From the NCBI RefSeq assembly GCF_007655255.1, contig NZ_VMYE01000002.1, forward strand, positions 62,001 through 126,000: a stretch of 64,000 nucleotides of DNA. Direction: 5' to 3'. Within the stretch, counting starts at the first letter, position 1. Every line of letters begins with the position of its first letter. Shown in pieces: positions 1 through 64,000 of the stretch. The translations under genes were made by a program, and so were the position numbers. This stretch comes from Extensimonas perlucida. Its GTDB lineage: Bacteria > Pseudomonadota > Gammaproteobacteria > Burkholderiales > Burkholderiaceae_C. The notes beneath the pieces are model-generated. The model did not search any database, was not told the origin of the DNA, and saw only the letters and a list, made by a program, of their open reading frames with translations.

Positions 1-101
1 TGTGCCAGATCGGCCGTTTTGAGCAGCACCGCCACCAGGGGCAGCGAGGCGCTTTTGAGTTCAAAGCTGGTGCGGGTCGCGCCCGGGGAGTCCATGGACA
101 T
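1..101 (-). CDS. minC: Probable septum-site determining protein MinC, N-terminal fragment
   Basis: Only the first 33 codons are in the window; the gene runs off the left edge. The start is ATG at 101, with a second in-frame ATG two codons later. The visible peptide carries the segment SFELKSASLPLVAVLLKT, which resembles the first beta strand and helix of beta-proteobacterial MinC, the inhibitor of FtsZ polymerisation that acts with MinD. It lies 88 bp downstream of the ion channel gene on the same strand. The assignment rests on a short N-terminal match and is moderate; minDE should lie just beyond the edge if it is right. Confidence 0.55.
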   Translation of the reverse strand, partial: MSMDSPGATRTSFELKSASLPLVAVLLKTADLA

Positions 102-189
102 GGGGTGGTGCTGTGTCGAGGAAAAGCACTGTGCACCCAAAAAGCACAGGCGCAGCAGAGCCGGCAAGTGTAATGTGCGCGTGGGTACC

Positions 190-1092
190 TCAGACGTCGT
201 GCGTCCAGGGCGGCAGCGGCGCCCCGCAGTGCATGCAAAAGCGCGCCTCGGGCAAATGCCCTTCGCTCAAGCATTCGGGGCAGGTGCGGGTGGTGACGGG
301 GGTGGGCGCGATGCCCAGCGAGGCTTGGCGCTGCGCTGCCATCTCGGCCGTCACGATGCCCGTGGGTACAGCCAGGGTGCCCCAGCCCAGCAGCATCATC
401 ACCGACGAAATGAAGCGGCCCAGGTCCGTCTTGGGCGTGATGTCGCCAAAGCCCACGGTGGTCATCGTGGTGATGGCCCAATACACAGAGGTGGGAATGG
501 TGGTGAAGCCGTGCGCCGGCCCCTCGACCACGTACATCAGTGTGCCCAGAACCAGCACCACCATGAGCACGCCGGTAATGAACACCGTGATCTTGCGTCG
601 GCTGGCGTGCAAGGCCAGCGCCAGACCGCGGTACTCGGTCATGTAGGCCGTGAGCTTGAACACGCGAAACACGCGCAACAGGCGCAGCACGCGCACGTCG
701 ATCAGCACATGCGCTTCGGGCAGTAGCAGCGCCAGATAGGTGGGCAGCAGCGCGAGCAGGTCGACGATGCCAAAAAAGCTGGTGGCGTAGCGCCACGGGT
801 GCGGCACGCAGGCCAGGCGCAGCAGGTATTCGAGCGTGAACAGCAGCGTGAAACCCCACTCCGCCAAGGTGAAGACGCCGCCCAGGCGCTGGTGCAGCGC
901 GGGCACGCTGTCGGCCATGACCACGGCCACGCTGAGCAGGATCGCCACGATCAGGCCCTGGTCGAACCAGCGCCCGGCGCGCGTGTCCGACTCGAAAATG
1001 ATGGTGTAAAGCCGCTGGCGCCAGCCCTGCAGGGGGCGGCCCGCAGCGACAGGGCGTGGCGGCGCTGCCTGGGTGCCCCGTTTTTGATACAT
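190..1092 (-). CDS. Voltage-gated-type potassium/ion channel with C-terminal zinc ribbon
   Basis: About 300 residues of a six-helix inner-membrane channel. A charged S4-like segment (RVLRLLRVFRVFK) is followed by a pore with the potassium selectivity filter TTVGFGD near residues 211-217. After the last helix, a short tail carries two CxxC knuckles (about C271/C274 and C286/C289) ending in CMHCGAPLPP, a zinc-ribbon pattern. An upstream in-frame ATG at 1131 would add 13 residues but would share its bases with the start of the divergent crotonase gene. I prefer the ATG at 1092, which has a purine-rich leader. Family: bacterial Kv-like ion transporter; the role of the ribbon is unknown. Confidence 0.85.
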   Translation of the reverse strand: MYQKRGTQAAPPRPVAAGRPLQGWRQRLYTIIFESDTRAGRWFDQGLIVAILLSVAVVMADSVPALHQRLGGVFTLAEWGFTLLFTLEYLLRLACVPHPWRYATSFFGIVDLLALLPTYLALLLPEAHVLIDVRVLRLLRVFRVFKLTAYMTEYRGLALALHASRRKITVFITGVLMVVLVLGTLMYVVEGPAHGFTTIPTSVYWAITTMTTVGFGDITPKTDLGRFISSVMMLLGWGTLAVPTGIVTAEMAAQRQASLGIAPTPVTTRTCPECLSEGHLPEARFCMHCGAPLPPWTHDV

Positions 1093-1129
1093 TTTTCGCT
1101 TCCGCTCCACTTCGACCACTCCTTGTCCC

Positions 1130-1879
1130 ATGCTTCCGCTGCTTCACGTCGATGGTGCCATCGCCACCATCACCCTGCGCCGCCCGCGCGTGGCCAACAA
1201 GCTCACGCCCGAGGACCTGCCCGAACTCATCCGCCACGTCGCCACCGTCAACCAGACGCCCGGTGTGCTGGTGCTGGTGCTGCAGTCCGAAGGCAAACAT
1301 TTTTGCAGCGGCTACGACATCGGCCAGGTCGCGCAGAGCCAGAACAAGGGCAGCGCTTTCGGCGAGATGGTCGATGCGCTCGAAGATTGCCGCGCTGTCA
1401 CCATCGCCGCGATCCAGGGCGGCGTCTATGGCGGCGCCACCGACATGGCGCTGGCCTGTGATTTTCGCGTGGGCACCAGTGCCGCGGAGATGTTCATTCC
1501 GGCCGCGCGCCTGGGCCTGCACTTTTACCAAAGCGGTCTGGAGCGCTACGTCAGCCGGCTGGGTGTCGACATGGCCAAGCGCCTGTTCCTGTGCGCCGAA
1601 AAGCTCGACGCGCGCGCGATGCATGCCTGCGGCTACCTCACGCACCTGGTCGAAGGCCCCGACCCTGCCGAAACCGTGCGCGCCCTCGTGCAGACACTCG
1701 CGGCCATGGCGCCGATTGCCTTGCTGGGCATGAAAAAGCACCTGAACCAGATCGCCCGCGGCCATGCCGACGCCGAGAGCATCGCGCGCGAAGTGCAGCG
1801 CAGCGCAGCCTCGCAAGACCTGCGAGAAGGCGGTCTGGCCTGGCAGGAAAAGCGTGCGCCGGTCTTTCAGGGGCGCTGA
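1130..1879 (+). CDS. Enoyl-CoA hydratase/isomerase family protein (crotonase)
   Basis: A 249-residue crotonase-fold protein. The first oxyanion-hole segment is visible as HFCSGYDIGQ and the second as the glycine-rich GGVYGGATDMALACDF stretch. Crotonases hydrate, isomerise or otherwise rework acyl-CoA thioesters, and the exact substrate cannot be read from the sequence. A hotdog thioesterase follows 35 bp downstream on the same strand, so the two may act on the same CoA ester. The ATG at 1130 overlaps the longest possible start of the divergent channel gene. Length is normal for the family. Confidence 0.85.
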   Translation: MLPLLHVDGAIATITLRRPRVANKLTPEDLPELIRHVATVNQTPGVLVLVLQSEGKHFCSGYDIGQVAQSQNKGSAFGEMVDALEDCRAVTIAAIQGGVYGGATDMALACDFRVGTSAAEMFIPAARLGLHFYQSGLERYVSRLGVDMAKRLFLCAEKLDARAMHACGYLTHLVEGPDPAETVRALVQTLAAMAPIALLGMKKHLNQIARGHADAESIAREVQRSAASQDLREGGLAWQEKRAPVFQGR

Positions 1880-1914
1880 GCCGACTTTTTTCTCCGCCTC
1901 ACCACGCCATTCCC

Positions 1915-2337
1915 ATGTCCATCTGGAAAAAACCCATTTCATTGCAAGCGCTGCAAGACGCCCAAGCCAATACTGCCGCCAGCCACCTGGGCATAGAGAT
2001 CACCGAAATCGGTCCCGATTTTCTGCGTGGGCGCGTGCCCGTGGACGCGCGCACCAAGCAGCCTTTTGGTCTGCTGCATGGCGGCGTGAGCGTGGTGCTG
2101 GCCGAATCGCTGGGCTCCATGGGCGCCTACCATGCCTGCCCCGAAGGCCACCACGCCGTGGGCCTGGAAATCAACGCCAACCACATCCGCTCGGCCACGA
2201 GCGGCTGGGTCACGGGCACGGCGCGTGCGGTGCACGTGGGGCGCACCACCCAGGTCTGGCAGATCGACCTCGTCAACGATGCCGGGGAGCTGACCTGCAC
2301 CTCGCGCCTCACCATGGCCATCCTCGCGCCGCGCTGA
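1915..2337 (+). CDS. Hotdog-fold acyl-CoA thioesterase (YdiI/PaaI-like)
   Basis: A 140-residue single hotdog domain. The stretch from about residue 44 (PFGLLHGGVSVVLAESLGS) contains the HGG motif and a downstream acidic residue of the YdiI/MenI/PaaI thioesterase group, which hydrolyse aromatic or medium-chain acyl-CoA. The reading frame is open far upstream, but the ATG at 1915 gives the usual N-terminus (MSIWKKPISL) and follows the crotonase stop by 35 bp. It is probably co-transcribed with the crotonase. The substrate is not determinable here. Confidence 0.85.
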   Translation: MSIWKKPISLQALQDAQANTAASHLGIEITEIGPDFLRGRVPVDARTKQPFGLLHGGVSVVLAESLGSMGAYHACPEGHHAVGLEINANHIRSATSGWVTGTARAVHVGRTTQVWQIDLVNDAGELTCTSRLTMAILAPR

Positions 2338-2402
2338 GTTTTGTAAGTGTGGGTAAATAGGACTTGTGGCGGCGCGACAGGCGCGGTAGCGTATGCGGCA
2401 TC

Positions 2403-2894
2403 ATGTCCAGCCTCGCACACCCCGCCGCCAGAATCGACCTCTCGGGCCTCGTCGCGGCCGTCGCCCAGGCACCTGACGACGAGAGCCTGAACAACCCGCT
2501 GTCGCCTGCGCAATGGGACTTGCTGGGCACTTATTTGCAGCCCTTGACCATTCCGAGCGGGCATGTGCTGTTTGCGCAAGGTTCGGCGGATCGGACGCTG
2601 TATTTCATCGAAAGCGGCAACCTGAGCGTGCACTACCAGGACGAAAAAGAGCGCCTGCGCATTGCACTTGTTGGCCCAGGGTCCGTGGTCGGCGAGGGCG
2701 CGTTCTTCGCGCACCGGCCACGCAGCGCGACGGTGCAGTCCACCGCGGCCAGCAAGCTCTGGGCCTTGGCGGCGCTGCGTTTTGCCGAACTCGCCAACCG
2801 CCAGCCAGCCATTGCCTTGGGGGTGGCGATGGCAGCCGGCGCCGTGATGGCCAAGCGGCTGGGTAACCGGCGGCGGCGCGTGGCAGTGACTTGA
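2403..2894 (+). CDS. Cyclic nucleotide-binding (CRP-type sensor) domain protein
   Basis: A 163-residue protein made of one cNMP-binding beta-roll. The segment PSGHVLFAQGSADRTLYFIESGNLSV and the later GPGSVVGEGAFFAHRPRSATVQS match the phosphate-binding cassette region of CRP/FNR-like sensors. There is no helix-turn-helix after it, so it is a stand-alone sensor rather than a DNA-binding regulator. The frame opens at 2364, but the ATG at 2403 is the likelier start. Neighbours give no hint of the partner. Confidence 0.75.
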   Translation: MSSLAHPAARIDLSGLVAAVAQAPDDESLNNPLSPAQWDLLGTYLQPLTIPSGHVLFAQGSADRTLYFIESGNLSVHYQDEKERLRIALVGPGSVVGEGAFFAHRPRSATVQSTAASKLWALAALRFAELANRQPAIALGVAMAAGAVMAKRLGNRRRRVAVT

Positions 2895-2986
2895 TGCAAC
2901 CCGCCCGCTGCGGTGCGGTACCGCGGCTGCGCGCAACTTCGGAGAGCTAAACTAATCAAGCCCACCTCCCCCCGAGAATTGCCGTC

Positions 2987-3721
2987 ATGTCCTTGTTCAG
3001 CTGGTTCACCCGTCGCCCTGCCAGACCCTCCGCCGCTTCACGGAACACACCCCATCCTCCCACGGCGAGCCAGGCGCACGCCAGCCCGTCGGCGCTGGGC
3101 GCGCCTGCAGGCGCATGGCGAAACGAGCGTATGGAACGGCGCGAATTGCTGTACGCGGTGGTACGAAACGCCATGATCCGCGCGGGTGTGCTGTCGGCCC
3201 ATTACAAATTCAAGGTGCTGTCGCTCGATCCACGCGGTCACCAGTTTCTCGTCATGATCGACCTGGCGCCCGAGTATGGCGGCCAGGTGGAGCGCCTGGG
3301 CACCCTCGAAACCCTGATCACTGACACGTCCAGAAGCCGTCACGACATCCTGGTCACCGCCGTTTATTGGCGCATCAAGGACTTTGCCGCCGCCGCACGT
3401 GCAGCGCAGCCCGCGGCAGTGCAAAAGACCCCGCAAACGGCCACGCCAAGCGTCCCTGCCGCCGGTGCGCGGCAGCCCAGCGTCGGTGCGGCGCCGGCCT
3501 ACGACCCCATCGCCGAGGACGAGGTCGCCGCCTTCAAGCGTGCGCTCGCCAGCGCCGGTGCTGCGGCAAAGCCCGTCGCGGCCAGTCAGCCCGGTGTTCT
3601 GGCGCACTCCGGCCCCTTGCTCTCGCCAAACCGTCCCACGGGTTTCGAAAACACGGAACTGGTGGACCTCGACGACCACGCGCACATGCTCGGTAATACC
3701 CAGTACGGCGCCCTGACTTGA
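2987..3721 (+). CDS. Hypothetical protein, 244 aa
   Basis: I do not recognise this family. The N-terminus is basic and proline-rich (MSLFSWFTRRPARPS) with no clear signal peptide. Residues 50-130 look like a folded core (RRELLYAVVRNAMIRAGVLSAHYKFKVLSLDPRGHQF...), predicted alpha-beta. Residues 140-190 are a low-complexity Ala/Pro linker, and the C-terminus ends in an acidic segment (NTELVDLDDHAHMLGNTQYGALT). Coding is supported by the length, the GC3 pattern and the absence of a better frame. It converges on the antiporter gene 55 bp downstream. Confidence 0.6.
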   Translation: MSLFSWFTRRPARPSAASRNTPHPPTASQAHASPSALGAPAGAWRNERMERRELLYAVVRNAMIRAGVLSAHYKFKVLSLDPRGHQFLVMIDLAPEYGGQVERLGTLETLITDTSRSRHDILVTAVYWRIKDFAAAARAAQPAAVQKTPQTATPSVPAAGARQPSVGAAPAYDPIAEDEVAAFKRALASAGAAAKPVAASQPGVLAHSGPLLSPNRPTGFENTELVDLDDHAHMLGNTQYGALT

Positions 3722-3776
3722 CCGGCGCATCGGGGGTCAGCCGTGGCCCGTTTCGGGCCTTGGCGCGTCCGGCGTG

Positions 3777-5762
3777 TCAACCGCGCAGCAGCTTGTCTTC
3801 CGCCAGCGCGAGCGCCGCGGGCTGGCCCGAGAGCACCAGCGTATCGCCTTCGGCCAGCACCACGTCGTCTGCCGCCTCGACCATGCGGCCCTGGCTGCGG
3901 CGCAGGTTCACCACCTCCACCCCCATGGCGTGTAAGGCCAGCGCGCCCAGCGTGCGCCCCACGGACGGCGCCTGCGGGGGCAGGCTCACGGTGGTCAGGC
4001 GCTCCTGTTCGCGCTCGCTCCCGCCGTCATCGTCGGCGCCATGAAAATAGCCGCGCAGCAGTTGATAGCGCGCGTCGCGCTGCTCCTGCACCAGGCGCAG
4101 CACGCGCCGCAAGGGCACGCCCACGAGCGCGAGCGCGTGGCTCGCGAGCATGAGCGAGCCCTCTATGGTTTCGGGTACGACCTCGGTCGCGCCGGCGTCG
4201 CGCAGTTTGTCGAGCTGCAGGTCGTCTTGCGTGCGCACCACGACGGGCACCTGCGGCGCGTGCGCGCGTGTGTGCGCGAGCACCTTGAGCGCGCTCGGGA
4301 TGTCCACATAGGTCACGACGACGGCGCTCGCGCGTGCCAGGCCTGCGGCCGTCAGCGCCTGCAGGCGGCTCGCGTCGCCATAGACCACCGATTGCCCCGC
4401 GGCGGCGGCCTGGCGCACGCGGTCCGGGTCCAGGTCGAGCGCGATGTAGGGAATGCGCTCGCGCTCCAGCATGCGCGCCAGGTTCTGCCCGCAGCGGCCA
4501 AAGCCGCAGATGACCACGTGCCCACTGGTGTTGATGGTCTGGCGTGCGATCGCCGTGACCTGCAGCGACTGCTGCAGCCAGTCGCTCGCCACGAGGCGCA
4601 TCACGATGCGGTTGCTGTACATGATCAGAAACGGCGTGGCCAGCATGGACAGCACCATGGCCGCAAGAATGGGGTTCATGAGCGCGGGCCGCACCAGCCC
4701 TTGATCCTGTGCAAGCGACAGCAGCACGAAGCCAAACTCCCCCGCCTGCGCCAGGTACAGCCCCGTGCGCAGCGCCACGCCCGTGCTCGAACCCACGCCG
4801 CGCGCGAGCAGCAGGATCAGCGCTGCCTTGAGCACCAGGGGCACAATGAACAGCGCGAGTACCAGCACGGCCTGGTCGACGAGCACATGCCAGTCGAGCA
4901 TCATGCCTATGGTGATGAAAAACAGGCCCAGCAGCACGTCATGAAAAGGGCGGATGTCCGTGCCCACCTGGTGGCGGTATTCGGTCTCGGACACCAGCAC
5001 GCCCGCAATGAAGGCGCCCAGCGCCAGGCTCAGGCCTGCCAGGTCGGTGAGCCAGGCCAGGCCCAGCGTGATCAAGAGCAGGTTGAGCATGAACAGCTCG
5101 TCGCTCTTGCGCCGTGCCACCAGCGTGAGCCACCAGCGCATCACGCGCTGCCCGCCGGTGAGCAGCAGGCCCACGAGCAGCGTGGCCTTGAGCAGCGCCC
5201 ACGCCAGCGAAGAGACCAGGTCCTCGGGCGCCGCACCGAGCGCAGGAATCAGCACCAGCAGCGGCACCACGGCAAGGTCCTGGAACAGCAGCACCCCCAT
5301 CACGTTGCGGCCGTGTGCGCTCTCGAGCTCGGCGCGCTCGACCATGAGTTTGACGACGATGGCCGTGCTGCTCATGGCCAAGGTGCCAGCGAGCGCCAGC
5401 GCCGTCTGCCAGCCCATGTCCCACACGCCGCCGCGCAGGCGCGACAGCAACAGCAGCAGGGCCATCATGACGAGCATGGTCGTCAGCACCTGCAACAGCC
5501 CCAGGCCGAATACCTGCCGGCGCATGGCGCGCAGCTTGGGCAGACTGAACTCGAGCCCGATCGCGAACATCAGAAACACCACGCCGAATTCGCCCAGATG
5601 GCGCGCGCTCTCGGGGTTGCGCGCAAACCCGAGTGCATACGGTCCGATCAGCACACCCGCCGTCAAATAGCCCAGCATGGGCGGCAGCTTGAGGCTGCGA
5701 AACAGTGCCACGCCGAGCACGGCGGAGAGCAGATACAACAAAGTCAGCGCAAGTGAAGACAT
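3777..5762 (-). CDS. kefB: Kef-type monovalent cation:proton antiporter
   Basis: A 661-residue inner-membrane transporter of the CPA2 family. Roughly residues 1-390 form 12-13 hydrophobic helices (N-terminus MSSLALTLLYLLSAVLGVAL). A Rossmann RCK_N domain follows, with its dinucleotide motif in GHVVICGFGRCGQNLARML, and a TrkA_C-like domain lies at the C-terminus. This is the layout of KefB/KefC glutathione-gated potassium efflux systems. The open frame extends 1 kb further upstream, but the ATG at 5762 gives the family N-terminus. It is divergent from kdsD with only 39 bp between the starts. The symbol is a family-level guess. Confidence 0.85.
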   Translation of the reverse strand: MSSLALTLLYLLSAVLGVALFRSLKLPPMLGYLTAGVLIGPYALGFARNPESARHLGEFGVVFLMFAIGLEFSLPKLRAMRRQVFGLGLLQVLTTMLVMMALLLLLSRLRGGVWDMGWQTALALAGTLAMSSTAIVVKLMVERAELESAHGRNVMGVLLFQDLAVVPLLVLIPALGAAPEDLVSSLAWALLKATLLVGLLLTGGQRVMRWWLTLVARRKSDELFMLNLLLITLGLAWLTDLAGLSLALGAFIAGVLVSETEYRHQVGTDIRPFHDVLLGLFFITIGMMLDWHVLVDQAVLVLALFIVPLVLKAALILLLARGVGSSTGVALRTGLYLAQAGEFGFVLLSLAQDQGLVRPALMNPILAAMVLSMLATPFLIMYSNRIVMRLVASDWLQQSLQVTAIARQTINTSGHVVICGFGRCGQNLARMLERERIPYIALDLDPDRVRQAAAAGQSVVYGDASRLQALTAAGLARASAVVVTYVDIPSALKVLAHTRAHAPQVPVVVRTQDDLQLDKLRDAGATEVVPETIEGSLMLASHALALVGVPLRRVLRLVQEQRDARYQLLRGYFHGADDDGGSEREQERLTTVSLPPQAPSVGRTLGALALHAMGVEVVNLRRSQGRMVEAADDVVLAEGDTLVLSGQPAALALAEDKLLRG

Positions 5763-5801
5763 GGGGTGGATGCTATCCCACGGCTCTATAAAATCGCCCC
5801 A

Positions 5802-6803
5802 ATGACCGCAGTCCCTGGCGCCCCGCGCCCCTTCGACGCCGAGCAGGCCCTGCGCCTGGCCCGCGAAACCTTCGAGATCGAAGCCGCCGCGCTGCGCGCC
5901 CTGGCCGCGCGTGTGGATGCGCACTTTGCGCAGGCGGTGCAGCAGATTCTGGCCGTCAAGGGCCGCGTGGTGGTCATGGGCATGGGTAAAAGCGGGCACA
6001 TCGGGCGCAAGATCGCCGCCACGCTGGCCTCCACGGGCACGCCCGCGTTCTTCGTCCACCCGGCCGAGGCCAGCCATGGCGATTTGGGCATGGTGACGGC
6101 CGACGACCTGGTACTGGCCATCTCCAACAGCGGCGAGAGCCACGAGCTCACGGCGCTGCTGCCCGTGCTCAGGCGCCTGGGCGTGCCGCTCGTCGCGCTC
6201 ACCGGCCAGCTGCAATCGACGCTCGCGCAGCACGCCGACCTCACGCTCGACTGCAGCGTGGAGCGCGAGGCCTGCCCGCTCAATCTGGCCCCCACGACCA
6301 GCACCACGGCGCAGCTCGCGATGGGCGACGCGCTTGCCGTGGCCTTGCTCGAAGCGCGCGGCTTTCGGCCCGAAGACTTCGCGCGCTCGCACCCCGGCGG
6401 TGCGCTCGGGCGCAAGCTGCTCACGCATGTGCGCGACGTGATGCGCACGGGCGACGCCCTGCCGCGTGTGCACCCCGAGGCCACGTTCAGCACCCTGATG
6501 CGCGAGATGAGCGCCAAAAGCCTGGGCGCGGCCGTGGTCGTCGATGCGCAGGAGCGCGTGCTCGGCATCTTCACCGACGGCGACCTGCGCCGGCGCATCG
6601 AAGCCGGCGCCGAGCTGCGCACGGCCACCGCCGCGCAGCTGATGCACGCGAATCCGCGCTGCATAGCCCCCGACGCCCTCGCCGCCGACGCCGCCGAGAT
6701 GATGGAGCGCCACGCGATCACGAGCGTGCCCGTGGTCGATGCGCAAGGCACGCTGCGGGGCATGGTGCATATCGGCGACCTCATGCGTGCCAAGGTGATC
6801 TGA
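5802..6803 (+). CDS. kdsD: Arabinose-5-phosphate isomerase KdsD (KpsF/GutQ family)
   Basis: A 333-residue protein with an N-terminal SIS sugar-isomerase domain (GKSGHIGRKIAATLASTGTPA, then the HGDLGM segment) and two C-terminal CBS motifs (about residues 215-330). It converts ribulose-5-phosphate to arabinose-5-phosphate, the first step to Kdo for the LPS inner core. I chose the ATG at 5802 (MTAVPGAPRPF) over an in-frame ATG at 5766. The next two genes, kdsC and lptC, overlap head to tail, so this is a Kdo/LPS-transport operon; lptA/lptB are not next in line here. Confidence 0.93.
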   Translation: MTAVPGAPRPFDAEQALRLARETFEIEAAALRALAARVDAHFAQAVQQILAVKGRVVVMGMGKSGHIGRKIAATLASTGTPAFFVHPAEASHGDLGMVTADDLVLAISNSGESHELTALLPVLRRLGVPLVALTGQLQSTLAQHADLTLDCSVEREACPLNLAPTTSTTAQLAMGDALAVALLEARGFRPEDFARSHPGGALGRKLLTHVRDVMRTGDALPRVHPEATFSTLMREMSAKSLGAAVVVDAQERVLGIFTDGDLRRRIEAGAELRTATAAQLMHANPRCIAPDALAADAAEMMERHAITSVPVVDAQGTLRGMVHIGDLMRAKVI

Positions 6804-7384
6804 TGCGTATCTCCCACCCTGCGAACCTCGCGCCCGCACAGTCCTTCGCGCCTGAGCTGCTGCTCGCCGCGCAGGGCGTGCGCGTGGTGTTTTTCGACGT
6901 GGACGGCGTGCTCACCGACGGCGGGCTGTACTACAGCGCCGAGGGCGAGACGCTCAAGCGCTTTTCCACCCTCGACGGGCACGGTCTCAAGCTGCTGCGC
7001 CAGGCCGGCATCACGCCGGCCGTGGTCAGCGGGCGCGACTCGGCGCCGCTGCGCCTGCGCCTGCAGGCCCTGGGCGTGGAGCACGCGGTGTTCGGCACCG
7101 AAGACAAAGCCCCCGCGGCCGAGCGCATCCTCGGCGCGCTGGGGCTCGAGTGGGCGCAGGCCGCCGCCATGGGCGACGACTGGCCCGACCTGCCCGTGCT
7201 GCTGCGCAGCGCCTTCGCCTGCGCGCCGCCCGAGGCGCATGTGGAGGTGCGCCACGCGGCGCACTACGTGACCGCGGCGCGCGCCGGCGCCGGCGCGGTG
7301 CGCGAGCTGTGCGACCTGCTGCTCACCGCACGCGGGCGCTACGCTGCCTTGCTCCAAGCGTACCAACCACGGTACCAACCATGA
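6803..7384 (+). CDS. kdsC: 3-deoxy-D-manno-octulosonate 8-phosphate phosphatase KdsC
   Basis: A 193-residue HAD-superfamily phosphatase of the small, capless tetrameric KdsC type. Motif I is FFDVDGVLTDGG near residue 32, a Ser/Gly motif (AVVSGRDS) follows, and the C-terminal Asp motif is GDDWPDLPVL. It removes phosphate from Kdo-8-phosphate to give Kdo. Its ATG overlaps the last base of the kdsD stop, and its own stop overlaps the lptC start, which indicates translational coupling. Confidence 0.94.
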   Translation: MRISHPANLAPAQSFAPELLLAAQGVRVVFFDVDGVLTDGGLYYSAEGETLKRFSTLDGHGLKLLRQAGITPAVVSGRDSAPLRLRLQALGVEHAVFGTEDKAPAAERILGALGLEWAQAAAMGDDWPDLPVLLRSAFACAPPEAHVEVRHAAHYVTAARAGAGAVRELCDLLLTARGRYAALLQAYQPRYQP

Positions 7385-8031
7385 GCACACACCGCCCTCT
7401 ACGACGCCCCCAAGGCGCAGGCCTGCGCCAGCGCACGGAAAGACTCTCGCTCTACCTGCCCATCATGGTCATGGGCGCGCTCGCCCTCGGTTCGTGGTGG
7501 CTGGTGCGCAATGCCCCGCGCGCCCCCAGCGCCACGGGCGCACAGGCCGTGCGCCACGACCCCGACTACTTCATGCGCGATTTTTCCGTGCGCAACTTCG
7601 ACGCCGCCGGGCGCCTGAAAAACGAGGTGCGCGGCACCGTCATGCGCCACTATCCCGACACCGAGACGCTGGAAATCGACCAGGTGCGCATGCGCGCGCA
7701 GGGCCAGGACGGCCGCTGGACCGTGGCCACCGCCAAGCGCGCGCTGAGCAACGCCGATGGCTCCGAAGTGCAGCTGTTCGGCAACGCCGTCGTCACGCGC
7801 GAGCCGCTGCCGCCCCAGCCCGGGCAGCCGTCGCAGCCGCGCATGGAGTTCCGCGGCGACTTCCTGCACGCCTTTACGCAGACCGAGCGCGTGCGCTCGA
7901 ACCAACCCGTGACGCTGATCCGCGGCGCCGACCGCTTCACGGCCGACGCCATGGAATACGACAACGTCGAACAAGTGCTGCAGATGCGTGGCCGGGTGCA
8001 CGGCGTGCTGATGCCCAAAACCGAGCGCTGA
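7381..8031 (+). CDS. lptC: LPS export ABC transporter periplasmic protein LptC
   Basis: A 216-residue bitopic protein. One N-terminal membrane segment (LYLPIMVMGALALGSWWLV) is followed by a periplasmic beta-jellyroll region with the LptC/OstA-like phrases PDYFMRDFSVRNFDAAGRLKN and DAMEYDNVEQVLQMRGRVHG. LptC links the LptBFG transporter to the LptA bridge that carries LPS across the periplasm. The ATG overlaps the kdsC stop (ATGA). The stop codon lies at the outer edge of a perfect 46-bp palindrome. The length is slightly above the 190-200 aa of the E. coli protein. Confidence 0.9.
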   Translation: MSTHRPLRRPQGAGLRQRTERLSLYLPIMVMGALALGSWWLVRNAPRAPSATGAQAVRHDPDYFMRDFSVRNFDAAGRLKNEVRGTVMRHYPDTETLEIDQVRMRAQGQDGRWTVATAKRALSNADGSEVQLFGNAVVTREPLPPQPGQPSQPRMEFRGDFLHAFTQTERVRSNQPVTLIRGADRFTADAMEYDNVEQVLQMRGRVHGVLMPKTER

Positions 8032-8076
8032 GAGGCTGAGAGTTTTTCGGCCGCGGCCGAAAAACTCTCAGCCTCT
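8031..8076. repeat. Perfect 46-bp palindrome at the end of lptC
   Basis: Two exact 23-base arms with no spacer meet between 8053 and 8054. The arms contain a T5 run and a GC core (TTTTTCGGCCG then its complement). It starts on the last base of the lptC stop codon and lies between the convergent lptC and OmpA-like genes. In RNA of either strand it would form a very stable hairpin, but the U-run is in the 5' arm rather than after the stem, so it is not a textbook intrinsic terminator. A bidirectional terminator or mRNA-end stabiliser is inference. Confidence 0.85.
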
Positions 8077-8138
8077 GAGGCCGCACGCCGGAGCCGGGCA
8101 TCGCGCCCCAAGGCGCTGCATCCGGCCCGCTGCAGCTT

Positions 8139-8792
8139 TCAGCTGCGCTCCGCCGCGCGCTCGCCGACGAAAATCTCCACGCGGCGGTTGCGTGCGCGCC
8201 CTTGCGAGGTGTCGTTCGACGCCACTGGTTGGTACGAACCACGGCCCTCGATGGTGATGCGGCTGATATCCACGCCGCGCGACACCAGGTAGTCGCGCGT
8301 ACTTGCGGCGCGGTTCAGCGACAAGGGGTTGTTGACCGCGTCACCTCCCGTGCTGTCGGTATGGCCGACGATATGCACCGTGGCGTTCGGGTTGCCGCGC
8401 AGGCTCGCCGCGAACTGGTCGAGCACCGGCGCGAAATCGGGCTGGATGTCGGCACTGCCCACGGCGAACGAGATGTCGCTCGGAATGTCGAGCTTGAGCC
8501 GGTTGTCCGCCGTCTGCGTGACTGCCACGCCCGTGCCGCGTGTGGCCGCCTCCATGTCGCGCTTTTGGCGCTCCATGTTCTGCGACCAGATGTAGCCACC
8601 CAGCGCACCTACGCCCGCGCCTATGAGCGCGCCTTTGCCGGCGCTGCCGTCCGTGGCCGAGCCGATCACGGCCCCGGCCGCCGCGCCCACGGCCGCGCCG
8701 GTGGCCGTGCGCCGCTGGGTCTCGCTCATGTCTGCACAACCCGCGAGCGCAATGGCTGCGGCGCCGAGGCCTGCAATGAAGGTTTGACGCAT
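8139..8792 (-). CDS. OmpA-family outer membrane lipoprotein (YiaD-like)
   Basis: A 217-residue lipoprotein. The signal peptide ends in the lipobox IALAGC (acylated Cys about 19). A glycine-zipper segment follows (GAAVGAAAGAVIGSATDG...GALIGAGVGALGGYIW, residues 35-75). The C-terminal 110 residues are an OmpA peptidoglycan-binding domain (VGHTDSTGGDAVNNPLS, then RGRARNRRVEIFV-type ending). It should anchor the outer membrane to the cell wall. The start was chosen at 8792, where the signal peptide begins, rather than at the upstream ATG at 8837. Confidence 0.9.
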   Translation of the reverse strand: MRQTFIAGLGAAAIALAGCADMSETQRRTATGAAVGAAAGAVIGSATDGSAGKGALIGAGVGALGGYIWSQNMERQKRDMEAATRGTGVAVTQTADNRLKLDIPSDISFAVGSADIQPDFAPVLDQFAASLRGNPNATVHIVGHTDSTGGDAVNNPLSLNRAASTRDYLVSRGVDISRITIEGRGSYQPVASNDTSQGRARNRRVEIFVGERAAERS

Positions 8793-8861
8793 GATGGAAC
8801 TCCTTTGAAAGTCATGGAGGGGAAACGGGAGGCGCAAGATTGCAAGAGGCCTTCCCGACCC

Positions 8862-9065
8862 TCATTGTGGCGGTTCGTGCGGCGGCTGCGGCGAATGCGT
8901 GGGCGGGGACGGGGCAGTGGGGCCGGCTGCAGCGGACGGCCCTTGTTCGCCGCTGGGTGGCGGCGTTGGCAGCTCGCCCCGCTTGCGCCCCGCGAACATC
9001 GTCCACCAGACGATGAACAGCAGCAGCGCGAGCGCGAGCAGCGCTTCAAGCAAAATGATTCCCAT
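8862..9065 (-). CDS. Small single-pass membrane protein, 67 aa, unknown function
   Basis: A short ORF with one strong hydrophobic helix right after the start (MGIILLEALLALALLLFIVWW), a basic patch (AGRKRGE) and a proline-rich tail. That composition suggests a small bitopic inner-membrane protein with a disordered cytoplasmic tail. Its ATG is antiparallel to the mltA ATG within one CATG. It is not a family I can name. Coding status is plausible but not proven. Confidence 0.45.
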   Translation of the reverse strand: MGIILLEALLALALLLFIVWWTMFAGRKRGELPTPPPSGEQGPSAAAGPTAPSPPTHSPQPPHEPPQ

Positions 9066-10191
9066 GAGATCAAACCTCCTGCGCCTGTGGATGGCGCTGA
9101 TTGTAGGAACGCTGGCCGCGTGCTCCACGACCCCACCGGGCCCTGCGCGCCCTTCGGCGCCCGCCGCGGTCACGCCCGCCGCTGCACCCACGCCGGCCGC
9201 GCCCACTGCAGGCAAGAGCCGCTGGGTGCCCGCGTCCTGGGACGAGCTGCCCGGATTTGGCACCGACGCACTTCATGAAGCCTGGAACGCCTGGCTCAAG
9301 AGCTGCGAGCGCCCCGCGCCCACCTTTGCCCCCCTGTGCCGCGAGGTGCGCCAGCTCAGCATCGCAAGCGCCGAGGAGCAGCGTGCCTGGATGGTCGCGC
9401 GTCTGCAGCCCTACCGCATCGAGGCCGCGGACGGCAACCCCGACGGCCTGCTCACGGGCTATTACGAGCCGCTGTTCGATGCCGCACGCCAGCCCGGCAA
9501 CGGCTTCAGCATCCCGCTCTATGGTTTGCCCGCGGGCTACGGCGCGCGCCGCCCCTGGTTCACGCGCCAGCAGATCGACACCCTGCCCGAAGCCCAGGCC
9601 GCGCTGCAGGGCCGCGCGATCGCCTGGCTGCGCGACCCGCTCGAGGCGCTGGCGCTGCATATCCAGGGCTCGGGCCGGCTGCGCATCACCGAGCCCGACG
9701 GCAGCGTGCGCCTGGTGCGCCTGGCCTTTGCCGGCACCAACGACCAGCCCTACCAGAGCGTGGGCCGCTGGCTGCTCGACCAGGGCCTCACGCGCGACGC
9801 CACCTGGCCCGGCATACGCGCCTGGCTGGCGCAAAACCCCGCGCGCGCCAACGAGCTGCTGTGGGCCAACCCGCGCTACGTGTTCTTTCGCGAAGAGCCG
9901 CTGAGCCCGCTGGACGCAAACTTCGGCCCGCGCGGCGCGCAGGGCGTGCCGCTCACGCCGGGGCGCTCGATCGCCGTCGATCGCCAGAGCATTCCCTACG
10001 GCACGCCGGTCTGGCTGGCCTCCGCGGGCCCGCAGGTGCAGCTGCAGCGCCTGGTGCTCGCGCAGGACACGGGCAGCGCCATCGTCGGCGCCGTGCGCGC
10101 CGACTTCTTCACCGGCTGGGGTCCCGAGGCCGGCGACCTGGCCGGGCGCCTCAAGCAGAACCTGCGCCTGTGGGCGCTGTGGCCGCGGTGA
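9064..10191 (+). CDS. mltA: Membrane-bound lytic murein transglycosylase A
   Basis: A 375-residue outer-membrane lipoprotein with a lipobox LAAC (Cys about 20) followed by a Pro/Ala linker. The MltA domain starts at about residue 60 (WDELPGFGTDALHEAWNAWLKSC) and shows GLLTGYYEP. A 3D (double-psi barrel) domain at the C-terminus carries the catalytic Asp segment AQDTGSAIVGAVRADFFTGWG. It cleaves the glycan strand with formation of 1,6-anhydromuramic acid. The start at 9064 gives a proper lipoprotein signal. A MITE-like repeat begins 14 bp after the stop. Confidence 0.93.
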   Translation: MRSNLLRLWMALIVGTLAACSTTPPGPARPSAPAAVTPAAAPTPAAPTAGKSRWVPASWDELPGFGTDALHEAWNAWLKSCERPAPTFAPLCREVRQLSIASAEEQRAWMVARLQPYRIEAADGNPDGLLTGYYEPLFDAARQPGNGFSIPLYGLPAGYGARRPWFTRQQIDTLPEAQAALQGRAIAWLRDPLEALALHIQGSGRLRITEPDGSVRLVRLAFAGTNDQPYQSVGRWLLDQGLTRDATWPGIRAWLAQNPARANELLWANPRYVFFREEPLSPLDANFGPRGAQGVPLTPGRSIAVDRQSIPYGTPVWLASAGPQVQLQRLVLAQDTGSAIVGAVRADFFTGWGPEAGDLAGRLKQNLRLWALWPR

Positions 10192-10205
10192 TCTACGGCC
10201 CGGTC

Positions 10206-10446
10206 AACCCAGATTGTTCATGAGGACGCGGGATGATCTTTCTGCGTCATTGCGAGGGCTGAAGGCCCGCGGCAATCCATGGGGCGGTCGCAACAGTGCC
10301 TGCGTGCATTGCAAAGGTCGGAACTGGATTGCCGCGCCCCTGTGGGGCTCGCAATGACGGGTTTCTTGCCGGCGGCCAAAATGACCGGCAGCCGTCCGCC
10401 AGCGCCCGCGTAGGTGCGTAGCACCGCCTAATGGACAATCTGGGTT
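10206..10446. mobile_element. MITE-like element, family A, copy 1 (241 bp, carries a nested repeat)
   Basis: Flanked by terminal inverted repeats: left AACCCAGATTGTTCATGAGG, right the complement of AACCCAGATTGTCCATTAGG (18 of 20 match). The right 70 bp (CCAAAATGACCG...CGTCCGCCAGCGCCCGCGTAG) are nearly identical to copy 2 at 57924-58101. There is no ORF of note. It lies between the convergent mltA and MFS genes and reaches exactly the last base of the MFS stop codon. It is longer than copy 2 because another inverted-repeat element sits inside it. Confidence 0.8.
10245..10359. repeat. Nested inverted-repeat element with CGTCATTGCGAG ends
   Basis: Begins CGTCATTGCGAG and ends with its complement CTCGCAATGACG. 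The inner segments GCGGCAATCCA and TGGATTGCCGCG are also complementary. This CGTCATTGCGAG...GGCAATCC design is a well-known dispersed bacterial repeat. It sits wholly inside the family A element and accounts for most of the length difference from the second copy. Confidence 0.75.
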
Positions 10447-12170
10447 CAATCCAGGCTCAGGTAGCGCGTCACCACGGGCGGCTCGGTGCCGAGGTGGAAG
10501 GCGTATTTGCGCTCGCGCAGTGCCACGTCGGCCGTGGTGACGCGCTCGGCGCGGCGCAGGTGCTCGGTCCACGACTCATCGACGATCTGCTCCACGTAGC
10601 GCTCGGGGCGGGCCAGGTCGTGCAGCAATTGCCAGTCGAGCGCGCCCCGGCGCAGCAGGCTGCGGCGGCTTTGCTGCATGAGCGCGCCAAATTCCGCGGC
10701 GCGCGCCGGGTCTATGCAGTATTCGACCGTCGTCACCACGCGCCCGGTGTCGGGCGTGACGGCCGGCTGCGGCGCTGCCAGGCCCTGCGCCGGGCTCCAG
10801 TCCTCGTCCGCGTGCCGGTCGGCCACGAGCCGCTGCACCAGCGCCATCGCGGCCACGGCCACCGGCGCGGCGAGCGCCAGGCTTAGCTGCACCGAAGTCA
10901 GCGCCGCCACCTGGCCCCACAGCGCTGCGCCCAGGGCCGTGGAGCCCATCATGGTGATCTGGAAAATCGACATGCCGCGTGCACGCACCCAATTGGGCAA
11001 GGCCAGCTGCGCCGAAATGCTCAGCGAATTGGCCGCGATCATCAGCGCGACGCCCGCACACACCATGGCCGGCATGGCCACATACACGTTGGGCGCGATC
11101 GCCACCACGGCGCTGGCGCCGGCCTGCAAGGTGGTGCCGCGCAGCAGCAGCAGCTCGTGCGGCGTGGTCTGGCGCCAGCGTGGCACGAACAGCGCCGCCA
11201 CGATCGCGCCGGCGCCCATGGAGGCCATGAGCAGCGCAAACGTCGCCGCGCCGCCGCCCGGCAGTTCGCGCGCCACCAGCGGCAGCAGTGCGAACAGCGC
11301 CGTGGCGTTGATGTAGAACATGGCGATGCGGGCGAGCAGCGCGCGCATGCGCGGCGACTGGCGCACGAACTGCACACCCACGCGCATGGCGCTCCACAGG
11401 CGTTCGCGCCCGAGCGGGTGCGGCACGTGCGGGCGCCGCCAGCGCATGATGGCCAGCCCCGAGAGCACCGACAGCAGCGCGTTCAGCGCAAACACCCACA
11501 CGCTGCCCGCACTTGCGATGATGACCCCGGCGACCAGCGGCCCGACGATGCGCGAGGTGTTCATGGCCACGCCGTTGAGCGCGAGCGCTGCGGGCAGCTG
11601 CGGGCGCGGCACCAGCTCGGGGATCAGCGCCGCGAACACCGGCCAGCGCAGCGCCAGCCCTATGCCGTTGGCAAAGGTGAGCAGCAACAGCAGCGGCACC
11701 GAAATCGCGCCGGCAAAAATGACGGCGCTGAGCAGCAGCCCCACCACCGCCACCCAGAACTGCGTGAACATGAAAAAGCGCCGCCGGTCCAGCATGTCGG
11801 CCAGCGCACCGCTGGGCAAGCCCAGAAAGAACACCGGCAGCGTCGAGGCCGATTGCACCAGCGCCACGGGCACGGGCGAGCGCGTGAGCGAGGTCATGAG
11901 CCAAGCTGCGGCCACGTCGTTCATCCACATGCAGATGTTCGCCGTCACCCAGGTGAGCCAGAGCATGCGAAACACCGGCGCCCTGAGCGGCGCGAGCGGC
12001 GACAGATCGGCCCTCTCGGCACTGCGCGCCGCGAGCCGCGCGACCCCATCGGCCGCCGCATGCTCGGCAACTTCCGCCGCCGCCGCCGCTGGGGTGGCGC
12101 GGGCTGCATCGGCGGAGGGCGCGCCAGCGGGCGAAGGAGGGGGCGAAGGAGGGGGAGAGGGAGGCGACAT
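10446..12170 (-). CDS. MFS exporter with C-terminal monooxygenase-like (ABM) domain
   Basis: 574 residues. The first 60 are a Pro/Ala-rich disordered tail. About 12 membrane helices follow with the MFS loop 2-3 motif LPSGALADMLDRRR. The last 110 residues (from VVTTVEYCIDPARAAEFGALMQQSRR) look like a ferredoxin-like stress/ABM-type domain. This is the layout of the MFS_3 (PF05977-type) family related to enterobactin exporter EntS. The substrate is unknown. The stop codon is built in part from the terminal base of the neighbouring MITE-like element. Confidence 0.85.
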   Translation of the reverse strand: MSPPSPPPSPPPSPAGAPSADAARATPAAAAAEVAEHAAADGVARLAARSAERADLSPLAPLRAPVFRMLWLTWVTANICMWMNDVAAAWLMTSLTRSPVPVALVQSASTLPVFFLGLPSGALADMLDRRRFFMFTQFWVAVVGLLLSAVIFAGAISVPLLLLLTFANGIGLALRWPVFAALIPELVPRPQLPAALALNGVAMNTSRIVGPLVAGVIIASAGSVWVFALNALLSVLSGLAIMRWRRPHVPHPLGRERLWSAMRVGVQFVRQSPRMRALLARIAMFYINATALFALLPLVARELPGGGAATFALLMASMGAGAIVAALFVPRWRQTTPHELLLLRGTTLQAGASAVVAIAPNVYVAMPAMVCAGVALMIAANSLSISAQLALPNWVRARGMSIFQITMMGSTALGAALWGQVAALTSVQLSLALAAPVAVAAMALVQRLVADRHADEDWSPAQGLAAPQPAVTPDTGRVVTTVEYCIDPARAAEFGALMQQSRRSLLRRGALDWQLLHDLARPERYVEQIVDESWTEHLRRAERVTTADVALRERKYAFHLGTEPPVVTRYLSLD

Positions 12171-12232
12171 GCGCAGCGATTGTGCAATGCCCGCGCTAGT
12201 GCCTCGTGGAGGACAGCGTCAAAAATGTTTAA

Positions 12233-12288
12233 TCAAAACAGGCTTTGACGTAGATATATCAAGCATAAGAAGCTATATTAAAAATAGC
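12233..12288. repeat. Degenerate copy of the dispersed AGCTGCT...AGGCC repeat
   Basis: On the complementary strand this segment reads ATAGCTTCTTATGCTTGAT...AAAGCCTGTTTTGAT, matching the order of blocks seen at 60221-60280 (ATAGCTGCTAG...AGCCTGTTTTCAT). It is AT-rich against a GC-rich background and lies between the MFS start and the lrp-like stop. The match is imperfect. Confidence 0.5.
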
Positions 12289-12290
12289 AT

Positions 12291-12818
12291 TCAGGCGTGC
12301 GCCTTGTTGCGCCCCAGGTGCCCAAGCGGCAGCGCGCCGCCGGCCTTGACCTCGCCGAGCGAAAAACTCGTATGCATGTCTTTCACATTCGGTAGGTTCA
12401 GCAGCACCTCGCGCGCGAACTGCGAAAAGCGCTCGAGGTCGGGTGCAACCACTTGCAGCTCGAAGGTGCCCGTGCCACTGATGTAGTGGCACGACACTAC
12501 CTCGGGGATGCGGCGGATCGCCTCTTCCATGGCGCGCGTGAGGTCGCCCGTGTTGCGCTCGGCGTCCAGGCGCACGAAGGCTAGCACGCCCAGGCCGATC
12601 TTGTGCCGGTCGATCTCGGCGCGGTACCCGCGGATGAAGCCCGCCTCCTCGAGCGCACGCACGCGCCGCCAGCAGGGCGCGGCCGACAGGCCTACGCGCT
12701 GCGCGAGCTCGGCGTTCGTGAGGCGCGCGTCGGCCTGCAATTCCATGAGGATGGCAAGGTCAAATTTATCGAGGGTCTCCAAGGCGGGCTCCAAGGGCGC
12801 AAGATTCTTGCGCAGCAT
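12291..12818 (-). CDS. Lrp/AsnC family transcriptional regulator
   Basis: 175 residues. An N-terminal AsnC-type helix-turn-helix (LDKFDLAILMELQADARLTNAELAQRVGLSAAPCWRRVRALEEAGFI) is followed by a RAM ligand-binding domain ending in PNVKDMHTSFSLGEVK. The start at ATG 12818 places the HTH at the usual distance. It is divergent from the fused indolepyruvate ferredoxin oxidoreductase, so control of that aromatic amino-acid catabolic gene is the natural inference. Family members typically respond to amino acids. Confidence 0.92.
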   Translation of the reverse strand: MLRKNLAPLEPALETLDKFDLAILMELQADARLTNAELAQRVGLSAAPCWRRVRALEEAGFIRGYRAEIDRHKIGLGVLAFVRLDAERNTGDLTRAMEEAIRRIPEVVSCHYISGTGTFELQVVAPDLERFSQFAREVLLNLPNVKDMHTSFSLGEVKAGGALPLGHLGRNKAHA

Positions 12819-12977
12819 AGCCAAATTCAGGCAAAAAACGCAAAGAATTATCGGCGCCATCGCTCTACACTTTTCACCCGAACGCCCGTTTGACGCGCTG
12901 CCACACGACTGCTTCCGAGGTATGTTTCTTGCGAGCAAAAGCAGCGCCCCGGCCCACACCATATCGGAGACATCGTC
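12819..12977. promoter_or_regulatory. Divergent promoter region of lrp-like gene and iorAB fusion
   Basis: 159 bp between divergent starts. The lrp-proximal 45 bp are AT-rich for this genome (CAAAAAACGCAAAGAATTAT around 12831-12850), the kind of sequence Lrp-type octamers bind. The oxidoreductase start has a clear ribosome site (CGGAGA, 8 bases before ATG 12978). No promoter boxes can be assigned with confidence. Confidence 0.45.
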
Positions 12978-15900
12978 ATGAACGCCCCCTTGCCAGACCA
13001 CATCCGCAAAGCCCTCGAAAAGGCTTCGCTCGACGACAAATACGCGCTCAGCGAAGGCCGCGCCTTCATGAGCGGCGTGCAGGCGCTGGTGCGCCTGCCC
13101 ATGCTGCAGCGCGAGCGCGACGCGACCGCGGGCCTGAACACTGCGGGCTTCATCAGCGGCTACCGCGGCAGCCCGCTGGGCGGCTACGACCAGGCGCTGT
13201 GGGCCGCCAAAAAGCACCTTGCGGGGCACCACGTGGTGTTCCAGCCCGGCGTGAACGAAGAGCTTGCCGCCACCGCCGTATGGGGCACGCAGCAGCTCGA
13301 CCTATACCCGCAGAGCAAAAAGTACGACGGCGTGTTCGGCATCTGGTATGGCAAGGGCCCGGGCGTGGACCGCTGCTCGGACGTGTTCAAGCACGCGAAC
13401 ATGGCTGGCACGGCGCGCCATGGCGGCGTGATCGCCGTCGCGGGCGACGACCATGTCGCCAAGAGCAGCACCGCCGCGCACCAGAGTGACCACATCTTCA
13501 AGGCCTGCGGTCTGCCGGTGTTCTTTCCGAGCAGCGTGCAGGACATCCTCGACATGGGCCTGCACGCCTTTGCCATGAGCCGCTTTTCCGGCCTTTGGGC
13601 GGGCATGAAGACCATCCAGGAGGTGGTCGAGTCGTCATCCAGCGTGTCGGTCGATCGCGACCGCGTGCACATCGTGTTGCCCGAAGACTTCGCCATGCCG
13701 CCCGGCGGCCTGCATATCCGCTGGCCCGACGCGCCGCTCGAACAAGAGGCGCGCCTCATGGACTACAAGTGGTACGCGGCGCTCGCCTACATCCGCGCGA
13801 ACCGCCTCAACCACAACGTGATCGAAGGCCCGCAGGACCGCTTCGGCATCATCGCGAGCGGCAAGGCTTACAACGACACGCGCCAGGCGCTGCTCGACCT
13901 GGGGCTCGACGACGACACCTGCCGGCGCCTGGGCATCCGCGTGCACAAGGTCAACGTGGTCTGGCCGCTCGAGGCCACGGGCACGCGCGCGTTCGCGCAG
14001 GGCCTGCAGGAAATCCTCGTGGTCGAGGAAAAGCGCCAGGTCATCGAATACCAGCTCAAGGAAGAGCTTTACAACTGGCGCGACGACGTGCGCCCCACGG
14101 TGGTCGGCAAGTTCGACGAATCCTCGGGCGGCGAATGGGGCACGCCCAACCCCGGCGAGCATTGGCTGCTGCGCCCCAAGGCAGATCTCTCACCCGCGCT
14201 GATCGCGCGCGCCATCGCCAGGCGTCTCACCAGGATTGGCGTGCCCGAAGACGTGGCCGCGCGCATGCAGGCGCACCTCGCCGTACTCGACGCCAAGGAG
14301 CGCGCCCTGGCCACTCCGGTGGCGCAAACGCCCGACCGCCTGCCCTGGTTTTGCAGCGGCTGCCCGCACAACACCAGCACGCGCGTGCCCGAGGGCTCGC
14401 GCGCCATGGCCGGCATAGGCTGCCACTACATGGTCGTGTGGATGGACCGCGCCACCGCCACCTTCACGCAAATGGGCGGCGAGGGCGTGCCCTGGGTCGG
14501 CCAGGCGCCGTTTTCCAAGGACGCGCATGTGTTCGCCAACCTGGGCGATGGCACCTACTTCCACAGCGGGCTGCTGGCCATACGCCAGAGCATCGCCGCG
14601 GGCGTGAACATCACCTACAAAATCCTCTACAACGACGCCGTCGCGATGACCGGCGGCCAGCGCGTGGGCGAGCGCCCCGAGGGCCATTCGGTGCTGCAGA
14701 TCATGCACAGCGTCAAGTCCGAAGGCGCGTCCAAGATCGTCATCGTCACCGACGATCCGCAAAAATACGAGGGCGTGGCGCTCGCCGAGGGCGTCACGGT
14801 GCACCACCGCGACGAGCTTGACCGCATCCAGCGCGAGCTGCGCGAAGTGCCAGGCTGCACCATCCTGATCTACGACCAGACCTGCGCCACCGAAAAGCGC
14901 CGCCGCCGCAAGCGCGGCACCATGGCCACGCCGGCCAAGACGGTAGTCATCAACGAGTTGGTCTGCGAAGGCTGCGGCGACTGCTCCGAACAATCCAACT
15001 GCCTCTCGGTCGAACCCGTAGAGACCGAATTCGGGCGCAAGCGGCGCATCAACCAGAACACTTGCAACAAAGATTTCTCGTGTCTCAAGGGCTTTTGCCC
15101 GAGCTTCATCACCGTTGAAGGCGGCACGCTCAAAAAACCGCAAAAGGAGAAAAAAGGCAGCCTCGCAGGCCTGCCCGAAGTCCCCGAGCCCACGCTGCCC
15201 GTGGCCGAAAGCGCCTGGGGCATCGTCGTCGCGGGCGTGGGCGGCACGGGCGTGATCACCATAGGCTCGCTGCTGGGCATGGCGGCGCACCTCGAGGGCA
15301 AGGGCGTGGTCACCATGGACTCGGCCGGCCTCGCGCAAAAGGGCGGCGCCACCTGGAGCCACGTGCAGATCGCCAACCGCCCCGAGGCGCTGCACGCCAC
15401 CAAGGTCGATACCGCCAAGGCCGACCTCGTGATCGGCTGCGACGCCATCGTCACGGCGCAAAAAACCACGCTGGCCGCAATGCTGCCAGGGCGCACGCAC
15501 GTGGTGCTCAACAGCCACAACACGCCCACGGCGGCGATCGTGCACAACCCCGACTGGCAATTTCCGCGCGGCAGCTGCGAAAGCGCGATCGCCGAGGCCG
15601 CGGGCGGTGCGCAGGCCATCAGCAGCTTCGAGGCCGAGCAGGCCGCCGTGCAATTGCTCGGCGACAGCATCTACACGAATCCGTTGCTGCTCGGCTACGC
15701 CTGGCAAAAGGGCTGGATCCCGCTCACGCGCGAAGCGCTGCTGCGCGCCATCGAGCTCAACGGCGTGCAGGTCGCAAACAACCAGGCCGCGTTCGAATGG
15801 GGCCGCCGCTGCGCGCACGAGCCCGCTGCGGTGCAGGCGCTGTACCAGGCCGCGCAGGTGATCGAGCTCGTGAAAAAACCCTCGCTCGCCGAAATCGTCG

Positions 15901-16568
15901 CCAAACGCGTGGACTTCCTGACCGGCTACCAGAACGCCGCCTACGCCGAAAGCTACCGCGCCTTCGTCGAAAAAGTGCAGGCCGCCGAGGCACGCCTGGG
16001 GAATCAGCAGGGTGCCGGCACGCGCCTGTCCGAAGCCGTGGCGCGTTCACTCTTCAAGCTCATGGCCTACAAGGATGAATATGAAGTCGCGCGCCTGCAC
16101 ACCGACCCCGCGTTCACCGCCAGGGTCGCCGGCATGTTCGAGGGCGACTACACCATCGTGCACCACCTTGCACCACCGATGCTGGCGAAGAAAAACGAGC
16201 GCGGCGAGCTCGTCAAAAAGCCCTACGGCCCCTGGGTGCGCCGCGCGTTTACCGTGCTCGCCAAGCTCAAGGGCCTGCGCGGCACGGCGCTCGACCCCTT
16301 CGGCAAGACCGAGGAACGCAAAACCGAGCGCGCGCTGATCGGCGAATACCGCGCCTGCATCGAGGAACTGCTCGCAGGACTCACGCCCGAGAAGCTCACA
16401 CTCGCCGTGGAAATCGCACGCCTGCCCGAAGGCATACGCGGCTTTGGCCACGTCAAAGAACGCAATCTGCAAACGGTGCGTAGCAAGTGGCAGGCGCTGA
16501 TGGCGCAGTGGCGCCAGGCGCCGGCCGCAACCAAGGACGCGGCCGTGGCGCAGCGCCAGATGGCTTGA
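12978..16568 (+). CDS. Indolepyruvate ferredoxin oxidoreductase, fused alpha-beta (IorA-IorB)
   Basis: 1196 residues, the usual size of the single-chain proteobacterial enzyme. It oxidatively decarboxylates aryl pyruvates (from Trp, Phe, Tyr) to aryl-acetyl-CoA with ferredoxin. Visible are the N-terminal pyrimidine-binding region (GFISGYRGSPLGGYDQ), the TPP-binding region (GDGTYFHSGLLAIRQS, then NDAVAMTGGQR), a cysteine-rich segment (VCEGCGDCSEQSNC, about residue 660), and a C-terminal gamma/beta-type domain starting VVAGVGGTGVITIGSLLG. It is probably controlled by the divergent Lrp-type protein. The 79 bp to the convergent downstream gene hold an inverted repeat (CAAGCCC...GGGCTTG) with no T-run. 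Confidence 0.93.
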   Translation: MNAPLPDHIRKALEKASLDDKYALSEGRAFMSGVQALVRLPMLQRERDATAGLNTAGFISGYRGSPLGGYDQALWAAKKHLAGHHVVFQPGVNEELAATAVWGTQQLDLYPQSKKYDGVFGIWYGKGPGVDRCSDVFKHANMAGTARHGGVIAVAGDDHVAKSSTAAHQSDHIFKACGLPVFFPSSVQDILDMGLHAFAMSRFSGLWAGMKTIQEVVESSSSVSVDRDRVHIVLPEDFAMPPGGLHIRWPDAPLEQEARLMDYKWYAALAYIRANRLNHNVIEGPQDRFGIIASGKAYNDTRQALLDLGLDDDTCRRLGIRVHKVNVVWPLEATGTRAFAQGLQEILVVEEKRQVIEYQLKEELYNWRDDVRPTVVGKFDESSGGEWGTPNPGEHWLLRPKADLSPALIARAIARRLTRIGVPEDVAARMQAHLAVLDAKERALATPVAQTPDRLPWFCSGCPHNTSTRVPEGSRAMAGIGCHYMVVWMDRATATFTQMGGEGVPWVGQAPFSKDAHVFANLGDGTYFHSGLLAIRQSIAAGVNITYKILYNDAVAMTGGQRVGERPEGHSVLQIMHSVKSEGASKIVIVTDDPQKYEGVALAEGVTVHHRDELDRIQRELREVPGCTILIYDQTCATEKRRRRKRGTMATPAKTVVINELVCEGCGDCSEQSNCLSVEPVETEFGRKRRINQNTCNKDFSCLKGFCPSFITVEGGTLKKPQKEKKGSLAGLPEVPEPTLPVAESAWGIVVAGVGGTGVITIGSLLGMAAHLEGKGVVTMDSAGLAQKGGATWSHVQIANRPEALHATKVDTAKADLVIGCDAIVTAQKTTLAAMLPGRTHVVLNSHNTPTAAIVHNPDWQFPRGSCESAIAEAAGGAQAISSFEAEQAAVQLLGDSIYTNPLLLGYAWQKGWIPLTREALLRAIELNGVQVANNQAAFEWGRRCAHEPAAVQALYQAAQVIELVKKPSLAEIVAKRVDFLTGYQNAAYAESYRAFVEKVQAAEARLGNQQGAGTRLSEAVARSLFKLMAYKDEYEVARLHTDPAFTARVAGMFEGDYTIVHHLAPPMLAKKNERGELVKKPYGPWVRRAFTVLAKLKGLRGTALDPFGKTEERKTERALIGEYRACIEELLAGLTPEKLTLAVEIARLPEGIRGFGHVKERNLQTVRSKWQALMAQWRQAPAATKDAAVAQRQMA

Positions 16569-16647
16569 GTCCCGGCGGAGCGCCACCAAGCCCGAAAGCA
16601 CAAAGGGCTTGTGCAATACGCGCTCTCAGCTATCTTGCTGAAATTCT

Positions 16648-17949
16648 TTAGCCCCTGTTGATGGCTCCTGCCACTCGGGCCGGGGCTGCTTGCCCTCCTG
16701 CTCTTTCCATGTGGCGATAAATCAAGCCGCGTGACACGCCCAGAATGCGCGCCGCTTTGGACACGTTGCCGCCACATTCGGCCAGGGTTTTCGCAATCCA
16801 TTGCCGATCTGCTGCGCGCAGGCTGATGGGTGTGGCTGGCGGTTGCGGCTGAGCGGGTGCGAAGGGCGGTGGCGAAGCGGATTCCTTGACAGCAACTGCG
16901 GCGTGTGAAGCGGGCGGCGCAGCCATGTCAGCGGCAGGCACGCTACCAAGATGAAACGAAGCCGCGTCGCGTTCGTACCCATGCAGGCGGGCGCGCAGCC
17001 ACAGAGCGAGTCCATTGGGGAGCCTGTGCAGTGCGGGTTCGCGGTGGCGACTCCAGGCTGCAAGTTGTGTTGGCGTTATGCCGAGCGCTTCGTGGGCGGA
17101 CGCTGGCCTGGCGCGATCCTGCATTGGATTTTTCTGTGGCAGCCCCAGAAGACGCGCTGCTGCGTCATTGCACCAGCACAGCTTGCCATTGGCATCCACG
17201 CCGATCAGGCCTTCCATGGGGGTGTCGATCATGCTCGGCAGGGTGTGCAGGTGCACGACGATCTGCTCGTGCGCCTGGGCTTGCAGCAGCCGGTTTTCGA
17301 TCCCTGCGGCATGCAGGATCACCACCGAGGGCGCGTCAAAACCGAAAGCTTGCGCTTCGATGGAAACATTCAAAATCCCCACCAGCTTGCGCTGGGCGTC
17401 ATGGATGGGCGCCGCAGCGCAGTGCAGAGTTTGCAGACAATCGAAAAAATGCTCGCCTGCACGCACGGTACAAGGCTGGCCCGTGCGCGCGACCAAACCC
17501 GGTGCCGTAGTCGCCACGGCGTCTTCGGACAGGTTGACCCCTGTTCGGAACGCGCGTGAAAACAAAAAACTATCTGCATTCACTGGCTGTATGACCTCCA
17601 GCACCACGCCTGTGCCATCGGTCAGTACGGCCTGGCAGCGTGTACCTGCAAGCAAGGCCTGCAATTGCCTCAAGTCGTGCGCTGCTACGTCGAGTAGTGT
17701 GCGATTGCGCGTCTGTGCCGTGTGAATGCGGCTGCGGGTAACGAGGTCGAACTCCACCGGCTCACTGGGCTTTCTATGGGCCTGCAGACAGCGGTTCCAG
17801 GACTGGATCACGCCCTCGCTCACGACCCCGCTGGGGCGAACGCCTTCTTCAAAAAACTGCTCGCGCGCGAGCGCCAGACGCTGCGCCTCCGAGGCAATGA
17901 AAGGCGGCGGTAGAGTCCGGCTCGTGTGCGTTTTGGGAGAGACTGGCAT
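16648..17949 (-). CDS. AcoR-like regulator: GAF + PAS-like + Fis HTH, no AAA+ domain
   Basis: 433 residues. The N-terminus (SEGVIQSWNRCLQAHR) and the GAF domain (about 80-210) match AcoR/ExaE-like enhancer-binding regulators. A PAS-like region follows (residues 235-290). Instead of a sigma-54 AAA+ ATPase there is only a proline-rich linker, then a C-terminal Fis-type helix-turn-helix (WIAKTLAECGGNVSKAARILGVSRGLIYRHM). No Walker A or GAFTGA motif is visible. It sits next to the alcohol/aldehyde oxidation genes, so it probably controls them. The start at ATG 17949 was preferred over 17967. Confidence 0.85.
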   Translation of the reverse strand: MPVSPKTHTSRTLPPPFIASEAQRLALAREQFFEEGVRPSGVVSEGVIQSWNRCLQAHRKPSEPVEFDLVTRSRIHTAQTRNRTLLDVAAHDLRQLQALLAGTRCQAVLTDGTGVVLEVIQPVNADSFLFSRAFRTGVNLSEDAVATTAPGLVARTGQPCTVRAGEHFFDCLQTLHCAAAPIHDAQRKLVGILNVSIEAQAFGFDAPSVVILHAAGIENRLLQAQAHEQIVVHLHTLPSMIDTPMEGLIGVDANGKLCWCNDAAARLLGLPQKNPMQDRARPASAHEALGITPTQLAAWSRHREPALHRLPNGLALWLRARLHGYERDAASFHLGSVPAADMAAPPASHAAVAVKESASPPPFAPAQPQPPATPISLRAADRQWIAKTLAECGGNVSKAARILGVSRGLIYRHMERAGGQAAPARVAGAINRG

Positions 17950-18075
17950 GGTGCTCCTCACTCGCATAGCAGGACTAGTAATAGTGCGCGTGTGGGGTGT
18001 GTCATTGACATCTCTATACGCTCCATACGTTCACCCAGCGTTCATAGCCCGCCGGGAGAAGGCAGCGCAAGCCGT

Positions 18076-18351
18076 TCAGCCCTGTGCCGTGGCAGGGTCG
18101 ATGACGGCCGCCACGGGCGTGATCTTGTTGGCAGGGATACCCGCCTTGGCCGCATGAGTGCGGATCATGGCCTCGTCCGGGGCGTTGTAGATGCAAAAAA
18201 TCTTGTCGCCGGTGACGTAACTGTGTTCCCACTGAATGCTGGGCCCCAGTTCCCGGATCACTTGGTTGGAGCTTTGCGCAGCCCCCTTGAGCTGCTCTGC
18301 AGACATGCTTCCGGCGCCGGGGATTTCCCGCTCGATGACAAATTTAGGCAT
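18076..18351 (-). CDS. DUF4242 family small protein
   Basis: 91 residues with the family opening MPKFVIEREIPGAG and the phrase EHSYVTGDKIFCIYNAPDEAMIRTHAAKAGIP. The fold is a ferredoxin-like (dimeric alpha-beta barrel) type; a related actinobacterial protein binds nickel, but no function is established for this group. The start at 18351 gives the conserved N-terminus. It is transcribed towards the AcoR-like regulator and away from the aldehyde dehydrogenase gene. Confidence 0.8.
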   Translation of the reverse strand: MPKFVIEREIPGAGSMSAEQLKGAAQSSNQVIRELGPSIQWEHSYVTGDKIFCIYNAPDEAMIRTHAAKAGIPANKITPVAAVIDPATAQG

Positions 18352-18693
18352 GGATAAGACTCCTGAAATGAATATGGAAAAACAAAAAATCACTACCTCT
18401 TTCCAGAGAGGCCAAGAAATTAAAGATGAAAAAGTCCAAGGCGTCCAATCCGTGCAAACCCTGATTCAAAAAGAGGCGACAAGCGCCCACGAGCGGCCAT
18501 GCGTGCGCATTGGAATAGATGGCTGCTCCATATCGGAACAGTTCCTGACCTAGGGAAAGTACCGAGTTCTTCTTCCACGGACGGATCGGTAACTTTGCGG
18601 CCGTGGAGTTGAATGGGCTTTGCACCTGGCTCCACGTTGCAGGCGCAAACCCGCTGCATGCGACTGGCATGCACGACACCCGAGGAACAAACC
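18352..18693. promoter_or_regulatory. Divergent intergenic region upstream of the aldehyde dehydrogenase
   Basis: 342 bp between divergent starts. It is much more AT-rich near the DUF4242 gene (around 18365-18440) than its surroundings. A TGGC...TTGCA pair at about 18630-18645 resembles a sigma-54 site, but the GG-to-GC gap is 9 instead of 10 bases. A GAGGAA ribosome site precedes ATG 18694. I see no other gene. Confidence 0.35.
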
Positions 18694-20202
18694 ATGAACA
18701 TCTCTGACATTCAACACCTGATCACGGAAAAAGCCGCCAAGTTTCTGGCGCGTGGAACGCACTCCCTGCTGATCGACGGCCAATGGGTCCCGGCGCAAAG
18801 CGGCCAGACCATGGACGTCATCAATCCAGCCAACGAAGAGGTCCTCGGCAAGGTGCCCTCAGCCGGCAAGGCCGACGTGGAGCTGGCGGTGAGTGCTGCG
18901 CGCCGGGCCTTCGACCACGGCCCCTGGAGCAAAATGCACGGCACGGAACGTGAACGTCTGCTGCTCAAGCTGGCCGACCTGCTCGAGGCCAATGCCCAGA
19001 GTTTTGCCGAAGTCGAAGCCATGGACAATGGCAAGTCGGCCGCCATTGCGCGTGCTGTCGATGTGGCTGTTTCCATCGATACCCTGCGCTACATGGCGGG
19101 CTGGGCCACCAAAATTGAAGGCGCGACCACTGACATTTCGGTTCCGATTGCGCCGCAGGCCGAGTTCGTGACCTTCACGCGGCGCGAAGCGGTTGGTGTG
19201 GTCGCTGCCGTCGTGCCGTGGAACTTCCCGCTGCTGATGGCGGTGTGGAAGCTGGCGCCGGCCCTTGCCGCCGGCTGTACGGTGGTGCTCAAGCCGGCGG
19301 AACAAACGCCCCTCACGGCCTTGATGCTGGGCGAGTTGATCCTCGAAGCCGGCTTCCCTCCTGGGGTGGTGAACATCATCATCGGTGACGGCCCCTCTGC
19401 CGGGGCTCCGCTGGTCAGCCATCCCGGCATAGACAAGGTCAGCTTCACGGGCTCGACCGAGGTGGGCAAGCTGATCGGCAAGGCTGCGGTCGAGAACATG
19501 ACGCGCTTTACCCTGGAGTTGGGTGGCAAGTCGCCGGTGATCGTGCTCGACGACTGCGACCCCGCCACGGCTGCCGCTGGTGCCGCCCAAGCCATCTTCT
19601 TCAACCACGGACAGGTTTGCTGCGCCGGCTCCCGCCTGTACGTGCAGAAAAAAATGTTCGACCGCGTGGTGGCCGACGTGGCACAAATTGCCGAATCCAT
19701 GCCGCTGGGCCATGGTCTCGATCCGGCTGCGCAGATGGGGCCGCTGGTGTCCCAGGAGCAAATGGAGCGTGTCTGCAATTACATCGATATCGGCCGCACG
19801 CAGGGAGCACAGGTGGTCACGGGCGGTGGTCGCGCAAAGGACAAGGGCTACTACGTGCAGCCCACGATCCTGACCAACGTCAACCAGGGCATGCGCGTAC
19901 AGCAGGAAGAAATTTTCGGACCCGTGCTGACCGCCATGCCCTATGACGATCTGGACCAGGTTGCCGCATGGGCCAATGACACGCCCTATGGTCTGGGCGC
20001 AAGCATCTGGTCAAACAACCTCTCCAAGGTACATCGCCTGATTCCCAAGATCAAGGCCGGATCGGTCTGGGTCAACTGCCACAGCATGCTCAACCCCGCC
20101 ATGCCTTTTGGGGGCTACAAGCAGTCGGGCATAGGGCGTGATCTTGGCAAGGCGGCTTTGGATTCTTACCTCGAAACCAAATCGGTTTTCATCGCGGTTT
20201 GA
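18694..20202 (+). CDS. NAD(P)-dependent aldehyde dehydrogenase
   Basis: 502 residues of the classical ALDH superfamily. The catalytic Cys lies in GQVCCAG (about C309), the general-base Glu in LELGGKSP, and the cofactor motif is FTGSTEVGK. The proton-relay Asn segment VVPWNFP is present. It oxidises aldehydes to acids. The next gene encodes a quinohaemoprotein alcohol dehydrogenase, so it most likely takes the aldehyde formed in the periplasm on to the acid in the cytoplasm. The start at 18694 is set by the ribosome site. Confidence 0.93.
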   Translation: MNISDIQHLITEKAAKFLARGTHSLLIDGQWVPAQSGQTMDVINPANEEVLGKVPSAGKADVELAVSAARRAFDHGPWSKMHGTERERLLLKLADLLEANAQSFAEVEAMDNGKSAAIARAVDVAVSIDTLRYMAGWATKIEGATTDISVPIAPQAEFVTFTRREAVGVVAAVVPWNFPLLMAVWKLAPALAAGCTVVLKPAEQTPLTALMLGELILEAGFPPGVVNIIIGDGPSAGAPLVSHPGIDKVSFTGSTEVGKLIGKAAVENMTRFTLELGGKSPVIVLDDCDPATAAAGAAQAIFFNHGQVCCAGSRLYVQKKMFDRVVADVAQIAESMPLGHGLDPAAQMGPLVSQEQMERVCNYIDIGRTQGAQVVTGGGRAKDKGYYVQPTILTNVNQGMRVQQEEIFGPVLTAMPYDDLDQVAAWANDTPYGLGASIWSNNLSKVHRLIPKIKAGSVWVNCHSMLNPAMPFGGYKQSGIGRDLGKAALDSYLETKSVFIAV

Positions 20203-20332
20203 ACCAGTCATCCAAACTTGCGTAAGGCAGGATCAAAACGAGGTATTACTGTGTGACATGCCTTGTCCTGCTCTGACCAGCACGGGTTTTACCCATCATT
20301 TCACGTCCAATTCAACTCTCACAGGAGACACC

Positions 20333-22459
20333 ATGAAACGCCCATACTCCTCCCAAACCGTATTGCCCGTGCTTGCAGCATCGATGCTGCTGGCGGCCAC
20401 GCAAACGAGCATGGCCGAACCAGCCCAGGCATCCGCTGCGCGCATTGCTGCGGCGACCCGCAAAGTCGATGGCAACTTCATCCGCGCCAACGAAGCCAAA
20501 ACCAATGACTGGCCCAGCTACGGCCTGGACTACGCCGAAACGCGCTTCAGCAAGCTCGACCAGATCAACACCGGCAACGTCAAAAACCTGGGCCTGGCCT
20601 GGTCATACGACCTGGGCTCCAAACGCGGCGTCGAAGCCACCCCGCTCGTGGTGGACGGCATCATGTACGTCACGGCCTCGTGGAGCGTGGTGCACGCCAT
20701 CGACGTGCGCAGCGGCAAAAAAATCTGGACCTACGACCCCAAAGTGCCCAAGGCGCTCGGCTACCGCGGCTGCTGCGACGTGGTCAACCGCGGCGTGGCC
20801 CTGTATGAAGGCAAGGTCTATGTCGCCTCGTTCGACGGCCGCCTGATCGCCCTCGACGCCGCCACGGGCAAAAAGGTCTGGGAAAAAGACACCATCATCG
20901 ACCACAAGCACTCCTACACCATCACCGGCGCGCCGCGCATCTTCAAAGGCAAGGTCATCATAGGCAACGGCGGCGCCGAATACGGCGTGCGCGGCTACAT
21001 CACCGCCTACGACGCCAAGACCGGCGCGCAGAAATGGCGCTGGTTCACCGTGCCCGGCGACCCGAGCAAACCCTTCGAAGACGAATCCATGGCGCGCGCC
21101 GCCAAAACCTGGGACCCGAGCGGCAAATACTGGGAAGTGGGCGGCGGCGGCACCGCCTGGGACACGCTGACCTTCGACCCCGAACTCAACCTCATGTACG
21201 TAGGCACGGGCAACGGCAGCCCCTGGTCACAGCGCAAACGCAGCCCTGCTGGCGGCGACAACCTGTACCTGTCCTCCATCGTCGCGCTCGACCCCGACAC
21301 CGGCAAATACGTCTGGCACTACCAGGAAACGCCCGGCGACAACTGGGACTACACCTCCACCCAGCCCATGATCCTGGCCGACCTCAAGATCGAAGGCCAG
21401 CCGCGCAAGGTCATCCTGCACGCACCCAAGAACGGCTTCTTCTACGTCATCGACCGCACCAGCGGCAAACTCATCTCGGCCAAGAACTTCGTCGATGTGA
21501 ACTGGGCCACGGGCTACGACGCCAACGGCCGGCCGATCGAAACGCCCGAGGCGCGCCCCGAAGGCAAGCCGTACGATGCCATCCCCGGCCCCTACGGTGC
21601 GCACAACTGGCACTCGATGTCGTACAACCCGCAAACGGGGCTCGTCTATCTGCCCGCGCAAAACGTGCCGGTCAACCTGATGGACGACAAGAACTGGAGC
21701 TTCAACGCCAAGTCTCCGGGCGAACCCGGCTCGGGCACCGGCTGGAACATCGGCGCCTTCATGAACCCTGTGCCGCCCAAGAGCAAGCCCTTCGGGCGCC
21801 TGATCGCCTGGGATCCGGTGCAGCAAAAAGCCGTCTGGACGCAAGAGCATGTCTCGCCCTGGAACGGCGGCACGCTGAGCACGGCGGGCAACCTGGTGTT
21901 CCAGGGCACGGCCGACGGGCGCTTCGTCGCCTACAACGCCAAGACCGGCGAGAAACTCTGGGAGGTCGCCACGGGGACCGGCGTCGTCGCAGCACCATCG
22001 ACCTACATGGTCGATGGCAAGCAGTATGTGTCGATTGCCGTCGGCTGGGGCGGTGTGTATGGCCTTGCGCAGCGCGCCACCGACCAGATCGGCCCGGGCA
22101 CGGTCTATACCTTCGTGCTCGACGGCAAGGCACCCATGCCCTCCTTCGTGCAGCAGCGCAACGACAAGCTCCTCAGCGGCGTCAAATACAACCCTGCCGA
22201 CATCCAGGCCGGCACCATGCTGTACGTGAGCAACTGCGTGTTGTGCCACGGTGTGCCGGGCGTGGATCGCGGCGGCAACATCCCGAACCTGGGCTACATG
22301 GACGCCTCGCTCATCGAGCACCTCGATAAGGTCATCTTCAAGGGCCCAGCGATGGAACGCGGCATGCCGGACTTCACGGGCAAGCTGAGCATGGAGGATG
22401 TGCAAAAGATCAAGGCCTTCATCCAGGGGACGGCGGACGCCATACGGCCGAAGAAGTGA
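20333..22459 (+). CDS. PQQ-dependent quinohaemoprotein alcohol dehydrogenase (type II)
   Basis: 708 residues. A signal peptide (about 1-31, ending SMAEPAQA) sends it to the periplasm. The eight-bladed PQQ propeller includes the vicinal disulfide Cys pair (GCC, about C147/C148) and the catalytic Asp in DNWDYTST (about D339, which is residue 308 after a 31-residue signal). The C-terminal 80 residues are a cytochrome c domain with CVLCH at about 635-639. This soluble type II layout is that of Comamonas ethanol dehydrogenase. A GGAGA site lies 5 bases before the start. Its cofactor is made by the pqq operon 1.4 kb downstream. Confidence 0.95.
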   Translation: MKRPYSSQTVLPVLAASMLLAATQTSMAEPAQASAARIAAATRKVDGNFIRANEAKTNDWPSYGLDYAETRFSKLDQINTGNVKNLGLAWSYDLGSKRGVEATPLVVDGIMYVTASWSVVHAIDVRSGKKIWTYDPKVPKALGYRGCCDVVNRGVALYEGKVYVASFDGRLIALDAATGKKVWEKDTIIDHKHSYTITGAPRIFKGKVIIGNGGAEYGVRGYITAYDAKTGAQKWRWFTVPGDPSKPFEDESMARAAKTWDPSGKYWEVGGGGTAWDTLTFDPELNLMYVGTGNGSPWSQRKRSPAGGDNLYLSSIVALDPDTGKYVWHYQETPGDNWDYTSTQPMILADLKIEGQPRKVILHAPKNGFFYVIDRTSGKLISAKNFVDVNWATGYDANGRPIETPEARPEGKPYDAIPGPYGAHNWHSMSYNPQTGLVYLPAQNVPVNLMDDKNWSFNAKSPGEPGSGTGWNIGAFMNPVPPKSKPFGRLIAWDPVQQKAVWTQEHVSPWNGGTLSTAGNLVFQGTADGRFVAYNAKTGEKLWEVATGTGVVAAPSTYMVDGKQYVSIAVGWGGVYGLAQRATDQIGPGTVYTFVLDGKAPMPSFVQQRNDKLLSGVKYNPADIQAGTMLYVSNCVLCHGVPGVDRGGNIPNLGYMDASLIEHLDKVIFKGPAMERGMPDFTGKLSMEDVQKIKAFIQGTADAIRPKK

Positions 22460-22536
22460 GCGTAAAACAACGGCGGTGCGTGCTTTCGGGCGGTCTCTAC
22501 CTTATCTGGCGGGCTTACGGAAATGCTCCAACGTAT

Positions 22537-23502
22537 TCATGCAAGCCCGCCATCCTGCCCCGCAAGTGCAAGGGCCTGTGTTGCCAGCGCTTGCACCATG
22601 CGCGGCTCGAAGGGGTTGTGCCCTGTTTCTTCGATCCAAAGCAAGCGACTGCCAGGCAGCCGCGCATGCACCTCCCACGCGGCGATGGGGCGGCATACCC
22701 AATCCAGGCGGCCATGAAGCAAGATGGTCGGAATGCCATGCAGACGCTGCAAATGCTTGAGAAAAAAGCCCTCATTCCTGCCGAAACATCCGTGGCGCAA
22801 GTAGTGCGCCTGTATGCGGTATTTATCGACCAGAGTGCGGGCAAGCTCTGGCGCCACGCCATGGCGTGGCGCGACCAGCCGGCGTTCCGTCACGCAGGCT
22901 TCCCAAGCCTCCCAGGCCAAGGCAGCGGCCAGCGCTTCTTCGGGCGCGCCTTCCAGCACCGCGTGCGACAAAGATGCCAGCGCGCCATCCGCGGTTGCGC
23001 TGGCAAACTGCTGCACCAAGGCCTGCCAGGCATCGGGCAAAAGCACGCGCACCTGATGGAAAAACCAGTCCAGGTCTGCCTTGCGCCCCAGAAACACGCC
23101 GCGCAGCAGCAAGCCTTTGCACACCGAAGGATAAGCTGCAGCGTAGGCAAGCCCCAGTCCCGCTCCCCAAGAGCCGCCGACCACCAGCCACTGCGCAATG
23201 CCCAAGTGCTTGCGCAACTGCTCCAGATCGCGCAGCAAGTGGAGGGCGGTATTGGCGTGCAGGCCGCCCCTGGGCGTGCTGCGGCCGCAGCCGCGTTGAT
23301 CGAAAAACACCATGCGAAAACGTGTGGGATCGAACAATCGCCGATGTGCAGGACTGCAACCGCTGCCGGGGCCGCCATGGAGAAACACCAATGGCACCCC
23401 TTCGGGGTTGCCGCATTGTTCGTGATAAACCCTATGGCCGCCTCCCACAGCCAGCATTCCACTGGCATAAGGGGCTATCGGTGGATAAAGCATGGAAGGC
23501 AT
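22537..23502 (-). CDS. pip: Prolyl (proline imino-) aminopeptidase, alpha/beta hydrolase
   Basis: 321 residues. The opening PYASGMLAVGGGHRVYHEQCGNPEG and the oxyanion HGGPGSG are the signature of the proline iminopeptidase family. The nucleophile elbow is GGSWG, and a late Asp (LLHGRLDWVC) and His (EETGHNPFEP) complete the triad. It removes N-terminal proline from peptides in the cytoplasm. It lies between the alcohol dehydrogenase and pqqA on the opposite strand. Its promoter region contains MITE-like copy B1, 37 bp upstream of the ATG. Confidence 0.9.
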   Translation of the reverse strand: MPSMLYPPIAPYASGMLAVGGGHRVYHEQCGNPEGVPLVFLHGGPGSGCSPAHRRLFDPTRFRMVFFDQRGCGRSTPRGGLHANTALHLLRDLEQLRKHLGIAQWLVVGGSWGAGLGLAYAAAYPSVCKGLLLRGVFLGRKADLDWFFHQVRVLLPDAWQALVQQFASATADGALASLSHAVLEGAPEEALAAALAWEAWEACVTERRLVAPRHGVAPELARTLVDKYRIQAHYLRHGCFGRNEGFFLKHLQRLHGIPTILLHGRLDWVCRPIAAWEVHARLPGSRLLWIEETGHNPFEPRMVQALATQALALAGQDGGLA

Positions 23503-23539
23503 GAAAAGGTGCGTATGTCAAGAGGGCGGGTTGTCAATT

Positions 23540-23708
23540 CTAGGAGCCTGTCGGACTTTGGGCGTCGAAAGCGAGAATGTGCCTCAGCGAGAACAGTTTT
23601 TGCCGGATTCGCCGCCCCATAGTGGTGCTATGGGGCAAGAAGCCGGTAAAAAATGGGCCGCTGCGGCGCATTCGTAGCCGACGACTCCAAAGTCCGACAG
23701 GCTCCTAG
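23540..23708. mobile_element. MITE-like element, family B, copy 1 (169 bp)
   Basis: Bounded by CTAG and terminal inverted repeats of about 20 bp (AGGAGCCTGTCGGACTTTGG and its complement). The centre has an 8-bp hairpin (CCCCATAG...CTATGGGG). The second copy at 53579-53747 has the same length and orientation and differs at roughly a dozen positions. There is no transposase ORF inside. It lies between the divergent starts of pip and pqqA. Confidence 0.85.
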
Positions 23709-23722
23709 GGATTATCCCTAGG
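23704..23722. repeat. 19-bp palindrome CCTAGGGAT-T-ATCCCTAGG upstream of pqqA
   Basis: Perfect nine-base arms around one base. Its left arm overlaps the right end of the family B element, so the insertion may have created or captured it. It lies 92 bp upstream of the pqqA ATG and could be an operator or a by-product of insertion. Confidence 0.5.
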
Positions 23723-23758
23723 GAACTTGCCGGGTAAAACTGGCACACTGAGTCTGTC

Positions 23759-23784
23759 CCTTCGGATCATCCGAAGGATTTTTG
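23759..23784 (+). terminator. Hairpin plus T-run in the pqqA leader
   Basis: The stem CCTTCGGA / TCCGAAGG (8 bp, loop TCA) is followed directly by ATTTTTG. That is the shape of an intrinsic terminator, 30 bp before the pqqA start. It may stop read-through into pqqA or act as a leader attenuator. The pqqA ribosome site (AAGGAG) follows it. Confidence 0.55.
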
Positions 23785-23813
23785 TTCCTCCAAACCTTGA
23801 AAGGAGTATCACC

Positions 23814-23888
23814 ATGAAATGGGAAAAACCTGCTGCAATTAATATGCGCTTTGGTTTTGAAATCACCATGTATATTGCGGTTCGCTGA
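23814..23888 (+). CDS. pqqA: PQQ precursor peptide PqqA
   Basis: A 24-residue peptide, too short for most gene callers. It has the invariant Glu and Tyr three residues apart (FEITMY, E16 and Y20) that PqqE cross-links and that become the PQQ skeleton. The N-terminus MKWEKPAA and the basic ending AVR are typical. The start has a strong AAGGAG site 7 bases upstream. It is the first gene of pqqABCDE. Confidence 0.97.
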   Translation: MKWEKPAAINMRFGFEITMYIAVR

Positions 23889-23891
23889 AAT

Positions 23892-23925
23892 ATAAATCCC
23901 GCCAAGCTGCCTTGGCGGGATTTAT
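23892..23925 (+). terminator. Inter-cistronic hairpin between pqqA and pqqB
   Basis: A perfect 15-bp stem (ATAAATCCCGCCAAG with its complement) and a CTGC loop begin 4 bases after the pqqA stop. A partial terminator or RNA stabiliser here would give more pqqA message than pqqBCDE message, as is known in other PQQ operons. The T-run is only part of the 3' arm. Confidence 0.7.
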
Positions 23926-24009
23926 CTGTAAAAGTTGCCGCGACATGCGGCATGAATGAAGTTTCCTGGAAGCAGGAAATTGGTGTCACGATCATCGACG
24001 GGTTTTATT

Positions 24010-24927
24010 TTGAAAATCCATGTTCTCGGCGCTGCTGCCGGTGGCGGCTTTCCGCAATGGAATTGCAACTGCCTTCACTGCACGGCCATACGCAGCGGCA
24101 GCCCAGATTACCGCGCGCGCACGCAGTCTTCGATTGTGGTGAGTGGCAACCACACAGATTGGCTGCTGTTCAACGCATCGCCTGACATCTTGCAGCAGTT
24201 GCGCGCATTTCCGGCGCTGCAGCCAGGGCGCACGCTGCGCGACACTGCCATCCGCGCCATCTTTTTGATAGACGCGCAGATCGACCACACTACCGGCCTG
24301 TATATGCTGCGCGAGCACCGCGAGCCCCTGCAGATATGGTGCCATGCCTTGGTGCGCGAAGACCTCACGCACGGCAATCCTATATTCAACCTGCTGCGCC
24401 ACTATTGCGGGGTGCAGTGGCACGATGTCCCTCTGCACGGGGAAGGCTTTGCCATCCCGGCTGTGCCGGGGATCGGGTTTGATGCGCTGCCACTTATCAG
24501 CAACGCTCCGCCGTATTCACCGCACCGCGACCGCCCCCAGCCGGGCGACAACGTAGGCGTGACGCTGACCGACCAGCAAACCGGCAAAAAGCTTTTTTAT
24601 GCTCCCGGTCTCGGCCAGATGGAGCCGCATGTCTGGGCGGCCATGCAAGCGGCTGACTGCGTGCTGGTCGATGGTACGCTGTGGAGCGACGATGAAATGA
24701 TCGCACTCGGCGCATCGCGAAAAACCTCTCGTGCCATGGGGCACCTTCCGCTGAGCGGGCCTGGCGGCATGCTCGAATGGCTGGAGCAACTGCCCCGTCG
24801 CACGCGCAAGGTGCTGATCCATATCAACAATACCAACCCGATCCTGAATGAGCGCAGCCCTGAGCGGCAAGAACTGACGCGCCGCGGCATCGAGGTGTCC
24901 TACGACGGCATGGAGATCGAACTGTGA
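24010..24927 (+). CDS. pqqB: PQQ biosynthesis protein PqqB
   Basis: 305 residues of the metallo-beta-lactamase fold. It matches PqqB from its first residues ([23 protein letters not shown]), with the family HxDxxxG-like segment as [15 protein letters not shown]. PqqB is an iron-dependent hydroxylase acting on the cross-linked Glu-Tyr intermediate. The homology start is a TTG codon at 24010; an in-frame ATG at 23956 would add 18 unrelated residues. No strong ribosome site is seen before either. The stop overlaps the pqqC start. Confidence 0.93.
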
Positions 24928-25670
24928 GCCAACACCACCTCCCACCCCCCTGGAGCAAGGAAGAATTCGAGGCAAAACTGCGCGGCAAAAACAGCGGCTA
25001 CCACATCCACCACCCTTTCCACGTGATGATGGCCGAGGGCAAGCTGACGCAAAAGCAGTTGCAAGGCTGGGTGGCCAACCGCTTTTACTACCAGATTTGC
25101 ATCCCGATCAAAGACGCAGCCATCCTGTCCAACTGCGATGACCGCGAGATTCGCCGCGAGTGGATCCAACGCATTCTCGACCACGATGGCTACAAGATCG
25201 GCGGCATCGAAGACCCGGGCGGGATCGAGGCCTGGATTCGCCTGGGTGAAGCCGTCGGCCTGACGCGCGAAGCCGTCACGTCCTTGCGCCATGTGGCGCC
25301 GGCTGCGCGCTTTGCCGTGGATGCCTACGTGAACTTCGCACGGCGCCAGCCATGGCAAGAGGCCGTGGCATCCAGCCTGACCGAGCTGTTCGCCCCGCAC
25401 ATTCATCAGCAGCGCATAGACACCTGGCCCACGCAATACCCGTGGGTACAGACGCAAGGCCTGCACTATTTCAAGCAGCGCCTCACACAGGCGCGTCGCG
25501 ACGTGGAACACGGGTTGCGCTTCACGCTGGACTATTTCAGCCAGACACGTGCCATGCAGGAGCGTGTGCTGGACATACTGCAGTTCAAGCTCGACGTTCT
25601 GTGGGCCCTGGCCGATGCCATCATGCTCGACCAATGCCACATCGAGATCAAGGGGCCCAAGCATGGCTGA
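24924..25670 (+). CDS. pqqC: Pyrroloquinoline-quinone synthase PqqC
   Basis: 248 residues, all-helical PqqC/TenA-like fold. Conserved stretches include [37 protein letters not shown] and the active-site region [15 protein letters not shown]. It catalyses the final cofactor-free eight-electron oxidation and ring closure that gives PQQ. The start is GTG at 24924, overlapping the pqqB stop (GTGA). Confidence 0.97.
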
Positions 25671-25944
25671 GCTGCCTTCCCTGACGCCGCAGGAGCGCCC
25701 GCGCCTGGCCGGGCACTTCCGCCTGCAATGGGAGGAGGCGCAAAAGGCCTGGGTGCTGCTTTACCCGGAAGGCATGGTCAAGCTCAACGGCAGCGCCGGG
25801 GAAATCATGCGCAGGATCGACGGCCGCAAAACGGTGGGCGAGATCGTGGAGGAACTGGAACGTGCATTCGCCACCGCGGGGCTGGCCCAGGATGTGCAAG
25901 ACTTTCTGGTCATCGCACAACAGCAAGGCTGGATCAAGACATGA
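25663..25944 (+). CDS. pqqD: PQQ biosynthesis chaperone PqqD
   Basis: 93 residues of the winged-helix PqqD/RRE fold. It contains the typical [18 protein letters not shown] and [10 protein letters not shown] phrases. PqqD binds the PqqA leader and presents it to the radical SAM enzyme PqqE. It overlaps pqqC by 8 bases and pqqE by 4, consistent with coupled translation. Confidence 0.96.
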
Positions 25945-27107
25945 GTGAGCCTGCCACCCAGGCTTTTGCAGCTGGCGGCCCGGACATCGGCCCACCGCTC
26001 TGGCTGCTGGCCGAGCTGACCTATCGCTGTCCGCTGCATTGCGTGTTTTGCTACAACCCCGTCGATTTTGCCCACGCCGGCCCGGAGTTGGGCACGGACG
26101 ATTGGCTGCGCGTGCTGCGCGAGGCGCGCGCCGCGGGCAGTGTGCAATGCGGCTTTTCAGGCGGCGAACCCCTGCTGCGCGACGACCTCGAGGTGCTGGT
26201 GGCCGAAGCGCACCGGCTGGGCTTCTATACCAACCTGCTGACTTCCGGTGTGGGCCTGACGCAGCAGCGTGCCGCGGCCCTCAAAGCCGCAGGCTTGGAC
26301 CACATCCAGCTCTCCTTTCAGGACTCGACCAAAGAGCTCAACGATTTTTTGTCCCACACCAAGACGTTCGATCTCAAGCGCCGCGTCGCCGACACGATCA
26401 AAAGCCATGGCTGGCCCATGGTGATGAACTGTGTGATCCACCGCCAGAACATAGACCACATCGGCACCATCATCGAGCTGGCGGTGGAGCTCGGCGCCGA
26501 ATACCTGGAGCTGGCCAACAACCAGTATTACTCGTGGGCCGCCCTCAACCGGGATCAACTGCTGCCCTCGCGCGCGCAGTTGCAGCGTGCCGAAGCCCTG
26601 ACCAACGACTATAGGCAAAAGCTCGGCGACAGGATTCGCATTTTTTTTGTGGTGCCCGATTACTATGAAACCCGCCCCAAAAAGTGCATGAACGGTTGGG
26701 GCAACGTGTTCCTGACCATCACGCCCGATGGCTATGCGCTGCCTTGCCACACGGCGCGCATGCTCCCGGACATCGACTTCCCGAACGTGCGCGACATGCG
26801 CGTGGACGACATCTGGCACCGCTCACCCGCCTTCGACCGCTTTCGTGGTTTTGCGTGGATGAAAGAGCCTTGTCGCACCTGCCCGGAAAAAGAAAAGGAC
26901 TTGGGCGGCTGCCGTTGCCAGGCCTTCATGCTGAGCGGCGATGCGGCGAATGCCGACCCGGTGTGCAGCAAATCGCCCCAGCATGCGCTGATCGAACAAG
27001 CCGTTGCGCGCGCCCAGCTGCCTGATGCCGAACGCGTGGACGCCAAACCTTTGGTGTTTCGCGATCCGGCCAATGCACGGCCCGCGTCCCGATTTTTTGA
27101 ACCGTGA
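25941..27107 (+). CDS. pqqE: Radical SAM/SPASM enzyme PqqE
   Basis: 388 residues. The radical SAM cluster motif is CPLHCVFC (about residue 31). The C-terminal SPASM region carries the other cysteines (KCMNGWGNVFLT, LPCHTARM, CRTCPEKEKDLGGCRCQAF, DPVCSKSP). It forms the Glu-Tyr carbon-carbon bond in PqqA. It is the last pqq gene here; no pqqF or pqqG protease gene is in the window. Confidence 0.97.
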   Translation: MSEPATQAFAAGGPDIGPPLWLLAELTYRCPLHCVFCYNPVDFAHAGPELGTDDWLRVLREARAAGSVQCGFSGGEPLLRDDLEVLVAEAHRLGFYTNLLTSGVGLTQQRAAALKAAGLDHIQLSFQDSTKELNDFLSHTKTFDLKRRVADTIKSHGWPMVMNCVIHRQNIDHIGTIIELAVELGAEYLELANNQYYSWAALNRDQLLPSRAQLQRAEALTNDYRQKLGDRIRIFFVVPDYYETRPKKCMNGWGNVFLTITPDGYALPCHTARMLPDIDFPNVRDMRVDDIWHRSPAFDRFRGFAWMKEPCRTCPEKEKDLGGCRCQAFMLSGDAANADPVCSKSPQHALIEQAVARAQLPDAERVDAKPLVFRDPANARPASRFFEP

Positions 27108-27183
27108 GGGATACGCGCGCTGGGCTCCCTCGGGCAGCAGTCGGAATGCGCGCGCATATCAAAAAGCATAGCAAGGAGACGCC

Positions 27184-27678
27184 ATGGACTTGCACGTCAA
27201 CGGCAAAAATCACCCCCTGCAAGGCGACCAGGTCGCACCCGAAATGCCCTTGCTCTGGGCGCTGCGCGACGTGCTGCAGCTCACGGGCACCAAGTTCGGC
27301 TGCGGCATCGGCGCCTGTGGCGCGTGCACCGTGCACCTGGATGGGCAGGCCGTGCGCTCCTGCGTGACGCCGCTGTCTGCCGTGCAGGGGCGCGAGGTGC
27401 GCACGATAGAGGGGCTGGCCTCGCCCGCTGGCCTGCACGCCTTGCAGGCCGCCTGGATCGCGCAGCAGGTGCCGCAGTGCGGCTACTGCCAAAGCGGCAT
27501 GCTCATGGCCGCGGCAGACTTGCTCGCGCGCCACCCGCAGCCCAGCGACGCCCAGATCGACGAGGCCATCAGCAATCTGTGCCGCTGCGGCACCTACCCG
27601 CGCGTGCGCGCCGCCATCCATGCCGCGGCGCACGCCCAGCCCACGGCAGCCGCGCCCACGGCCGAGATGATGCGATGA
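27184..27678 (+). CDS. 2Fe-2S subunit of a molybdenum aldehyde/isoquinoline oxidoreductase
   Basis: 164 residues in the IorA/xanthine-dehydrogenase small-subunit family. The plant-type 2Fe-2S motif is [15 protein letters not shown] with a fourth Cys in RSC. The second, all-helical 2Fe-2S domain has CGYCQSGM and CRCGTY. It passes electrons from the molybdenum centre. It follows pqqE by 76 bp, has an AAGGAG site, and overlaps the large subunit start. No cytochrome subunit gene follows. Confidence 0.92.
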
Positions 27679-29990
27679 AGCGCCGTACCTTCGTGTTGAG
27701 CGCCCTCGCCGGCGCAGGGCTGCTCGTGGTCGGCTGGGGCGTGGCGCCGCAGCGCGCGCGCCTGGGCAAGCCCGAGGACTTTGCCGGCAGCGGCGGCGAG
27801 ATCGCGCTCAATGGCTGGATCCGCATCACCCCCCAGGGCCGCGTGGTGATGGCCATGCCTCGCGCTGAAATGGGGCAGGGCGTGCACACGGCGCTGCCCA
27901 TGCTGGTGGCCGACGAGCTGGACCTGCCGCTCGAATGGGTCAGCACCGAAACCGCGGGGCCGCAATCCATTTATGGCAACGTCGCCATGTTCGTCGCGTC
28001 GCTGCCTTTTCATCCGCGCAGCACCCAGCCGGGCCAGGAGACGGTGGCGGCGCGCACGGGCCAATGGTTGGTCGGCAAGCTCGCGCGCGAGCTGGGCCTG
28101 AGCGTGACCGGCGGCTCTTCGACCGTGACCGACGCCTGGGAGCCGGTGCGCCTGGCCGCGGCCACGGCGCGCGCGCAACTGGTGGCTGCCGCCGCCCAGC
28201 GCTGGAGCGTGCCAGCCGCCGAAATCCAGGTACTCGATGGCGCGCTGCAGCATGGCGCGCGCCGTGCCCACTTTGGTGAACTGGCCGAAGCGGCCGTGCG
28301 CATCCAGCCCGAGCACGTGCGCCCCAAAACCGCAGCGCAGCGCAAACTCATCGGCCAGGCCGCGCTGCGCCGTGACGTGCCCGCGAAAGTCACAGGGCAG
28401 GCCGTGTTCGGCATCGATGTGCGCCCGCCCGGTTTGCTGTTTGCTGCCGTGCGCATGGCGCCCATGCTGGGCGGCGGCGTGGGCGCGCTGCGCAACGAGG
28501 CCGAGGTGCTGCGCATGCCCGGCGTGCAAAAGTGCCTGCGCCTGGGCGCGCACGCTGGCGCCACGGCGGGCGTGGCCGTGGTGGCGCACACCACCTGGCA
28601 TGCCCTGCGCGCAGTGCAGGCGCTCGACGTGCAATGGCAGGCGCCGTCGGACGATCAAGGCCAGCCCAAGGCAGCGCAGACACTGGCCGATTCCGACCGC
28701 ATCCTGCAGGCTCTCGTGCACGAAGCCAAGGAGGGCGACGGCGGCACCACGTTCCACAGCCGCGGCGATGCCGCGCAGGCCGAAGCGCAGGCGCGCCACC
28801 AGATCGAGGCAACGTACCAGGCGCCCTACCTGGCGCACGCCACCATGGAGCCCATGAACGGCACCGCCTTGCTGCAGGACGGCCGGCTGACGCTGTGGCT
28901 GCCAACGCAAGTGCCCTCACAGGCGCGCAAGCTCGCGGCCAAGGCGGCGGGGGTGGACGAAGCGCACGTGGTCTTGCACGTGACCCTGCTCGGCGGCGGC
29001 TTTGGCCGGCGCCTCGAAGTGGATTACGTGCTGCAGGCGGTGGAGGCCGCCAAGGCCATGCCGGGGCGGCCGGTGCAAATCCTTTGGCCACGCGAGGAAG
29101 ACACGACGCACGACTTCTATCGCCCTGCGAGCGCCGCGCACCTGCGCGCGAGCTGGGGTGCAGACTGGGGCAAGGCGGGCGCGCGCCCGCAAAGCCTGCG
29201 CATCCACAGCGCGGGCGATGCCATCACGCCGCGCTGGATGGCGCGCACCTTGCCCGCACTGGCCGGGCCCGTGGACATGCCCGACAAAACCGCCATGGAG
29301 GGCCTGTTCGACCAGCCCTACGCCATTCCCCACCAGCACATGCACCACGCTGCCACGCGCAACGAGGTGCCGGTGGGCTTCTGGCGCTCGGTGGGGCATT
29401 CGCACCATGCGTTTTTCATCGAGAGCTTCATCGACGAGATGGCGGTCGAGAGCAAGATGGACCCGGTGGCCTTCCGCCTCTCGCTGCTCGCCGACATGCC
29501 GCGCCATGCGGCCGTGCTGCGCCTGGCGGCGGACAAGGCCGGCTGGGGCGCTCCGCTGGCCGCAGGCCGCGCGCGCGGCGTGGCTTTGCACGAGTCGTTT
29601 GGCAGCATCGTCGCGCAGGTGGCGGAAGTCTCGCTCGACCAGGACGCGCCGCGCGTGCACCGCGTGGTCGTGGCGGTGGACTGCGGCACCGTGGTCAACC
29701 CCGGCATCGTCGCGCAGCAGATGGAGAGCGGGGTGATCTTCGGCCTCACGGCCGCGCTGCATGGCTGCATCGACGTCAAAGACGGCATGGTGCAGCAGAA
29801 AAATTTTCCCGACTATCCGCTGCTGGGCCTGGCGCAAAGCCCGGTCATCGAAACGCACATCGTCCCGAGCAGCCTGCCCCCGACGGGTGTCGGCGAGCCT
29901 GGCACGCCGCCCATCGCGCCGGCCGTGGCCAATGCCTTGTTTGCCTTGACCGGCAAGCGTCTGCGTGCGCTGCCCCTGCGGCTGGGCTAG
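27675..29990 (+). CDS. Molybdopterin-binding subunit of aldehyde/isoquinoline 1-oxidoreductase type
   Basis: 771 residues. The N-terminus ([21 protein letters not shown]) looks like a membrane-targeting or Tat-like leader, as in periplasmic IorB-type subunits. Mo-cofactor segments such as [12 protein letters not shown] and the C-terminal active-site Glu region [20 protein letters not shown] are present. It oxidises aldehydes or N-heterocycles by hydroxylation with water. Its position beside PQQ-ADH and ALDH suggests an aldehyde substrate, which is inference. The start ATG overlaps the small subunit stop. Confidence 0.92.
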
Positions 29991-29995
29991 ATTTT

Positions 29996-30015
29996 CGTCG
30001 GCACAAGTGCCGACG
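29996..30015. repeat. Hairpin CGTCGGCAC-AA-GTGCCGACG after the molybdenum subunit gene
   Basis: A perfect 9-base inverted repeat 5 bp downstream of the stop. No T-run follows on either strand. It may protect the 3' end of the transcript. The rest of the 267-bp gap to phaC shows no gene or clear motif beyond the phaC ribosome site. Confidence 0.45.
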
Positions 30016-30257
30016 GTGGCAAGGCAACACACCCATACCCGAGTGGGCCATGGGTGTGCTGCGACTTTGCCGCGCCCCTGTCTTCTTTCGGACTTATCCT
30101 GAAGCAGCTCTCCTTGTGCGGGTGAGCCGGGTGGCGTTGACGTGAGTCAAGTCCTTGCACCGCTACGCTGCCTATAGTTCGTTCCCGTTTGCCCCCGCTT
30201 GCCAGCCACGGCGCCTTTTGGCTTGGCTGCGGCGCAGCTCCCTGAAAGGAAACGCGC

Positions 30258-32105
30258 ATGCCCCGTTCCGGTTTCGACAATCCGCCCAGCACCCTGCCCA
30301 GTTCGTTCGCAGACGCGCTCGACCCGGCATTCCGCGCCGCGCTGGCGCAGCAAACGGCCTCGCTGTCGCCTATGGCGGGGGTGCTGTCCGCAAGCGATTG
30401 GGCCATGCATCTGGCCGCATCGCCCGGCAAATGCCTGGACTTGCTGCGCCTCGCGCTGCAAAAGAACGACGCCTTGCTGCGCTACGCCACCGAAGAGGCG
30501 ATCGACCAGTTCCAGCGGCTCGCCGATGGCCCGCAAGGGCCGCAAGAGCAGGCGCCGCCAGGCGCGACGAGCGACGCGCAGACCGCAGCGGCGCAACCGC
30601 CCCGGCGCCACCTCAGTGTCAAGCCGCCCACGCTGGACCCGCGCTTTGCTGCGCCCGAATGGCAGCAGTGGCCGTTCAACGTGCTGCAGCAGTCGTTTTC
30701 GCTCACCGAGGAGTGGTGGACCGCGGCCACGCGCGGCGTCTGGGGCGTGGACAAGCACCATGAAGACATCGTCGCCTTTGCGGCGCGGCAGCTGCTCGAC
30801 GTGTTCTCGCCGGGCAACCAGTTGCTCACCAACCCGGTGGCGCTGCAGCGCACACGCGAGCAAGGCGGCATGAACCTCGTGCACGGCGCGCTCAATGCGC
30901 TCGACGACTGGCGCCGCGCGCTGGCGGGCGAGCCGCCGGCGGGCGCAGAGAATTTCGCCGCGGGCCAGAACCTGGCCATCACGCCCGGCAAGGTGGTGCT
31001 GAAAAACCACCTGATAGAGCTCCTCCAGTACGCGCCCACGACCGAGACCGTGCACCCCGAGCCCATCCTGATCACGCCGGCGTGGATCATGAAGTACTAC
31101 ATCCTCGACCTCTCGCCGCACAACTCGCTGGTCAGATATTTGGTCGATCACGGCTTCACGGTGTTTTGCATTTCCTGGAAGAACCCCACGGCCGAGGACC
31201 GCGATCTGAGCCTGGACGACTACCTGAACCTGGGTTTTCGCGCTGCGCTGGCCGCCGTGAACGCCATCGTGCCCGAGCGCAAGGTGCATGCCGTGGGCTA
31301 CTGCCTGGGCGGCACGCTGCTCGCCATTGCCGCCGCCGCGATGGCGCGCGACGGTGACGAGCGCCTCGCCACGATGACGCTGTTTGCCGCGCAGACCGAC
31401 TTCACCGAGCCCGGCGAGCTCGCGCTCTTCATCGACGAGAGCCAGCTGAGCCTGCTCGAAGCGCAGATGGACGTGACCGGCTACCTGCGCGCCGAGCAGA
31501 TGGCCGGTGCTTTTCAGATGCTGCGCTCGTACGACCTGCTGTGGTCGCGCATGGTCAACGACTACCTGCTCGGCGAGCGCCGGCCTCTGAACGACCTCAT
31601 GGCCTGGAACGCCGACGGCACGCGCATGCCTGCCACCATGCACACGCAGTACCTGCGCCGCCTGTTCCTCGACGACGACCTCAGCGAGGGCCGCTACCAC
31701 GTCGATGACAAACCCGTGAGCCTGGGCCGCATCACGCTGCCCACCTTCATGGTCGGCACCGAGACCGACCACGTCGCGCCCTGGCGCTCGGTGCACAAGC
31801 TGCACTACCTGAGCCCGGCCGAGATCACCTTCGCGCTCACGAGCGGCGGGCACAACGCCGGCATCGTGAGCCCGCCGGGCCACCCGCGCCGCCACCACCG
31901 CATCCTCACGCGGCCCGCGGAGGGCAATTACGTCGATCCCGACGACTGGCTTGCGCTGGCCGAGCTGCGGCCCGACTCGTGGTGGCCCTCGTGGCTGGCG
32001 TGGCTTGAGGCGCATTCGGGCGCGCCCGTGGCGCCGCCGGCCATGGGCGCCAAGGGGTATCCGCCGCTTGCCGACGCGCCGGGCACCTATGTGCTGCAAA
32101 AATGA
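30258..32105 (+). CDS. phaC: Class I poly(3-hydroxyalkanoate) synthase PhaC
   Basis: 615 residues, normal for class I. The lipase-like box is GYCLGG with the catalytic Cys at about 349; the Asp (GTETDHVAPW) and His (SGGHNAGIV) complete the triad. PhaC polymerises 3-hydroxyacyl-CoA into storage granules. The N-terminal 100 residues are the variable class I region. AAGGAAA precedes the start. No phaA, phaB or phasin gene is adjacent, so this copy stands alone. Confidence 0.95.
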   Translation: MPRSGFDNPPSTLPSSFADALDPAFRAALAQQTASLSPMAGVLSASDWAMHLAASPGKCLDLLRLALQKNDALLRYATEEAIDQFQRLADGPQGPQEQAPPGATSDAQTAAAQPPRRHLSVKPPTLDPRFAAPEWQQWPFNVLQQSFSLTEEWWTAATRGVWGVDKHHEDIVAFAARQLLDVFSPGNQLLTNPVALQRTREQGGMNLVHGALNALDDWRRALAGEPPAGAENFAAGQNLAITPGKVVLKNHLIELLQYAPTTETVHPEPILITPAWIMKYYILDLSPHNSLVRYLVDHGFTVFCISWKNPTAEDRDLSLDDYLNLGFRAALAAVNAIVPERKVHAVGYCLGGTLLAIAAAAMARDGDERLATMTLFAAQTDFTEPGELALFIDESQLSLLEAQMDVTGYLRAEQMAGAFQMLRSYDLLWSRMVNDYLLGERRPLNDLMAWNADGTRMPATMHTQYLRRLFLDDDLSEGRYHVDDKPVSLGRITLPTFMVGTETDHVAPWRSVHKLHYLSPAEITFALTSGGHNAGIVSPPGHPRRHHRILTRPAEGNYVDPDDWLALAELRPDSWWPSWLAWLEAHSGAPVAPPAMGAKGYPPLADAPGTYVLQK

Positions 32106-32138
32106 GCGTACCTGGCAGCAAGCGCCGACATCAGGATT

Positions 32139-32185
32139 GCTTCTGAAACTGTAGCTGCTTGCGCTTGATGCATATGTGTAAACAG
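32139..32185. repeat. Partial copy of the dispersed AGCTGCT...AGGCC repeat
   Basis: Contains TGTAGCTGCTTGCGCTTGAT, matching the first half of the repeat at 62827-62876, followed by a diverged second half. It is AT-rich and lies between phaC and the outer-membrane factor gene. Confidence 0.55.
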
Positions 32186-32213
32186 CCAATTTGTTCATAA
32201 ATTGTGGAGCTCA

Positions 32214-33728
32214 ATGACTGCACCCTCTGCCTTCCCGCACTGCCCGGCGCTGCCGCCGCCGCTGCCCATGCTCATCGCAGCGGCGGCGCTGCTGCTCGCT
32301 GGTTGCATGTCGCTCGCGCCGTCCTACGAGGCGCCCCAAGCTCCTGTGGCCGAACGCTACGCGGCAGAAGACCTCGGCCGCGCCGACGGCGGCGTGCAGG
32401 CGGCCGCGCTGGCCTGGCGCAGCTACTTCACCGAGCCGCGCCTGCAACAGCTGATCGCGCAGGCGCTCGAAAACAGCCGCGACCTGCGCAGCGCCACCCT
32501 GCGCGTGGCCGAGGCGCAGGCGATTTTGGGCATTCAGCGGGCCGACCTGTTCCCCACAGTCGCGGCCACGGCCGACGGCGCACGCGGGCGCACGCCCGCC
32601 GACCTGAGCCCCACGGGCCGCGCCGTCACGGCAAGCCAGTACCAGGCGGGGCTGGGCCTTGCGAGCTGGGAGCTCGACTTCTGGGGCCGCGTGCGCAGCC
32701 TGCGCGACGCCGCACTCGAGAACTACCTCGCCACCGACGAGGCGCGCCGCGCCGTGAGCGTGAGCCTGGTCACGCAGCTCGCCAACGCCTACTTTGCACT
32801 GCGCGAGCTCGACGAGCGCCTCGCGCTCGCGCAGCAGACGGTTGCCAACCGGCAGGAAGCGGTGCGCATCTTCACGCGCCGCTTCGAGGTCGGCGCGATC
32901 GCGCGCACCGACCTCGTGCAGACAGAAACCCTGCTGCACCAGGCGCAAAGCCTGGCCGCACAGCTCGGTCAGCTGCGGGCCCTGCAGCTGCACGCGCTCA
33001 GCCTGCTCGTGGGCATGCCGCTGCCAGAACTTGCGCAGCCCGGCACGCTCGACGACCAAGCCATGGCCACCGAGCTGCGCGCCGGGCTGCCGTCCGACCT
33101 GCTGCTGCAGCGCCCCGACATCCTGGCCGCCGAGCACCGCCTGCGCGCGGCGCACGCCAACATCGGCGCGGCGCGCGCGGCCTTCTTCCCGCGCGTCACG
33201 CTCACGGGCGCCTACGGCACGGCGAGCGCCGAGTTCAGCGGTCTGTTCGATTCCGGCAGCAGCGCCTGGCAGTTCATGCCCAGCCTGTCGCTGCCGATCT
33301 TCGACGGCGGGCGCAACCGCGCCAGCCTCGACCTGGCGCAGGTGCGGCGCAACCTGGCCGTGTCCGACTACGAAAAAACCATACAGTCTGCGTTCCGCGA
33401 AGTCTCCGACGCGCTCGCCGCGCGGCGCTGGCTGGGCGAACAGCTCGGCGCCGACCGTGCCACGCTGGCCGCGCAGGCCGAGCGTGCGCGCCTCGCGCAG
33501 CTGCGCTACGACAACGGCAGCGCTCCTTATTTCGAAGTGCTCGACGCACAGCGTGAGCTGCTCAGCGCGCAGCAGCAGCTCGTGCAAACGCGCCGCGCGC
33601 TGCTCGCGAGCCGCGTGAACCTCTACGCCGCGCTCGGTGGCGGCAGTGCGGAATTCGCCACGCTGCCCGCGCTGGCCACGCTGCCTTCCTCTGCTGCTGC
33701 GGCTGCCACAGCGCCGTCCGCCCCCTGA
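32214..33728 (+). CDS. Outer membrane factor lipoprotein (NodT/OprM family)
   Basis: 504 residues. The signal peptide ends in LLLAGC (lipobox), so it is a lipid-anchored TolC-type channel. Two OEP repeats are visible (about 60-260 and 290-480), each with long helices; the YLATDEARRAVSVSLVTQLANAYF and RPDILAAEHRLRAAHANIGAARAAFFP stretches are classic. It forms the outer-membrane exit duct for the three genes downstream. The start ATG at 32214 has GGAGC nearby; an upstream TTG at 32202 is less likely. Confidence 0.92.
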   Translation: MTAPSAFPHCPALPPPLPMLIAAAALLLAGCMSLAPSYEAPQAPVAERYAAEDLGRADGGVQAAALAWRSYFTEPRLQQLIAQALENSRDLRSATLRVAEAQAILGIQRADLFPTVAATADGARGRTPADLSPTGRAVTASQYQAGLGLASWELDFWGRVRSLRDAALENYLATDEARRAVSVSLVTQLANAYFALRELDERLALAQQTVANRQEAVRIFTRRFEVGAIARTDLVQTETLLHQAQSLAAQLGQLRALQLHALSLLVGMPLPELAQPGTLDDQAMATELRAGLPSDLLLQRPDILAAEHRLRAAHANIGAARAAFFPRVTLTGAYGTASAEFSGLFDSGSSAWQFMPSLSLPIFDGGRNRASLDLAQVRRNLAVSDYEKTIQSAFREVSDALAARRWLGEQLGADRATLAAQAERARLAQLRYDNGSAPYFEVLDAQRELLSAQQQLVQTRRALLASRVNLYAALGGGSAEFATLPALATLPSSAAAAATAPSAP

Positions 33729-33749
33729 ACCCACGCCACGAGTTCCGCC

Positions 33750-34829
33750 ATGCCCGTCCCCATGCCAAGAAAAAAAATCCTCATCGCCTCTGCCATCGTC
33801 CTCGTCGTCGCGCTGCTCGCCTGGTTCGGCTGGAAAAAGCTGCGCGCGGACGGCGACGCGCAAGCCGTGGTCGGCGGCAATGGCCGCATAGAGGCTACCG
33901 AGATCGACGTGTCCACCAAATTCGCGGGCCGCGTGGTCGATGTGTTCGCCAATGAGGGCGACTTCGTCAGCGCGGGCCAGGTGCTCGCGCAAATGCAGGT
34001 CGATACGCTCACGGCCCAGCGCAACGAAGCCGTGGCGCAAAAGCAGCAGGCCATGACCGGCGTGGCGAGCGCGCAAGCCCAGGTCAAGGTGCGCGAGAGC
34101 GACCTCGCCGCCGCGCAGGCCGTGGTGGTGCAGCGCGCGAGCGAGCTCGACAACGCGCGCCGGCGCCTCGTGCGCTCGCAGACGCTCGCGACCGAGGGCG
34201 CGACGTCCATCCAGGAGCTCGACGACGACCGTGCCGCGGTGCACAACGCCGAGGCCGCGCTGGCCGCGGCCAAGGCGCAGGCCCAGGCCGCCGAGTCGGC
34301 CATTGCCGCGGCCAAAGCGCAGGTCACGGGCGCGCAGGCCACGGTGGAGGCGCTCACGGCCACGATAGCGCGCATAGACGCCGACATCGCCGACAGCAAG
34401 CTCAAGGCGCCGCGCGACGGCCGCGTGCAGTACCGCGTGGCCCAGCCCGGCGAGGTGCTGGGCGCGGGCGGCAAGGTGCTCAACATGGTCGATCTGAGCG
34501 ACGTCTACATGACCTTTTTCCTGCCCGAGACCGTCGTCGGCCGCGTGCCGCTGGGCACCGAGGCGCGCATCGTGCTCGACGCCGTGCCGGGCTACGTCAT
34601 TCCGGCCAAGGTCTCCTTCGTCTCCAGCGTCGCGCAGTTCACGCCCAAGACGGTGGAAACCGCGCTCGAGCGGCAAAAGCTCATGTTCCGCGTGAAGGCG
34701 CGCATAGACCCCGAGCTGCTGCGCAAGCACCTCAAGCAGGTCAAGACCGGCCTGCCCGGCATGGCCTGGGTGAAGATAGACGCGCAAGCACCCTGGCCGG
34801 AAAACCTCGGCGTGAAGGTGCCTGAATGA
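33750..34829 (+). CDS. HlyD-type membrane fusion protein (YhiI-like)
   Basis: 359 residues. An N-terminal membrane anchor ([19 protein letters not shown]) is followed by a biotinyl-lipoyl-like strand set ([24 protein letters not shown]), a long Ala/Gln-rich coiled-coil hairpin (about 90-200), and a beta-barrel ([18 protein letters not shown]). It couples the ABC transporter to the outer membrane factor. It overlaps the ATPase gene by 4 bases. Confidence 0.92.
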
Positions 34830-37618
34830 CGCTGCCCGCCCGCAACCCGCAACCCGAAGGCGACGCCCTGCAGCACGGGGCTCGCCTCGATGGCAGCGTC
34901 GTGCGCCTAGACGGCGTGGGCCTGCGCTACGGCGAGACGCGCGCGCTCGATGGCATTAGCCTCGAAATTCCCGCAGGCCGCATGGTGGGCCTGATCGGCC
35001 CCGACGGCGTGGGCAAGTCCAGCCTGCTCGCGCTGATCTCGGGGGCGCGCGCCGTGCAGGAGGGAACGGTGGAGGTGCTGGGTGGCGACATGCGCTCCAA
35101 GCGCCACCGCGACCGCGTCTGCCCGGCCATCGCCTACATGCCGCAGGGCCTGGGCAAGAACCTCTACCCCTCGCTCTCGATCGAGGACAATCTGCAGTTC
35201 TTCGCACGCCTGTTCGGCCACGGCGCGGCCGAGCGGCGCCGGCGCATCGACGAATTGACGCGCGCGACCGGGCTGTACCCGTTCCTCAGCCGCCCCGCGG
35301 GCAAGCTCTCGGGCGGCATGAAGCAAAAGCTCGGCCTGTGCTGCGCGCTGATCCACGACCCGGACTTGCTGATCCTCGACGAGCCCACCACGGGCGTCGA
35401 TCCGCTGGCGCGCAGCCAGTTCTGGACGCTGATCGGCGACATCCGGCGCGAGCGTCCCGGCATGAGCGTGATGGTGGCCACGGCCTACATGGAAGAGGCC
35501 GAGCGCTTCGACTGGCTCGTGGCTATGGACGCCGGCCGCGTGCTGGCCACCGGCACGCCGCAGGAGCTGCACGCGCGCACGCACACGCAGACGCTCGAAC
35601 AGGCCTTCATCGCGCTGCTGCCCGAGGAGGAAAAGCGCGGGCACCAGGCCGTGGTGGTGCCGCCTTTCGTCGATGGCGAAGACATCGCGATCGAGGCGCG
35701 CGATCTCACCATGCGCTTTGGCGACTTCACCGCGGTCGATCATGTCAACTTCCGCATCCGCCGCGGCGAGATCTTCGGCTTTCTCGGCAGCAACGGTTGC
35801 GGCAAGACCACCACCATGAAGATGCTCACCGGCCTGTTGCCGCCCAGCGAAGGCGAAGCCTGGCTGTTTGGGCAGGAGGTCGATGCGCACGACATTGCGA
35901 CGCGCCGGCGTGTGGGCTACATGTCGCAGGCGTTCTCGCTGTATTCGGAGCTCAACGTCGAGCAAAACCTGGTGCTGCACGCGCGCCTCTTTGGCGTGCC
36001 CGAGGCGCAGATTCCGGCGCGCGTGCAGGCGCTGATGGAGCGCTTCGGCTTGGCCGAGCATCCCAAGGCCTTGCCCGACAAGCTGCCGCTGGGCGTGCGC
36101 CAGCGCCTGTCGCTGGCCGTGGCGCTGGTGCACGAGCCCGAGCTCTTGATCCTCGACGAGCCGACCTCGGGCGTCGATCCGGTGGCGCGCGACGCGTTCT
36201 GGCAGTTTCTGATCGATCTTTCGCGCAAGGACAAGGTCACGATCTTCATCTCGACCCATTTCATGAACGAGGCCGAACGCTGCGACCGCATCTCGCTCAT
36301 GCACCAGGGCAAGGTGCTGGTCAGCGACACGCCCAAGGCCATCGTCGCCCAGCGCGGCGCGGCCACGCTCGAAGAAGCCTTCATCGCCTACCTCAAGGAC
36401 GCCGCGCCGGCCGAAGTCGCACCCGCAGGCACGGCAGCGCCAGCGTCCGCAGCGCCCAAACCCCATGCCCCGGCGCATCCACGCGCGCGCCTGTTCAGCC
36501 CCGGACGCGCCTTGAGCTACACCTTGCGCGAGGCACGCGAGCTGCGCCACGACCCGGTGCGCCTGGTGATGGCATTGTTCGGCACCGTGGTCTTGATGCT
36601 CATCATGGGCTACGGCATCACCATGGACGTGAACGACCTGAGCTACGCCGTGCTCGACCGCGACCACAGCCCGCTGAGCCAGAACTACGCGCTCAACCTC
36701 GCGGGCTCGCGCTACTTCATCGAGCACGCGCCGATCACCGACTACGCCGAGCTGGACCGGCGCATGCGCAAGGGCGAGATTTCGCTCGCCATCGAGATTC
36801 CGCCGGACTTCGAGCGCAAGCTGCTGCGCGGCCAGCCGGTGGAGATCGGCGCCTGGGTCGACGGCGCCATGCCCATGCGCGCCGACACCATCCAGGGCTA
36901 CGTGCAGGGCATGCACCTGAAGTGGATGGAAGACCTGGCGCGCACCCAGCTCGGGCAAGAACTTGGCACCGGCGCCGCGACCGTGGAGACGCGCTTTCGC
37001 TACAACCCGGACGTGCGCAGCCTGCCCGCCATGGTGCCGGCCGTGATCCCGTTGCTGCTGATGATGATCCCGTCCATCCTCACGGCGCTCTCGGTGGTGC
37101 GCGAAAAAGAGCTGGGCTCCATCATCAACCTCTACGTCACGCCCGTGACGCGCGCCGAATTTCTGCTCGGCAAGCAGCTGCCCTACATCGTGCTGGGGGT
37201 GCTGAACTTTCTGGTTCTGTCGCTGCTGGCCGTGACCTTGTTCGATGTGCCGGTCAAGGGCGGGTTTCCGACCTTGCTGCTGGCCTCGATCGTCTTTGTC
37301 GGTTTCTCGACCGGATTCGGTCTGTTCGCCTCGACCTTCACGCGCAGCCAGATCGCGGCCATGTTCTTCACCATGGTCGGCTCCATGCTGCCGGCGATGC
37401 AGTTCTCGGGCCTCATCCACCCCGTGTCATCGCTCGAAGGCGTGGGGCGCATGATCGGCGAGGTCTATCCGCTCGCCAACTACGTCACCATCAGCCGCGG
37501 CGTGTTCAACAAGGCGCTCACCTTCGCCGACCTGCACGCCATGTTTCCGCCCATGGTTGCGTCGGCGCTGCTCATCGTGGCCTTGGCCATCGTGCTGCTG
37601 AAAAAGCAGGAGAAGTGA
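34826..37618 (+). CDS. ABC transporter fusion: two ATPase domains plus ABC-2 permease (RbbA/YhiH-like)
   Basis: 930 residues. The first nucleotide-binding domain has GPDGVGKSS and LSGGMKQK with [12 protein letters not shown]. The second has GSNGCGKTT with a variant signature LPLGVRQR and [12 protein letters not shown]. An ABC-2 membrane domain occupies about residues 560-930. The same layout occurs in E. coli YhiH/RbbA, where the variant second signature is normal. It probably drives multidrug or unknown export with the adjacent permease. Overlapping starts point to one operon from 32214 to 38757. Confidence 0.93.
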
Positions 37619-37620
37619 GC

Positions 37621-38757
37621 ATGGCGAATCGATGGAGCTACCTGACCAACATCTACCGGCTCGGCATCAAGGAGCTCTGGAGTCTGGTGCGCGACCCCAT
37701 CATGCTGGTGCTGATCGCCTACGCCTTCAGCTTCCAGGTGTATATCGCCGCGACGGGCATTCCCGACAGCATCAGCAAGGTGCCCATCGCGGTGGTCGAC
37801 GAGGACGACTCGGCGCTGTCCGGACGCATCGTCGCGGCGCTGCAGCCGCCGCAATTCATGCCGCCGCAGCGCGTCACGCTGCCCGAGGTGGATGCCGGGC
37901 TCGACGCCGGGCGTTTCACTTTCTCGCTCGACATCCCGCCGAACTTCCAGCGCGACGTGCTCGCGGGGCGCTCCCCGGCCGTGCAGCTCAACGTCGATGC
38001 CACGCGCATGGCGCAGGCCTTCACGGGCAGTGGCTACGTGCAGCAGGTCGTGCTCGGCGAGGTCAACGAGTTCATGCAGCGCTACCGTAGCACCCCGCAG
38101 CTGCCGGTAGAGCTGGCGCTGCGCATGCGCTTCAACCAGGCCTTGACGCAGTCCTGGTTTGGCGCGCTCATGGAGATCATCAACAACGTCACCATGCTGT
38201 CCATCGTGCTGGCCGGCGCGGCGCTGATCCGCGAGCGTGAACACGGCACCATCGAACACCTGTTGGTCATGCCCGTGACACCTTCGGAGATCATGCTCGG
38301 CAAGATATGGTCCATGGGAATGGTGGTTCTGCTTGCGACGGCATTCTCGCTGCACTTCATCGTGCAGGGGGCGCTGCAGGTGCCTATCGAGGGCTCGGTG
38401 ACGCTGTTTCTGGCGATTGCCGCGCTGCACCTGTTCGTCACCACCTCCATGGGCATCTTCATGGGCACGATCGCGCGCAGCATGCCGCAGTTCGGCATCT
38501 TGATGATGCTGGTGCTGTTGCCCATGCAGATGCTCTCGGGCGGCTCCACGCCGCGCGAGAGCATGCCGCAGATCGCGCAGAACATCATGGAATTCGCGCC
38601 CACCACGCACTTCGTTGCCGCCTCGCAGGCCATTTTGTACCGCGGCGCCGGCATTTCCGTGGTCTGGCCGCAGGTCGTGGCGCTGTGCCTCATCGGCGCG
38701 GCCTTCTTCGCCGGCGCGCTCGCGTACTTCCGCAAAAGCATCACGCACATGGCGTGA
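37621..38757 (+). CDS. ABC-2 type permease (YhhJ-like)
   Basis: 378 residues. One helix near the N-terminus and a large periplasmic loop (about 45-175) are followed by five to six helices from residue 185. The typical phrases LIREREHGTIEHLLVMPVTPSEIMLGKIWSM and PMQMLSGGSTPRESMP are present. It starts 2 bp after the ATPase fusion stop and is the second membrane half of the exporter. Confidence 0.92.
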   Translation: MANRWSYLTNIYRLGIKELWSLVRDPIMLVLIAYAFSFQVYIAATGIPDSISKVPIAVVDEDDSALSGRIVAALQPPQFMPPQRVTLPEVDAGLDAGRFTFSLDIPPNFQRDVLAGRSPAVQLNVDATRMAQAFTGSGYVQQVVLGEVNEFMQRYRSTPQLPVELALRMRFNQALTQSWFGALMEIINNVTMLSIVLAGAALIREREHGTIEHLLVMPVTPSEIMLGKIWSMGMVVLLATAFSLHFIVQGALQVPIEGSVTLFLAIAALHLFVTTSMGIFMGTIARSMPQFGILMMLVLLPMQMLSGGSTPRESMPQIAQNIMEFAPTTHFVAASQAILYRGAGISVVWPQVVALCLIGAAFFAGALAYFRKSITHMA

Positions 38758-38791
38758 GCACACCGTTTTTTCCACTCCCTCCGCACCTGCC

Positions 38792-40243
38792 ATGCCAGAC
38801 ACCGCCTTGCCCGCGCCTGCCCACTCGGCAGACCCCAGCACCACGGACTTGCGCGTGGTGCGCAACCGCACCTTCGACGAGATTGCCGTTGGCGACACGG
38901 CCAGCCTAGAGCGCACGCTCACGGCCGAGGACATCCAGCTGTTCGCGATCCTCTCGGGCGACGTGAATCCGCAGCATCTGGACCCGGAGTTTGCCGCCTC
39001 CACGCGCTTTCATGGCGTGATCGCGCACGGCATGCTCGGCGGCGCGCTGATTTCGGCCGTGCTGGGCACGCGCCTGCCCGGCCCGGGCACGATTTATCTG
39101 TCGCAGACGCTCAAATTCCTCGCGCCCGTGCGCGTGGGCGACCGCCTGCGTGCAAGCGTGCGCGTGGTTGCGCGCGACGAGGTCAAAAAACGCCTGCAGC
39201 TCGAGTGCAGCTGCGTCAACCAGGACGGCGTGACCGTGATCAGCGGCGTGGCCGAAGTGCTCGCGCCGACCGAGCGCATAGCGCGCCCGCGCAGCACGCT
39301 GCCCGAAGTGCGCCTGACCATGGGCGAAGCGGGCCTCACGCGCCTGCTGGACCTTGCGCGCCCGCTCGGGCCGCTGCGCGTGGCGGTCGTGCATCCGTGC
39401 GACGAAATCAGCCTGCTGGGCGCGCTCGATGCGCACGCGGCGGGGCTGATCGAGCCCGTGCTCGTGGCGCCGCGCGCGCGCCTGCAAGCCGTGGCGCACT
39501 CCGCGGGGCTGGACATTTCCGATCTGGCCATCGAAGACGTGCCGCACAGCCACGCCGCCGCTGCGCGCGCCGTGCAGCTGGTGGCGCAAAACCAGGTGCA
39601 GGCGCTCATGAAGGGCAGCCTGCACACCGACGAGCTCATGGGCGCAGTGGTCGCGCACGACGCGGGCCTGCGCACCAAGCGCCGCATCAGCCACTGCTAC
39701 CTGATGCAGTCGCCCGCCTACCCGCGCCCCTTCATCGTGACCGACGCGGCCGTCAACATCGCGCCCACGCTCGAAGACAAGGCCGACATCGTGCGCAACG
39801 CGATCGATCTTGCGCACGCGATCGGCGTGGCGCAGCCGCGCGTGGCGATCCTCGCCGCGGTCGAAACCGTGAACCCCAGCATGCCCGCGACGCTGGACGC
39901 CGCCGCGCTGTGCAAAATGGCCGACCGCGGCCAGATCAGCGGCGGCATCCTCGACGGGCCGCTCGCGTTCGACAACGCCGTGTCGATTGCCGCGGCGCGC
40001 ATCAAGGGTATCCAGTCCGACGTGGCGGGCCAGGCGGACATTCTGGTGGTGCCCGACCTCGAAAGCGGCAACATGCTCGCCAAGCAGCTCGAATACCTGG
40101 GCGGCGCCGCGAGCGCGGGCATCGTGCTCGGCGCGCGCGTGCCCATCGTGCTCACGAGCCGCGCGGACACGCGCGAAACGCGCATCGCCTCGTGCGCCCT
40201 CGCGCTGCTGCTGGCCCAGCACTACAAGGCGTCGCCCCCATGA
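38792..40243 (+). CDS. Bifunctional MaoC enoyl-CoA hydratase / phosphate acetyl(butyryl)transferase
   Basis: 483 residues. An N-terminal MaoC hotdog (TFDEIAVGDTASLERTLTAEDIQLFAILSGDVNPQHLD, residues 25-160) is joined to a PTA/PTB domain (about 180-480, with KGSLHTDELMGAVV and VAILAAVETVNPSMPAT). This fusion is known in Proteobacteria. The second domain exchanges CoA and phosphate, and the next gene turns the acyl phosphate into acid plus ATP. The start at 38792 gives 34 bp from the exporter operon. Confidence 0.92.
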   Translation: MPDTALPAPAHSADPSTTDLRVVRNRTFDEIAVGDTASLERTLTAEDIQLFAILSGDVNPQHLDPEFAASTRFHGVIAHGMLGGALISAVLGTRLPGPGTIYLSQTLKFLAPVRVGDRLRASVRVVARDEVKKRLQLECSCVNQDGVTVISGVAEVLAPTERIARPRSTLPEVRLTMGEAGLTRLLDLARPLGPLRVAVVHPCDEISLLGALDAHAAGLIEPVLVAPRARLQAVAHSAGLDISDLAIEDVPHSHAAAARAVQLVAQNQVQALMKGSLHTDELMGAVVAHDAGLRTKRRISHCYLMQSPAYPRPFIVTDAAVNIAPTLEDKADIVRNAIDLAHAIGVAQPRVAILAAVETVNPSMPATLDAAALCKMADRGQISGGILDGPLAFDNAVSIAAARIKGIQSDVAGQADILVVPDLESGNMLAKQLEYLGGAASAGIVLGARVPIVLTSRADTRETRIASCALALLLAQHYKASPP

Positions 40244-41463
40244 GCGCCGTACAGAACGACCTCATCCTGGTGCTGAACTGCGGTTCCTCGAGCATCAAAT
40301 TCGCGCTCTACGACGCCGCCGTGCAGCCACTGCCGCGTGCGCCCTGGTGGGGCGGCAAGGTCGAAGGCATCACCGGCGCGCAGCCGCAGTGGAGCGAGAA
40401 CGGACAGGCGCCACAAGCGCTGCAGCTGGACGCCAAGGCGCCCTACCACGCGGCGCTGGAGCACATCCGCGCGCGCGTGCGGGCTTTTCTGCGGCAGCAC
40501 TGCGCGGGCCGCGGCATCGGCGTCGTGGCGCACCGCGTGGTGCATGGCGGCAGCAAATACTTTGCGCCCGTGCGCATGGACGCGGCCGTGCTTGCCGACC
40601 TGCGCAGCTACATTCCGCTCGCGCCGCTGCACCAGCCGTTCGCGCTCGAGGCCATCGAGGTGCTGCTCGCGCACCCCGAGCTGCCGCAGGTCGCGGTGTT
40701 CGACACGGCCTTCCACCACACCCTGCCCGAGGTCGAAAAAATGCTGCCCTTGCCCTATTCGGCCTGGGAGCGGGGCGTGCGCCGCTATGGTTTTCATGGC
40801 TTGTCGTACGAATACCAGTCGCTCGCGCTGGCCGAGCGCTACGGCGCGGCCGCACGCGGGCGCACCATCGTCGCGCACCTGGGCAGCGGCGCGAGCCTGT
40901 GCGCCATGCAGGACTTGCGCAGCGTGGCCACGACCATGGGCTTTTCGGCGCTCGACGGGCTCATGATGGGCACGCGCTGCGGCGCGCTCGACCCCGGCGC
41001 GCTGCTGTACCTGATGGAGATCGAAAAACGCACGCTCGCAGAAGTCGGCCACATGCTCTACCACGAGTGCGGCCTGCTGGGCGTCTCGGGCGTGTCGGCC
41101 GACCCGCGTGAGCTGCTGCCGCTCGAAGGCGGCAATGCGCGCGTGCAGGCGGCGCTCGCGCTGTACGTGCGGCGCATCGTGCGCGAGATCGGCGCGCTCG
41201 CTGCCGTGCTCGGCGGCCTGGACATGCTGGTGTTCACCGCGGGCATAGGCGAACACAACGACACCTTGCGTGCGCGCGTGTGCGCCGGGCTCGCCTTTTT
41301 GGGCGTGGCGCTCGACGCCCAGGCCAATGCGCGCCACGCGCCTTGCATCTCGAGCGCGGCAAGCCGCGTGCGCGTGGCCGTCGAGCCCACCAACGAAGAG
41401 TGGATCGCCGCCTGGCACGCCGCGCGCCTGCTGCAAGACGGGCCCGGGGCTCAGACGCTGTAG
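40240..41463 (+). CDS. ackA: Acetate/propionate-type kinase
   Basis: 407 residues of the acetokinase family. Motifs: LNCGSSSIKFALYD at the N-terminus, VAHRVVHGG, the catalytic region FHGLSYEY, HLGSGASLCA, and the C-terminal FTAGIGEHN. It makes ATP from acyl phosphate. The ATG overlaps the phosphotransacetylase stop, so the two act as a pair. The last 13 bases overlap the stop of the convergent dioxygenase gene. Confidence 0.93.
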   Translation: MSAVQNDLILVLNCGSSSIKFALYDAAVQPLPRAPWWGGKVEGITGAQPQWSENGQAPQALQLDAKAPYHAALEHIRARVRAFLRQHCAGRGIGVVAHRVVHGGSKYFAPVRMDAAVLADLRSYIPLAPLHQPFALEAIEVLLAHPELPQVAVFDTAFHHTLPEVEKMLPLPYSAWERGVRRYGFHGLSYEYQSLALAERYGAAARGRTIVAHLGSGASLCAMQDLRSVATTMGFSALDGLMMGTRCGALDPGALLYLMEIEKRTLAEVGHMLYHECGLLGVSGVSADPRELLPLEGGNARVQAALALYVRRIVREIGALAAVLGGLDMLVFTAGIGEHNDTLRARVCAGLAFLGVALDAQANARHAPCISSAASRVRVAVEPTNEEWIAAWHAARLLQDGPGAQTL

Positions 41464-41945
41464 ATATCGAGCACGGTGTCGATCAGGTCGTTGAGCACCA
41501 CGATCTTCTTCCTGCGGATCAGCCAGCTGCCTTCGTGCGGTGCGAGCAGGTACTCATAGTGGCCGTAAAAAAGCTGCGTAGCAGCGTTGCGGAACAGGTG
41601 CGTGAGGAAGTTCGCCTTCACGCTGCAGCTGCCATCGGCCTGCAGCACGGGGCGCACGTTGCTCACCGTGTGGCAGGTGCGCGGCAGCGGAATGGAGGCC
41701 GCCGAGCGCCCCGTGCGCAGGCGGTACACGCGGTCTTCGAGGCCCGTGCGGTTCGGGTAATACATCAGCGAGACCGCGCTGCGCGGGTTGTCCACGAGCT
41801 CGTATTCCGAGTCCCACGACGGAATCCAGTATTCGGCCTGGGCATCGAACAGGGCGAGCCAGTCGTCCCAGCGGCGCTCGTCGACGCACTCGGCTTCGCG
41901 GTACAAAAAGGCGCAGACGCTTTGCTGCAGTTCTGTGGCGTTCAT
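41451..41945 (-). CDS. Aromatic ring-hydroxylating dioxygenase small (beta) subunit, copy 2
   Basis: 164 residues of the SnoaL/NTF2-like beta subunit family. It starts with the usual acid-helix (ELQQSVCAFLYREAECVDERRWDDWLALFD) and has the RVYRLRTGRSA and SVKANFLTHLFRN stretches. The beta subunit holds the alpha trimer together. It is 34 bp downstream of alpha subunit copy 2 and clearly its partner. The substrate is unknown. Confidence 0.9.
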   Translation of the reverse strand: MNATELQQSVCAFLYREAECVDERRWDDWLALFDAQAEYWIPSWDSEYELVDNPRSAVSLMYYPNRTGLEDRVYRLRTGRSAASIPLPRTCHTVSNVRPVLQADGSCSVKANFLTHLFRNAATQLFYGHYEYLLAPHEGSWLIRRKKIVVLNDLIDTVLDIYSV

Positions 41946-41979
41946 GGTTTTTTTGCTCTCAAGTGGTTTTTGCGGGTGC

Positions 41980-43299
41980 TCATTCGGCCTGCATGAGCTC
42001 GAGCCAGCGCTGGTGCTGGGCGACGAAGATGCCCTCGTCGGACACGCGCACGCCGCTGCTGGCGGGGTGTATGCCCAGGGCTGCGGCGTCGGCGTCGGCG
42101 CCCACGATTTCGTGCGCGGCGCCGCGTGTCATGTCGCTCCAGCGCATCACGTCATGGTTTTCGCAGCCGATCTGCGAGGCGTTGAATTCGGTCAGGTCGT
42201 CGGGCGTGGCCATGCCCGAGGCGTTGAAGAAGTCCTCGTACTGGCGGATGCGCTTGTCGCGCTCAGCCGGCGCCTCGCCCACGGGGCCGAAGCAGTAGAT
42301 CGTGACTTCGGTCTTGTTCGCGGCGATCGGGCGGAACACGCGGATCTGCGTGCCCATCTGGTCCATGATGAACACGTTCGGGTAGACGAGCAGGTTGCGC
42401 GAGCGCAACACGGCCCACTTGGCTTTCTCTGCGCCCAGGCGCGCCTCGATGTCTGCGCGCGCGGCATAGACGGGCCTGTCCTGCGGGTTGGTGATGTCGG
42501 TCCAGATCACCGTGTGGCCGTTTTTCAGGTCGTAGTAGCCGCCGCGGTTGCGCGTGAAGTCGCCCACCGCGAGCACTTTCATGCCCTTGCTCTCGGCATT
42601 GATGCGCGCGCGGTTCTTGATCATCTGCACGTAGTTCGCATGCACCGTATCCACGTGGTAGCCATCGACGCCATTTTCGACCTGCAATTTCCAATTGCCG
42701 TCGTAGGTGTAAACCGAGCGGCCCGGGAGCACTTCGAGGCCTTGCGGGGATTGATCGACCACCAGGTCGAGGAAGGTCTTGCTCTCGGCCAGATGGTCTT
42801 CGAGTGGCTCGGCGTCGGGGTTGAGCGTGGCAAACAGGAAACCGCGGTAGCTTTGCAGGCGCACTTTGACGAGGCCGCGCTTGCCTTTGTCGAAGTCGCT
42901 CGGGTAGCCGGCGCCGTCTTGGTTCATCACCGACAGCAGATCGCCCTTGGCGTCGAAGACCCAGCCGTGGAACGAGCACGTAAAGTTGTTCACGCTGCCC
43001 TTGGAGGTGCGCGCCAGCGTCGCGCCGCGGTGCGAGCAGATGTTCACGAAGGCGTTGAGCGCACCGTTCTTGTCGCGGTTCACCACGATGGGCGTGCGCC
43101 CGATCCACGCGGTCAGGTAGTCCTTGGGCTTGGGCAGCTGACTTTCGTGGGCCACGTAGACCCAGATTTTTTGCCAGATTTTTTTCTGCTCGAGCTCGAA
43201 CAGTTCTTCATCGACAAAGATGCGTCTATCGACCGCGCGCAGCGCGTCGCGCTCGTGGTGCACGCATTCATCGAGCAGGGATTGGGGGGCGGCGTCCAT
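41980..43299 (-). CDS. Rieske non-haem iron dioxygenase large (alpha) subunit, copy 2
   Basis: 439 residues. The Rieske 2Fe-2S ligands are C88, H90, C108 and H111 (ICSHRG, CSFHGW). The mononuclear iron site has H215 and H220 in NGVDGYHVDTVH, with the Asp further on. The overall pattern is that of benzoate/anthranilate-type dioxygenases. It adds both atoms of oxygen to an aromatic ring. It follows a PdxA-family gene by 59 bp, as in terephthalate clusters. No ferredoxin or reductase gene is nearby. The start at 43299 gives the family N-terminus. Confidence 0.92.
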   Translation of the reverse strand: MDAAPQSLLDECVHHERDALRAVDRRIFVDEELFELEQKKIWQKIWVYVAHESQLPKPKDYLTAWIGRTPIVVNRDKNGALNAFVNICSHRGATLARTSKGSVNNFTCSFHGWVFDAKGDLLSVMNQDGAGYPSDFDKGKRGLVKVRLQSYRGFLFATLNPDAEPLEDHLAESKTFLDLVVDQSPQGLEVLPGRSVYTYDGNWKLQVENGVDGYHVDTVHANYVQMIKNRARINAESKGMKVLAVGDFTRNRGGYYDLKNGHTVIWTDITNPQDRPVYAARADIEARLGAEKAKWAVLRSRNLLVYPNVFIMDQMGTQIRVFRPIAANKTEVTIYCFGPVGEAPAERDKRIRQYEDFFNASGMATPDDLTEFNASQIGCENHDVMRWSDMTRGAAHEIVGADADAAALGIHPASSGVRVSDEGIFVAQHQRWLELMQAE

Positions 43300-43358
43300 G
43301 GCAAGTCTCCTTTGCTTGAGGGGGAACGAAAAACGGGTGGGGCGCAAGACTCTCAGCC

Positions 43359-44354
43359 TCAGTCCAGCGCCGGAAAGCCACGCCCCGCGGCGAGCGAGGC
43401 GGCGGTGAGGATGGCGTTGAGCAGCATCGAGTGGTCGGCCACGCCGCGGCCCACGATGTCGTAGGCCGTGCCGTGCGCCACCGTGACGTGCGGGTAGGGC
43501 GGGCCCACGACCACGGCCACGTTGCCCGCGAAGGCCGCGGTCTTGATCGCGATGTGGCCCTGGTCGTGGTACATCGCGAGCACGATGTCGTAGCGCCCCT
43601 CGATGCAGTGGCGAAACACCGTGTCGGGGCTGATCGGGCCGCGCACGTCCAGGCCCGCGGCCTGCGCGCGTGCGATGCCGGGCAGCATGCGCTCCTCTTC
43701 GGGGCCTTTGGCGTGCGGGTTGAAGCCCGCCACCGCGATGCGCGGGCGCGCCAGGCCCCAGCGGCGCAGCACCTCGTGCAGCGTGCGCACGGCGGATTCG
43801 ATGAGCTCGGCCGTGATGAGCGCGGACACGTCGCGCAGCAGCACGTGGTCGGTGAGGTGCGCCACGCGCAGCGGGCCCGAGACGAGCAGCAGGTAGCTCT
43901 CGCCGGGCTTGGCCTGCACCACGCGGTCGAGCACGCCGGCCATGTCCATGGCCACCGAACTGATAGGCGCCATCACGGTGGCCTGCAGCCGGCCCGCGCG
44001 TGCAAAGGCATCAGCCTCGTCGAGCCAGACCGCCGAGGCGCGCCCGCAGGCTTCGTTGTCGCGCCCGGGCGTGACCAGTGCAGGGTCGAGCGCGCCCGAG
44101 TCGAGCACGTCGAGCGCATCCGCGCCGCCGCGCAGCTCTTCGGGCGCAGCCACGGTGCGCACGCGCACGGGCAAGCCGAGCTGCGCCGCGGTCTGCTGCA
44201 GCACCGCGGCGCTGCCGATGGCGACGGGTTGGCACACCGCCTGCAGCCGGCCGCTCGCCCAGGACTTGAGCAGCACCTCGGGCCCTACGCCGCAAGGGTC
44301 GCCGATCACTACGCCCACGCGCGGCAGTTCGGCAGTTGTGTCAGAAGAAGTCAC
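43359..44354 (-). CDS. PdxA-family dehydrogenase (dihydrodiol decarboxylating type)
   Basis: 331 residues. The opening GVVIGDPCGVGPEVLLK matches PdxA (GDPAGIGPE), and the metal-site segments DHVLLRDVSALIT and AMYHDQGHIAIK are kept. PdxA proper makes the pyridoxal precursor, but paralogues such as TphB oxidatively decarboxylate carboxylated cis-dihydrodiols. The place directly before a Rieske pair favours that role. The start is GTG at 44354 with GGAG 6 bases upstream; a TTG at 44366 is the only earlier option. Confidence 0.88.
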   Translation of the reverse strand: MTSSDTTAELPRVGVVIGDPCGVGPEVLLKSWASGRLQAVCQPVAIGSAAVLQQTAAQLGLPVRVRTVAAPEELRGGADALDVLDSGALDPALVTPGRDNEACGRASAVWLDEADAFARAGRLQATVMAPISSVAMDMAGVLDRVVQAKPGESYLLLVSGPLRVAHLTDHVLLRDVSALITAELIESAVRTLHEVLRRWGLARPRIAVAGFNPHAKGPEEERMLPGIARAQAAGLDVRGPISPDTVFRHCIEGRYDIVLAMYHDQGHIAIKTAAFAGNVAVVVGPPYPHVTVAHGTAYDIVGRGVADHSMLLNAILTAASLAAGRGFPALD

Positions 44355-44450
44355 GGCTAACTCCAAAAATGAAAACGGGGAAAGGCCAAAAACGCAGGCT
44401 TCATGGGCGTGACGTTTGCTATTAAATTGATTGCGAAAAATAGGTGGTCA

Positions 44451-44500
44451 ATTTGGCATCTAGCGCTTTAACAACAAGCACAAGCAGCTCTTTTTATGAT
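44451..44500. repeat. Copy of the dispersed AGCTGCT...AGGCC repeat (minus orientation)
   Basis: Reads TTTGGCATCTAGCGCTTT...AGCACAAGCAGCTC on the plus strand, the complement of the repeat at 62827-62876 with a few changes. It lies between the amidohydrolase stop and the pdxA-type start, separating the two transcription units. Confidence 0.65.
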
Positions 44501-44508
44501 TGCAGAAA

Positions 44509-45525
44509 TCATGGACTTTCTGGCGTGCGTCCAAGCCAGCGCAAAGCGTTGCCCTGGCGCAGCGCCTGCTGCGCGGCGGCGTCCAGCGCCAGCGCGGCCA
44601 CGCGGCCCACCGGGTCTTTGTCCATGATCGCGAACGGGTAGTCGCTGCCCAGCATGATCTGGCCGAGGCCAAAACTCTGGATCAAAAAGGCGATGCCGGC
44701 CGCGTCATAGACCAGGTCGTCGTAGAACATGCTGCGCGCTGCCGTGCGCGGCGCCACGGGCATGGCCTGCTGCAGCGGCGGGAACTGCTCCCAGGCATGC
44801 TGCAGGCGCGGCAGCAGCTGCGCGAGCGTGCCGCCGCCGTGGCTGAAGGCGATGCGCAGGCCCGGATGGCGCGCAAGCGTGCCGCCGGTCAAAAGCGAAG
44901 CGGCCGACAGCCCCACCTCGCCCGGAAACGCGAGCGCCTGCTCCAAAATCGGCGGGCCGACCAGCCTGTCCATGCCCGCGGGGCGCAGCGCGTGCACGAA
45001 GATGGCCGCGCCCCAGCGCTCTGCCGCCGCAAAAAACGGCTCGAAGCGCGCGTCGCCAATGCTCACGCCGTCGATGTTGCTGCCGATCTCGACGCCCGCG
45101 AGGCCGCACTGGTGCACGGCGTGGTCGAGCTCGTCGATCGCGCGCTCCACGTCCTGCAAGGGCACGGCGCCCAGGCCGACGAAGCGCGCAGGCGCCTGCT
45201 GCACCATGCCTGCGATGCTCTCGTTCAAATAGCGCGTGAGCACCTGCGCGTCGGCGCCATCCAGCCAGTACGAGAGCAGCTCGGGCATGGGCGAGAGCAC
45301 CTGCTGGCCGACCTGCATGGCGTCCATGTCGGCCAGGCGCACCTGGCAGTCCCAGCACTGGTGCGACACGGTGCGATAGACCTTGCCGTCCAGCATCACG
45401 TGCTTGTGGCAGGGCTGGGCATCGGCCATGCTGGGCCAGCGCACGCCCAGGCGCTGCCCCAGGTAGGGCGGGAATTCGGCCGGAACGACGTGCGTGTGCA
45501 CGTCCATGCTTGCAAAAGTGCTCAT
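44509..45525 (-). CDS. Amidohydrolase family 2 protein (ACMSD/resorcylate-decarboxylase-like)
   Basis: 338 residues of the TIM-barrel family that contains 2-amino-3-carboxymuconate-6-semialdehyde decarboxylase and gamma-resorcylate decarboxylase. Metal-site motifs: H10 and H12 in DVHTHVV, the mid-barrel HALRP, the FSHGGG segment, and the late GSDYPF Asp. It probably performs a non-oxidative decarboxylation or hydrolysis in the ring-degradation pathway. The ATG overlaps the TetR stop, so both are on one transcript. It is the last gene of the alpha1 group. Confidence 0.85.
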   Translation of the reverse strand: MSTFASMDVHTHVVPAEFPPYLGQRLGVRWPSMADAQPCHKHVMLDGKVYRTVSHQCWDCQVRLADMDAMQVGQQVLSPMPELLSYWLDGADAQVLTRYLNESIAGMVQQAPARFVGLGAVPLQDVERAIDELDHAVHQCGLAGVEIGSNIDGVSIGDARFEPFFAAAERWGAAIFVHALRPAGMDRLVGPPILEQALAFPGEVGLSAASLLTGGTLARHPGLRIAFSHGGGTLAQLLPRLQHAWEQFPPLQQAMPVAPRTAARSMFYDDLVYDAAGIAFLIQSFGLGQIMLGSDYPFAIMDKDPVGRVAALALDAAAQQALRQGNALRWLGRTPESP

Positions 45526-46301
45526 ACGGCAGCGGGCCTGTGGGCAGACGGGGTTTCGGGCGGGGGTTCGGACTGTTGTGCCGCAGAAGAGGGCGGGCGC
45601 GAGGGCGGTGCGGTGCGCCCGCTGGACGGGCGGTTTGCGAGGTACCTGCCCAAAATCTCCACCCACAGGCGCAGCAGGCGCTGCACCTGCGCGGGGTCTG
45701 GCGCCCACAAGTGGCGCACGCCAAAGCCGCGCACCAGGCTCACGGTGAGCAGCAGCAGGTCTTCGCTGAGCTCGGCGCTCAGGCCCAGCTCCTCGATCAC
45801 GGCGAGCCACTGCTGCTCGACCGGGCGGCGGTAGTTGTGCACCACGGCCACGGCGGTGTCCTTCAGGGCCGGGTCTTTAGCACCCGCGAGCAACAGGTCC
45901 AGGCCCACGGCGAAGCAGTCGCTGAAATAAAACGCCTGCGTGTCCTTGAGCAGCGCCTGAGCCGGATTGCCCGAATGCCGTGCGCTTTCGGCCAGGCGCA
46001 GGCCGTCGGCCAGAGCGATGCCAAACACGTGCTCCATGGCCGCCGTGACGAGTTCGAGCTTGCTCGGGAAATGGTGTACCAGCGCCCCGCGCGACACCCC
46101 GGCGCGCTGCGCGACCTCGGGCGTCGTGAGCCCGACGAAGCCGCGCTCCTTGAGCACCGCGAAGGCCGCGTTGAGGATGCGCCCGCGCGTCTCGTCGCTG
46201 CGCATGGCCTGCGTGCGGCGCGGCTTTTGGGCTGCGGCACGCGGTTTGCGGCGTGGCGCGGCGGGGGTTTCGGGGTTCTGCGGCGCTGGCATGGTGCTCA
46301 T
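45522..46301 (-). CDS. TetR family regulator inside the aromatic operon
   Basis: 259 residues. A 45-residue basic, proline-rich extension precedes the HTH (RGRILNAAFAVLKERGFVGLTTPEVAQRAGVSRGALVHHFPSK). The C-terminal domain is a helical ligand-binding domain. It sits between the SDR and amidohydrolase genes on the same strand and overlaps the latter, so it is probably made with the pathway and controls it. The start at 46301 lies 25 bp after the SDR stop; an in-frame ATG at 46358 would overlap the SDR gene. Confidence 0.88.
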   Translation of the reverse strand: MSTMPAPQNPETPAAPRRKPRAAAQKPRRTQAMRSDETRGRILNAAFAVLKERGFVGLTTPEVAQRAGVSRGALVHHFPSKLELVTAAMEHVFGIALADGLRLAESARHSGNPAQALLKDTQAFYFSDCFAVGLDLLLAGAKDPALKDTAVAVVHNYRRPVEQQWLAVIEELGLSAELSEDLLLLTVSLVRGFGVRHLWAPDPAQVQRLLRLWVEILGRYLANRPSSGRTAPPSRPPSSAAQQSEPPPETPSAHRPAAV

Positions 46302-46326
46302 GGAAAAGGCAAGTTTGCTCGGTGGG

Positions 46327-47127
46327 CTAGCCGCGCATGGTGCTGCCGCCGTTGACACTGATCACCTGCCCGGTCACGAAAGCCGCTTCGGTCGAAGCCA
46401 CGTAGCTGACCATGGACGCGACCTCGGCCATTTCGGCCGCGCGCCCCATGGGGATGATGCTGACGAAGCGCTCGACCAGCGCAGGGTCTTTTTCGGCGAT
46501 CTCCACGAGCTGCGGCGTGCGCACCGCGCAGGGGGCGACCGTGTTCACGGTGATGCCGTCGCGCGCGAACTCGCGCGCCAGGCCCGTGGTCAGGCCGTGT
46601 GCGCCGCCCTTGGCCGCGTTGTAGGCCGCGTGCGCCCACAGGCCGCTCATGACCGAGTCCGCGCCGATGATGATGATGCGCCCGTAGCGCTGCTGTTGCA
46701 TGGTCGGCAGGGCCGCGCGGCAGCACCACAGCACCGTCCAGAGGTTGCGGTCTATGGTCTGCTTGAGCGTCTGCGGCGTGTGTTCGAGAAAGGGCAGGAT
46801 CACGCCGCCGCCCGCGTTGTTCACGAGGATGTCTATGCGCCCGAAGGCGTCGCGCGTGGCCTGCATCAGCGCCTCGGCCGTGGCCTCGAGCGACAGGTCG
46901 CCCGCGGCGGTGATGACCTCGGCGCCGGTGGTGCGCACCGCGGCGGCGCTGGCTTCGAGCCCTGCGGCATCGGCATCGGCGAGCGCCAGGCGGGCGCCGT
47001 CGCGCGCCAGGCGCAGCGCGATCTCGAGCCCGATGCCGCGCGCCGCGCCCGTGACCACGGCCACGCGGCCCGCGTGCGGCTGCGCCTTGAAGGCCCAGTC
47101 CTGCCCCGAAGATGTCACCGTGCTCAT
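46327..47127 (-). CDS. Short-chain dehydrogenase/reductase (probable cis-dihydrodiol dehydrogenase)
   Basis: 266 residues, classical SDR. Cofactor motif TGAARGIG (about 26), NNAG, active-site Ser in GADSVMSG and YNAAK (Tyr/Lys), ending SVNGGSTMRG. The acidic residue after strand 2 (ADADAAG) suggests NAD. Next to a Rieske dioxygenase and an extradiol dioxygenase it most likely turns the cis-diol into a catechol. That role is inference. It overlaps the extradiol gene by 4 bases. Confidence 0.88.
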   Translation of the reverse strand: MSTVTSSGQDWAFKAQPHAGRVAVVTGAARGIGLEIALRLARDGARLALADADAAGLEASAAAVRTTGAEVITAAGDLSLEATAEALMQATRDAFGRIDILVNNAGGGVILPFLEHTPQTLKQTIDRNLWTVLWCCRAALPTMQQQRYGRIIIIGADSVMSGLWAHAAYNAAKGGAHGLTTGLAREFARDGITVNTVAPCAVRTPQLVEIAEKDPALVERFVSIIPMGRAAEMAEVASMVSYVASTEAAFVTGQVISVNGGSTMRG

Positions 47128-48035
47128 GCGGCCTCCTGGCGTTCGATCTGGCCGACCTTGCCGAAGGCTGGCTTGGGCAGACTGCCCCAGGTGTCGAGCG
47201 CGAGCGGATGCGGCTCGAGCATGCGCGGCTCGCGGGCGCCTTTTTCGGGGAACTCCTCCATGCCGAAGCTGTATTCGATGGTCATGCCGTCGGGGTCGAG
47301 GAAATACAAGAAGATGCTGCCCGAGGGCATGTGGCGCCCCGGCCCGAAGACGATGGGGATTTCGGCCTTTTGCATGCGGTTCATGGCGCGGCCGATGTCG
47401 TCGATGTCGCTGACCATGAAGTTCACATGGTTCAGGTGGTTGCCGCCTTGCGAGCGCCCGATCGCGAAGCTGTGGTGGAACGGATTGGGCTGGCAGCGCA
47501 TGAAGGCAAAGTGCCCTTCGACGAAGTCCGAAATCGCAAAGCCGAGCTGCGCGTGCAAAAACGCCGCCATCTCGTCGAAGCGCTCGACCGAGAGCACCAC
47601 GTGCCCCAGGCGCGCGATCTTGGTCAGGCGCTGCTGGAAGGGCACGGCCATCTGCTGCATGCGCGTGTAAAGCTCCATGGTCAGGCCCGAGTGCGGCTCG
47701 ACGAAGCGCAGGCCGTCGCCCTGGCGCAGCAGGGCGCGCTCCTCGGCGCCGATGTCGTGCACGGCCAGGCCCAGGCTTTCGAGGTGCTTGCGCGCGTGTT
47801 CGAGCTCGGCGCGGCTTTCGAGCTCGAAGCCCACGCGCTTGACGCCCGGCGCCGCAGCCGGGTAGAGCACCATGTTGTGGTGGTCGGTGCTGCAGCGCAA
47901 AAATGCCGGCCCGCCGGGCACGCGCTCGGTCAAGTCCAGCCCCACGAGTTCGGTGTAGAACTTGGTCGAACGCTCGATGTCGGTGACGTTCAAGGCCACG
48001 TAGCCGAGCTTGCGGTAGCGAAAAGGAATGCTCAT
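47124..48035 (-). CDS. Type I extradiol ring-cleavage dioxygenase (VOC superfamily)
   Basis: 303 residues with two vicinal-oxygen-chelate domains. The iron ligands are visible in the second domain: H145 (RLGHVVLS), H203 (NHLNHVNF) and E254 (DGMTIEYS), the spacing seen in BphC/catechol 2,3-dioxygenase. It opens a catecholic ring next to the hydroxyls. It starts 12 bp after the beta1 stop and overlaps the SDR gene. The natural substrate is not evident. Confidence 0.92.
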   Translation of the reverse strand: MSIPFRYRKLGYVALNVTDIERSTKFYTELVGLDLTERVPGGPAFLRCSTDHHNMVLYPAAAPGVKRVGFELESRAELEHARKHLESLGLAVHDIGAEERALLRQGDGLRFVEPHSGLTMELYTRMQQMAVPFQQRLTKIARLGHVVLSVERFDEMAAFLHAQLGFAISDFVEGHFAFMRCQPNPFHHSFAIGRSQGGNHLNHVNFMVSDIDDIGRAMNRMQKAEIPIVFGPGRHMPSGSIFLYFLDPDGMTIEYSFGMEEFPEKGAREPRMLEPHPLALDTWGSLPKPAFGKVGQIERQEAA

Positions 48036-48047
48036 GGCAGTGCTTTC

Positions 48048-48536
48048 TTACAACAGGATGCTCACGCGCCCTTGCGGACGCAGCGATTCGAGGTCGAGCA
48101 CGCAGCGCTTGCTGCGGATCTTGAGCGCGCCGTCGGCGCCGCGCACCAGCGTGTAGTCGGTGCTGCCCACGTAGGTGTCGGTGAAGCCGTCCTTGCTGCG
48201 GTAGGTGACGAAGGCGGCGTTGACCTGCGCGCTGTCGGCGCTGCGCGCGAGGATGCGCACGTTGCTCACGAGGTGGCGCGTCTTGGAGCGCGGCTGCTCG
48301 GAGACGGCCATCTTCTTGTTCAGGCGCTTCACGCGCTCGCTGAGCCGGAAGGCGTCGTCGGCGATGTAAAACAGGCTGCTGTCGGGGCTGGCGTCGCGCG
48401 GCAGGTCGGTGGCGGGGACTTCGTAGCGCGCGTCGGCGGTGTAGAGCGCAAGCCAGTCGTCGAGCCGCCAGTCGTCGAGCAGCGCGGCTTCGTGGTAGAG
48501 AAAGTCTTCGACTTCGGAGCGGGTCAGGTTTTGCAT
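48048..48536 (-). CDS. Aromatic ring-hydroxylating dioxygenase small (beta) subunit, copy 1
   Basis: 162 residues, same family as the copy at 41451-41945 (opening RSEVEDFLYHEAALLDDWRLDDWLALYT). Its ribosome site GGAGG lies 8 bases before the ATG and was originally joined to the stop codon of alpha subunit copy 1. An IS630-type element now separates the two by 1.1 kb. The beta gene and the four genes after it have therefore lost their native upstream link. Confidence 0.9.
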   Translation of the reverse strand: MQNLTRSEVEDFLYHEAALLDDWRLDDWLALYTADARYEVPATDLPRDASPDSSLFYIADDAFRLSERVKRLNKKMAVSEQPRSKTRHLVSNVRILARSADSAQVNAAFVTYRSKDGFTDTYVGSTDYTLVRGADGALKIRSKRCVLDLESLRPQGRVSILL

Positions 48537-48548
48537 GGGCTGCCTCCT

Positions 48549-49666
48549 TATTGATTCGGCCCTTGTGCACTTGAATTTATCTGCACCGCCCCCAACTCGG
48601 ATTCATGCAAGCAACTGACATGAGATCGTTGAGCCGCGAAGCGCGGCATGAGCGCCGGGTTCAGGTCATCCGGCTACGCAAGGCCGGCAACACCTACGAC
48701 AAGATCGCCGCGCTCACCGGCCTGAGTCGCACAGGCGTCTTCAACATCTGCAAACGCCATGAGGCGCTCGGTGCCAAGGCGCTGCACGACGCCATTGGCG
48801 GGCGCAAGCTCGGCGAAAACCGCTTGCTCGACCCCGCCCAGGAGGCCCTGGTGCGCAAGCTCATCGCCGACAAGACGCCCGATCAGCTCAAGATGCCCTA
48901 CGCGCTGTGGACCCGCGCCGCTGTGGCCCAACTCATCGAACAGCGCTTTGGGCTGCGACTGCAAGTGCGCACCATGGGCAAGTACCTGGCGCGCTGGGGC
49001 TTCACGCCGCAAAAGCCGATGAAGAAGGCCTACGAGCAGTCACCGGCGGCGGTCAAGAAGTGGCTCGACGAGGACTACCCCGCCATTGCCGCGCGGGCCA
49101 AGGCCGAGGGAGCCGAAATTCACTGGGGCGACGAGAGTGGACTGCGCAGCGACGATGTACGCGGCCGTGGTTTTGCGCCCAAGGGCCAGACGCCGGTGGT
49201 GCGGGTCAACAACAAGCGCCACAACCTGTCGGTCATCTCCACCGTGACCAACAAAGGGCAGATGCGCTGGCGCATCTTTGACGGGGCGCTCAACACCACA
49301 ATCCTGATCGACTTCCTGCGCCGGCTGATCAAGGGACAGACCAAGAAGGTGTTCCTGATCCTGGACAACCTGCGGGTGCATCATGCCAAACCGGTCAAGG
49401 CCTGGCTGGCCGAGCATGCCGATGCCATCGAGGTGTTCTACCTACCGAGCTATAGCCCGGAGTTGAACCCGGATGAGATGGCCAATGCGGATATCAAGCA
49501 GGCGGTCACGAAGCTGGCACCGGCGCGAACGAAGCTGCAACTGGCCAAAGCCACAGCCAAGCACCTTCGCAGCGTGCAACGCCAGCCCGAGCGCATCCGC
49601 AAGTACTTCGAGCACGCCACGGTACGCTATGCGGCTTGAGTCAAGTTCATTGAGGCCGGATCAATA
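48549..49666. mobile_element. IS630-family insertion sequence with TA target duplication
   Basis: The element proper is 48551-49664 (1114 bp). Terminal inverted repeats of about 26 bp: left TTGATTCGGCC...ACTTGA, right complement TTGATCCGGCC...ACTTGA. TA dinucleotides flank both ends (48549-48550 and 49665-49666), the IS630/mariner signature. It carries one intact transposase gene. It interrupts the stop codon of the Rieske alpha1 gene; the flanks rejoin to TAAGGAGGCAGCCCATG, which restores alpha1 stop, ribosome site and beta1 start. Confidence 0.92.
48605..49639 (+). CDS. IS630 family transposase
   Basis: 344 residues. An N-terminal HTH (RRVQVIRLRKAGNTYDKIAALTGLSRTGVFNICKRH) is followed by a second winged domain and a DDE catalytic core: Asp in HWGDESGLRSDD, Asp in LILDNLRVHHAK, Glu in YSPELNPDEMAN. 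The frame is intact, so the element may still be active. It is transcribed against the aromatic operon. Confidence 0.95.
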   Translation: MQATDMRSLSREARHERRVQVIRLRKAGNTYDKIAALTGLSRTGVFNICKRHEALGAKALHDAIGGRKLGENRLLDPAQEALVRKLIADKTPDQLKMPYALWTRAAVAQLIEQRFGLRLQVRTMGKYLARWGFTPQKPMKKAYEQSPAAVKKWLDEDYPAIAARAKAEGAEIHWGDESGLRSDDVRGRGFAPKGQTPVVRVNNKRHNLSVISTVTNKGQMRWRIFDGALNTTILIDFLRRLIKGQTKKVFLILDNLRVHHAKPVKAWLAEHADAIEVFYLPSYSPELNPDEMANADIKQAVTKLAPARTKLQLAKATAKHLRSVQRQPERIRKYFEHATVRYAA

Positions 49667-50947
49667 GTTCTTCTGCTGGGCTTCGTTCAAACGGCTCAGG
49701 CGCTTGTGCCATTCGGTCCAGAAGGCGCGCATCTGAATCTCATCATCCGCGGCGGGTTGCGGCCTGCCCATGCCTTTGGAGATGTCGTTCCAAGGCACTT
49801 CCTGCAGGTTGTTGAAGCCCGCCTGGCATTGCTGCAGCGCCTCGACGTCGTCGGGCGTGGCAAAGCCGCCGGGGCCGAGGAATTCGAGAAAGCTCTCGAG
49901 GCGCGACTTGCGTGCCCATTCGCCTTCTTCAGCCGGCGCGAGCGCCCAGGCATTCACGTGCAGGTGGTCGGGCGCGAGCGGGTAAAACGTGCGCACCGTG
50001 ATCGCCATGATGTCGTTGATGATCAGGTTCGGGAAGATCAGCAGATTGCGGTTTTTGAACGCGATGCGCTGCGCGCGTTCGGCGCCAAAGCGTTCCGTGA
50101 GGCGCGCGATGATCTTGTCGATGTCGGCCTTGCCCTGCTCGCCCCAGGCCGGAATCCACTGCCCGATCGGGCGGCCCCAGGGCGCGGAGTATTCGATCAC
50201 GCCGTGGCCGTTGCCCAGGTCGCGCCCCGCGCCTTCGATGCCGACGGCGGCGAGCGCACCTGCCGTGCCCTTGAGGTAGTCGAGGTAGGTGGCGTGCGTG
50301 GTGGCGGCGTGGTAGCCGTCTATGCTGTTTTCGACCAGCAGCTTCCAGTTCGCACGCATGCTGTATTCCTGCGTGCCGCCGACGATGGTCATGCCCGCTT
50401 CAGACTGGTCGGCCACGAGGTCTATGTATTCGCGCGCCTGGCCCAGGTAGGTGGGCAGATCGACGATGTCCTTGTCGAACGAGACGAAGTGAAAGCCGCG
50501 GTACTCCTCGTGGCGCGGCGCGGGCGTCAGGTCGGCGCCGCCTTGCGCGTTGAAGTCCGGCGCATACGAGGCCTGGCCCGGCTGCTCGCGCAGCTTGCCC
50601 GTGGAGTGGAACACCCAGCCGTGGTAGAAGCACAAAAAGTTCTTGGCCACACCCGAGCGCTCGCGGCACACCGTGGCGCCGCGGTGCGGGCAGGTGTTCA
50701 TGAGCGCGTTGATGCGCCCGTCGGTGTCGCGGTTGAAAATCAGGCGCCGGCCCGCCACGGTGCGCGTGACGAACTGCCCAGGTTTGGCAATCTCGGAGGC
50801 GTGGCCCAAGTAGAGCCAGCAGCGGTCGAAAATCGCCTGGCGCTCGGCCGCCACGACGTCCGGATCGACGAACGAGGCGCGCGGCACCTTGAAGAGCTGG
50901 CGTGCGGGGTCCACCAGCAGCTTGATGCTTTGCGAGAGGTCTTTCAT
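49661..50947 (-). CDS. Rieske non-haem iron dioxygenase large (alpha) subunit, copy 1
   Basis: 428 residues. Rieske ligands C86, H88, C106 and H109 (CPHRG, CFYHGW); mononuclear iron His at H213 and H218 in [12 protein letters not shown]. The start at 50947 ([10 protein letters not shown]) has a GGAG-type leader. The IS630 insertion in the original TAA stop changes the end to ...QQKNY-stop, adding one Tyr, so the enzyme itself should be unharmed. It heads the group alpha1-beta1-extradiol-SDR-TetR-amidohydrolase. Confidence 0.92.
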
Positions 50948-51286
50948 TGGTCTCCTCATTTCTTTTGTGAATGCCCTTGCCCATCCTGAGGATGCAAGCA
51001 AGCATCGACTGCGCGCACAAAACAAACAGAACTGACTGTTTTTTGCGCGCAAGCAGGCTTTGGTGAAAGGGCAACCGCAGCGATGCTGTGGTTGCCGGCA
51101 TTTTTGCAAAATATCGACAGACGGCGCATTAAGGATAACCCTAGGTTTTCTTGAGATTTTCACTGGATGTTTATCGCTGCGCTGCGCACGTCTATGGGCA
51201 AACGGCCGCAGCACGCGCAGCCATGCGCCATTTCATGGCACCATGCTGCCCCTGTTTTGCGCCGTTTTTCATAGGAGACACCTGCC
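50948..51286. promoter_or_regulatory. Divergent control region with two large inverted repeats
   Basis: 339 bp between the Rieske alpha1 and quinone oxidoreductase starts. Inverted repeat 1 spans 51010-51051 (TGCGCGC...ACAG, centre, CTGT...GCGCGCA; imperfect). Inverted repeat 2 spans 51070-51096 (GGCAACCGCAGC-GAT-GCTGTGGTTGCC, one mismatch) and is followed by CATTTTTG. Either could be the TetR operator; repeat 2 also resembles a plus-strand terminator. GGAG precedes ATG 51287. No further gene is visible. Confidence 0.6.
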
Positions 51287-52270
51287 ATGAGCCTTGCCGT
51301 CCAGATCCGCCAGCCCGGCGGTCCCGAAGAACTGCAGATCGTCGATGTGCCCGTGGGCGAGCCCGGGCCCGGCGAAGTGCGCATCCGCCACCACGCCGTG
51401 GGGCTGAACTTCATCGACGTTTATCACCGCACCGGCCTGTACCCGCTGCCGCTGCCCGCCACCATAGGCATGGAAGGTGCGGGCGTGGTCGAGGCCGTGG
51501 GGCCGGGTGTGACGCACCTCGCCGTGGGCGAGCGCGTGGCCTACGCCGGCCAGCCGCCCGGCAGCTACTGCGAGCGCCGCGTGATGCCGGCGCAGTGCGT
51601 GTGCAAGCTGCCCGACGGCATCAGCTTCGAGACCGGCGCGGCCATGATGCTCAAGGGCCTGACGGCGCAATATCTGCTCAAAAAAGTGCGCCCCGTCGAA
51701 GGGCTCGCGCCTGGCGACCATGTGTTGTTTCACGCGGCCGCGGGCGGCGTGGGCCTGATCGCGTGCCAGTGGGCCAGGCACCTGGGCCTGCAGCTGATAG
51801 GCACGGCGGGCACAGACGCCAAATGCCAGCTCGCGCTCGCCAACGGCGCGGCGCACGCGGTCAACTACAACACCGAGGACTTTGCCGCGCGCGTGCGCGA
51901 GATCACCGGCGGCAAGGGTGTGAAGGTGGTGTACGACTCGGTGGGCAAGGACACCTGGGACAAGTCGCTCGACTGCCTGCGCCCTTTCGGCCTGATGGCC
52001 AGCTTTGGCAACGCCTCGGGCCCGGTGCCGCCGTTTTCGCCGGCCATTTTGGGCGCCAAAGGCTCGCTTTACGTCACGCGCCAGACGCTGTTCACGCACA
52101 TCGCCACGCGCGAGAGCACGCAGGCCATGGCCGATGACTTGTTTGCCGTGGTGCAAAGCGGCGCCGTGAAGATCCACATCGAGCAGCGCTACCCGCTCGC
52201 CCAAGTGCAGCAGGCGCACCGCGACCTCGAAGCGCGCAAGACCACGGGGTGCACGATTTTGACGCTGTGA
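51287..52270 (+). CDS. Zinc-independent quinone oxidoreductase (MDR superfamily)
   Basis: 327 residues. GroES-like N-terminal domain (GPGEVRIRHHAVGLNFIDVYHRTGLYPLPLP) and a Rossmann domain with AAAGGVGLIACQWARHLG. Structural zinc cysteines are missing, as in NADPH:quinone reductase QorA. It could reduce quinones formed from catechols. It is divergent from the dioxygenase operon and may share its control region. Confidence 0.92.
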   Translation: MSLAVQIRQPGGPEELQIVDVPVGEPGPGEVRIRHHAVGLNFIDVYHRTGLYPLPLPATIGMEGAGVVEAVGPGVTHLAVGERVAYAGQPPGSYCERRVMPAQCVCKLPDGISFETGAAMMLKGLTAQYLLKKVRPVEGLAPGDHVLFHAAAGGVGLIACQWARHLGLQLIGTAGTDAKCQLALANGAAHAVNYNTEDFAARVREITGGKGVKVVYDSVGKDTWDKSLDCLRPFGLMASFGNASGPVPPFSPAILGAKGSLYVTRQTLFTHIATRESTQAMADDLFAVVQSGAVKIHIEQRYPLAQVQQAHRDLEARKTTGCTILTL

Positions 52271-52300
52271 TTTCCATAGCGTTCCTGGGCGGGCACTGCG

Positions 52301-53203
52301 CTACGCACCCGCCCCGAAATCCGGCCCCGGCGCCAGCGTGCTGAGCGGCAGCGTATGCAATTCCTGTAGCAGCAAGGCAAGCTGCTGCGCCGCGGCTTCG
52401 ACTACGGCGCGGCCCTTGGCGGCGCTCGCAGCGGCGGCGTTGCCCACGGCGCCGGCGCGGTGGTAGTCCTGCATCTGCCAGCCGAGCTTGGCGCTTTTGC
52501 CGTTACCCAAAATGGCGTAGCGCGCTGCGCGGTCTTGCGCGCTCGAGTGGAAGTGGCGCGCCTCGTGCAGGGCCACGCGCGCGGGCGCGAGGTGCAGCAT
52601 CATCGAGGTTTCGATCTCGCCCGCGTGGATGCCAAAGCGGTGCTCGGCGGCGCTGAACAGGCCCAGCACTTCGTCCGGCAGCGGCAGGCTGAACCAGCTC
52701 GCGCCATACACCAGCAAGTCGCACTGCGCACGCAGCTCGCGCGCGACGATGTCCATCACGCTGACCTGCCCGCCGTGGCCGTTGAAGAGCAGCAGCTTTT
52801 TGACGCCCGCGCGTGCCACGCAGTGGCCGATTTCGGTCCACAGCGCGAGCACCGTGGCGGGCGAGAGCGTGAGCGTGCCGGCAAAGCGGCTGTGCTCGGT
52901 GCTCAGCCCCAGGTTTTGCGGCGGCAGAAAGAGCACGGGCAAGTCGGCTGGCAGCAGCGGCAGCGCGGCGTCTATCACGCCTTGCAGCAAGGTGGCATCG
53001 ACCGAGAGCGGCAGGTGCGGCCCGTGCTGCTCGATCGCGGCCACGGGCAGCACGGCCACGGTCTGCGCCGCCAGGCCAGACGCCTGGCGTGCGGCAAACT
53101 CGCGCGCGCTCAGCTCGGCCCAAAAGCGCACGGGGGTGGCGGGCGAAGCGGTGGATGGCGAAGCCGAGGCGGGCGAGCCGGGCGGGGGTGCAGCAGCGTT
53201 CAT
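52301..53203 (-). CDS. Creatininase family protein
   Basis: 300 residues. Metal-binding motifs of the family: AIEQHGPHLPLSVD, FNGHGGQVSVMD and GIHAGEIETSMML. Members are metal-dependent amidohydrolases (creatininase, formamide or cofactor-precursor hydrolases); the substrate cannot be assigned. The start is ATG at 53203 followed by a Pro/Ala/Ser-rich 35-residue lead. It converges on the quinone oxidoreductase with 30 bp between the stops. Confidence 0.85.
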   Translation of the reverse strand: MNAAAPPPGSPASASPSTASPATPVRFWAELSAREFAARQASGLAAQTVAVLPVAAIEQHGPHLPLSVDATLLQGVIDAALPLLPADLPVLFLPPQNLGLSTEHSRFAGTLTLSPATVLALWTEIGHCVARAGVKKLLLFNGHGGQVSVMDIVARELRAQCDLLVYGASWFSLPLPDEVLGLFSAAEHRFGIHAGEIETSMMLHLAPARVALHEARHFHSSAQDRAARYAILGNGKSAKLGWQMQDYHRAGAVGNAAAASAAKGRAVVEAAAQQLALLLQELHTLPLSTLAPGPDFGAGA

Positions 53204-53247
53204 GCCCGCGATGGTAGCGGCCGATGCACCACCGGTGGTTGCAGCGT

Positions 53248-53514
53248 TCAGAGCAACTTGACCAGCGTTGCCACGACCGCGGCCTGCGCGACCAGCATGC
53301 CCGCGACCCACTTGATGAGATCGGTCTTGGCGTCCGCGAGGTCGGCCTTGGTGGCCATGCGCCATTCGACCAGATTGGTCTTGGTGGCCAATGGGGTCTG
53401 TTCCGTGAGCGCATCCGCCAACGCCTCGGCCTGCTCTTCGGCCAGGCGCGGCTCCATTCCGGCGGCCTTGAGCCGGTTGGCGTATTTGAGGGTATCGAAG
53501 GTGATCGCGCTCAT
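53248..53514 (-). CDS. DUF1640 small coiled-coil membrane protein
   Basis: 88 residues. MSAITFDTLKYANRLKAAGM is the signature opening of the DUF1640/CCDC90-like group, often linked with phage and mobile regions. A coiled-coil middle with TKADLADAKTDL is followed by a C-terminal membrane helix (WVAGMLVAQAAVVATLV). Function is unknown. The start at 53514 is set by the family N-terminus. MITE-like copy B2 lies 64 bp upstream. Confidence 0.75.
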   Translation of the reverse strand: MSAITFDTLKYANRLKAAGMEPRLAEEQAEALADALTEQTPLATKTNLVEWRMATKADLADAKTDLIKWVAGMLVAQAAVVATLVKLL

Positions 53515-53578
53515 GGCGCGCAGTGTAGTAATTCCAGGCACGACAAATCGCAACACCCCCTGCCCAGCATGCGCTACG

Positions 53579-53747
53579 CTAGGAGTCTGTCGGACTTTGG
53601 GCGTCGATAGCGAGAATGTGCCCCAGCGAGACCAGTTTTTGCCGGATTTGCCGTCCCATAGTGGTGCTATGGGGCAAGAAGACGGTAAAAAATGGGCCGC
53701 TGCGGCGCATTCGCAGTCGACGATTCCAAAGTCCGACAGGCTCCTAG
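53579..53747. mobile_element. MITE-like element, family B, copy 2 (169 bp)
   Basis: Same length and orientation as the copy at 23540-23708, bounded by CTAG and inverted repeats (AGGAGTCTGTCGGACTTTGG left, complement of AGGAGCCTGTCGGACTTTGG right). It keeps the central CCCCATAG...CTATGGGG hairpin. It ends 28 bp before the DUF748 protein start, so it occupies that gene's promoter space. Confidence 0.85.
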
Positions 53748-53775
53748 CTGTGTTTCATCGCTGATTCATAAAACC

Positions 53776-56700
53776 ATGCCCCAAGCCCCCTTGCCTGCCC
53801 TCGCGTCCGCCTGGCGCCGCTACCGCTGGCTGCGCGCCGCGGCCTGGGCGCTGTTGGCGCTGGGGCTGTGGTGGCTGCTGGGCTGGATGGTATTGCCGAG
53901 CCTGCTGCACCGGCCGCTGGAGCGGATAGCGAGCGCGCAGCTGGGCCGGCAGGTGACGGTCGGCGCGATCGCGTTCAAGCCCTGGACGCTCGAGCTCACG
54001 CTGCGCGACCTGAACGTGGCCGGCGCCAGTGCCTCCGGTGCGCCGGGCGCGCCGGCCACGCCGCCGCAGTTGCATATTGCCAGCATTTACGTCGATGCCG
54101 AGCTGCAGTCGCTGCTGCGCCTGGGGCCGGTGCTGGACGCGCTGCGCATAGACGCGCCCACGCTGCGCATCACACACCAGGGGCAGGGGCGCTATGACGT
54201 GGACGACATCATCGCCAAGCTCACGGCGCCGTCCGAAAAACCGTCTGCGAGTGCTGGCCCGCTGCGCATGGCGCTCCACAATCTGGAGCTGACGCGCGGC
54301 AGCATAGACTTTGCCGATCTGCCCGCAGGCACGACGCACCGCGTGCGCGCGCTGCACCTGGGGCTGCCGTTTTTGAGCACCCTGCCCGCGCAACGCACGA
54401 CCTACGTGACGCCGCAGCTTTCGTTCACCGTCAACGGCAGTCCGTTCGACCTCAAGGCGCAGGCGCAGCCTTTTACGCCCGAGCGTGCCGGCAAGGCCGC
54501 GCTGCACTGGAAGGGTGTCGATCTGGCTCCCTATCTGCCCTACCTGCCCGCGAGCCTGCCGGTACGGCTGCAGGGCGCGGTGCTGGACGTGGATTTGCAG
54601 CTGAATTTTGCGCGGGCGCCGCGCCCCAGCGTGCAGCTCTCGGGGCAGGTGCGGGCGCGCCAACTGCGCCTGGCTGACCGGCAGGCACAGCCGCTGCTGG
54701 CGCTCGAGCAGCTGCGCGTGGACCTGGCCGACGTGCGTCCGCTCGAGCGCGTGGTGAAGCTCGCGCTGGTCGAGCTGAAGGCCCCGCAGGTCTATGCTGC
54801 GCGCCGTGCCGATGGGGCATTGAATTGGGCCCAACTTGGCGCCCAGACTGCACATGCAGCTACTGATTCAGATGACGAAGCGAGCCCCAAAAAGGTGGCC
54901 CGAACCGGCGCGCAGAACGAAACGAGCAACGAAGCGGCCGTCCGTGGAGCAGCCACTGCCACCACCAAGGCCGCCGTGCAGGGTGCCGACGCTCCCAGCG
55001 TCCTAGCGAGCGTCCCAAAGAGCGCCCCCGCAAGCACCTTTGCCGCCACGCCGCCCGCCCCGGCCGACGCGGGCTGGAGCGTCGAGGTGGCGCGCGCCGC
55101 CGTACAGGGCGGGCGCGTGCAGTGGCGCGACGAGAGCACGCGCCCTGCGGCGGCGCTCGAAGCGCATAACATCAGTCTCGAAGCAACGGGTTTTGCACTG
55201 CCTTGGCGCAAGCCCATGCCGCTGCACGGCGCACTCGAGCTGCCCGCACAGGGCACGCTCGCGTTCGAAGGCGAGGCGGATGCGAACCATGCCAGGCTGC
55301 AGCTCACGGCCAAGGACGTGGCGCTGCAGCTCGCGGCACCGTACCTGGCGCAGGTGCTCGAGCCCACACTGAGCGGCTGGCTCAGCGGCACGCTGGGCCT
55401 GCAGTGGCAGGCGCCCGGCGCGGGTACGGGTGCTGCTGTCGCAGACGCCGCGCACTCCGCGGGCCTGCGGCTGAGCGCACAGCCGCTGGTGCTGCAAAAG
55501 CTGGCCCTGCGGCAGGGCAAGGACACGCTCGCCAGCGTGGGCAGGATAGAACTGCAAGGCGCCGAGGCCAACCTGGCGCAGCGCCAGATCACGCTGCAGC
55601 GCCTGGCCATTGCCGAGCCGCAGCTGACCGTGGCGCGCGACGCCCAAGGCCATTGGATGTTCGAGCGCTGGCTGCGCGGCGGCGCTCAGGCGGTGGGCGC
55701 TGATGCACAGCCGCCCGCCAAAACCGCTGATCAGGGCGCCGAACCAGCCGCTGAAAAAACCGCTAGGAAGGCAAAGACCGCCCAGGCTACGCCGGCGACC
55801 GTCCCCTGGCATGTGCAACTGGGCGAGCTGGCGCTCAGCGGCGGTGCTGTCGATTTCCGCGACGAGGCGCAGGACGCCACCGTGCGGCCCGTGGCGCTGC
55901 GCCTGTCGGCGCTGCAAATCCAGGCGCGCGCGCTGAGCACCGAAGCGCGCAAGCCCATTGCGCTGCAGCTTTCGGCCCAGGTGGCCTCGCGCCGCGGCAA
56001 GCCGGGCCAGCTGCACTACCAGGGCAGCGTGACGCCCATGCCGCTCGCGCTGCAAGGTCGCATCACGGCGCTGAAGCTGCCGCTGCACGCGCTCGACGGC
56101 TACCTGGGCGAGTTCCTGGCGATCCGCCTGCGCCATGCCGACCTGGGTTTTCTGGGCCAGCTCGCATATGCGCAAACGCCGCAGGGGCCCAAGCTGCTGC
56201 TGGCAGGCGATGTGGCGCTCGACGCCCTGCGCGCCGACAGCACGGCAGCCTCCACCGCCAAGACGGCGTCGCAGGTGGGGCAGGAACTGCTCGCCTGGCA
56301 AGACCTGAGCCTGCGCGGCCTGCGCCTGGCGCTGGCGCCGCGGCAGCCGCTGCGCCTGGACGTGCGTGAGACCAGCCTCAGCGACTTTTACGGCCGCATC
56401 GCGCTCAACGAGGAAGGGCGCCTGAACCTCGCCGACATCGTCAAGAGCACGGGCAAAGACGCAGGCAAGGACGCAGGCAAGGACGCGGACGCGGTCGGCG
56501 TGGCAGCCGCGGGTGCGCCGGGCAGCGCCAGTGCCTCGCCCCCGGCCGCTGTGCCCGCGCAGGCAGCGGCGCAAACCGTCGCCCAAGCCACGCCGCAAGC
56601 CCCCGCATCCGCCTCGCAAACCGCCACGCCCCCTGCACCGGAGCGCGACCCGCTGGCGCCGGTGATCCACTTCGGGCCCATGAGCCTGGTCAACGGCACG

Positions 56701-57924
56701 GTGCAGTTTTCGGACTTCTTCATCCGCCCCAACTACTCGGCTGATCTGTCGCAGCTCACGGGAAAGCTCAGCGCGTTCTCGTCCGAAGCGTCGAACGGCG
56801 TGCCCGAGCTCGCCGAGCTCGAGCTGCGCGGGCGCGTCGAAGGCTCGGCCACGCTCGAAGTTACGGGCAAGCTCAACCCGCTCGTGCGCCCGCTGGTGCT
56901 CGACATCCAGGGCAAGGCGCGCGACCTGGACCTGCCGCCGCTGTCGCCCTACGCCATCAAATACGCGGGCCACGGCATCGAAAGCGGCAAGCTCAACATG
57001 GACGTGGCCTACAAGGTGCAGCCCGACGGCCAGCTGACCGCGAGCAACAAACTGGTGCTGCGCCAGCTCACTTTTGGCGAGCCCGTCGAAGGCGCGCCAG
57101 CCAGCCTGCCCGTGCGCCTGGCCACGGCGCTGCTGGCCGACAGCAATGGCGTGATCGACCTCGACCTGCCCATCAGCGGCTCGCTCAACGACCCGCAGTT
57201 CCGCCTCGGGCCGGTGATCCTCAAGATCATAGGCAACATCATCACGCGCGCCGTCACCGCGCCCTTCCGGCTGCTCGCGCACGCTTTTGGCGGCGGCACC
57301 GAAGACCTGGGCCAGGTGGTGTTCGCCCCCGGCAGCCCCGAGCTCACGGCCGAGGCGCGCCAACAGCTCGACAAGGTGGTGCAAATGCTCACCGAAAAGC
57401 CGGCGCTGCAAGTCAGCGTGACGGGCATGGTGAACCTCGCGCAGGAGCGCGAGGGCCTGCAGCGCGAGCGCCTGCGCCAGCTCGTGCTGGCCGAAAAGCG
57501 CCGCGCGGGCCGCGGCAGCGCAGCCAAAGAGCCCGCCACCCCATCTGCCAGCGATGCGGCGAAGGCCCCCGCTGCCGCCGTGCAAGACTTGGCCGCCGAT
57601 GAGGCGCCCACCTTGTCCGCCGACGAATACGCGAGCCTGCTCAAGCGCGTGTACCGCCGCGCCGACATTCCCAAGCCGCGCAACCTGCTGGGCCTGACCA
57701 AAGACCTGCCCGTGCCCGAGATGGAAGCGCTGCTGCTCGCGCACCTGCCCGCAAGCGAAGACCTCGCCCGCGAAGTGGCCACGCACCGTGCCCAAGCCGT
57801 CGTGCGCTACCTGAGCGCGCACCAACTGCCCTTGGAGCGCCTGTTCGTCAACGCCCCCAAGGTCAGCACCACGCCCGAAGAAGGCTGGGTGCCACGCGCG
57901 AAGCTGGGGCTGGCGATGCATTGA
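53776..57924 (+). CDS. Giant DUF748/AsmA-like periplasm-spanning protein
   Basis: 1382 residues. An N-terminal membrane helix (AAAWALLALGLWWLLGWMVLPSLL) is followed by AsmA/DUF748 repeats (RPLERIASAQLGRQVTVGAIAFKPWTLEL, later PVIHFGPMSLVNGTVQFSDFFI). Several Ala/Pro-rich low-complexity linkers lie between them (about 370-430, 640-680, 890-960). The C-terminal part has an OmpA-like phrase (VVFAPGSPELTAEARQQLDKVVQML). AsmA-like proteins form lipid-carrying grooves across the periplasm. MITE-like elements of different families lie immediately before the gene and at its stop codon. Confidence 0.88.
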   Translation: MPQAPLPALASAWRRYRWLRAAAWALLALGLWWLLGWMVLPSLLHRPLERIASAQLGRQVTVGAIAFKPWTLELTLRDLNVAGASASGAPGAPATPPQLHIASIYVDAELQSLLRLGPVLDALRIDAPTLRITHQGQGRYDVDDIIAKLTAPSEKPSASAGPLRMALHNLELTRGSIDFADLPAGTTHRVRALHLGLPFLSTLPAQRTTYVTPQLSFTVNGSPFDLKAQAQPFTPERAGKAALHWKGVDLAPYLPYLPASLPVRLQGAVLDVDLQLNFARAPRPSVQLSGQVRARQLRLADRQAQPLLALEQLRVDLADVRPLERVVKLALVELKAPQVYAARRADGALNWAQLGAQTAHAATDSDDEASPKKVARTGAQNETSNEAAVRGAATATTKAAVQGADAPSVLASVPKSAPASTFAATPPAPADAGWSVEVARAAVQGGRVQWRDESTRPAAALEAHNISLEATGFALPWRKPMPLHGALELPAQGTLAFEGEADANHARLQLTAKDVALQLAAPYLAQVLEPTLSGWLSGTLGLQWQAPGAGTGAAVADAAHSAGLRLSAQPLVLQKLALRQGKDTLASVGRIELQGAEANLAQRQITLQRLAIAEPQLTVARDAQGHWMFERWLRGGAQAVGADAQPPAKTADQGAEPAAEKTARKAKTAQATPATVPWHVQLGELALSGGAVDFRDEAQDATVRPVALRLSALQIQARALSTEARKPIALQLSAQVASRRGKPGQLHYQGSVTPMPLALQGRITALKLPLHALDGYLGEFLAIRLRHADLGFLGQLAYAQTPQGPKLLLAGDVALDALRADSTAASTAKTASQVGQELLAWQDLSLRGLRLALAPRQPLRLDVRETSLSDFYGRIALNEEGRLNLADIVKSTGKDAGKDAGKDADAVGVAAAGAPGSASASPPAAVPAQAAAQTVAQATPQAPASASQTATPPAPERDPLAPVIHFGPMSLVNGTVQFSDFFIRPNYSADLSQLTGKLSAFSSEASNGVPELAELELRGRVEGSATLEVTGKLNPLVRPLVLDIQGKARDLDLPPLSPYAIKYAGHGIESGKLNMDVAYKVQPDGQLTASNKLVLRQLTFGEPVEGAPASLPVRLATALLADSNGVIDLDLPISGSLNDPQFRLGPVILKIIGNIITRAVTAPFRLLAHAFGGGTEDLGQVVFAPGSPELTAEARQQLDKVVQMLTEKPALQVSVTGMVNLAQEREGLQRERLRQLVLAEKRRAGRGSAAKEPATPSASDAAKAPAAAVQDLAADEAPTLSADEYASLLKRVYRRADIPKPRNLLGLTKDLPVPEMEALLLAHLPASEDLAREVATHRAQAVVRYLSAHQLPLERLFVNAPKVSTTPEEGWVPRAKLGLAMH

Positions 57925-58101
57925 ACCCAGATTGTCCATTAGGACGCGGGATGATGGCGAGGCAGCTGGCGTGGCAGTTTGGTCGCGGCTGAGAAGCCCA
58001 TGGCCGGGGCCATGGGCGCCGAAGCAGCGGCCAAAATGACCGTCAGACGTCCGCCAGCGCCCGCGTAGGTGCGAAGCACCGCCTAATGGACAATCTGGGT
58101 T
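57924..58101. mobile_element. MITE-like element, family A, copy 2 (178 bp)
   Basis: Perfect 20-bp terminal inverted repeats, AACCCAGATTGTCCATTAGG and its complement. The left 30 bp and the right 70 bp match copy 1 (10206-10446); the middle differs and contains CATGGCCGGGGCCATG. The first base of the element is the last base of the DUF748 stop codon. No ORF inside. Confidence 0.82.
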
Positions 58102-58318
58102 GAACGCCGCGCGGCTGCTTGGCGTTCTCGTACCTCATGTTGAAACGCTGAAATTGCTTGAAAACGCTCTGCCGCCTTCGAGCATGCCCAGCATGGCTGC
58201 CCATCAAGTTGCCGCCACCGCCTTGGGACAGCTGACCGCCAGAGGTGAGTTTGTCTATCGGGATGCGATGGCCTCGTTGAGTCCCCCGCAGCGCATGCGC
58301 CGATTTTTTGTGGGCCTG
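58102..58318. other. Unassigned stretch between MITE-like copy A2 and a short inverted repeat
   Basis: The plus frame is open through this stretch (PHVETLKLLENALPPSSMPS...LSPPQRMRRFF) but resembles no family I know, has no convincing ribosome site and runs on into repeat sequence. It may be the remnant of a gene or element. I do not call a gene here. Confidence 0.4.
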
Positions 58319-58394
58319 GACTTACGCAAACAAGGATGCAGCGAGGTTTTTGCCATGGGGCGAACGCCTTGCCTAACCCCGATTTGCGTAAGTC
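58319..58394. repeat. 76-bp element with 12-bp inverted ends GACTTACGCAAA
   Basis: GACTTACGCAAA at 58319-58330 is matched by TTTGCGTAAGTC at 58383-58394. The interior has no ORF. It may be a minimal or decayed insertion-sequence end pair, close to the tRNA-Ser gene. Confidence 0.55.
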
Positions 58395-58461
58395 GTGTGG
58401 GCTTAAGGCCCGGCAAGCCCCGTCACGGGCTAAGACCAAAAGTAAGACCTGGCGCAGCGGG

Positions 58462-58499
58462 AAAATAAAAACCCCAAGTAAATCAATTACTTGGGGTTT
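58462..58499 (-). terminator. Intrinsic terminator of tRNA-Ser
   Basis: On the minus strand a stem CCCCAAGTAA / TTACTTGGGG with a short TTGAT-type loop is followed by TTTTTATTTT. It ends transcription a few bases after the tRNA 3' end. Confidence 0.88.
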
Positions 58500-58503
58500 G
58501 CAA

Positions 58504-58594
<91 letters not shown>

Positions 58595-58683
58595 TGTGTG
58601 TCGAAACGCTCAATTATAGCAAGATTCGGATAACGGATTTCTTCTGCTTCAGCCGCATAACTTTTGCAGCGGGCACCCATCGG

Positions 58684-60084
58684 TCAATACAGCGGCGCTG
58701 CCAGCTTCACCACGTACAGGGTGTTCGCGTCCTCCTTGCCGTTGCCCAGCACCTTCTGGCGCACGCCGCCGGTGCCGTTAGGCTCGATGGCAAAGTCGTC
58801 GTCGTTGATGATGCCCACGCGGTTGGCGTCGATGACCCACAGGCCTTCCATCTTGTCGTGCGGGTAGGCCATCTCCTTGACGGCGTCGTACACCAGTGTC
58901 TTGGCTGCGGGCTGGATGCCCACGTCGGCCAGGGCCGTCCAACCGGCCGCGTAGTTGTTGTCGGTGCCGCCGTCCTTGGCCACCAGTTCCAGCGTCTTGC
59001 CGTTGACCAGGAGGCCGGTGGCCGTGTCGCGGGTAATGGCGGGGTGGTTCAGCGTGCTGCTGCTGGCGTCCACGTTGGTGGCTTTGGAGATATCGATCTT
59101 GTAGAGGTTCTTGCGCACGGTGCCGGTGTCGCGGCCAAAGAACTTGGTGTCGCGCTCGATCACCAGAAAGCTGGTGGCCGACAGGGCCACGATGTCGGAG
59201 TTGGCGAGCCCGGCTGCGTCCTGCTTGTAAAGGTACTGGGCGCGCGCGCCGGTGTCCAGCTGCACGGTGACGATGCGCGTGAGATTGATGCTGCCCACGG
59301 CAGAAGTGGGGTTGTATAGGTTGGACTGCATGATGCCTACCAGCGTCTTGCCGTCCGGGGTGATGGCCAGCCCCTCCATGCCGCGGTTGGGCCAGCGTTT
59401 GGCAAGCTCTGGTGGCAACACGCGGCCTGCGCGGTTGCGCGGGTCGGCAGCAAACGGGTTGATACGCTCAATTTCTTTGCCGCCGGCATCAAAGTGCACC
59501 ATGTGCGGGCCGTATTCGTCGCTCAGCCAGAAGCTGCCGTCCGGCATGGCCACCAGGCCTTCAGGGTCCAGGCCGCTTTCATCAAAGCCCTGCACACCGT
59601 CGTCGTCCGGGTCCAGCGTGACTTTGCTGCCGTCCAGGTTATAGGCGACTTCACCGGTGGAGCCAAAAGCCGAGTTGGGCAGGCCGGTGATGGAGCGACC
59701 CTTAGGGTCCTTCAGCGCCACGGTGCGCACCAGCGTGACCTGGCCCTTGTCGTCCAGCTTGAACAGGCCGATGTGTGGTGTGAACGTGGGCACAAGAAAA
59801 AACTTGCCGCCCGGGATGGCACCCGGCAGCGGGTCGGCGTTGGGTCCGCGGTCCGTCAGTGCGTAAAAGTGCCCGGCCAGCGTGGGGTGCGGTGCCATGG
59901 CAGACCCAAAACCGCCGTTGCGGATGGCGGTCTTGTCGGCGTTGTTCAGGGTCTGCAGCGTGGTGAACGGCAGCGCCGCACCATCCTTGCCCGGGTAGAT
60001 ATAACCGTCGCCATCATTGCCGCCGCCACACGCGGCGAGCAGCAGGCTGGTAACAAAAAGGCCACAAGCAAAACGGAGTTTCAT
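58684..60084 (-). CDS. Phytase-like (esterase-like) domain lipoprotein
   Basis: 466 residues. A lipoprotein signal with LLAAC (MKLRFACGLFVTSLLLAACGG) is followed by a beta-propeller-like domain of the esterase-like activity of phytase family (GHFYALTDRGPNADPLPGAIPGGKFFLVP, and LSDEYGPHMVHFDAGGKE). Such proteins are surface or periplasmic; substrates are mostly untested. The start was placed at 60084, where the signal peptide begins, rather than at 60204. Confidence 0.85.
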   Translation of the reverse strand: MKLRFACGLFVTSLLLAACGGGNDGDGYIYPGKDGAALPFTTLQTLNNADKTAIRNGGFGSAMAPHPTLAGHFYALTDRGPNADPLPGAIPGGKFFLVPTFTPHIGLFKLDDKGQVTLVRTVALKDPKGRSITGLPNSAFGSTGEVAYNLDGSKVTLDPDDDGVQGFDESGLDPEGLVAMPDGSFWLSDEYGPHMVHFDAGGKEIERINPFAADPRNRAGRVLPPELAKRWPNRGMEGLAITPDGKTLVGIMQSNLYNPTSAVGSINLTRIVTVQLDTGARAQYLYKQDAAGLANSDIVALSATSFLVIERDTKFFGRDTGTVRKNLYKIDISKATNVDASSSTLNHPAITRDTATGLLVNGKTLELVAKDGGTDNNYAAGWTALADVGIQPAAKTLVYDAVKEMAYPHDKMEGLWVIDANRVGIINDDDFAIEPNGTGGVRQKVLGNGKEDANTLYVVKLAAPLY

Positions 60085-60220
60085 GGTACATGATGAATGT
60101 GAGTGAAAGAACCGCGCGATGGTGCGACCCGCATGTGACAGGCCAATGAACAAAAACGATGACAGGGCGGCCCGCCACATGCCCAGGCAAGGTAGACCGC
60201 CCACGATGGATGAAAATATG

Positions 60221-60280
60221 ATGAAAACAGGCTCTAGCGCTTACTGGTAAAGCTGCTAGCAGCTATCATTTTTACATTTC
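60221..60280. repeat. Copy of the dispersed AGCTGCT...AGGCC repeat (minus orientation)
   Basis: Complement reads AATGATAGCTGCTAGCAGCT...AAGCGCTAGAGCCTGTTTT. It shares the block order with the copy inside puuD and with the copies at 12233 and 44451. It lies between the lipoprotein and serS. Confidence 0.65.
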
Positions 60281-60301
60281 AATCCCCAGCACGGACGCTG
60301 C

Positions 60302-60336
60302 AAAAAAGCAAAGGGCCCGAGGGCCCATTGCTTTGT
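60302..60336 (-). terminator. Intrinsic terminator of serS
   Basis: On the minus strand AAAGCAATGGGCCC-TC-GGGCCCTTTGCTTT forms a 13-14 bp stem with one mismatch, followed by a run of T. It begins about 38 bp after the serS stop. Confidence 0.88.
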
Positions 60337-60374
60337 GTCGGTGCCAGATTGAGTCAAGCTGGCGGGGTTTGCGA

Positions 60375-61793
<1,419 letters not shown>

Positions 61794-61883
61794 TCAGTGT
61801 CTCAAGATTCAGAAAGCGCGGCCGTTTTTCGAGTGCTGCTCAGAGCGCCCGCGGTGGTGAGCAGGTTCTAAGGTGTGCCGCAC

Positions 61884-63164
61884 ATGGAAAGTTACCTGCT
61901 CGACTGGGCCAATTTGCTGCTGCGTTGGCTGCACGTGGTCACGGCGATCGCCTGGATAGGGTCGTCGTTTTATTTCGTCTTTCTCGACAGCAGCCTCACG
62001 CCGCCGCAGGACGAGGAACTGCGCCGCCAGGGCGTGAGCGGTGAGTTGTGGGCCGTGCACGGCGGGGGCTTTTACCACCCGGTGAAGTTCAGCGTCGCGC
62101 CGCCGCAGCTGCCCGCGCACCTGCATTGGTTTTTCTGGGAAAGTTACAGCACCTGGCTCAGCGGCTTTGCGCTCTTTACGGTGTCGTATCTGTGGAATGC
62201 GGGCACCTATCTGATCGACAAGTCGCGCATGGACTGGCCGCCGGCGCAGGCCGTGGCGCTGGCGCTGGGCTTTCTGGTGGTGTTTTGGTTGCTGTACGAC
62301 GCCATCTGTCGCATCTGGGGGCAGCGCCCGCGCGGCGACGCCATCGTCGGCGCGCTGGTGCTCGTGCTCGTCGCGGCGGCGGCCTGGCTGGCCTGCCATT
62401 GGTTTGCCGGGCGCGCGGCCTTTTTGCTCGTGGGCGCGATGCTCGCCACGGGCATGAGCGCGAACGTGTTTTTCTGGATCATTCCGGGCCAGCGCAAGAT
62501 GGTGGCGGCGCTGCGCGCGGGGCAGCCGGTCGATCCGCTGCACGGCTTGCGCGGCAAGCAGCGCAGCGTGCACAACACGTATTTCACGCTGCCGGTGGTG
62601 TTCGCGATGCTCAGCGGGCATTACAGCTTCCTGTGGAGCCACCCGCAGAACTGGCTGGTGCTCGTGCTCATGATGTTCGCGGGCGCGAGCATCCGCCAGT
62701 TTTTCGTGCTGCGCCACGGCTACAAGCTCGGGCGCAATCGCCATCCGCTGCCGTATGCGCTCGTGGGCGTGGCCGTGCTTGCGGCCCTGGTGTGGTGGCT
62801 GCGGCCGCAGGCTTCGGATGATCCTGTTTTGATAGCTGCTAGTGCAAGCGCATCAAGCACTGGAGGCCAAAATGATGCTGAAAAAGTGGAGGCCATCGTG
62901 CAGCAGCGCTGCGTGTCTTGCCATGGCGCGCAGGTGCAGATGAAGGGTTTGCGTTTGGACCTGCCGGGCAGCTTGCGCCAGCACGCGCAGGCGATCTACC
63001 AGCAGGTGGTGGTGGAAAAACGCATGCCCATGAACAATGCCACGCAGATGACCGAGGCCGAACGCGCGCTCATCGCGCGGTGGTACACGGCGGGCGCGGC
63101 GAGCAAGACGGGCGCGGCGGACGGCGCGGCAGGCAGCGATGCAGCTACGCGCGTGCATCCTTGA
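61884..63164 (+). CDS. puuD: PuuD-type urate hydroxylase with fused cytochrome c domain
   Basis: 426 residues. Eight membrane helices (about 1-310) of the DUF989/PuuD family (LRWLHVVTAIAWIGSSFYF, later NTYFTLPVVFAMLSGHYSF) are followed by a linker and a periplasmic cytochrome c domain with CVSCH at about residue 345. It oxidises urate and passes electrons to the respiratory chain. The linker (about residues 315-331) is encoded by a copy of the dispersed genomic repeat. The start may be GTG 61875 or ATG 61884. No other purine genes are in view. Confidence 0.9.
   Translation: MESYLLDWANLLLRWLHVVTAIAWIGSSFYFVFLDSSLTPPQDEELRRQGVSGELWAVHGGGFYHPVKFSVAPPQLPAHLHWFFWESYSTWLSGFALFTVSYLWNAGTYLIDKSRMDWPPAQAVALALGFLVVFWLLYDAICRIWGQRPRGDAIVGALVLVLVAAAAWLACHWFAGRAAFLLVGAMLATGMSANVFFWIIPGQRKMVAALRAGQPVDPLHGLRGKQRSVHNTYFTLPVVFAMLSGHYSFLWSHPQNWLVLVLMMFAGASIRQFFVLRHGYKLGRNRHPLPYALVGVAVLAALVWWLRPQASDDPVLIAASASASSTGGQNDAEKVEAIVQQRCVSCHGAQVQMKGLRLDLPGSLRQHAQAIYQQVVVEKRMPMNNATQMTEAERALIARWYTAGAASKTGAADGAAGSDAATRVHP
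62827..62876. repeat. Dispersed repeat copy inside the puuD reading frame
   Basis: TTTTGATAGCTGCTAG then CAAGC...AAGCACTGGAGGCCAAAAT. It shares the block order with the intergenic copies at 60221 and 44451. Here it is translated in frame as a Ser/Ala-rich linker between the last helix and the cytochrome domain. Confidence 0.75.
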
Positions 63165-63825
63165 GCGCATGCATGGCTGGCGCTGGCGCTGTGGCTGGCG
63201 TGGGCTTGCGCGGCAGGCCCAGGCCCGCGAGGTACACGTCGAGCGTGGCGCTGCCGGCCTGCACAAGGTCGAAGCCCGCAGGGTCGAGCAGCCACTGGTT
63301 GACCAGCCCTTCGAGCAGCACCTGCAGCCCGAGCACGGCGGTGTCGAGCGGCACGGGGGGGGTGACGGCGCGCACTGCGAAGGCTTTTGCCAGCGTCTGG
63401 CGGTTGCGCTGCAGGCACTCGGCGTGCACGCGCAGGTGGCGCGACTGCACGGCGCCGAGTTCATCGACGTATTCGACCTTGTGCGTGGCGATCTGCAGCA
63501 CGCGCCGCGTTTGTGCGTCGGTGGCGATCAGGTGCAGCACCTCGAGCATCGCGGCGTGCAGTTCGGCCACCGGGTCTTGCGCCTGCACGAGCTGTTCGTG
63601 CGCGAGCATTTGTTCGAGTGGCAGGCTCACGCGCTCCATCATGGCGTTGACGAGGTCGGCCTTGTCCTTGAAGTGCCAGTAGATCGCGCCGCGCGTGGCG
63701 TGTGCGGCCACGGCGATGTCGTTGAGCGAGGTGCGCGAAACGCCACGCGCCTGAAACAGTTGTTCGGCAGCATCGAGCAAGCTCTCCCGCGTGGCCTGCG
63801 CGTCGGCCTTGGTGCGTCTTGCCAT
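63145..63825 (-). CDS. TetR/AcrR family efflux-pump repressor (TtgR/MexZ-like)
   Basis: 226 residues. The HTH lies in LLDAAEQLFQARGVSRTSLNDIAVAAHATRGAIYWHFKDK, the exact style of AcrR/TtgR/SmeT, followed by a TetR_C_2-type ligand domain. These repress a divergent RND efflux operon and are released by drugs or aromatics. The start at 63825 (MARRTKADAQ) is the family start. The pump genes should lie right of the window. It overlaps the puuD end by 20 bases (convergent). Confidence 0.93.
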   Translation of the reverse strand: MARRTKADAQATRESLLDAAEQLFQARGVSRTSLNDIAVAAHATRGAIYWHFKDKADLVNAMMERVSLPLEQMLAHEQLVQAQDPVAELHAAMLEVLHLIATDAQTRRVLQIATHKVEYVDELGAVQSRHLRVHAECLQRNRQTLAKAFAVRAVTPPVPLDTAVLGLQVLLEGLVNQWLLDPAGFDLVQAGSATLDVYLAGLGLPRKPTPATAPAPAMHALKDARA

Positions 63826-63861
63826 CAAAAAACCCTCCACAGTGCGTGCCGATCGGGCGAA

Positions 63862-63889
63862 TATACATACATTCGCGGATGTATATATA
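63862..63889. promoter_or_regulatory. Palindromic operator of the TetR/AcrR-type repressor
   Basis: A 28-bp near-perfect palindrome centred at 63875/63876 (core CATTCGCGGATG with TATA-rich arms; two mismatched pairs). TtgR/AcrR-type repressors bind this form (ACATACATTCGCG-like). It lies 37 bp upstream of the repressor start and should control both the repressor and a divergent pump operon. The remaining 111 bp to the window end show no gene. Confidence 0.8.
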
Positions 63890-64000
63890 CTGCGCCGCTT
63901 CATGCCGCGACCAGGCTGATGGACAGGCGCTCGCTTGGCACGCGGGATGCATGGCCTGGGACTGCAACATTTTTCCCCTTTTGAGTCGTGCTCGCCGGGT

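Follow-up and report, generated by a model that had tools for sequence, protein, structure and literature searches.

An insertion sequence of the IS630 family separates the two subunit genes of a Rieske oxygenase in Extensimonas perlucida, and this is very probably an ordinary, recent insertion at a YTAR site that happened to coincide with the large-subunit stop codon. The complete 1114-bp element occupies positions 48551 to 49664 of the window, the 64,000-nucleotide stretch of contig NZ_VMYE01000002.1 analysed here, to which all coordinates refer unless another contig is named. It sits between the genes for the large subunit, alpha1, and its small subunit, beta1, which are now 1.1 kb apart. 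A sequence-only reading had located the insertion at 48537 to 49670; the element is indeed there, although that span is slightly too wide. In the proposed course of events, a cut-and-paste IS630 element would have arrived recently in this lineage and inserted at the TA of a YTAR site formed by the TAA stop of alpha1.

The element is bounded by imperfect terminal inverted repeats (left, 48551-48574, plus strand; right, 49641-49664, minus strand), in which 18 of the 24 outermost bases are identical, as is typical of the IS630 family. Copies of the TA target flank it at 48549-48550 on the beta1 side and at 49665-49666 on the alpha1 side, the latter being the first two bases of the presumptive former TAA stop; this duplication had been recognized earlier, and TA likewise lies on both sides of all 16 retrieved copies from Xenophilus (described below), in keeping with the family. 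The transposase gene (48605-49639, plus strand) is an intact frame of 344 aa, and its product scores 239.4 bits against NCBIfam NF033545 (transpos_IS630; cut-off, 100), which upholds the family assignment of the sequence-only reading. It also matches Pfam HTH_33 and DDE_3, the latter with candidate residues D176, D254, and E291 chosen by eye in the motifs GDES, LDNL, and NPDE. With one transposase gene, terminal inverted repeats, and a duplicated TA target, the element resembles ISY100 and IS630 of the Tc1/mariner superfamily; one account of ISY100 transposition in vitro gives TA insertion with duplication in 34 of 39 products (PMC2170065).

The interrupted operon is transcribed leftward, and all nine of its genes besides the transposase are open frames on the minus strand. 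Alpha1 (49661-50947), whose best-scoring solved relatives are the alpha subunits of naphthalene and biphenyl dioxygenases, is followed beyond the element by beta1 (48048-48536; Pfam Ring_hydroxyl_B), a VOC-superfamily (extradiol dioxygenase-like) gene (47124-48035), a short-chain dehydrogenase (SDR) gene (46327-47130) whose stop, TAG, likewise forms a YTAR site, a TetR-type regulator (45522-46358), and an Amidohydro_2 gene (44509-45567). For alpha1, SDR, and the amidohydrolase we chose a start codon inside a longer open frame, and with these starts the genes from beta1 to the amidohydrolase are tightly spaced (gaps of 12, -7, -32, and -46 nt), which fits the earlier proposal that beta1 and four downstream genes are affected as a block. 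Three further codirectional genes lie beyond a 142-nt gap and code for a PdxA-family dehydrogenase (43359-44366), a second Rieske large subunit, alpha2 (41980-43347), and a second small subunit, beta2 (41451-41945). All four oxygenase subunits fall short of NCBIfam cut-offs. The combination of two Rieske oxygenases with extradiol-like VOC, SDR, Amidohydro_2, and PdxA-like proteins suggests that the gene set serves the breakdown of an aromatic acid. Elsewhere in the window, a tRNA-Ser (CGA) at 58505-58594 is the only tRNA and the only Rfam match at the gathering threshold.

Read in the operon direction, alpha1 now ends AAC TAT TGA and, because the IS end supplies the TGA, its product is extended only by a single tyrosine (...KNY), just as had been predicted. 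At the other end of the element, TA AGGAGGCAGCCC ATG leads into beta1, with the beta1 frame and the AGGAGG ribosome site between TA and ATG both intact. Deletion of the element and one TA in silico yields AAC TAA GGAGGCAGCCCATG, and by deduction from this rejoined sequence the stop codon of alpha1 before the insertion was probably TAA. Insertion into the alpha1 stop codon, the central claim of the sequence-only reading, thus holds, with the TAA itself deduced.

Relatives of alpha1, sought at E ≤ 1e-110 among 399 genomes drawn from the family, are present in three: the genome itself, G001 of the same genus (96% identity), and G295 (77%). The search for an empty site that had been suggested earlier therefore has a divided outcome, with IS-free alpha1-beta1 junctions in G001 and G295 but the predicted TAA in neither. 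The G001 junction reads AAT GAA GGAGGCAGCCCATG, with GAA at the position expected for TAA, so that alpha1 reads through and overlaps beta1 by 13 nt; in G295, alpha1 ends in TGA and 14 bases separate it from the beta1 ATG. The two genes are also annotated as overlapping, by 4 bases, on a Pseudosulfitobacter plasmid with a 63% identical alpha subunit, and the pair is thus adjacent or overlapping in all three. The restored TAAGGAGG junction envisaged in the sequence-only reading is found in neither G001, which has GAA, nor G295, which is different there, and the IS-free junction of this species may be either TAAGGAGG or GAAGGAGG. IS630 insertion requires TA, and the lineage therefore probably carried TAA where G001 has GAA.

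The operons of G001 and G295 share the order alpha1-beta1-VOC-SDR-TetR-amidohydrolase-pdxA with the window, although both lack the IS and carry, between pdxA and alpha2, an additional Rieske alpha-like match that is absent here; in G295, SDR and TetR are also separated by about 1.2 kb. The interval from pdxA to alpha2 is only 11 bp in the window (43348-43358), whereas in G001 (L050, 9003-10837) it spans about 1.8 kb and contains one match of Rieske alpha type (27% to alpha1) and one of beta type (30% to beta1); the alpha-like match in the G295 interval is at 26%. From this comparison, the window genome seems to have lost the extra oxygenase.

The element is also found outside this genus. A contig scan for encoded relatives gave 157 stretches, of which the best 80 loci were kept, and among these 80 are at least 16 copies in Xenophilus sp. 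Marseille-Q4582, all 1114 bp long with identical ends and with 99.6 to 99.9% DNA identity. Six of the 16 differ from the window copy by a single mismatch in 1114 bases, and the Xenophilus copies are the same element, although at least 16 are present there compared with one full-length copy here; three other matches in the window genome are partial. This near identity points to recent spread between genera. Two of the Xenophilus copies (L070 and L077) have a common right flank, and the left flanks of two others (L078 and L080) resemble each other, which suggests that copies inserted into repeats or recombined with one another. Matches to the transposase protein occur at E ≤ 0.001 in 25 of 100 relatives, with the genome itself counted, and a megablast search of a plasmid collection with the IS returned three records, each spanning less than 80% of the query. 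Candidatus Protistobacter heckmanni POH1 accounts for 34 of the best 80 loci (L109-L147), at roughly 65 to 78% protein identity, a marked expansion of IS630 elements within a single genome.

These loci also define the target of the element. Left ends could be placed for 73 of the best 80 loci and right ends for 77, with TA beside 68 and 74 of them, respectively. Sixty-one loci have TA at each end and sufficient flank, and 48 of these lie at YTAR; the remaining 13 fit on one side. Among the Xenophilus copies, YTAR is used in 14 of 16, compared with 60 of 590 TA dinucleotides in the rejoined flanks (insertion sites counted; p = 1e-12). The title of a 1991 paper by Tenzen and Ohtsubo reportedly names CTAG for IS630, and compared with the target so named for IS630 itself, the YTAR preference seen here is looser. 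TAA and TAG stop codons that follow a pyrimidine are YTAR sites and therefore suit this IS. The 8,381-bp empty operon contains 94 TA dinucleotides, only seven of which are in YTAR, and the stops of alpha1 and SDR are among the seven.

Landing in the alpha1 stop is compatible with YTAR preference alone. The alternative that insertion into stop codons is an evolved trait of this IS group, with ends (TA and then N-TGA) that close the upstream frame harmlessly, has some attraction in that the IS end here reads TAT TGA, and TGA is found at positions 2 to 4 of 64 of 73 left and 63 of 77 right ends, counts that are biased upward by a search pattern containing TGA with three mismatches allowed; binding by the transposase alone already predicts conserved ends. 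Stop codons also look enriched relative to all TA sites (2 of 36 insertions versus 19 of 2,378; p = 0.04), which YTAR preference can account for. Relative to other YTAR sites, stop codons are not significantly enriched in the window and Xenophilus (2 of 17 versus 4 of 91; p = 0.24; a small sample) or with 19 more loci added (2 of 36 insertions versus 6 of 243; p = 0.28), and targeting of stop codons was rejected on these grounds as a quite improbable explanation. A modest extra bias toward stop codons would fit within these few sites.

The insertion sites were classed with gene calls from a simple codon-usage caller, which are crude. Two of the 17 sites (the window and 16 Xenophilus copies) are in stop codons, six are inside genes, and nine are intergenic, and the corresponding numbers for all 36 are 2, 6, and 28. 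The caller places all 19 added insertions between genes, missing many genes there: it marks 31 to 43% of the added loci as coding compared with 77% for Xenophilus and the window, and the 17-site test is preferred for this reason. Forty-five loci were tried besides the window, 10 of which were dropped for want of two clear TA-flanked ends or for a short right flank, and these tests took in neither the 34 loci of Protistobacter nor locus L138 of Cupriavidus. The window makes up a large part of the background, and the sites are not all independent since flanks are shared or similar in the L070/L077 and L078/L080 pairs.

An assembly chimera, in which a repeated IS has been misplaced at the alpha1-beta1 junction, is the least credible of the explanations considered. 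The genome is a draft in 50 contigs, and its three partial relatives of the IS are situated at or close to the ends of contigs, which would lend themselves to such an error, but the genome holds only one full-length copy, the TA duplication is clean, and the flanks on both sides are parts of a single operon, the genes of which stand in the same order in G001 and G295. An ordinary recent insertion thus remains strongly favored.

For expression of the operon, a transcript from alpha1 would now have to cross 1.1 kb of untranslated antisense transposase sequence, and translational coupling of alpha1 to beta1 would be lost, so that expression of beta1 and the genes beyond it is probably lower. From established knowledge of polarity, this reduced downstream expression is the likeliest consequence and is predicted with somewhat better than even confidence; polar silencing of the downstream block is a plausible prediction. 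Terminator-like stems number four in the scan versus 3.1 expected by chance, and the operon strand carries just one of them, a weak stem within the IS (49277-49260), so that readthrough may be substantial.

It is improbable, if less so than stop-codon targeting, that the insertion has rewired the operon so that a promoter in the left end of the IS now drives beta1 and the genes after it. The arrangement would permit this, as the beta1 start is 12 bp away from the TA at that end, its ribosome site has been preserved, and the transposase and beta1 are divergent. However, a consensus scan of 48400-51300 detected no sigma-70-like promoter, and the best outward score with a rough promoter matrix of rounded frequencies was 3.76, below the median of 4.97 for shuffled sequences (first-order Markov resampling). 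The matrix test is weak and has little power here, because the sequences ahead of alpha1, qor, and the transposase scored no better than shuffles either. An outward promoter was accordingly dropped as a candidate, having shown nothing above shuffled sequence in this weak test, and the earlier suggestion of a promoter in or near the IS gains no support from these low-power scans. It is also highly unlikely that the insertion is a selected regulatory mutation that alters the alpha:beta subunit balance of the first oxygenase, rather than damage.

The insertion is a record of a mobile element spreading recently across genera, and the apparent aim at a stop codon can be expected of a YTAR-preferring element where the DNA is GC-rich. 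One of the two Rieske oxygenases of this strain may be less active, which would bear on the prediction of aromatic breakdown from gene content alone.
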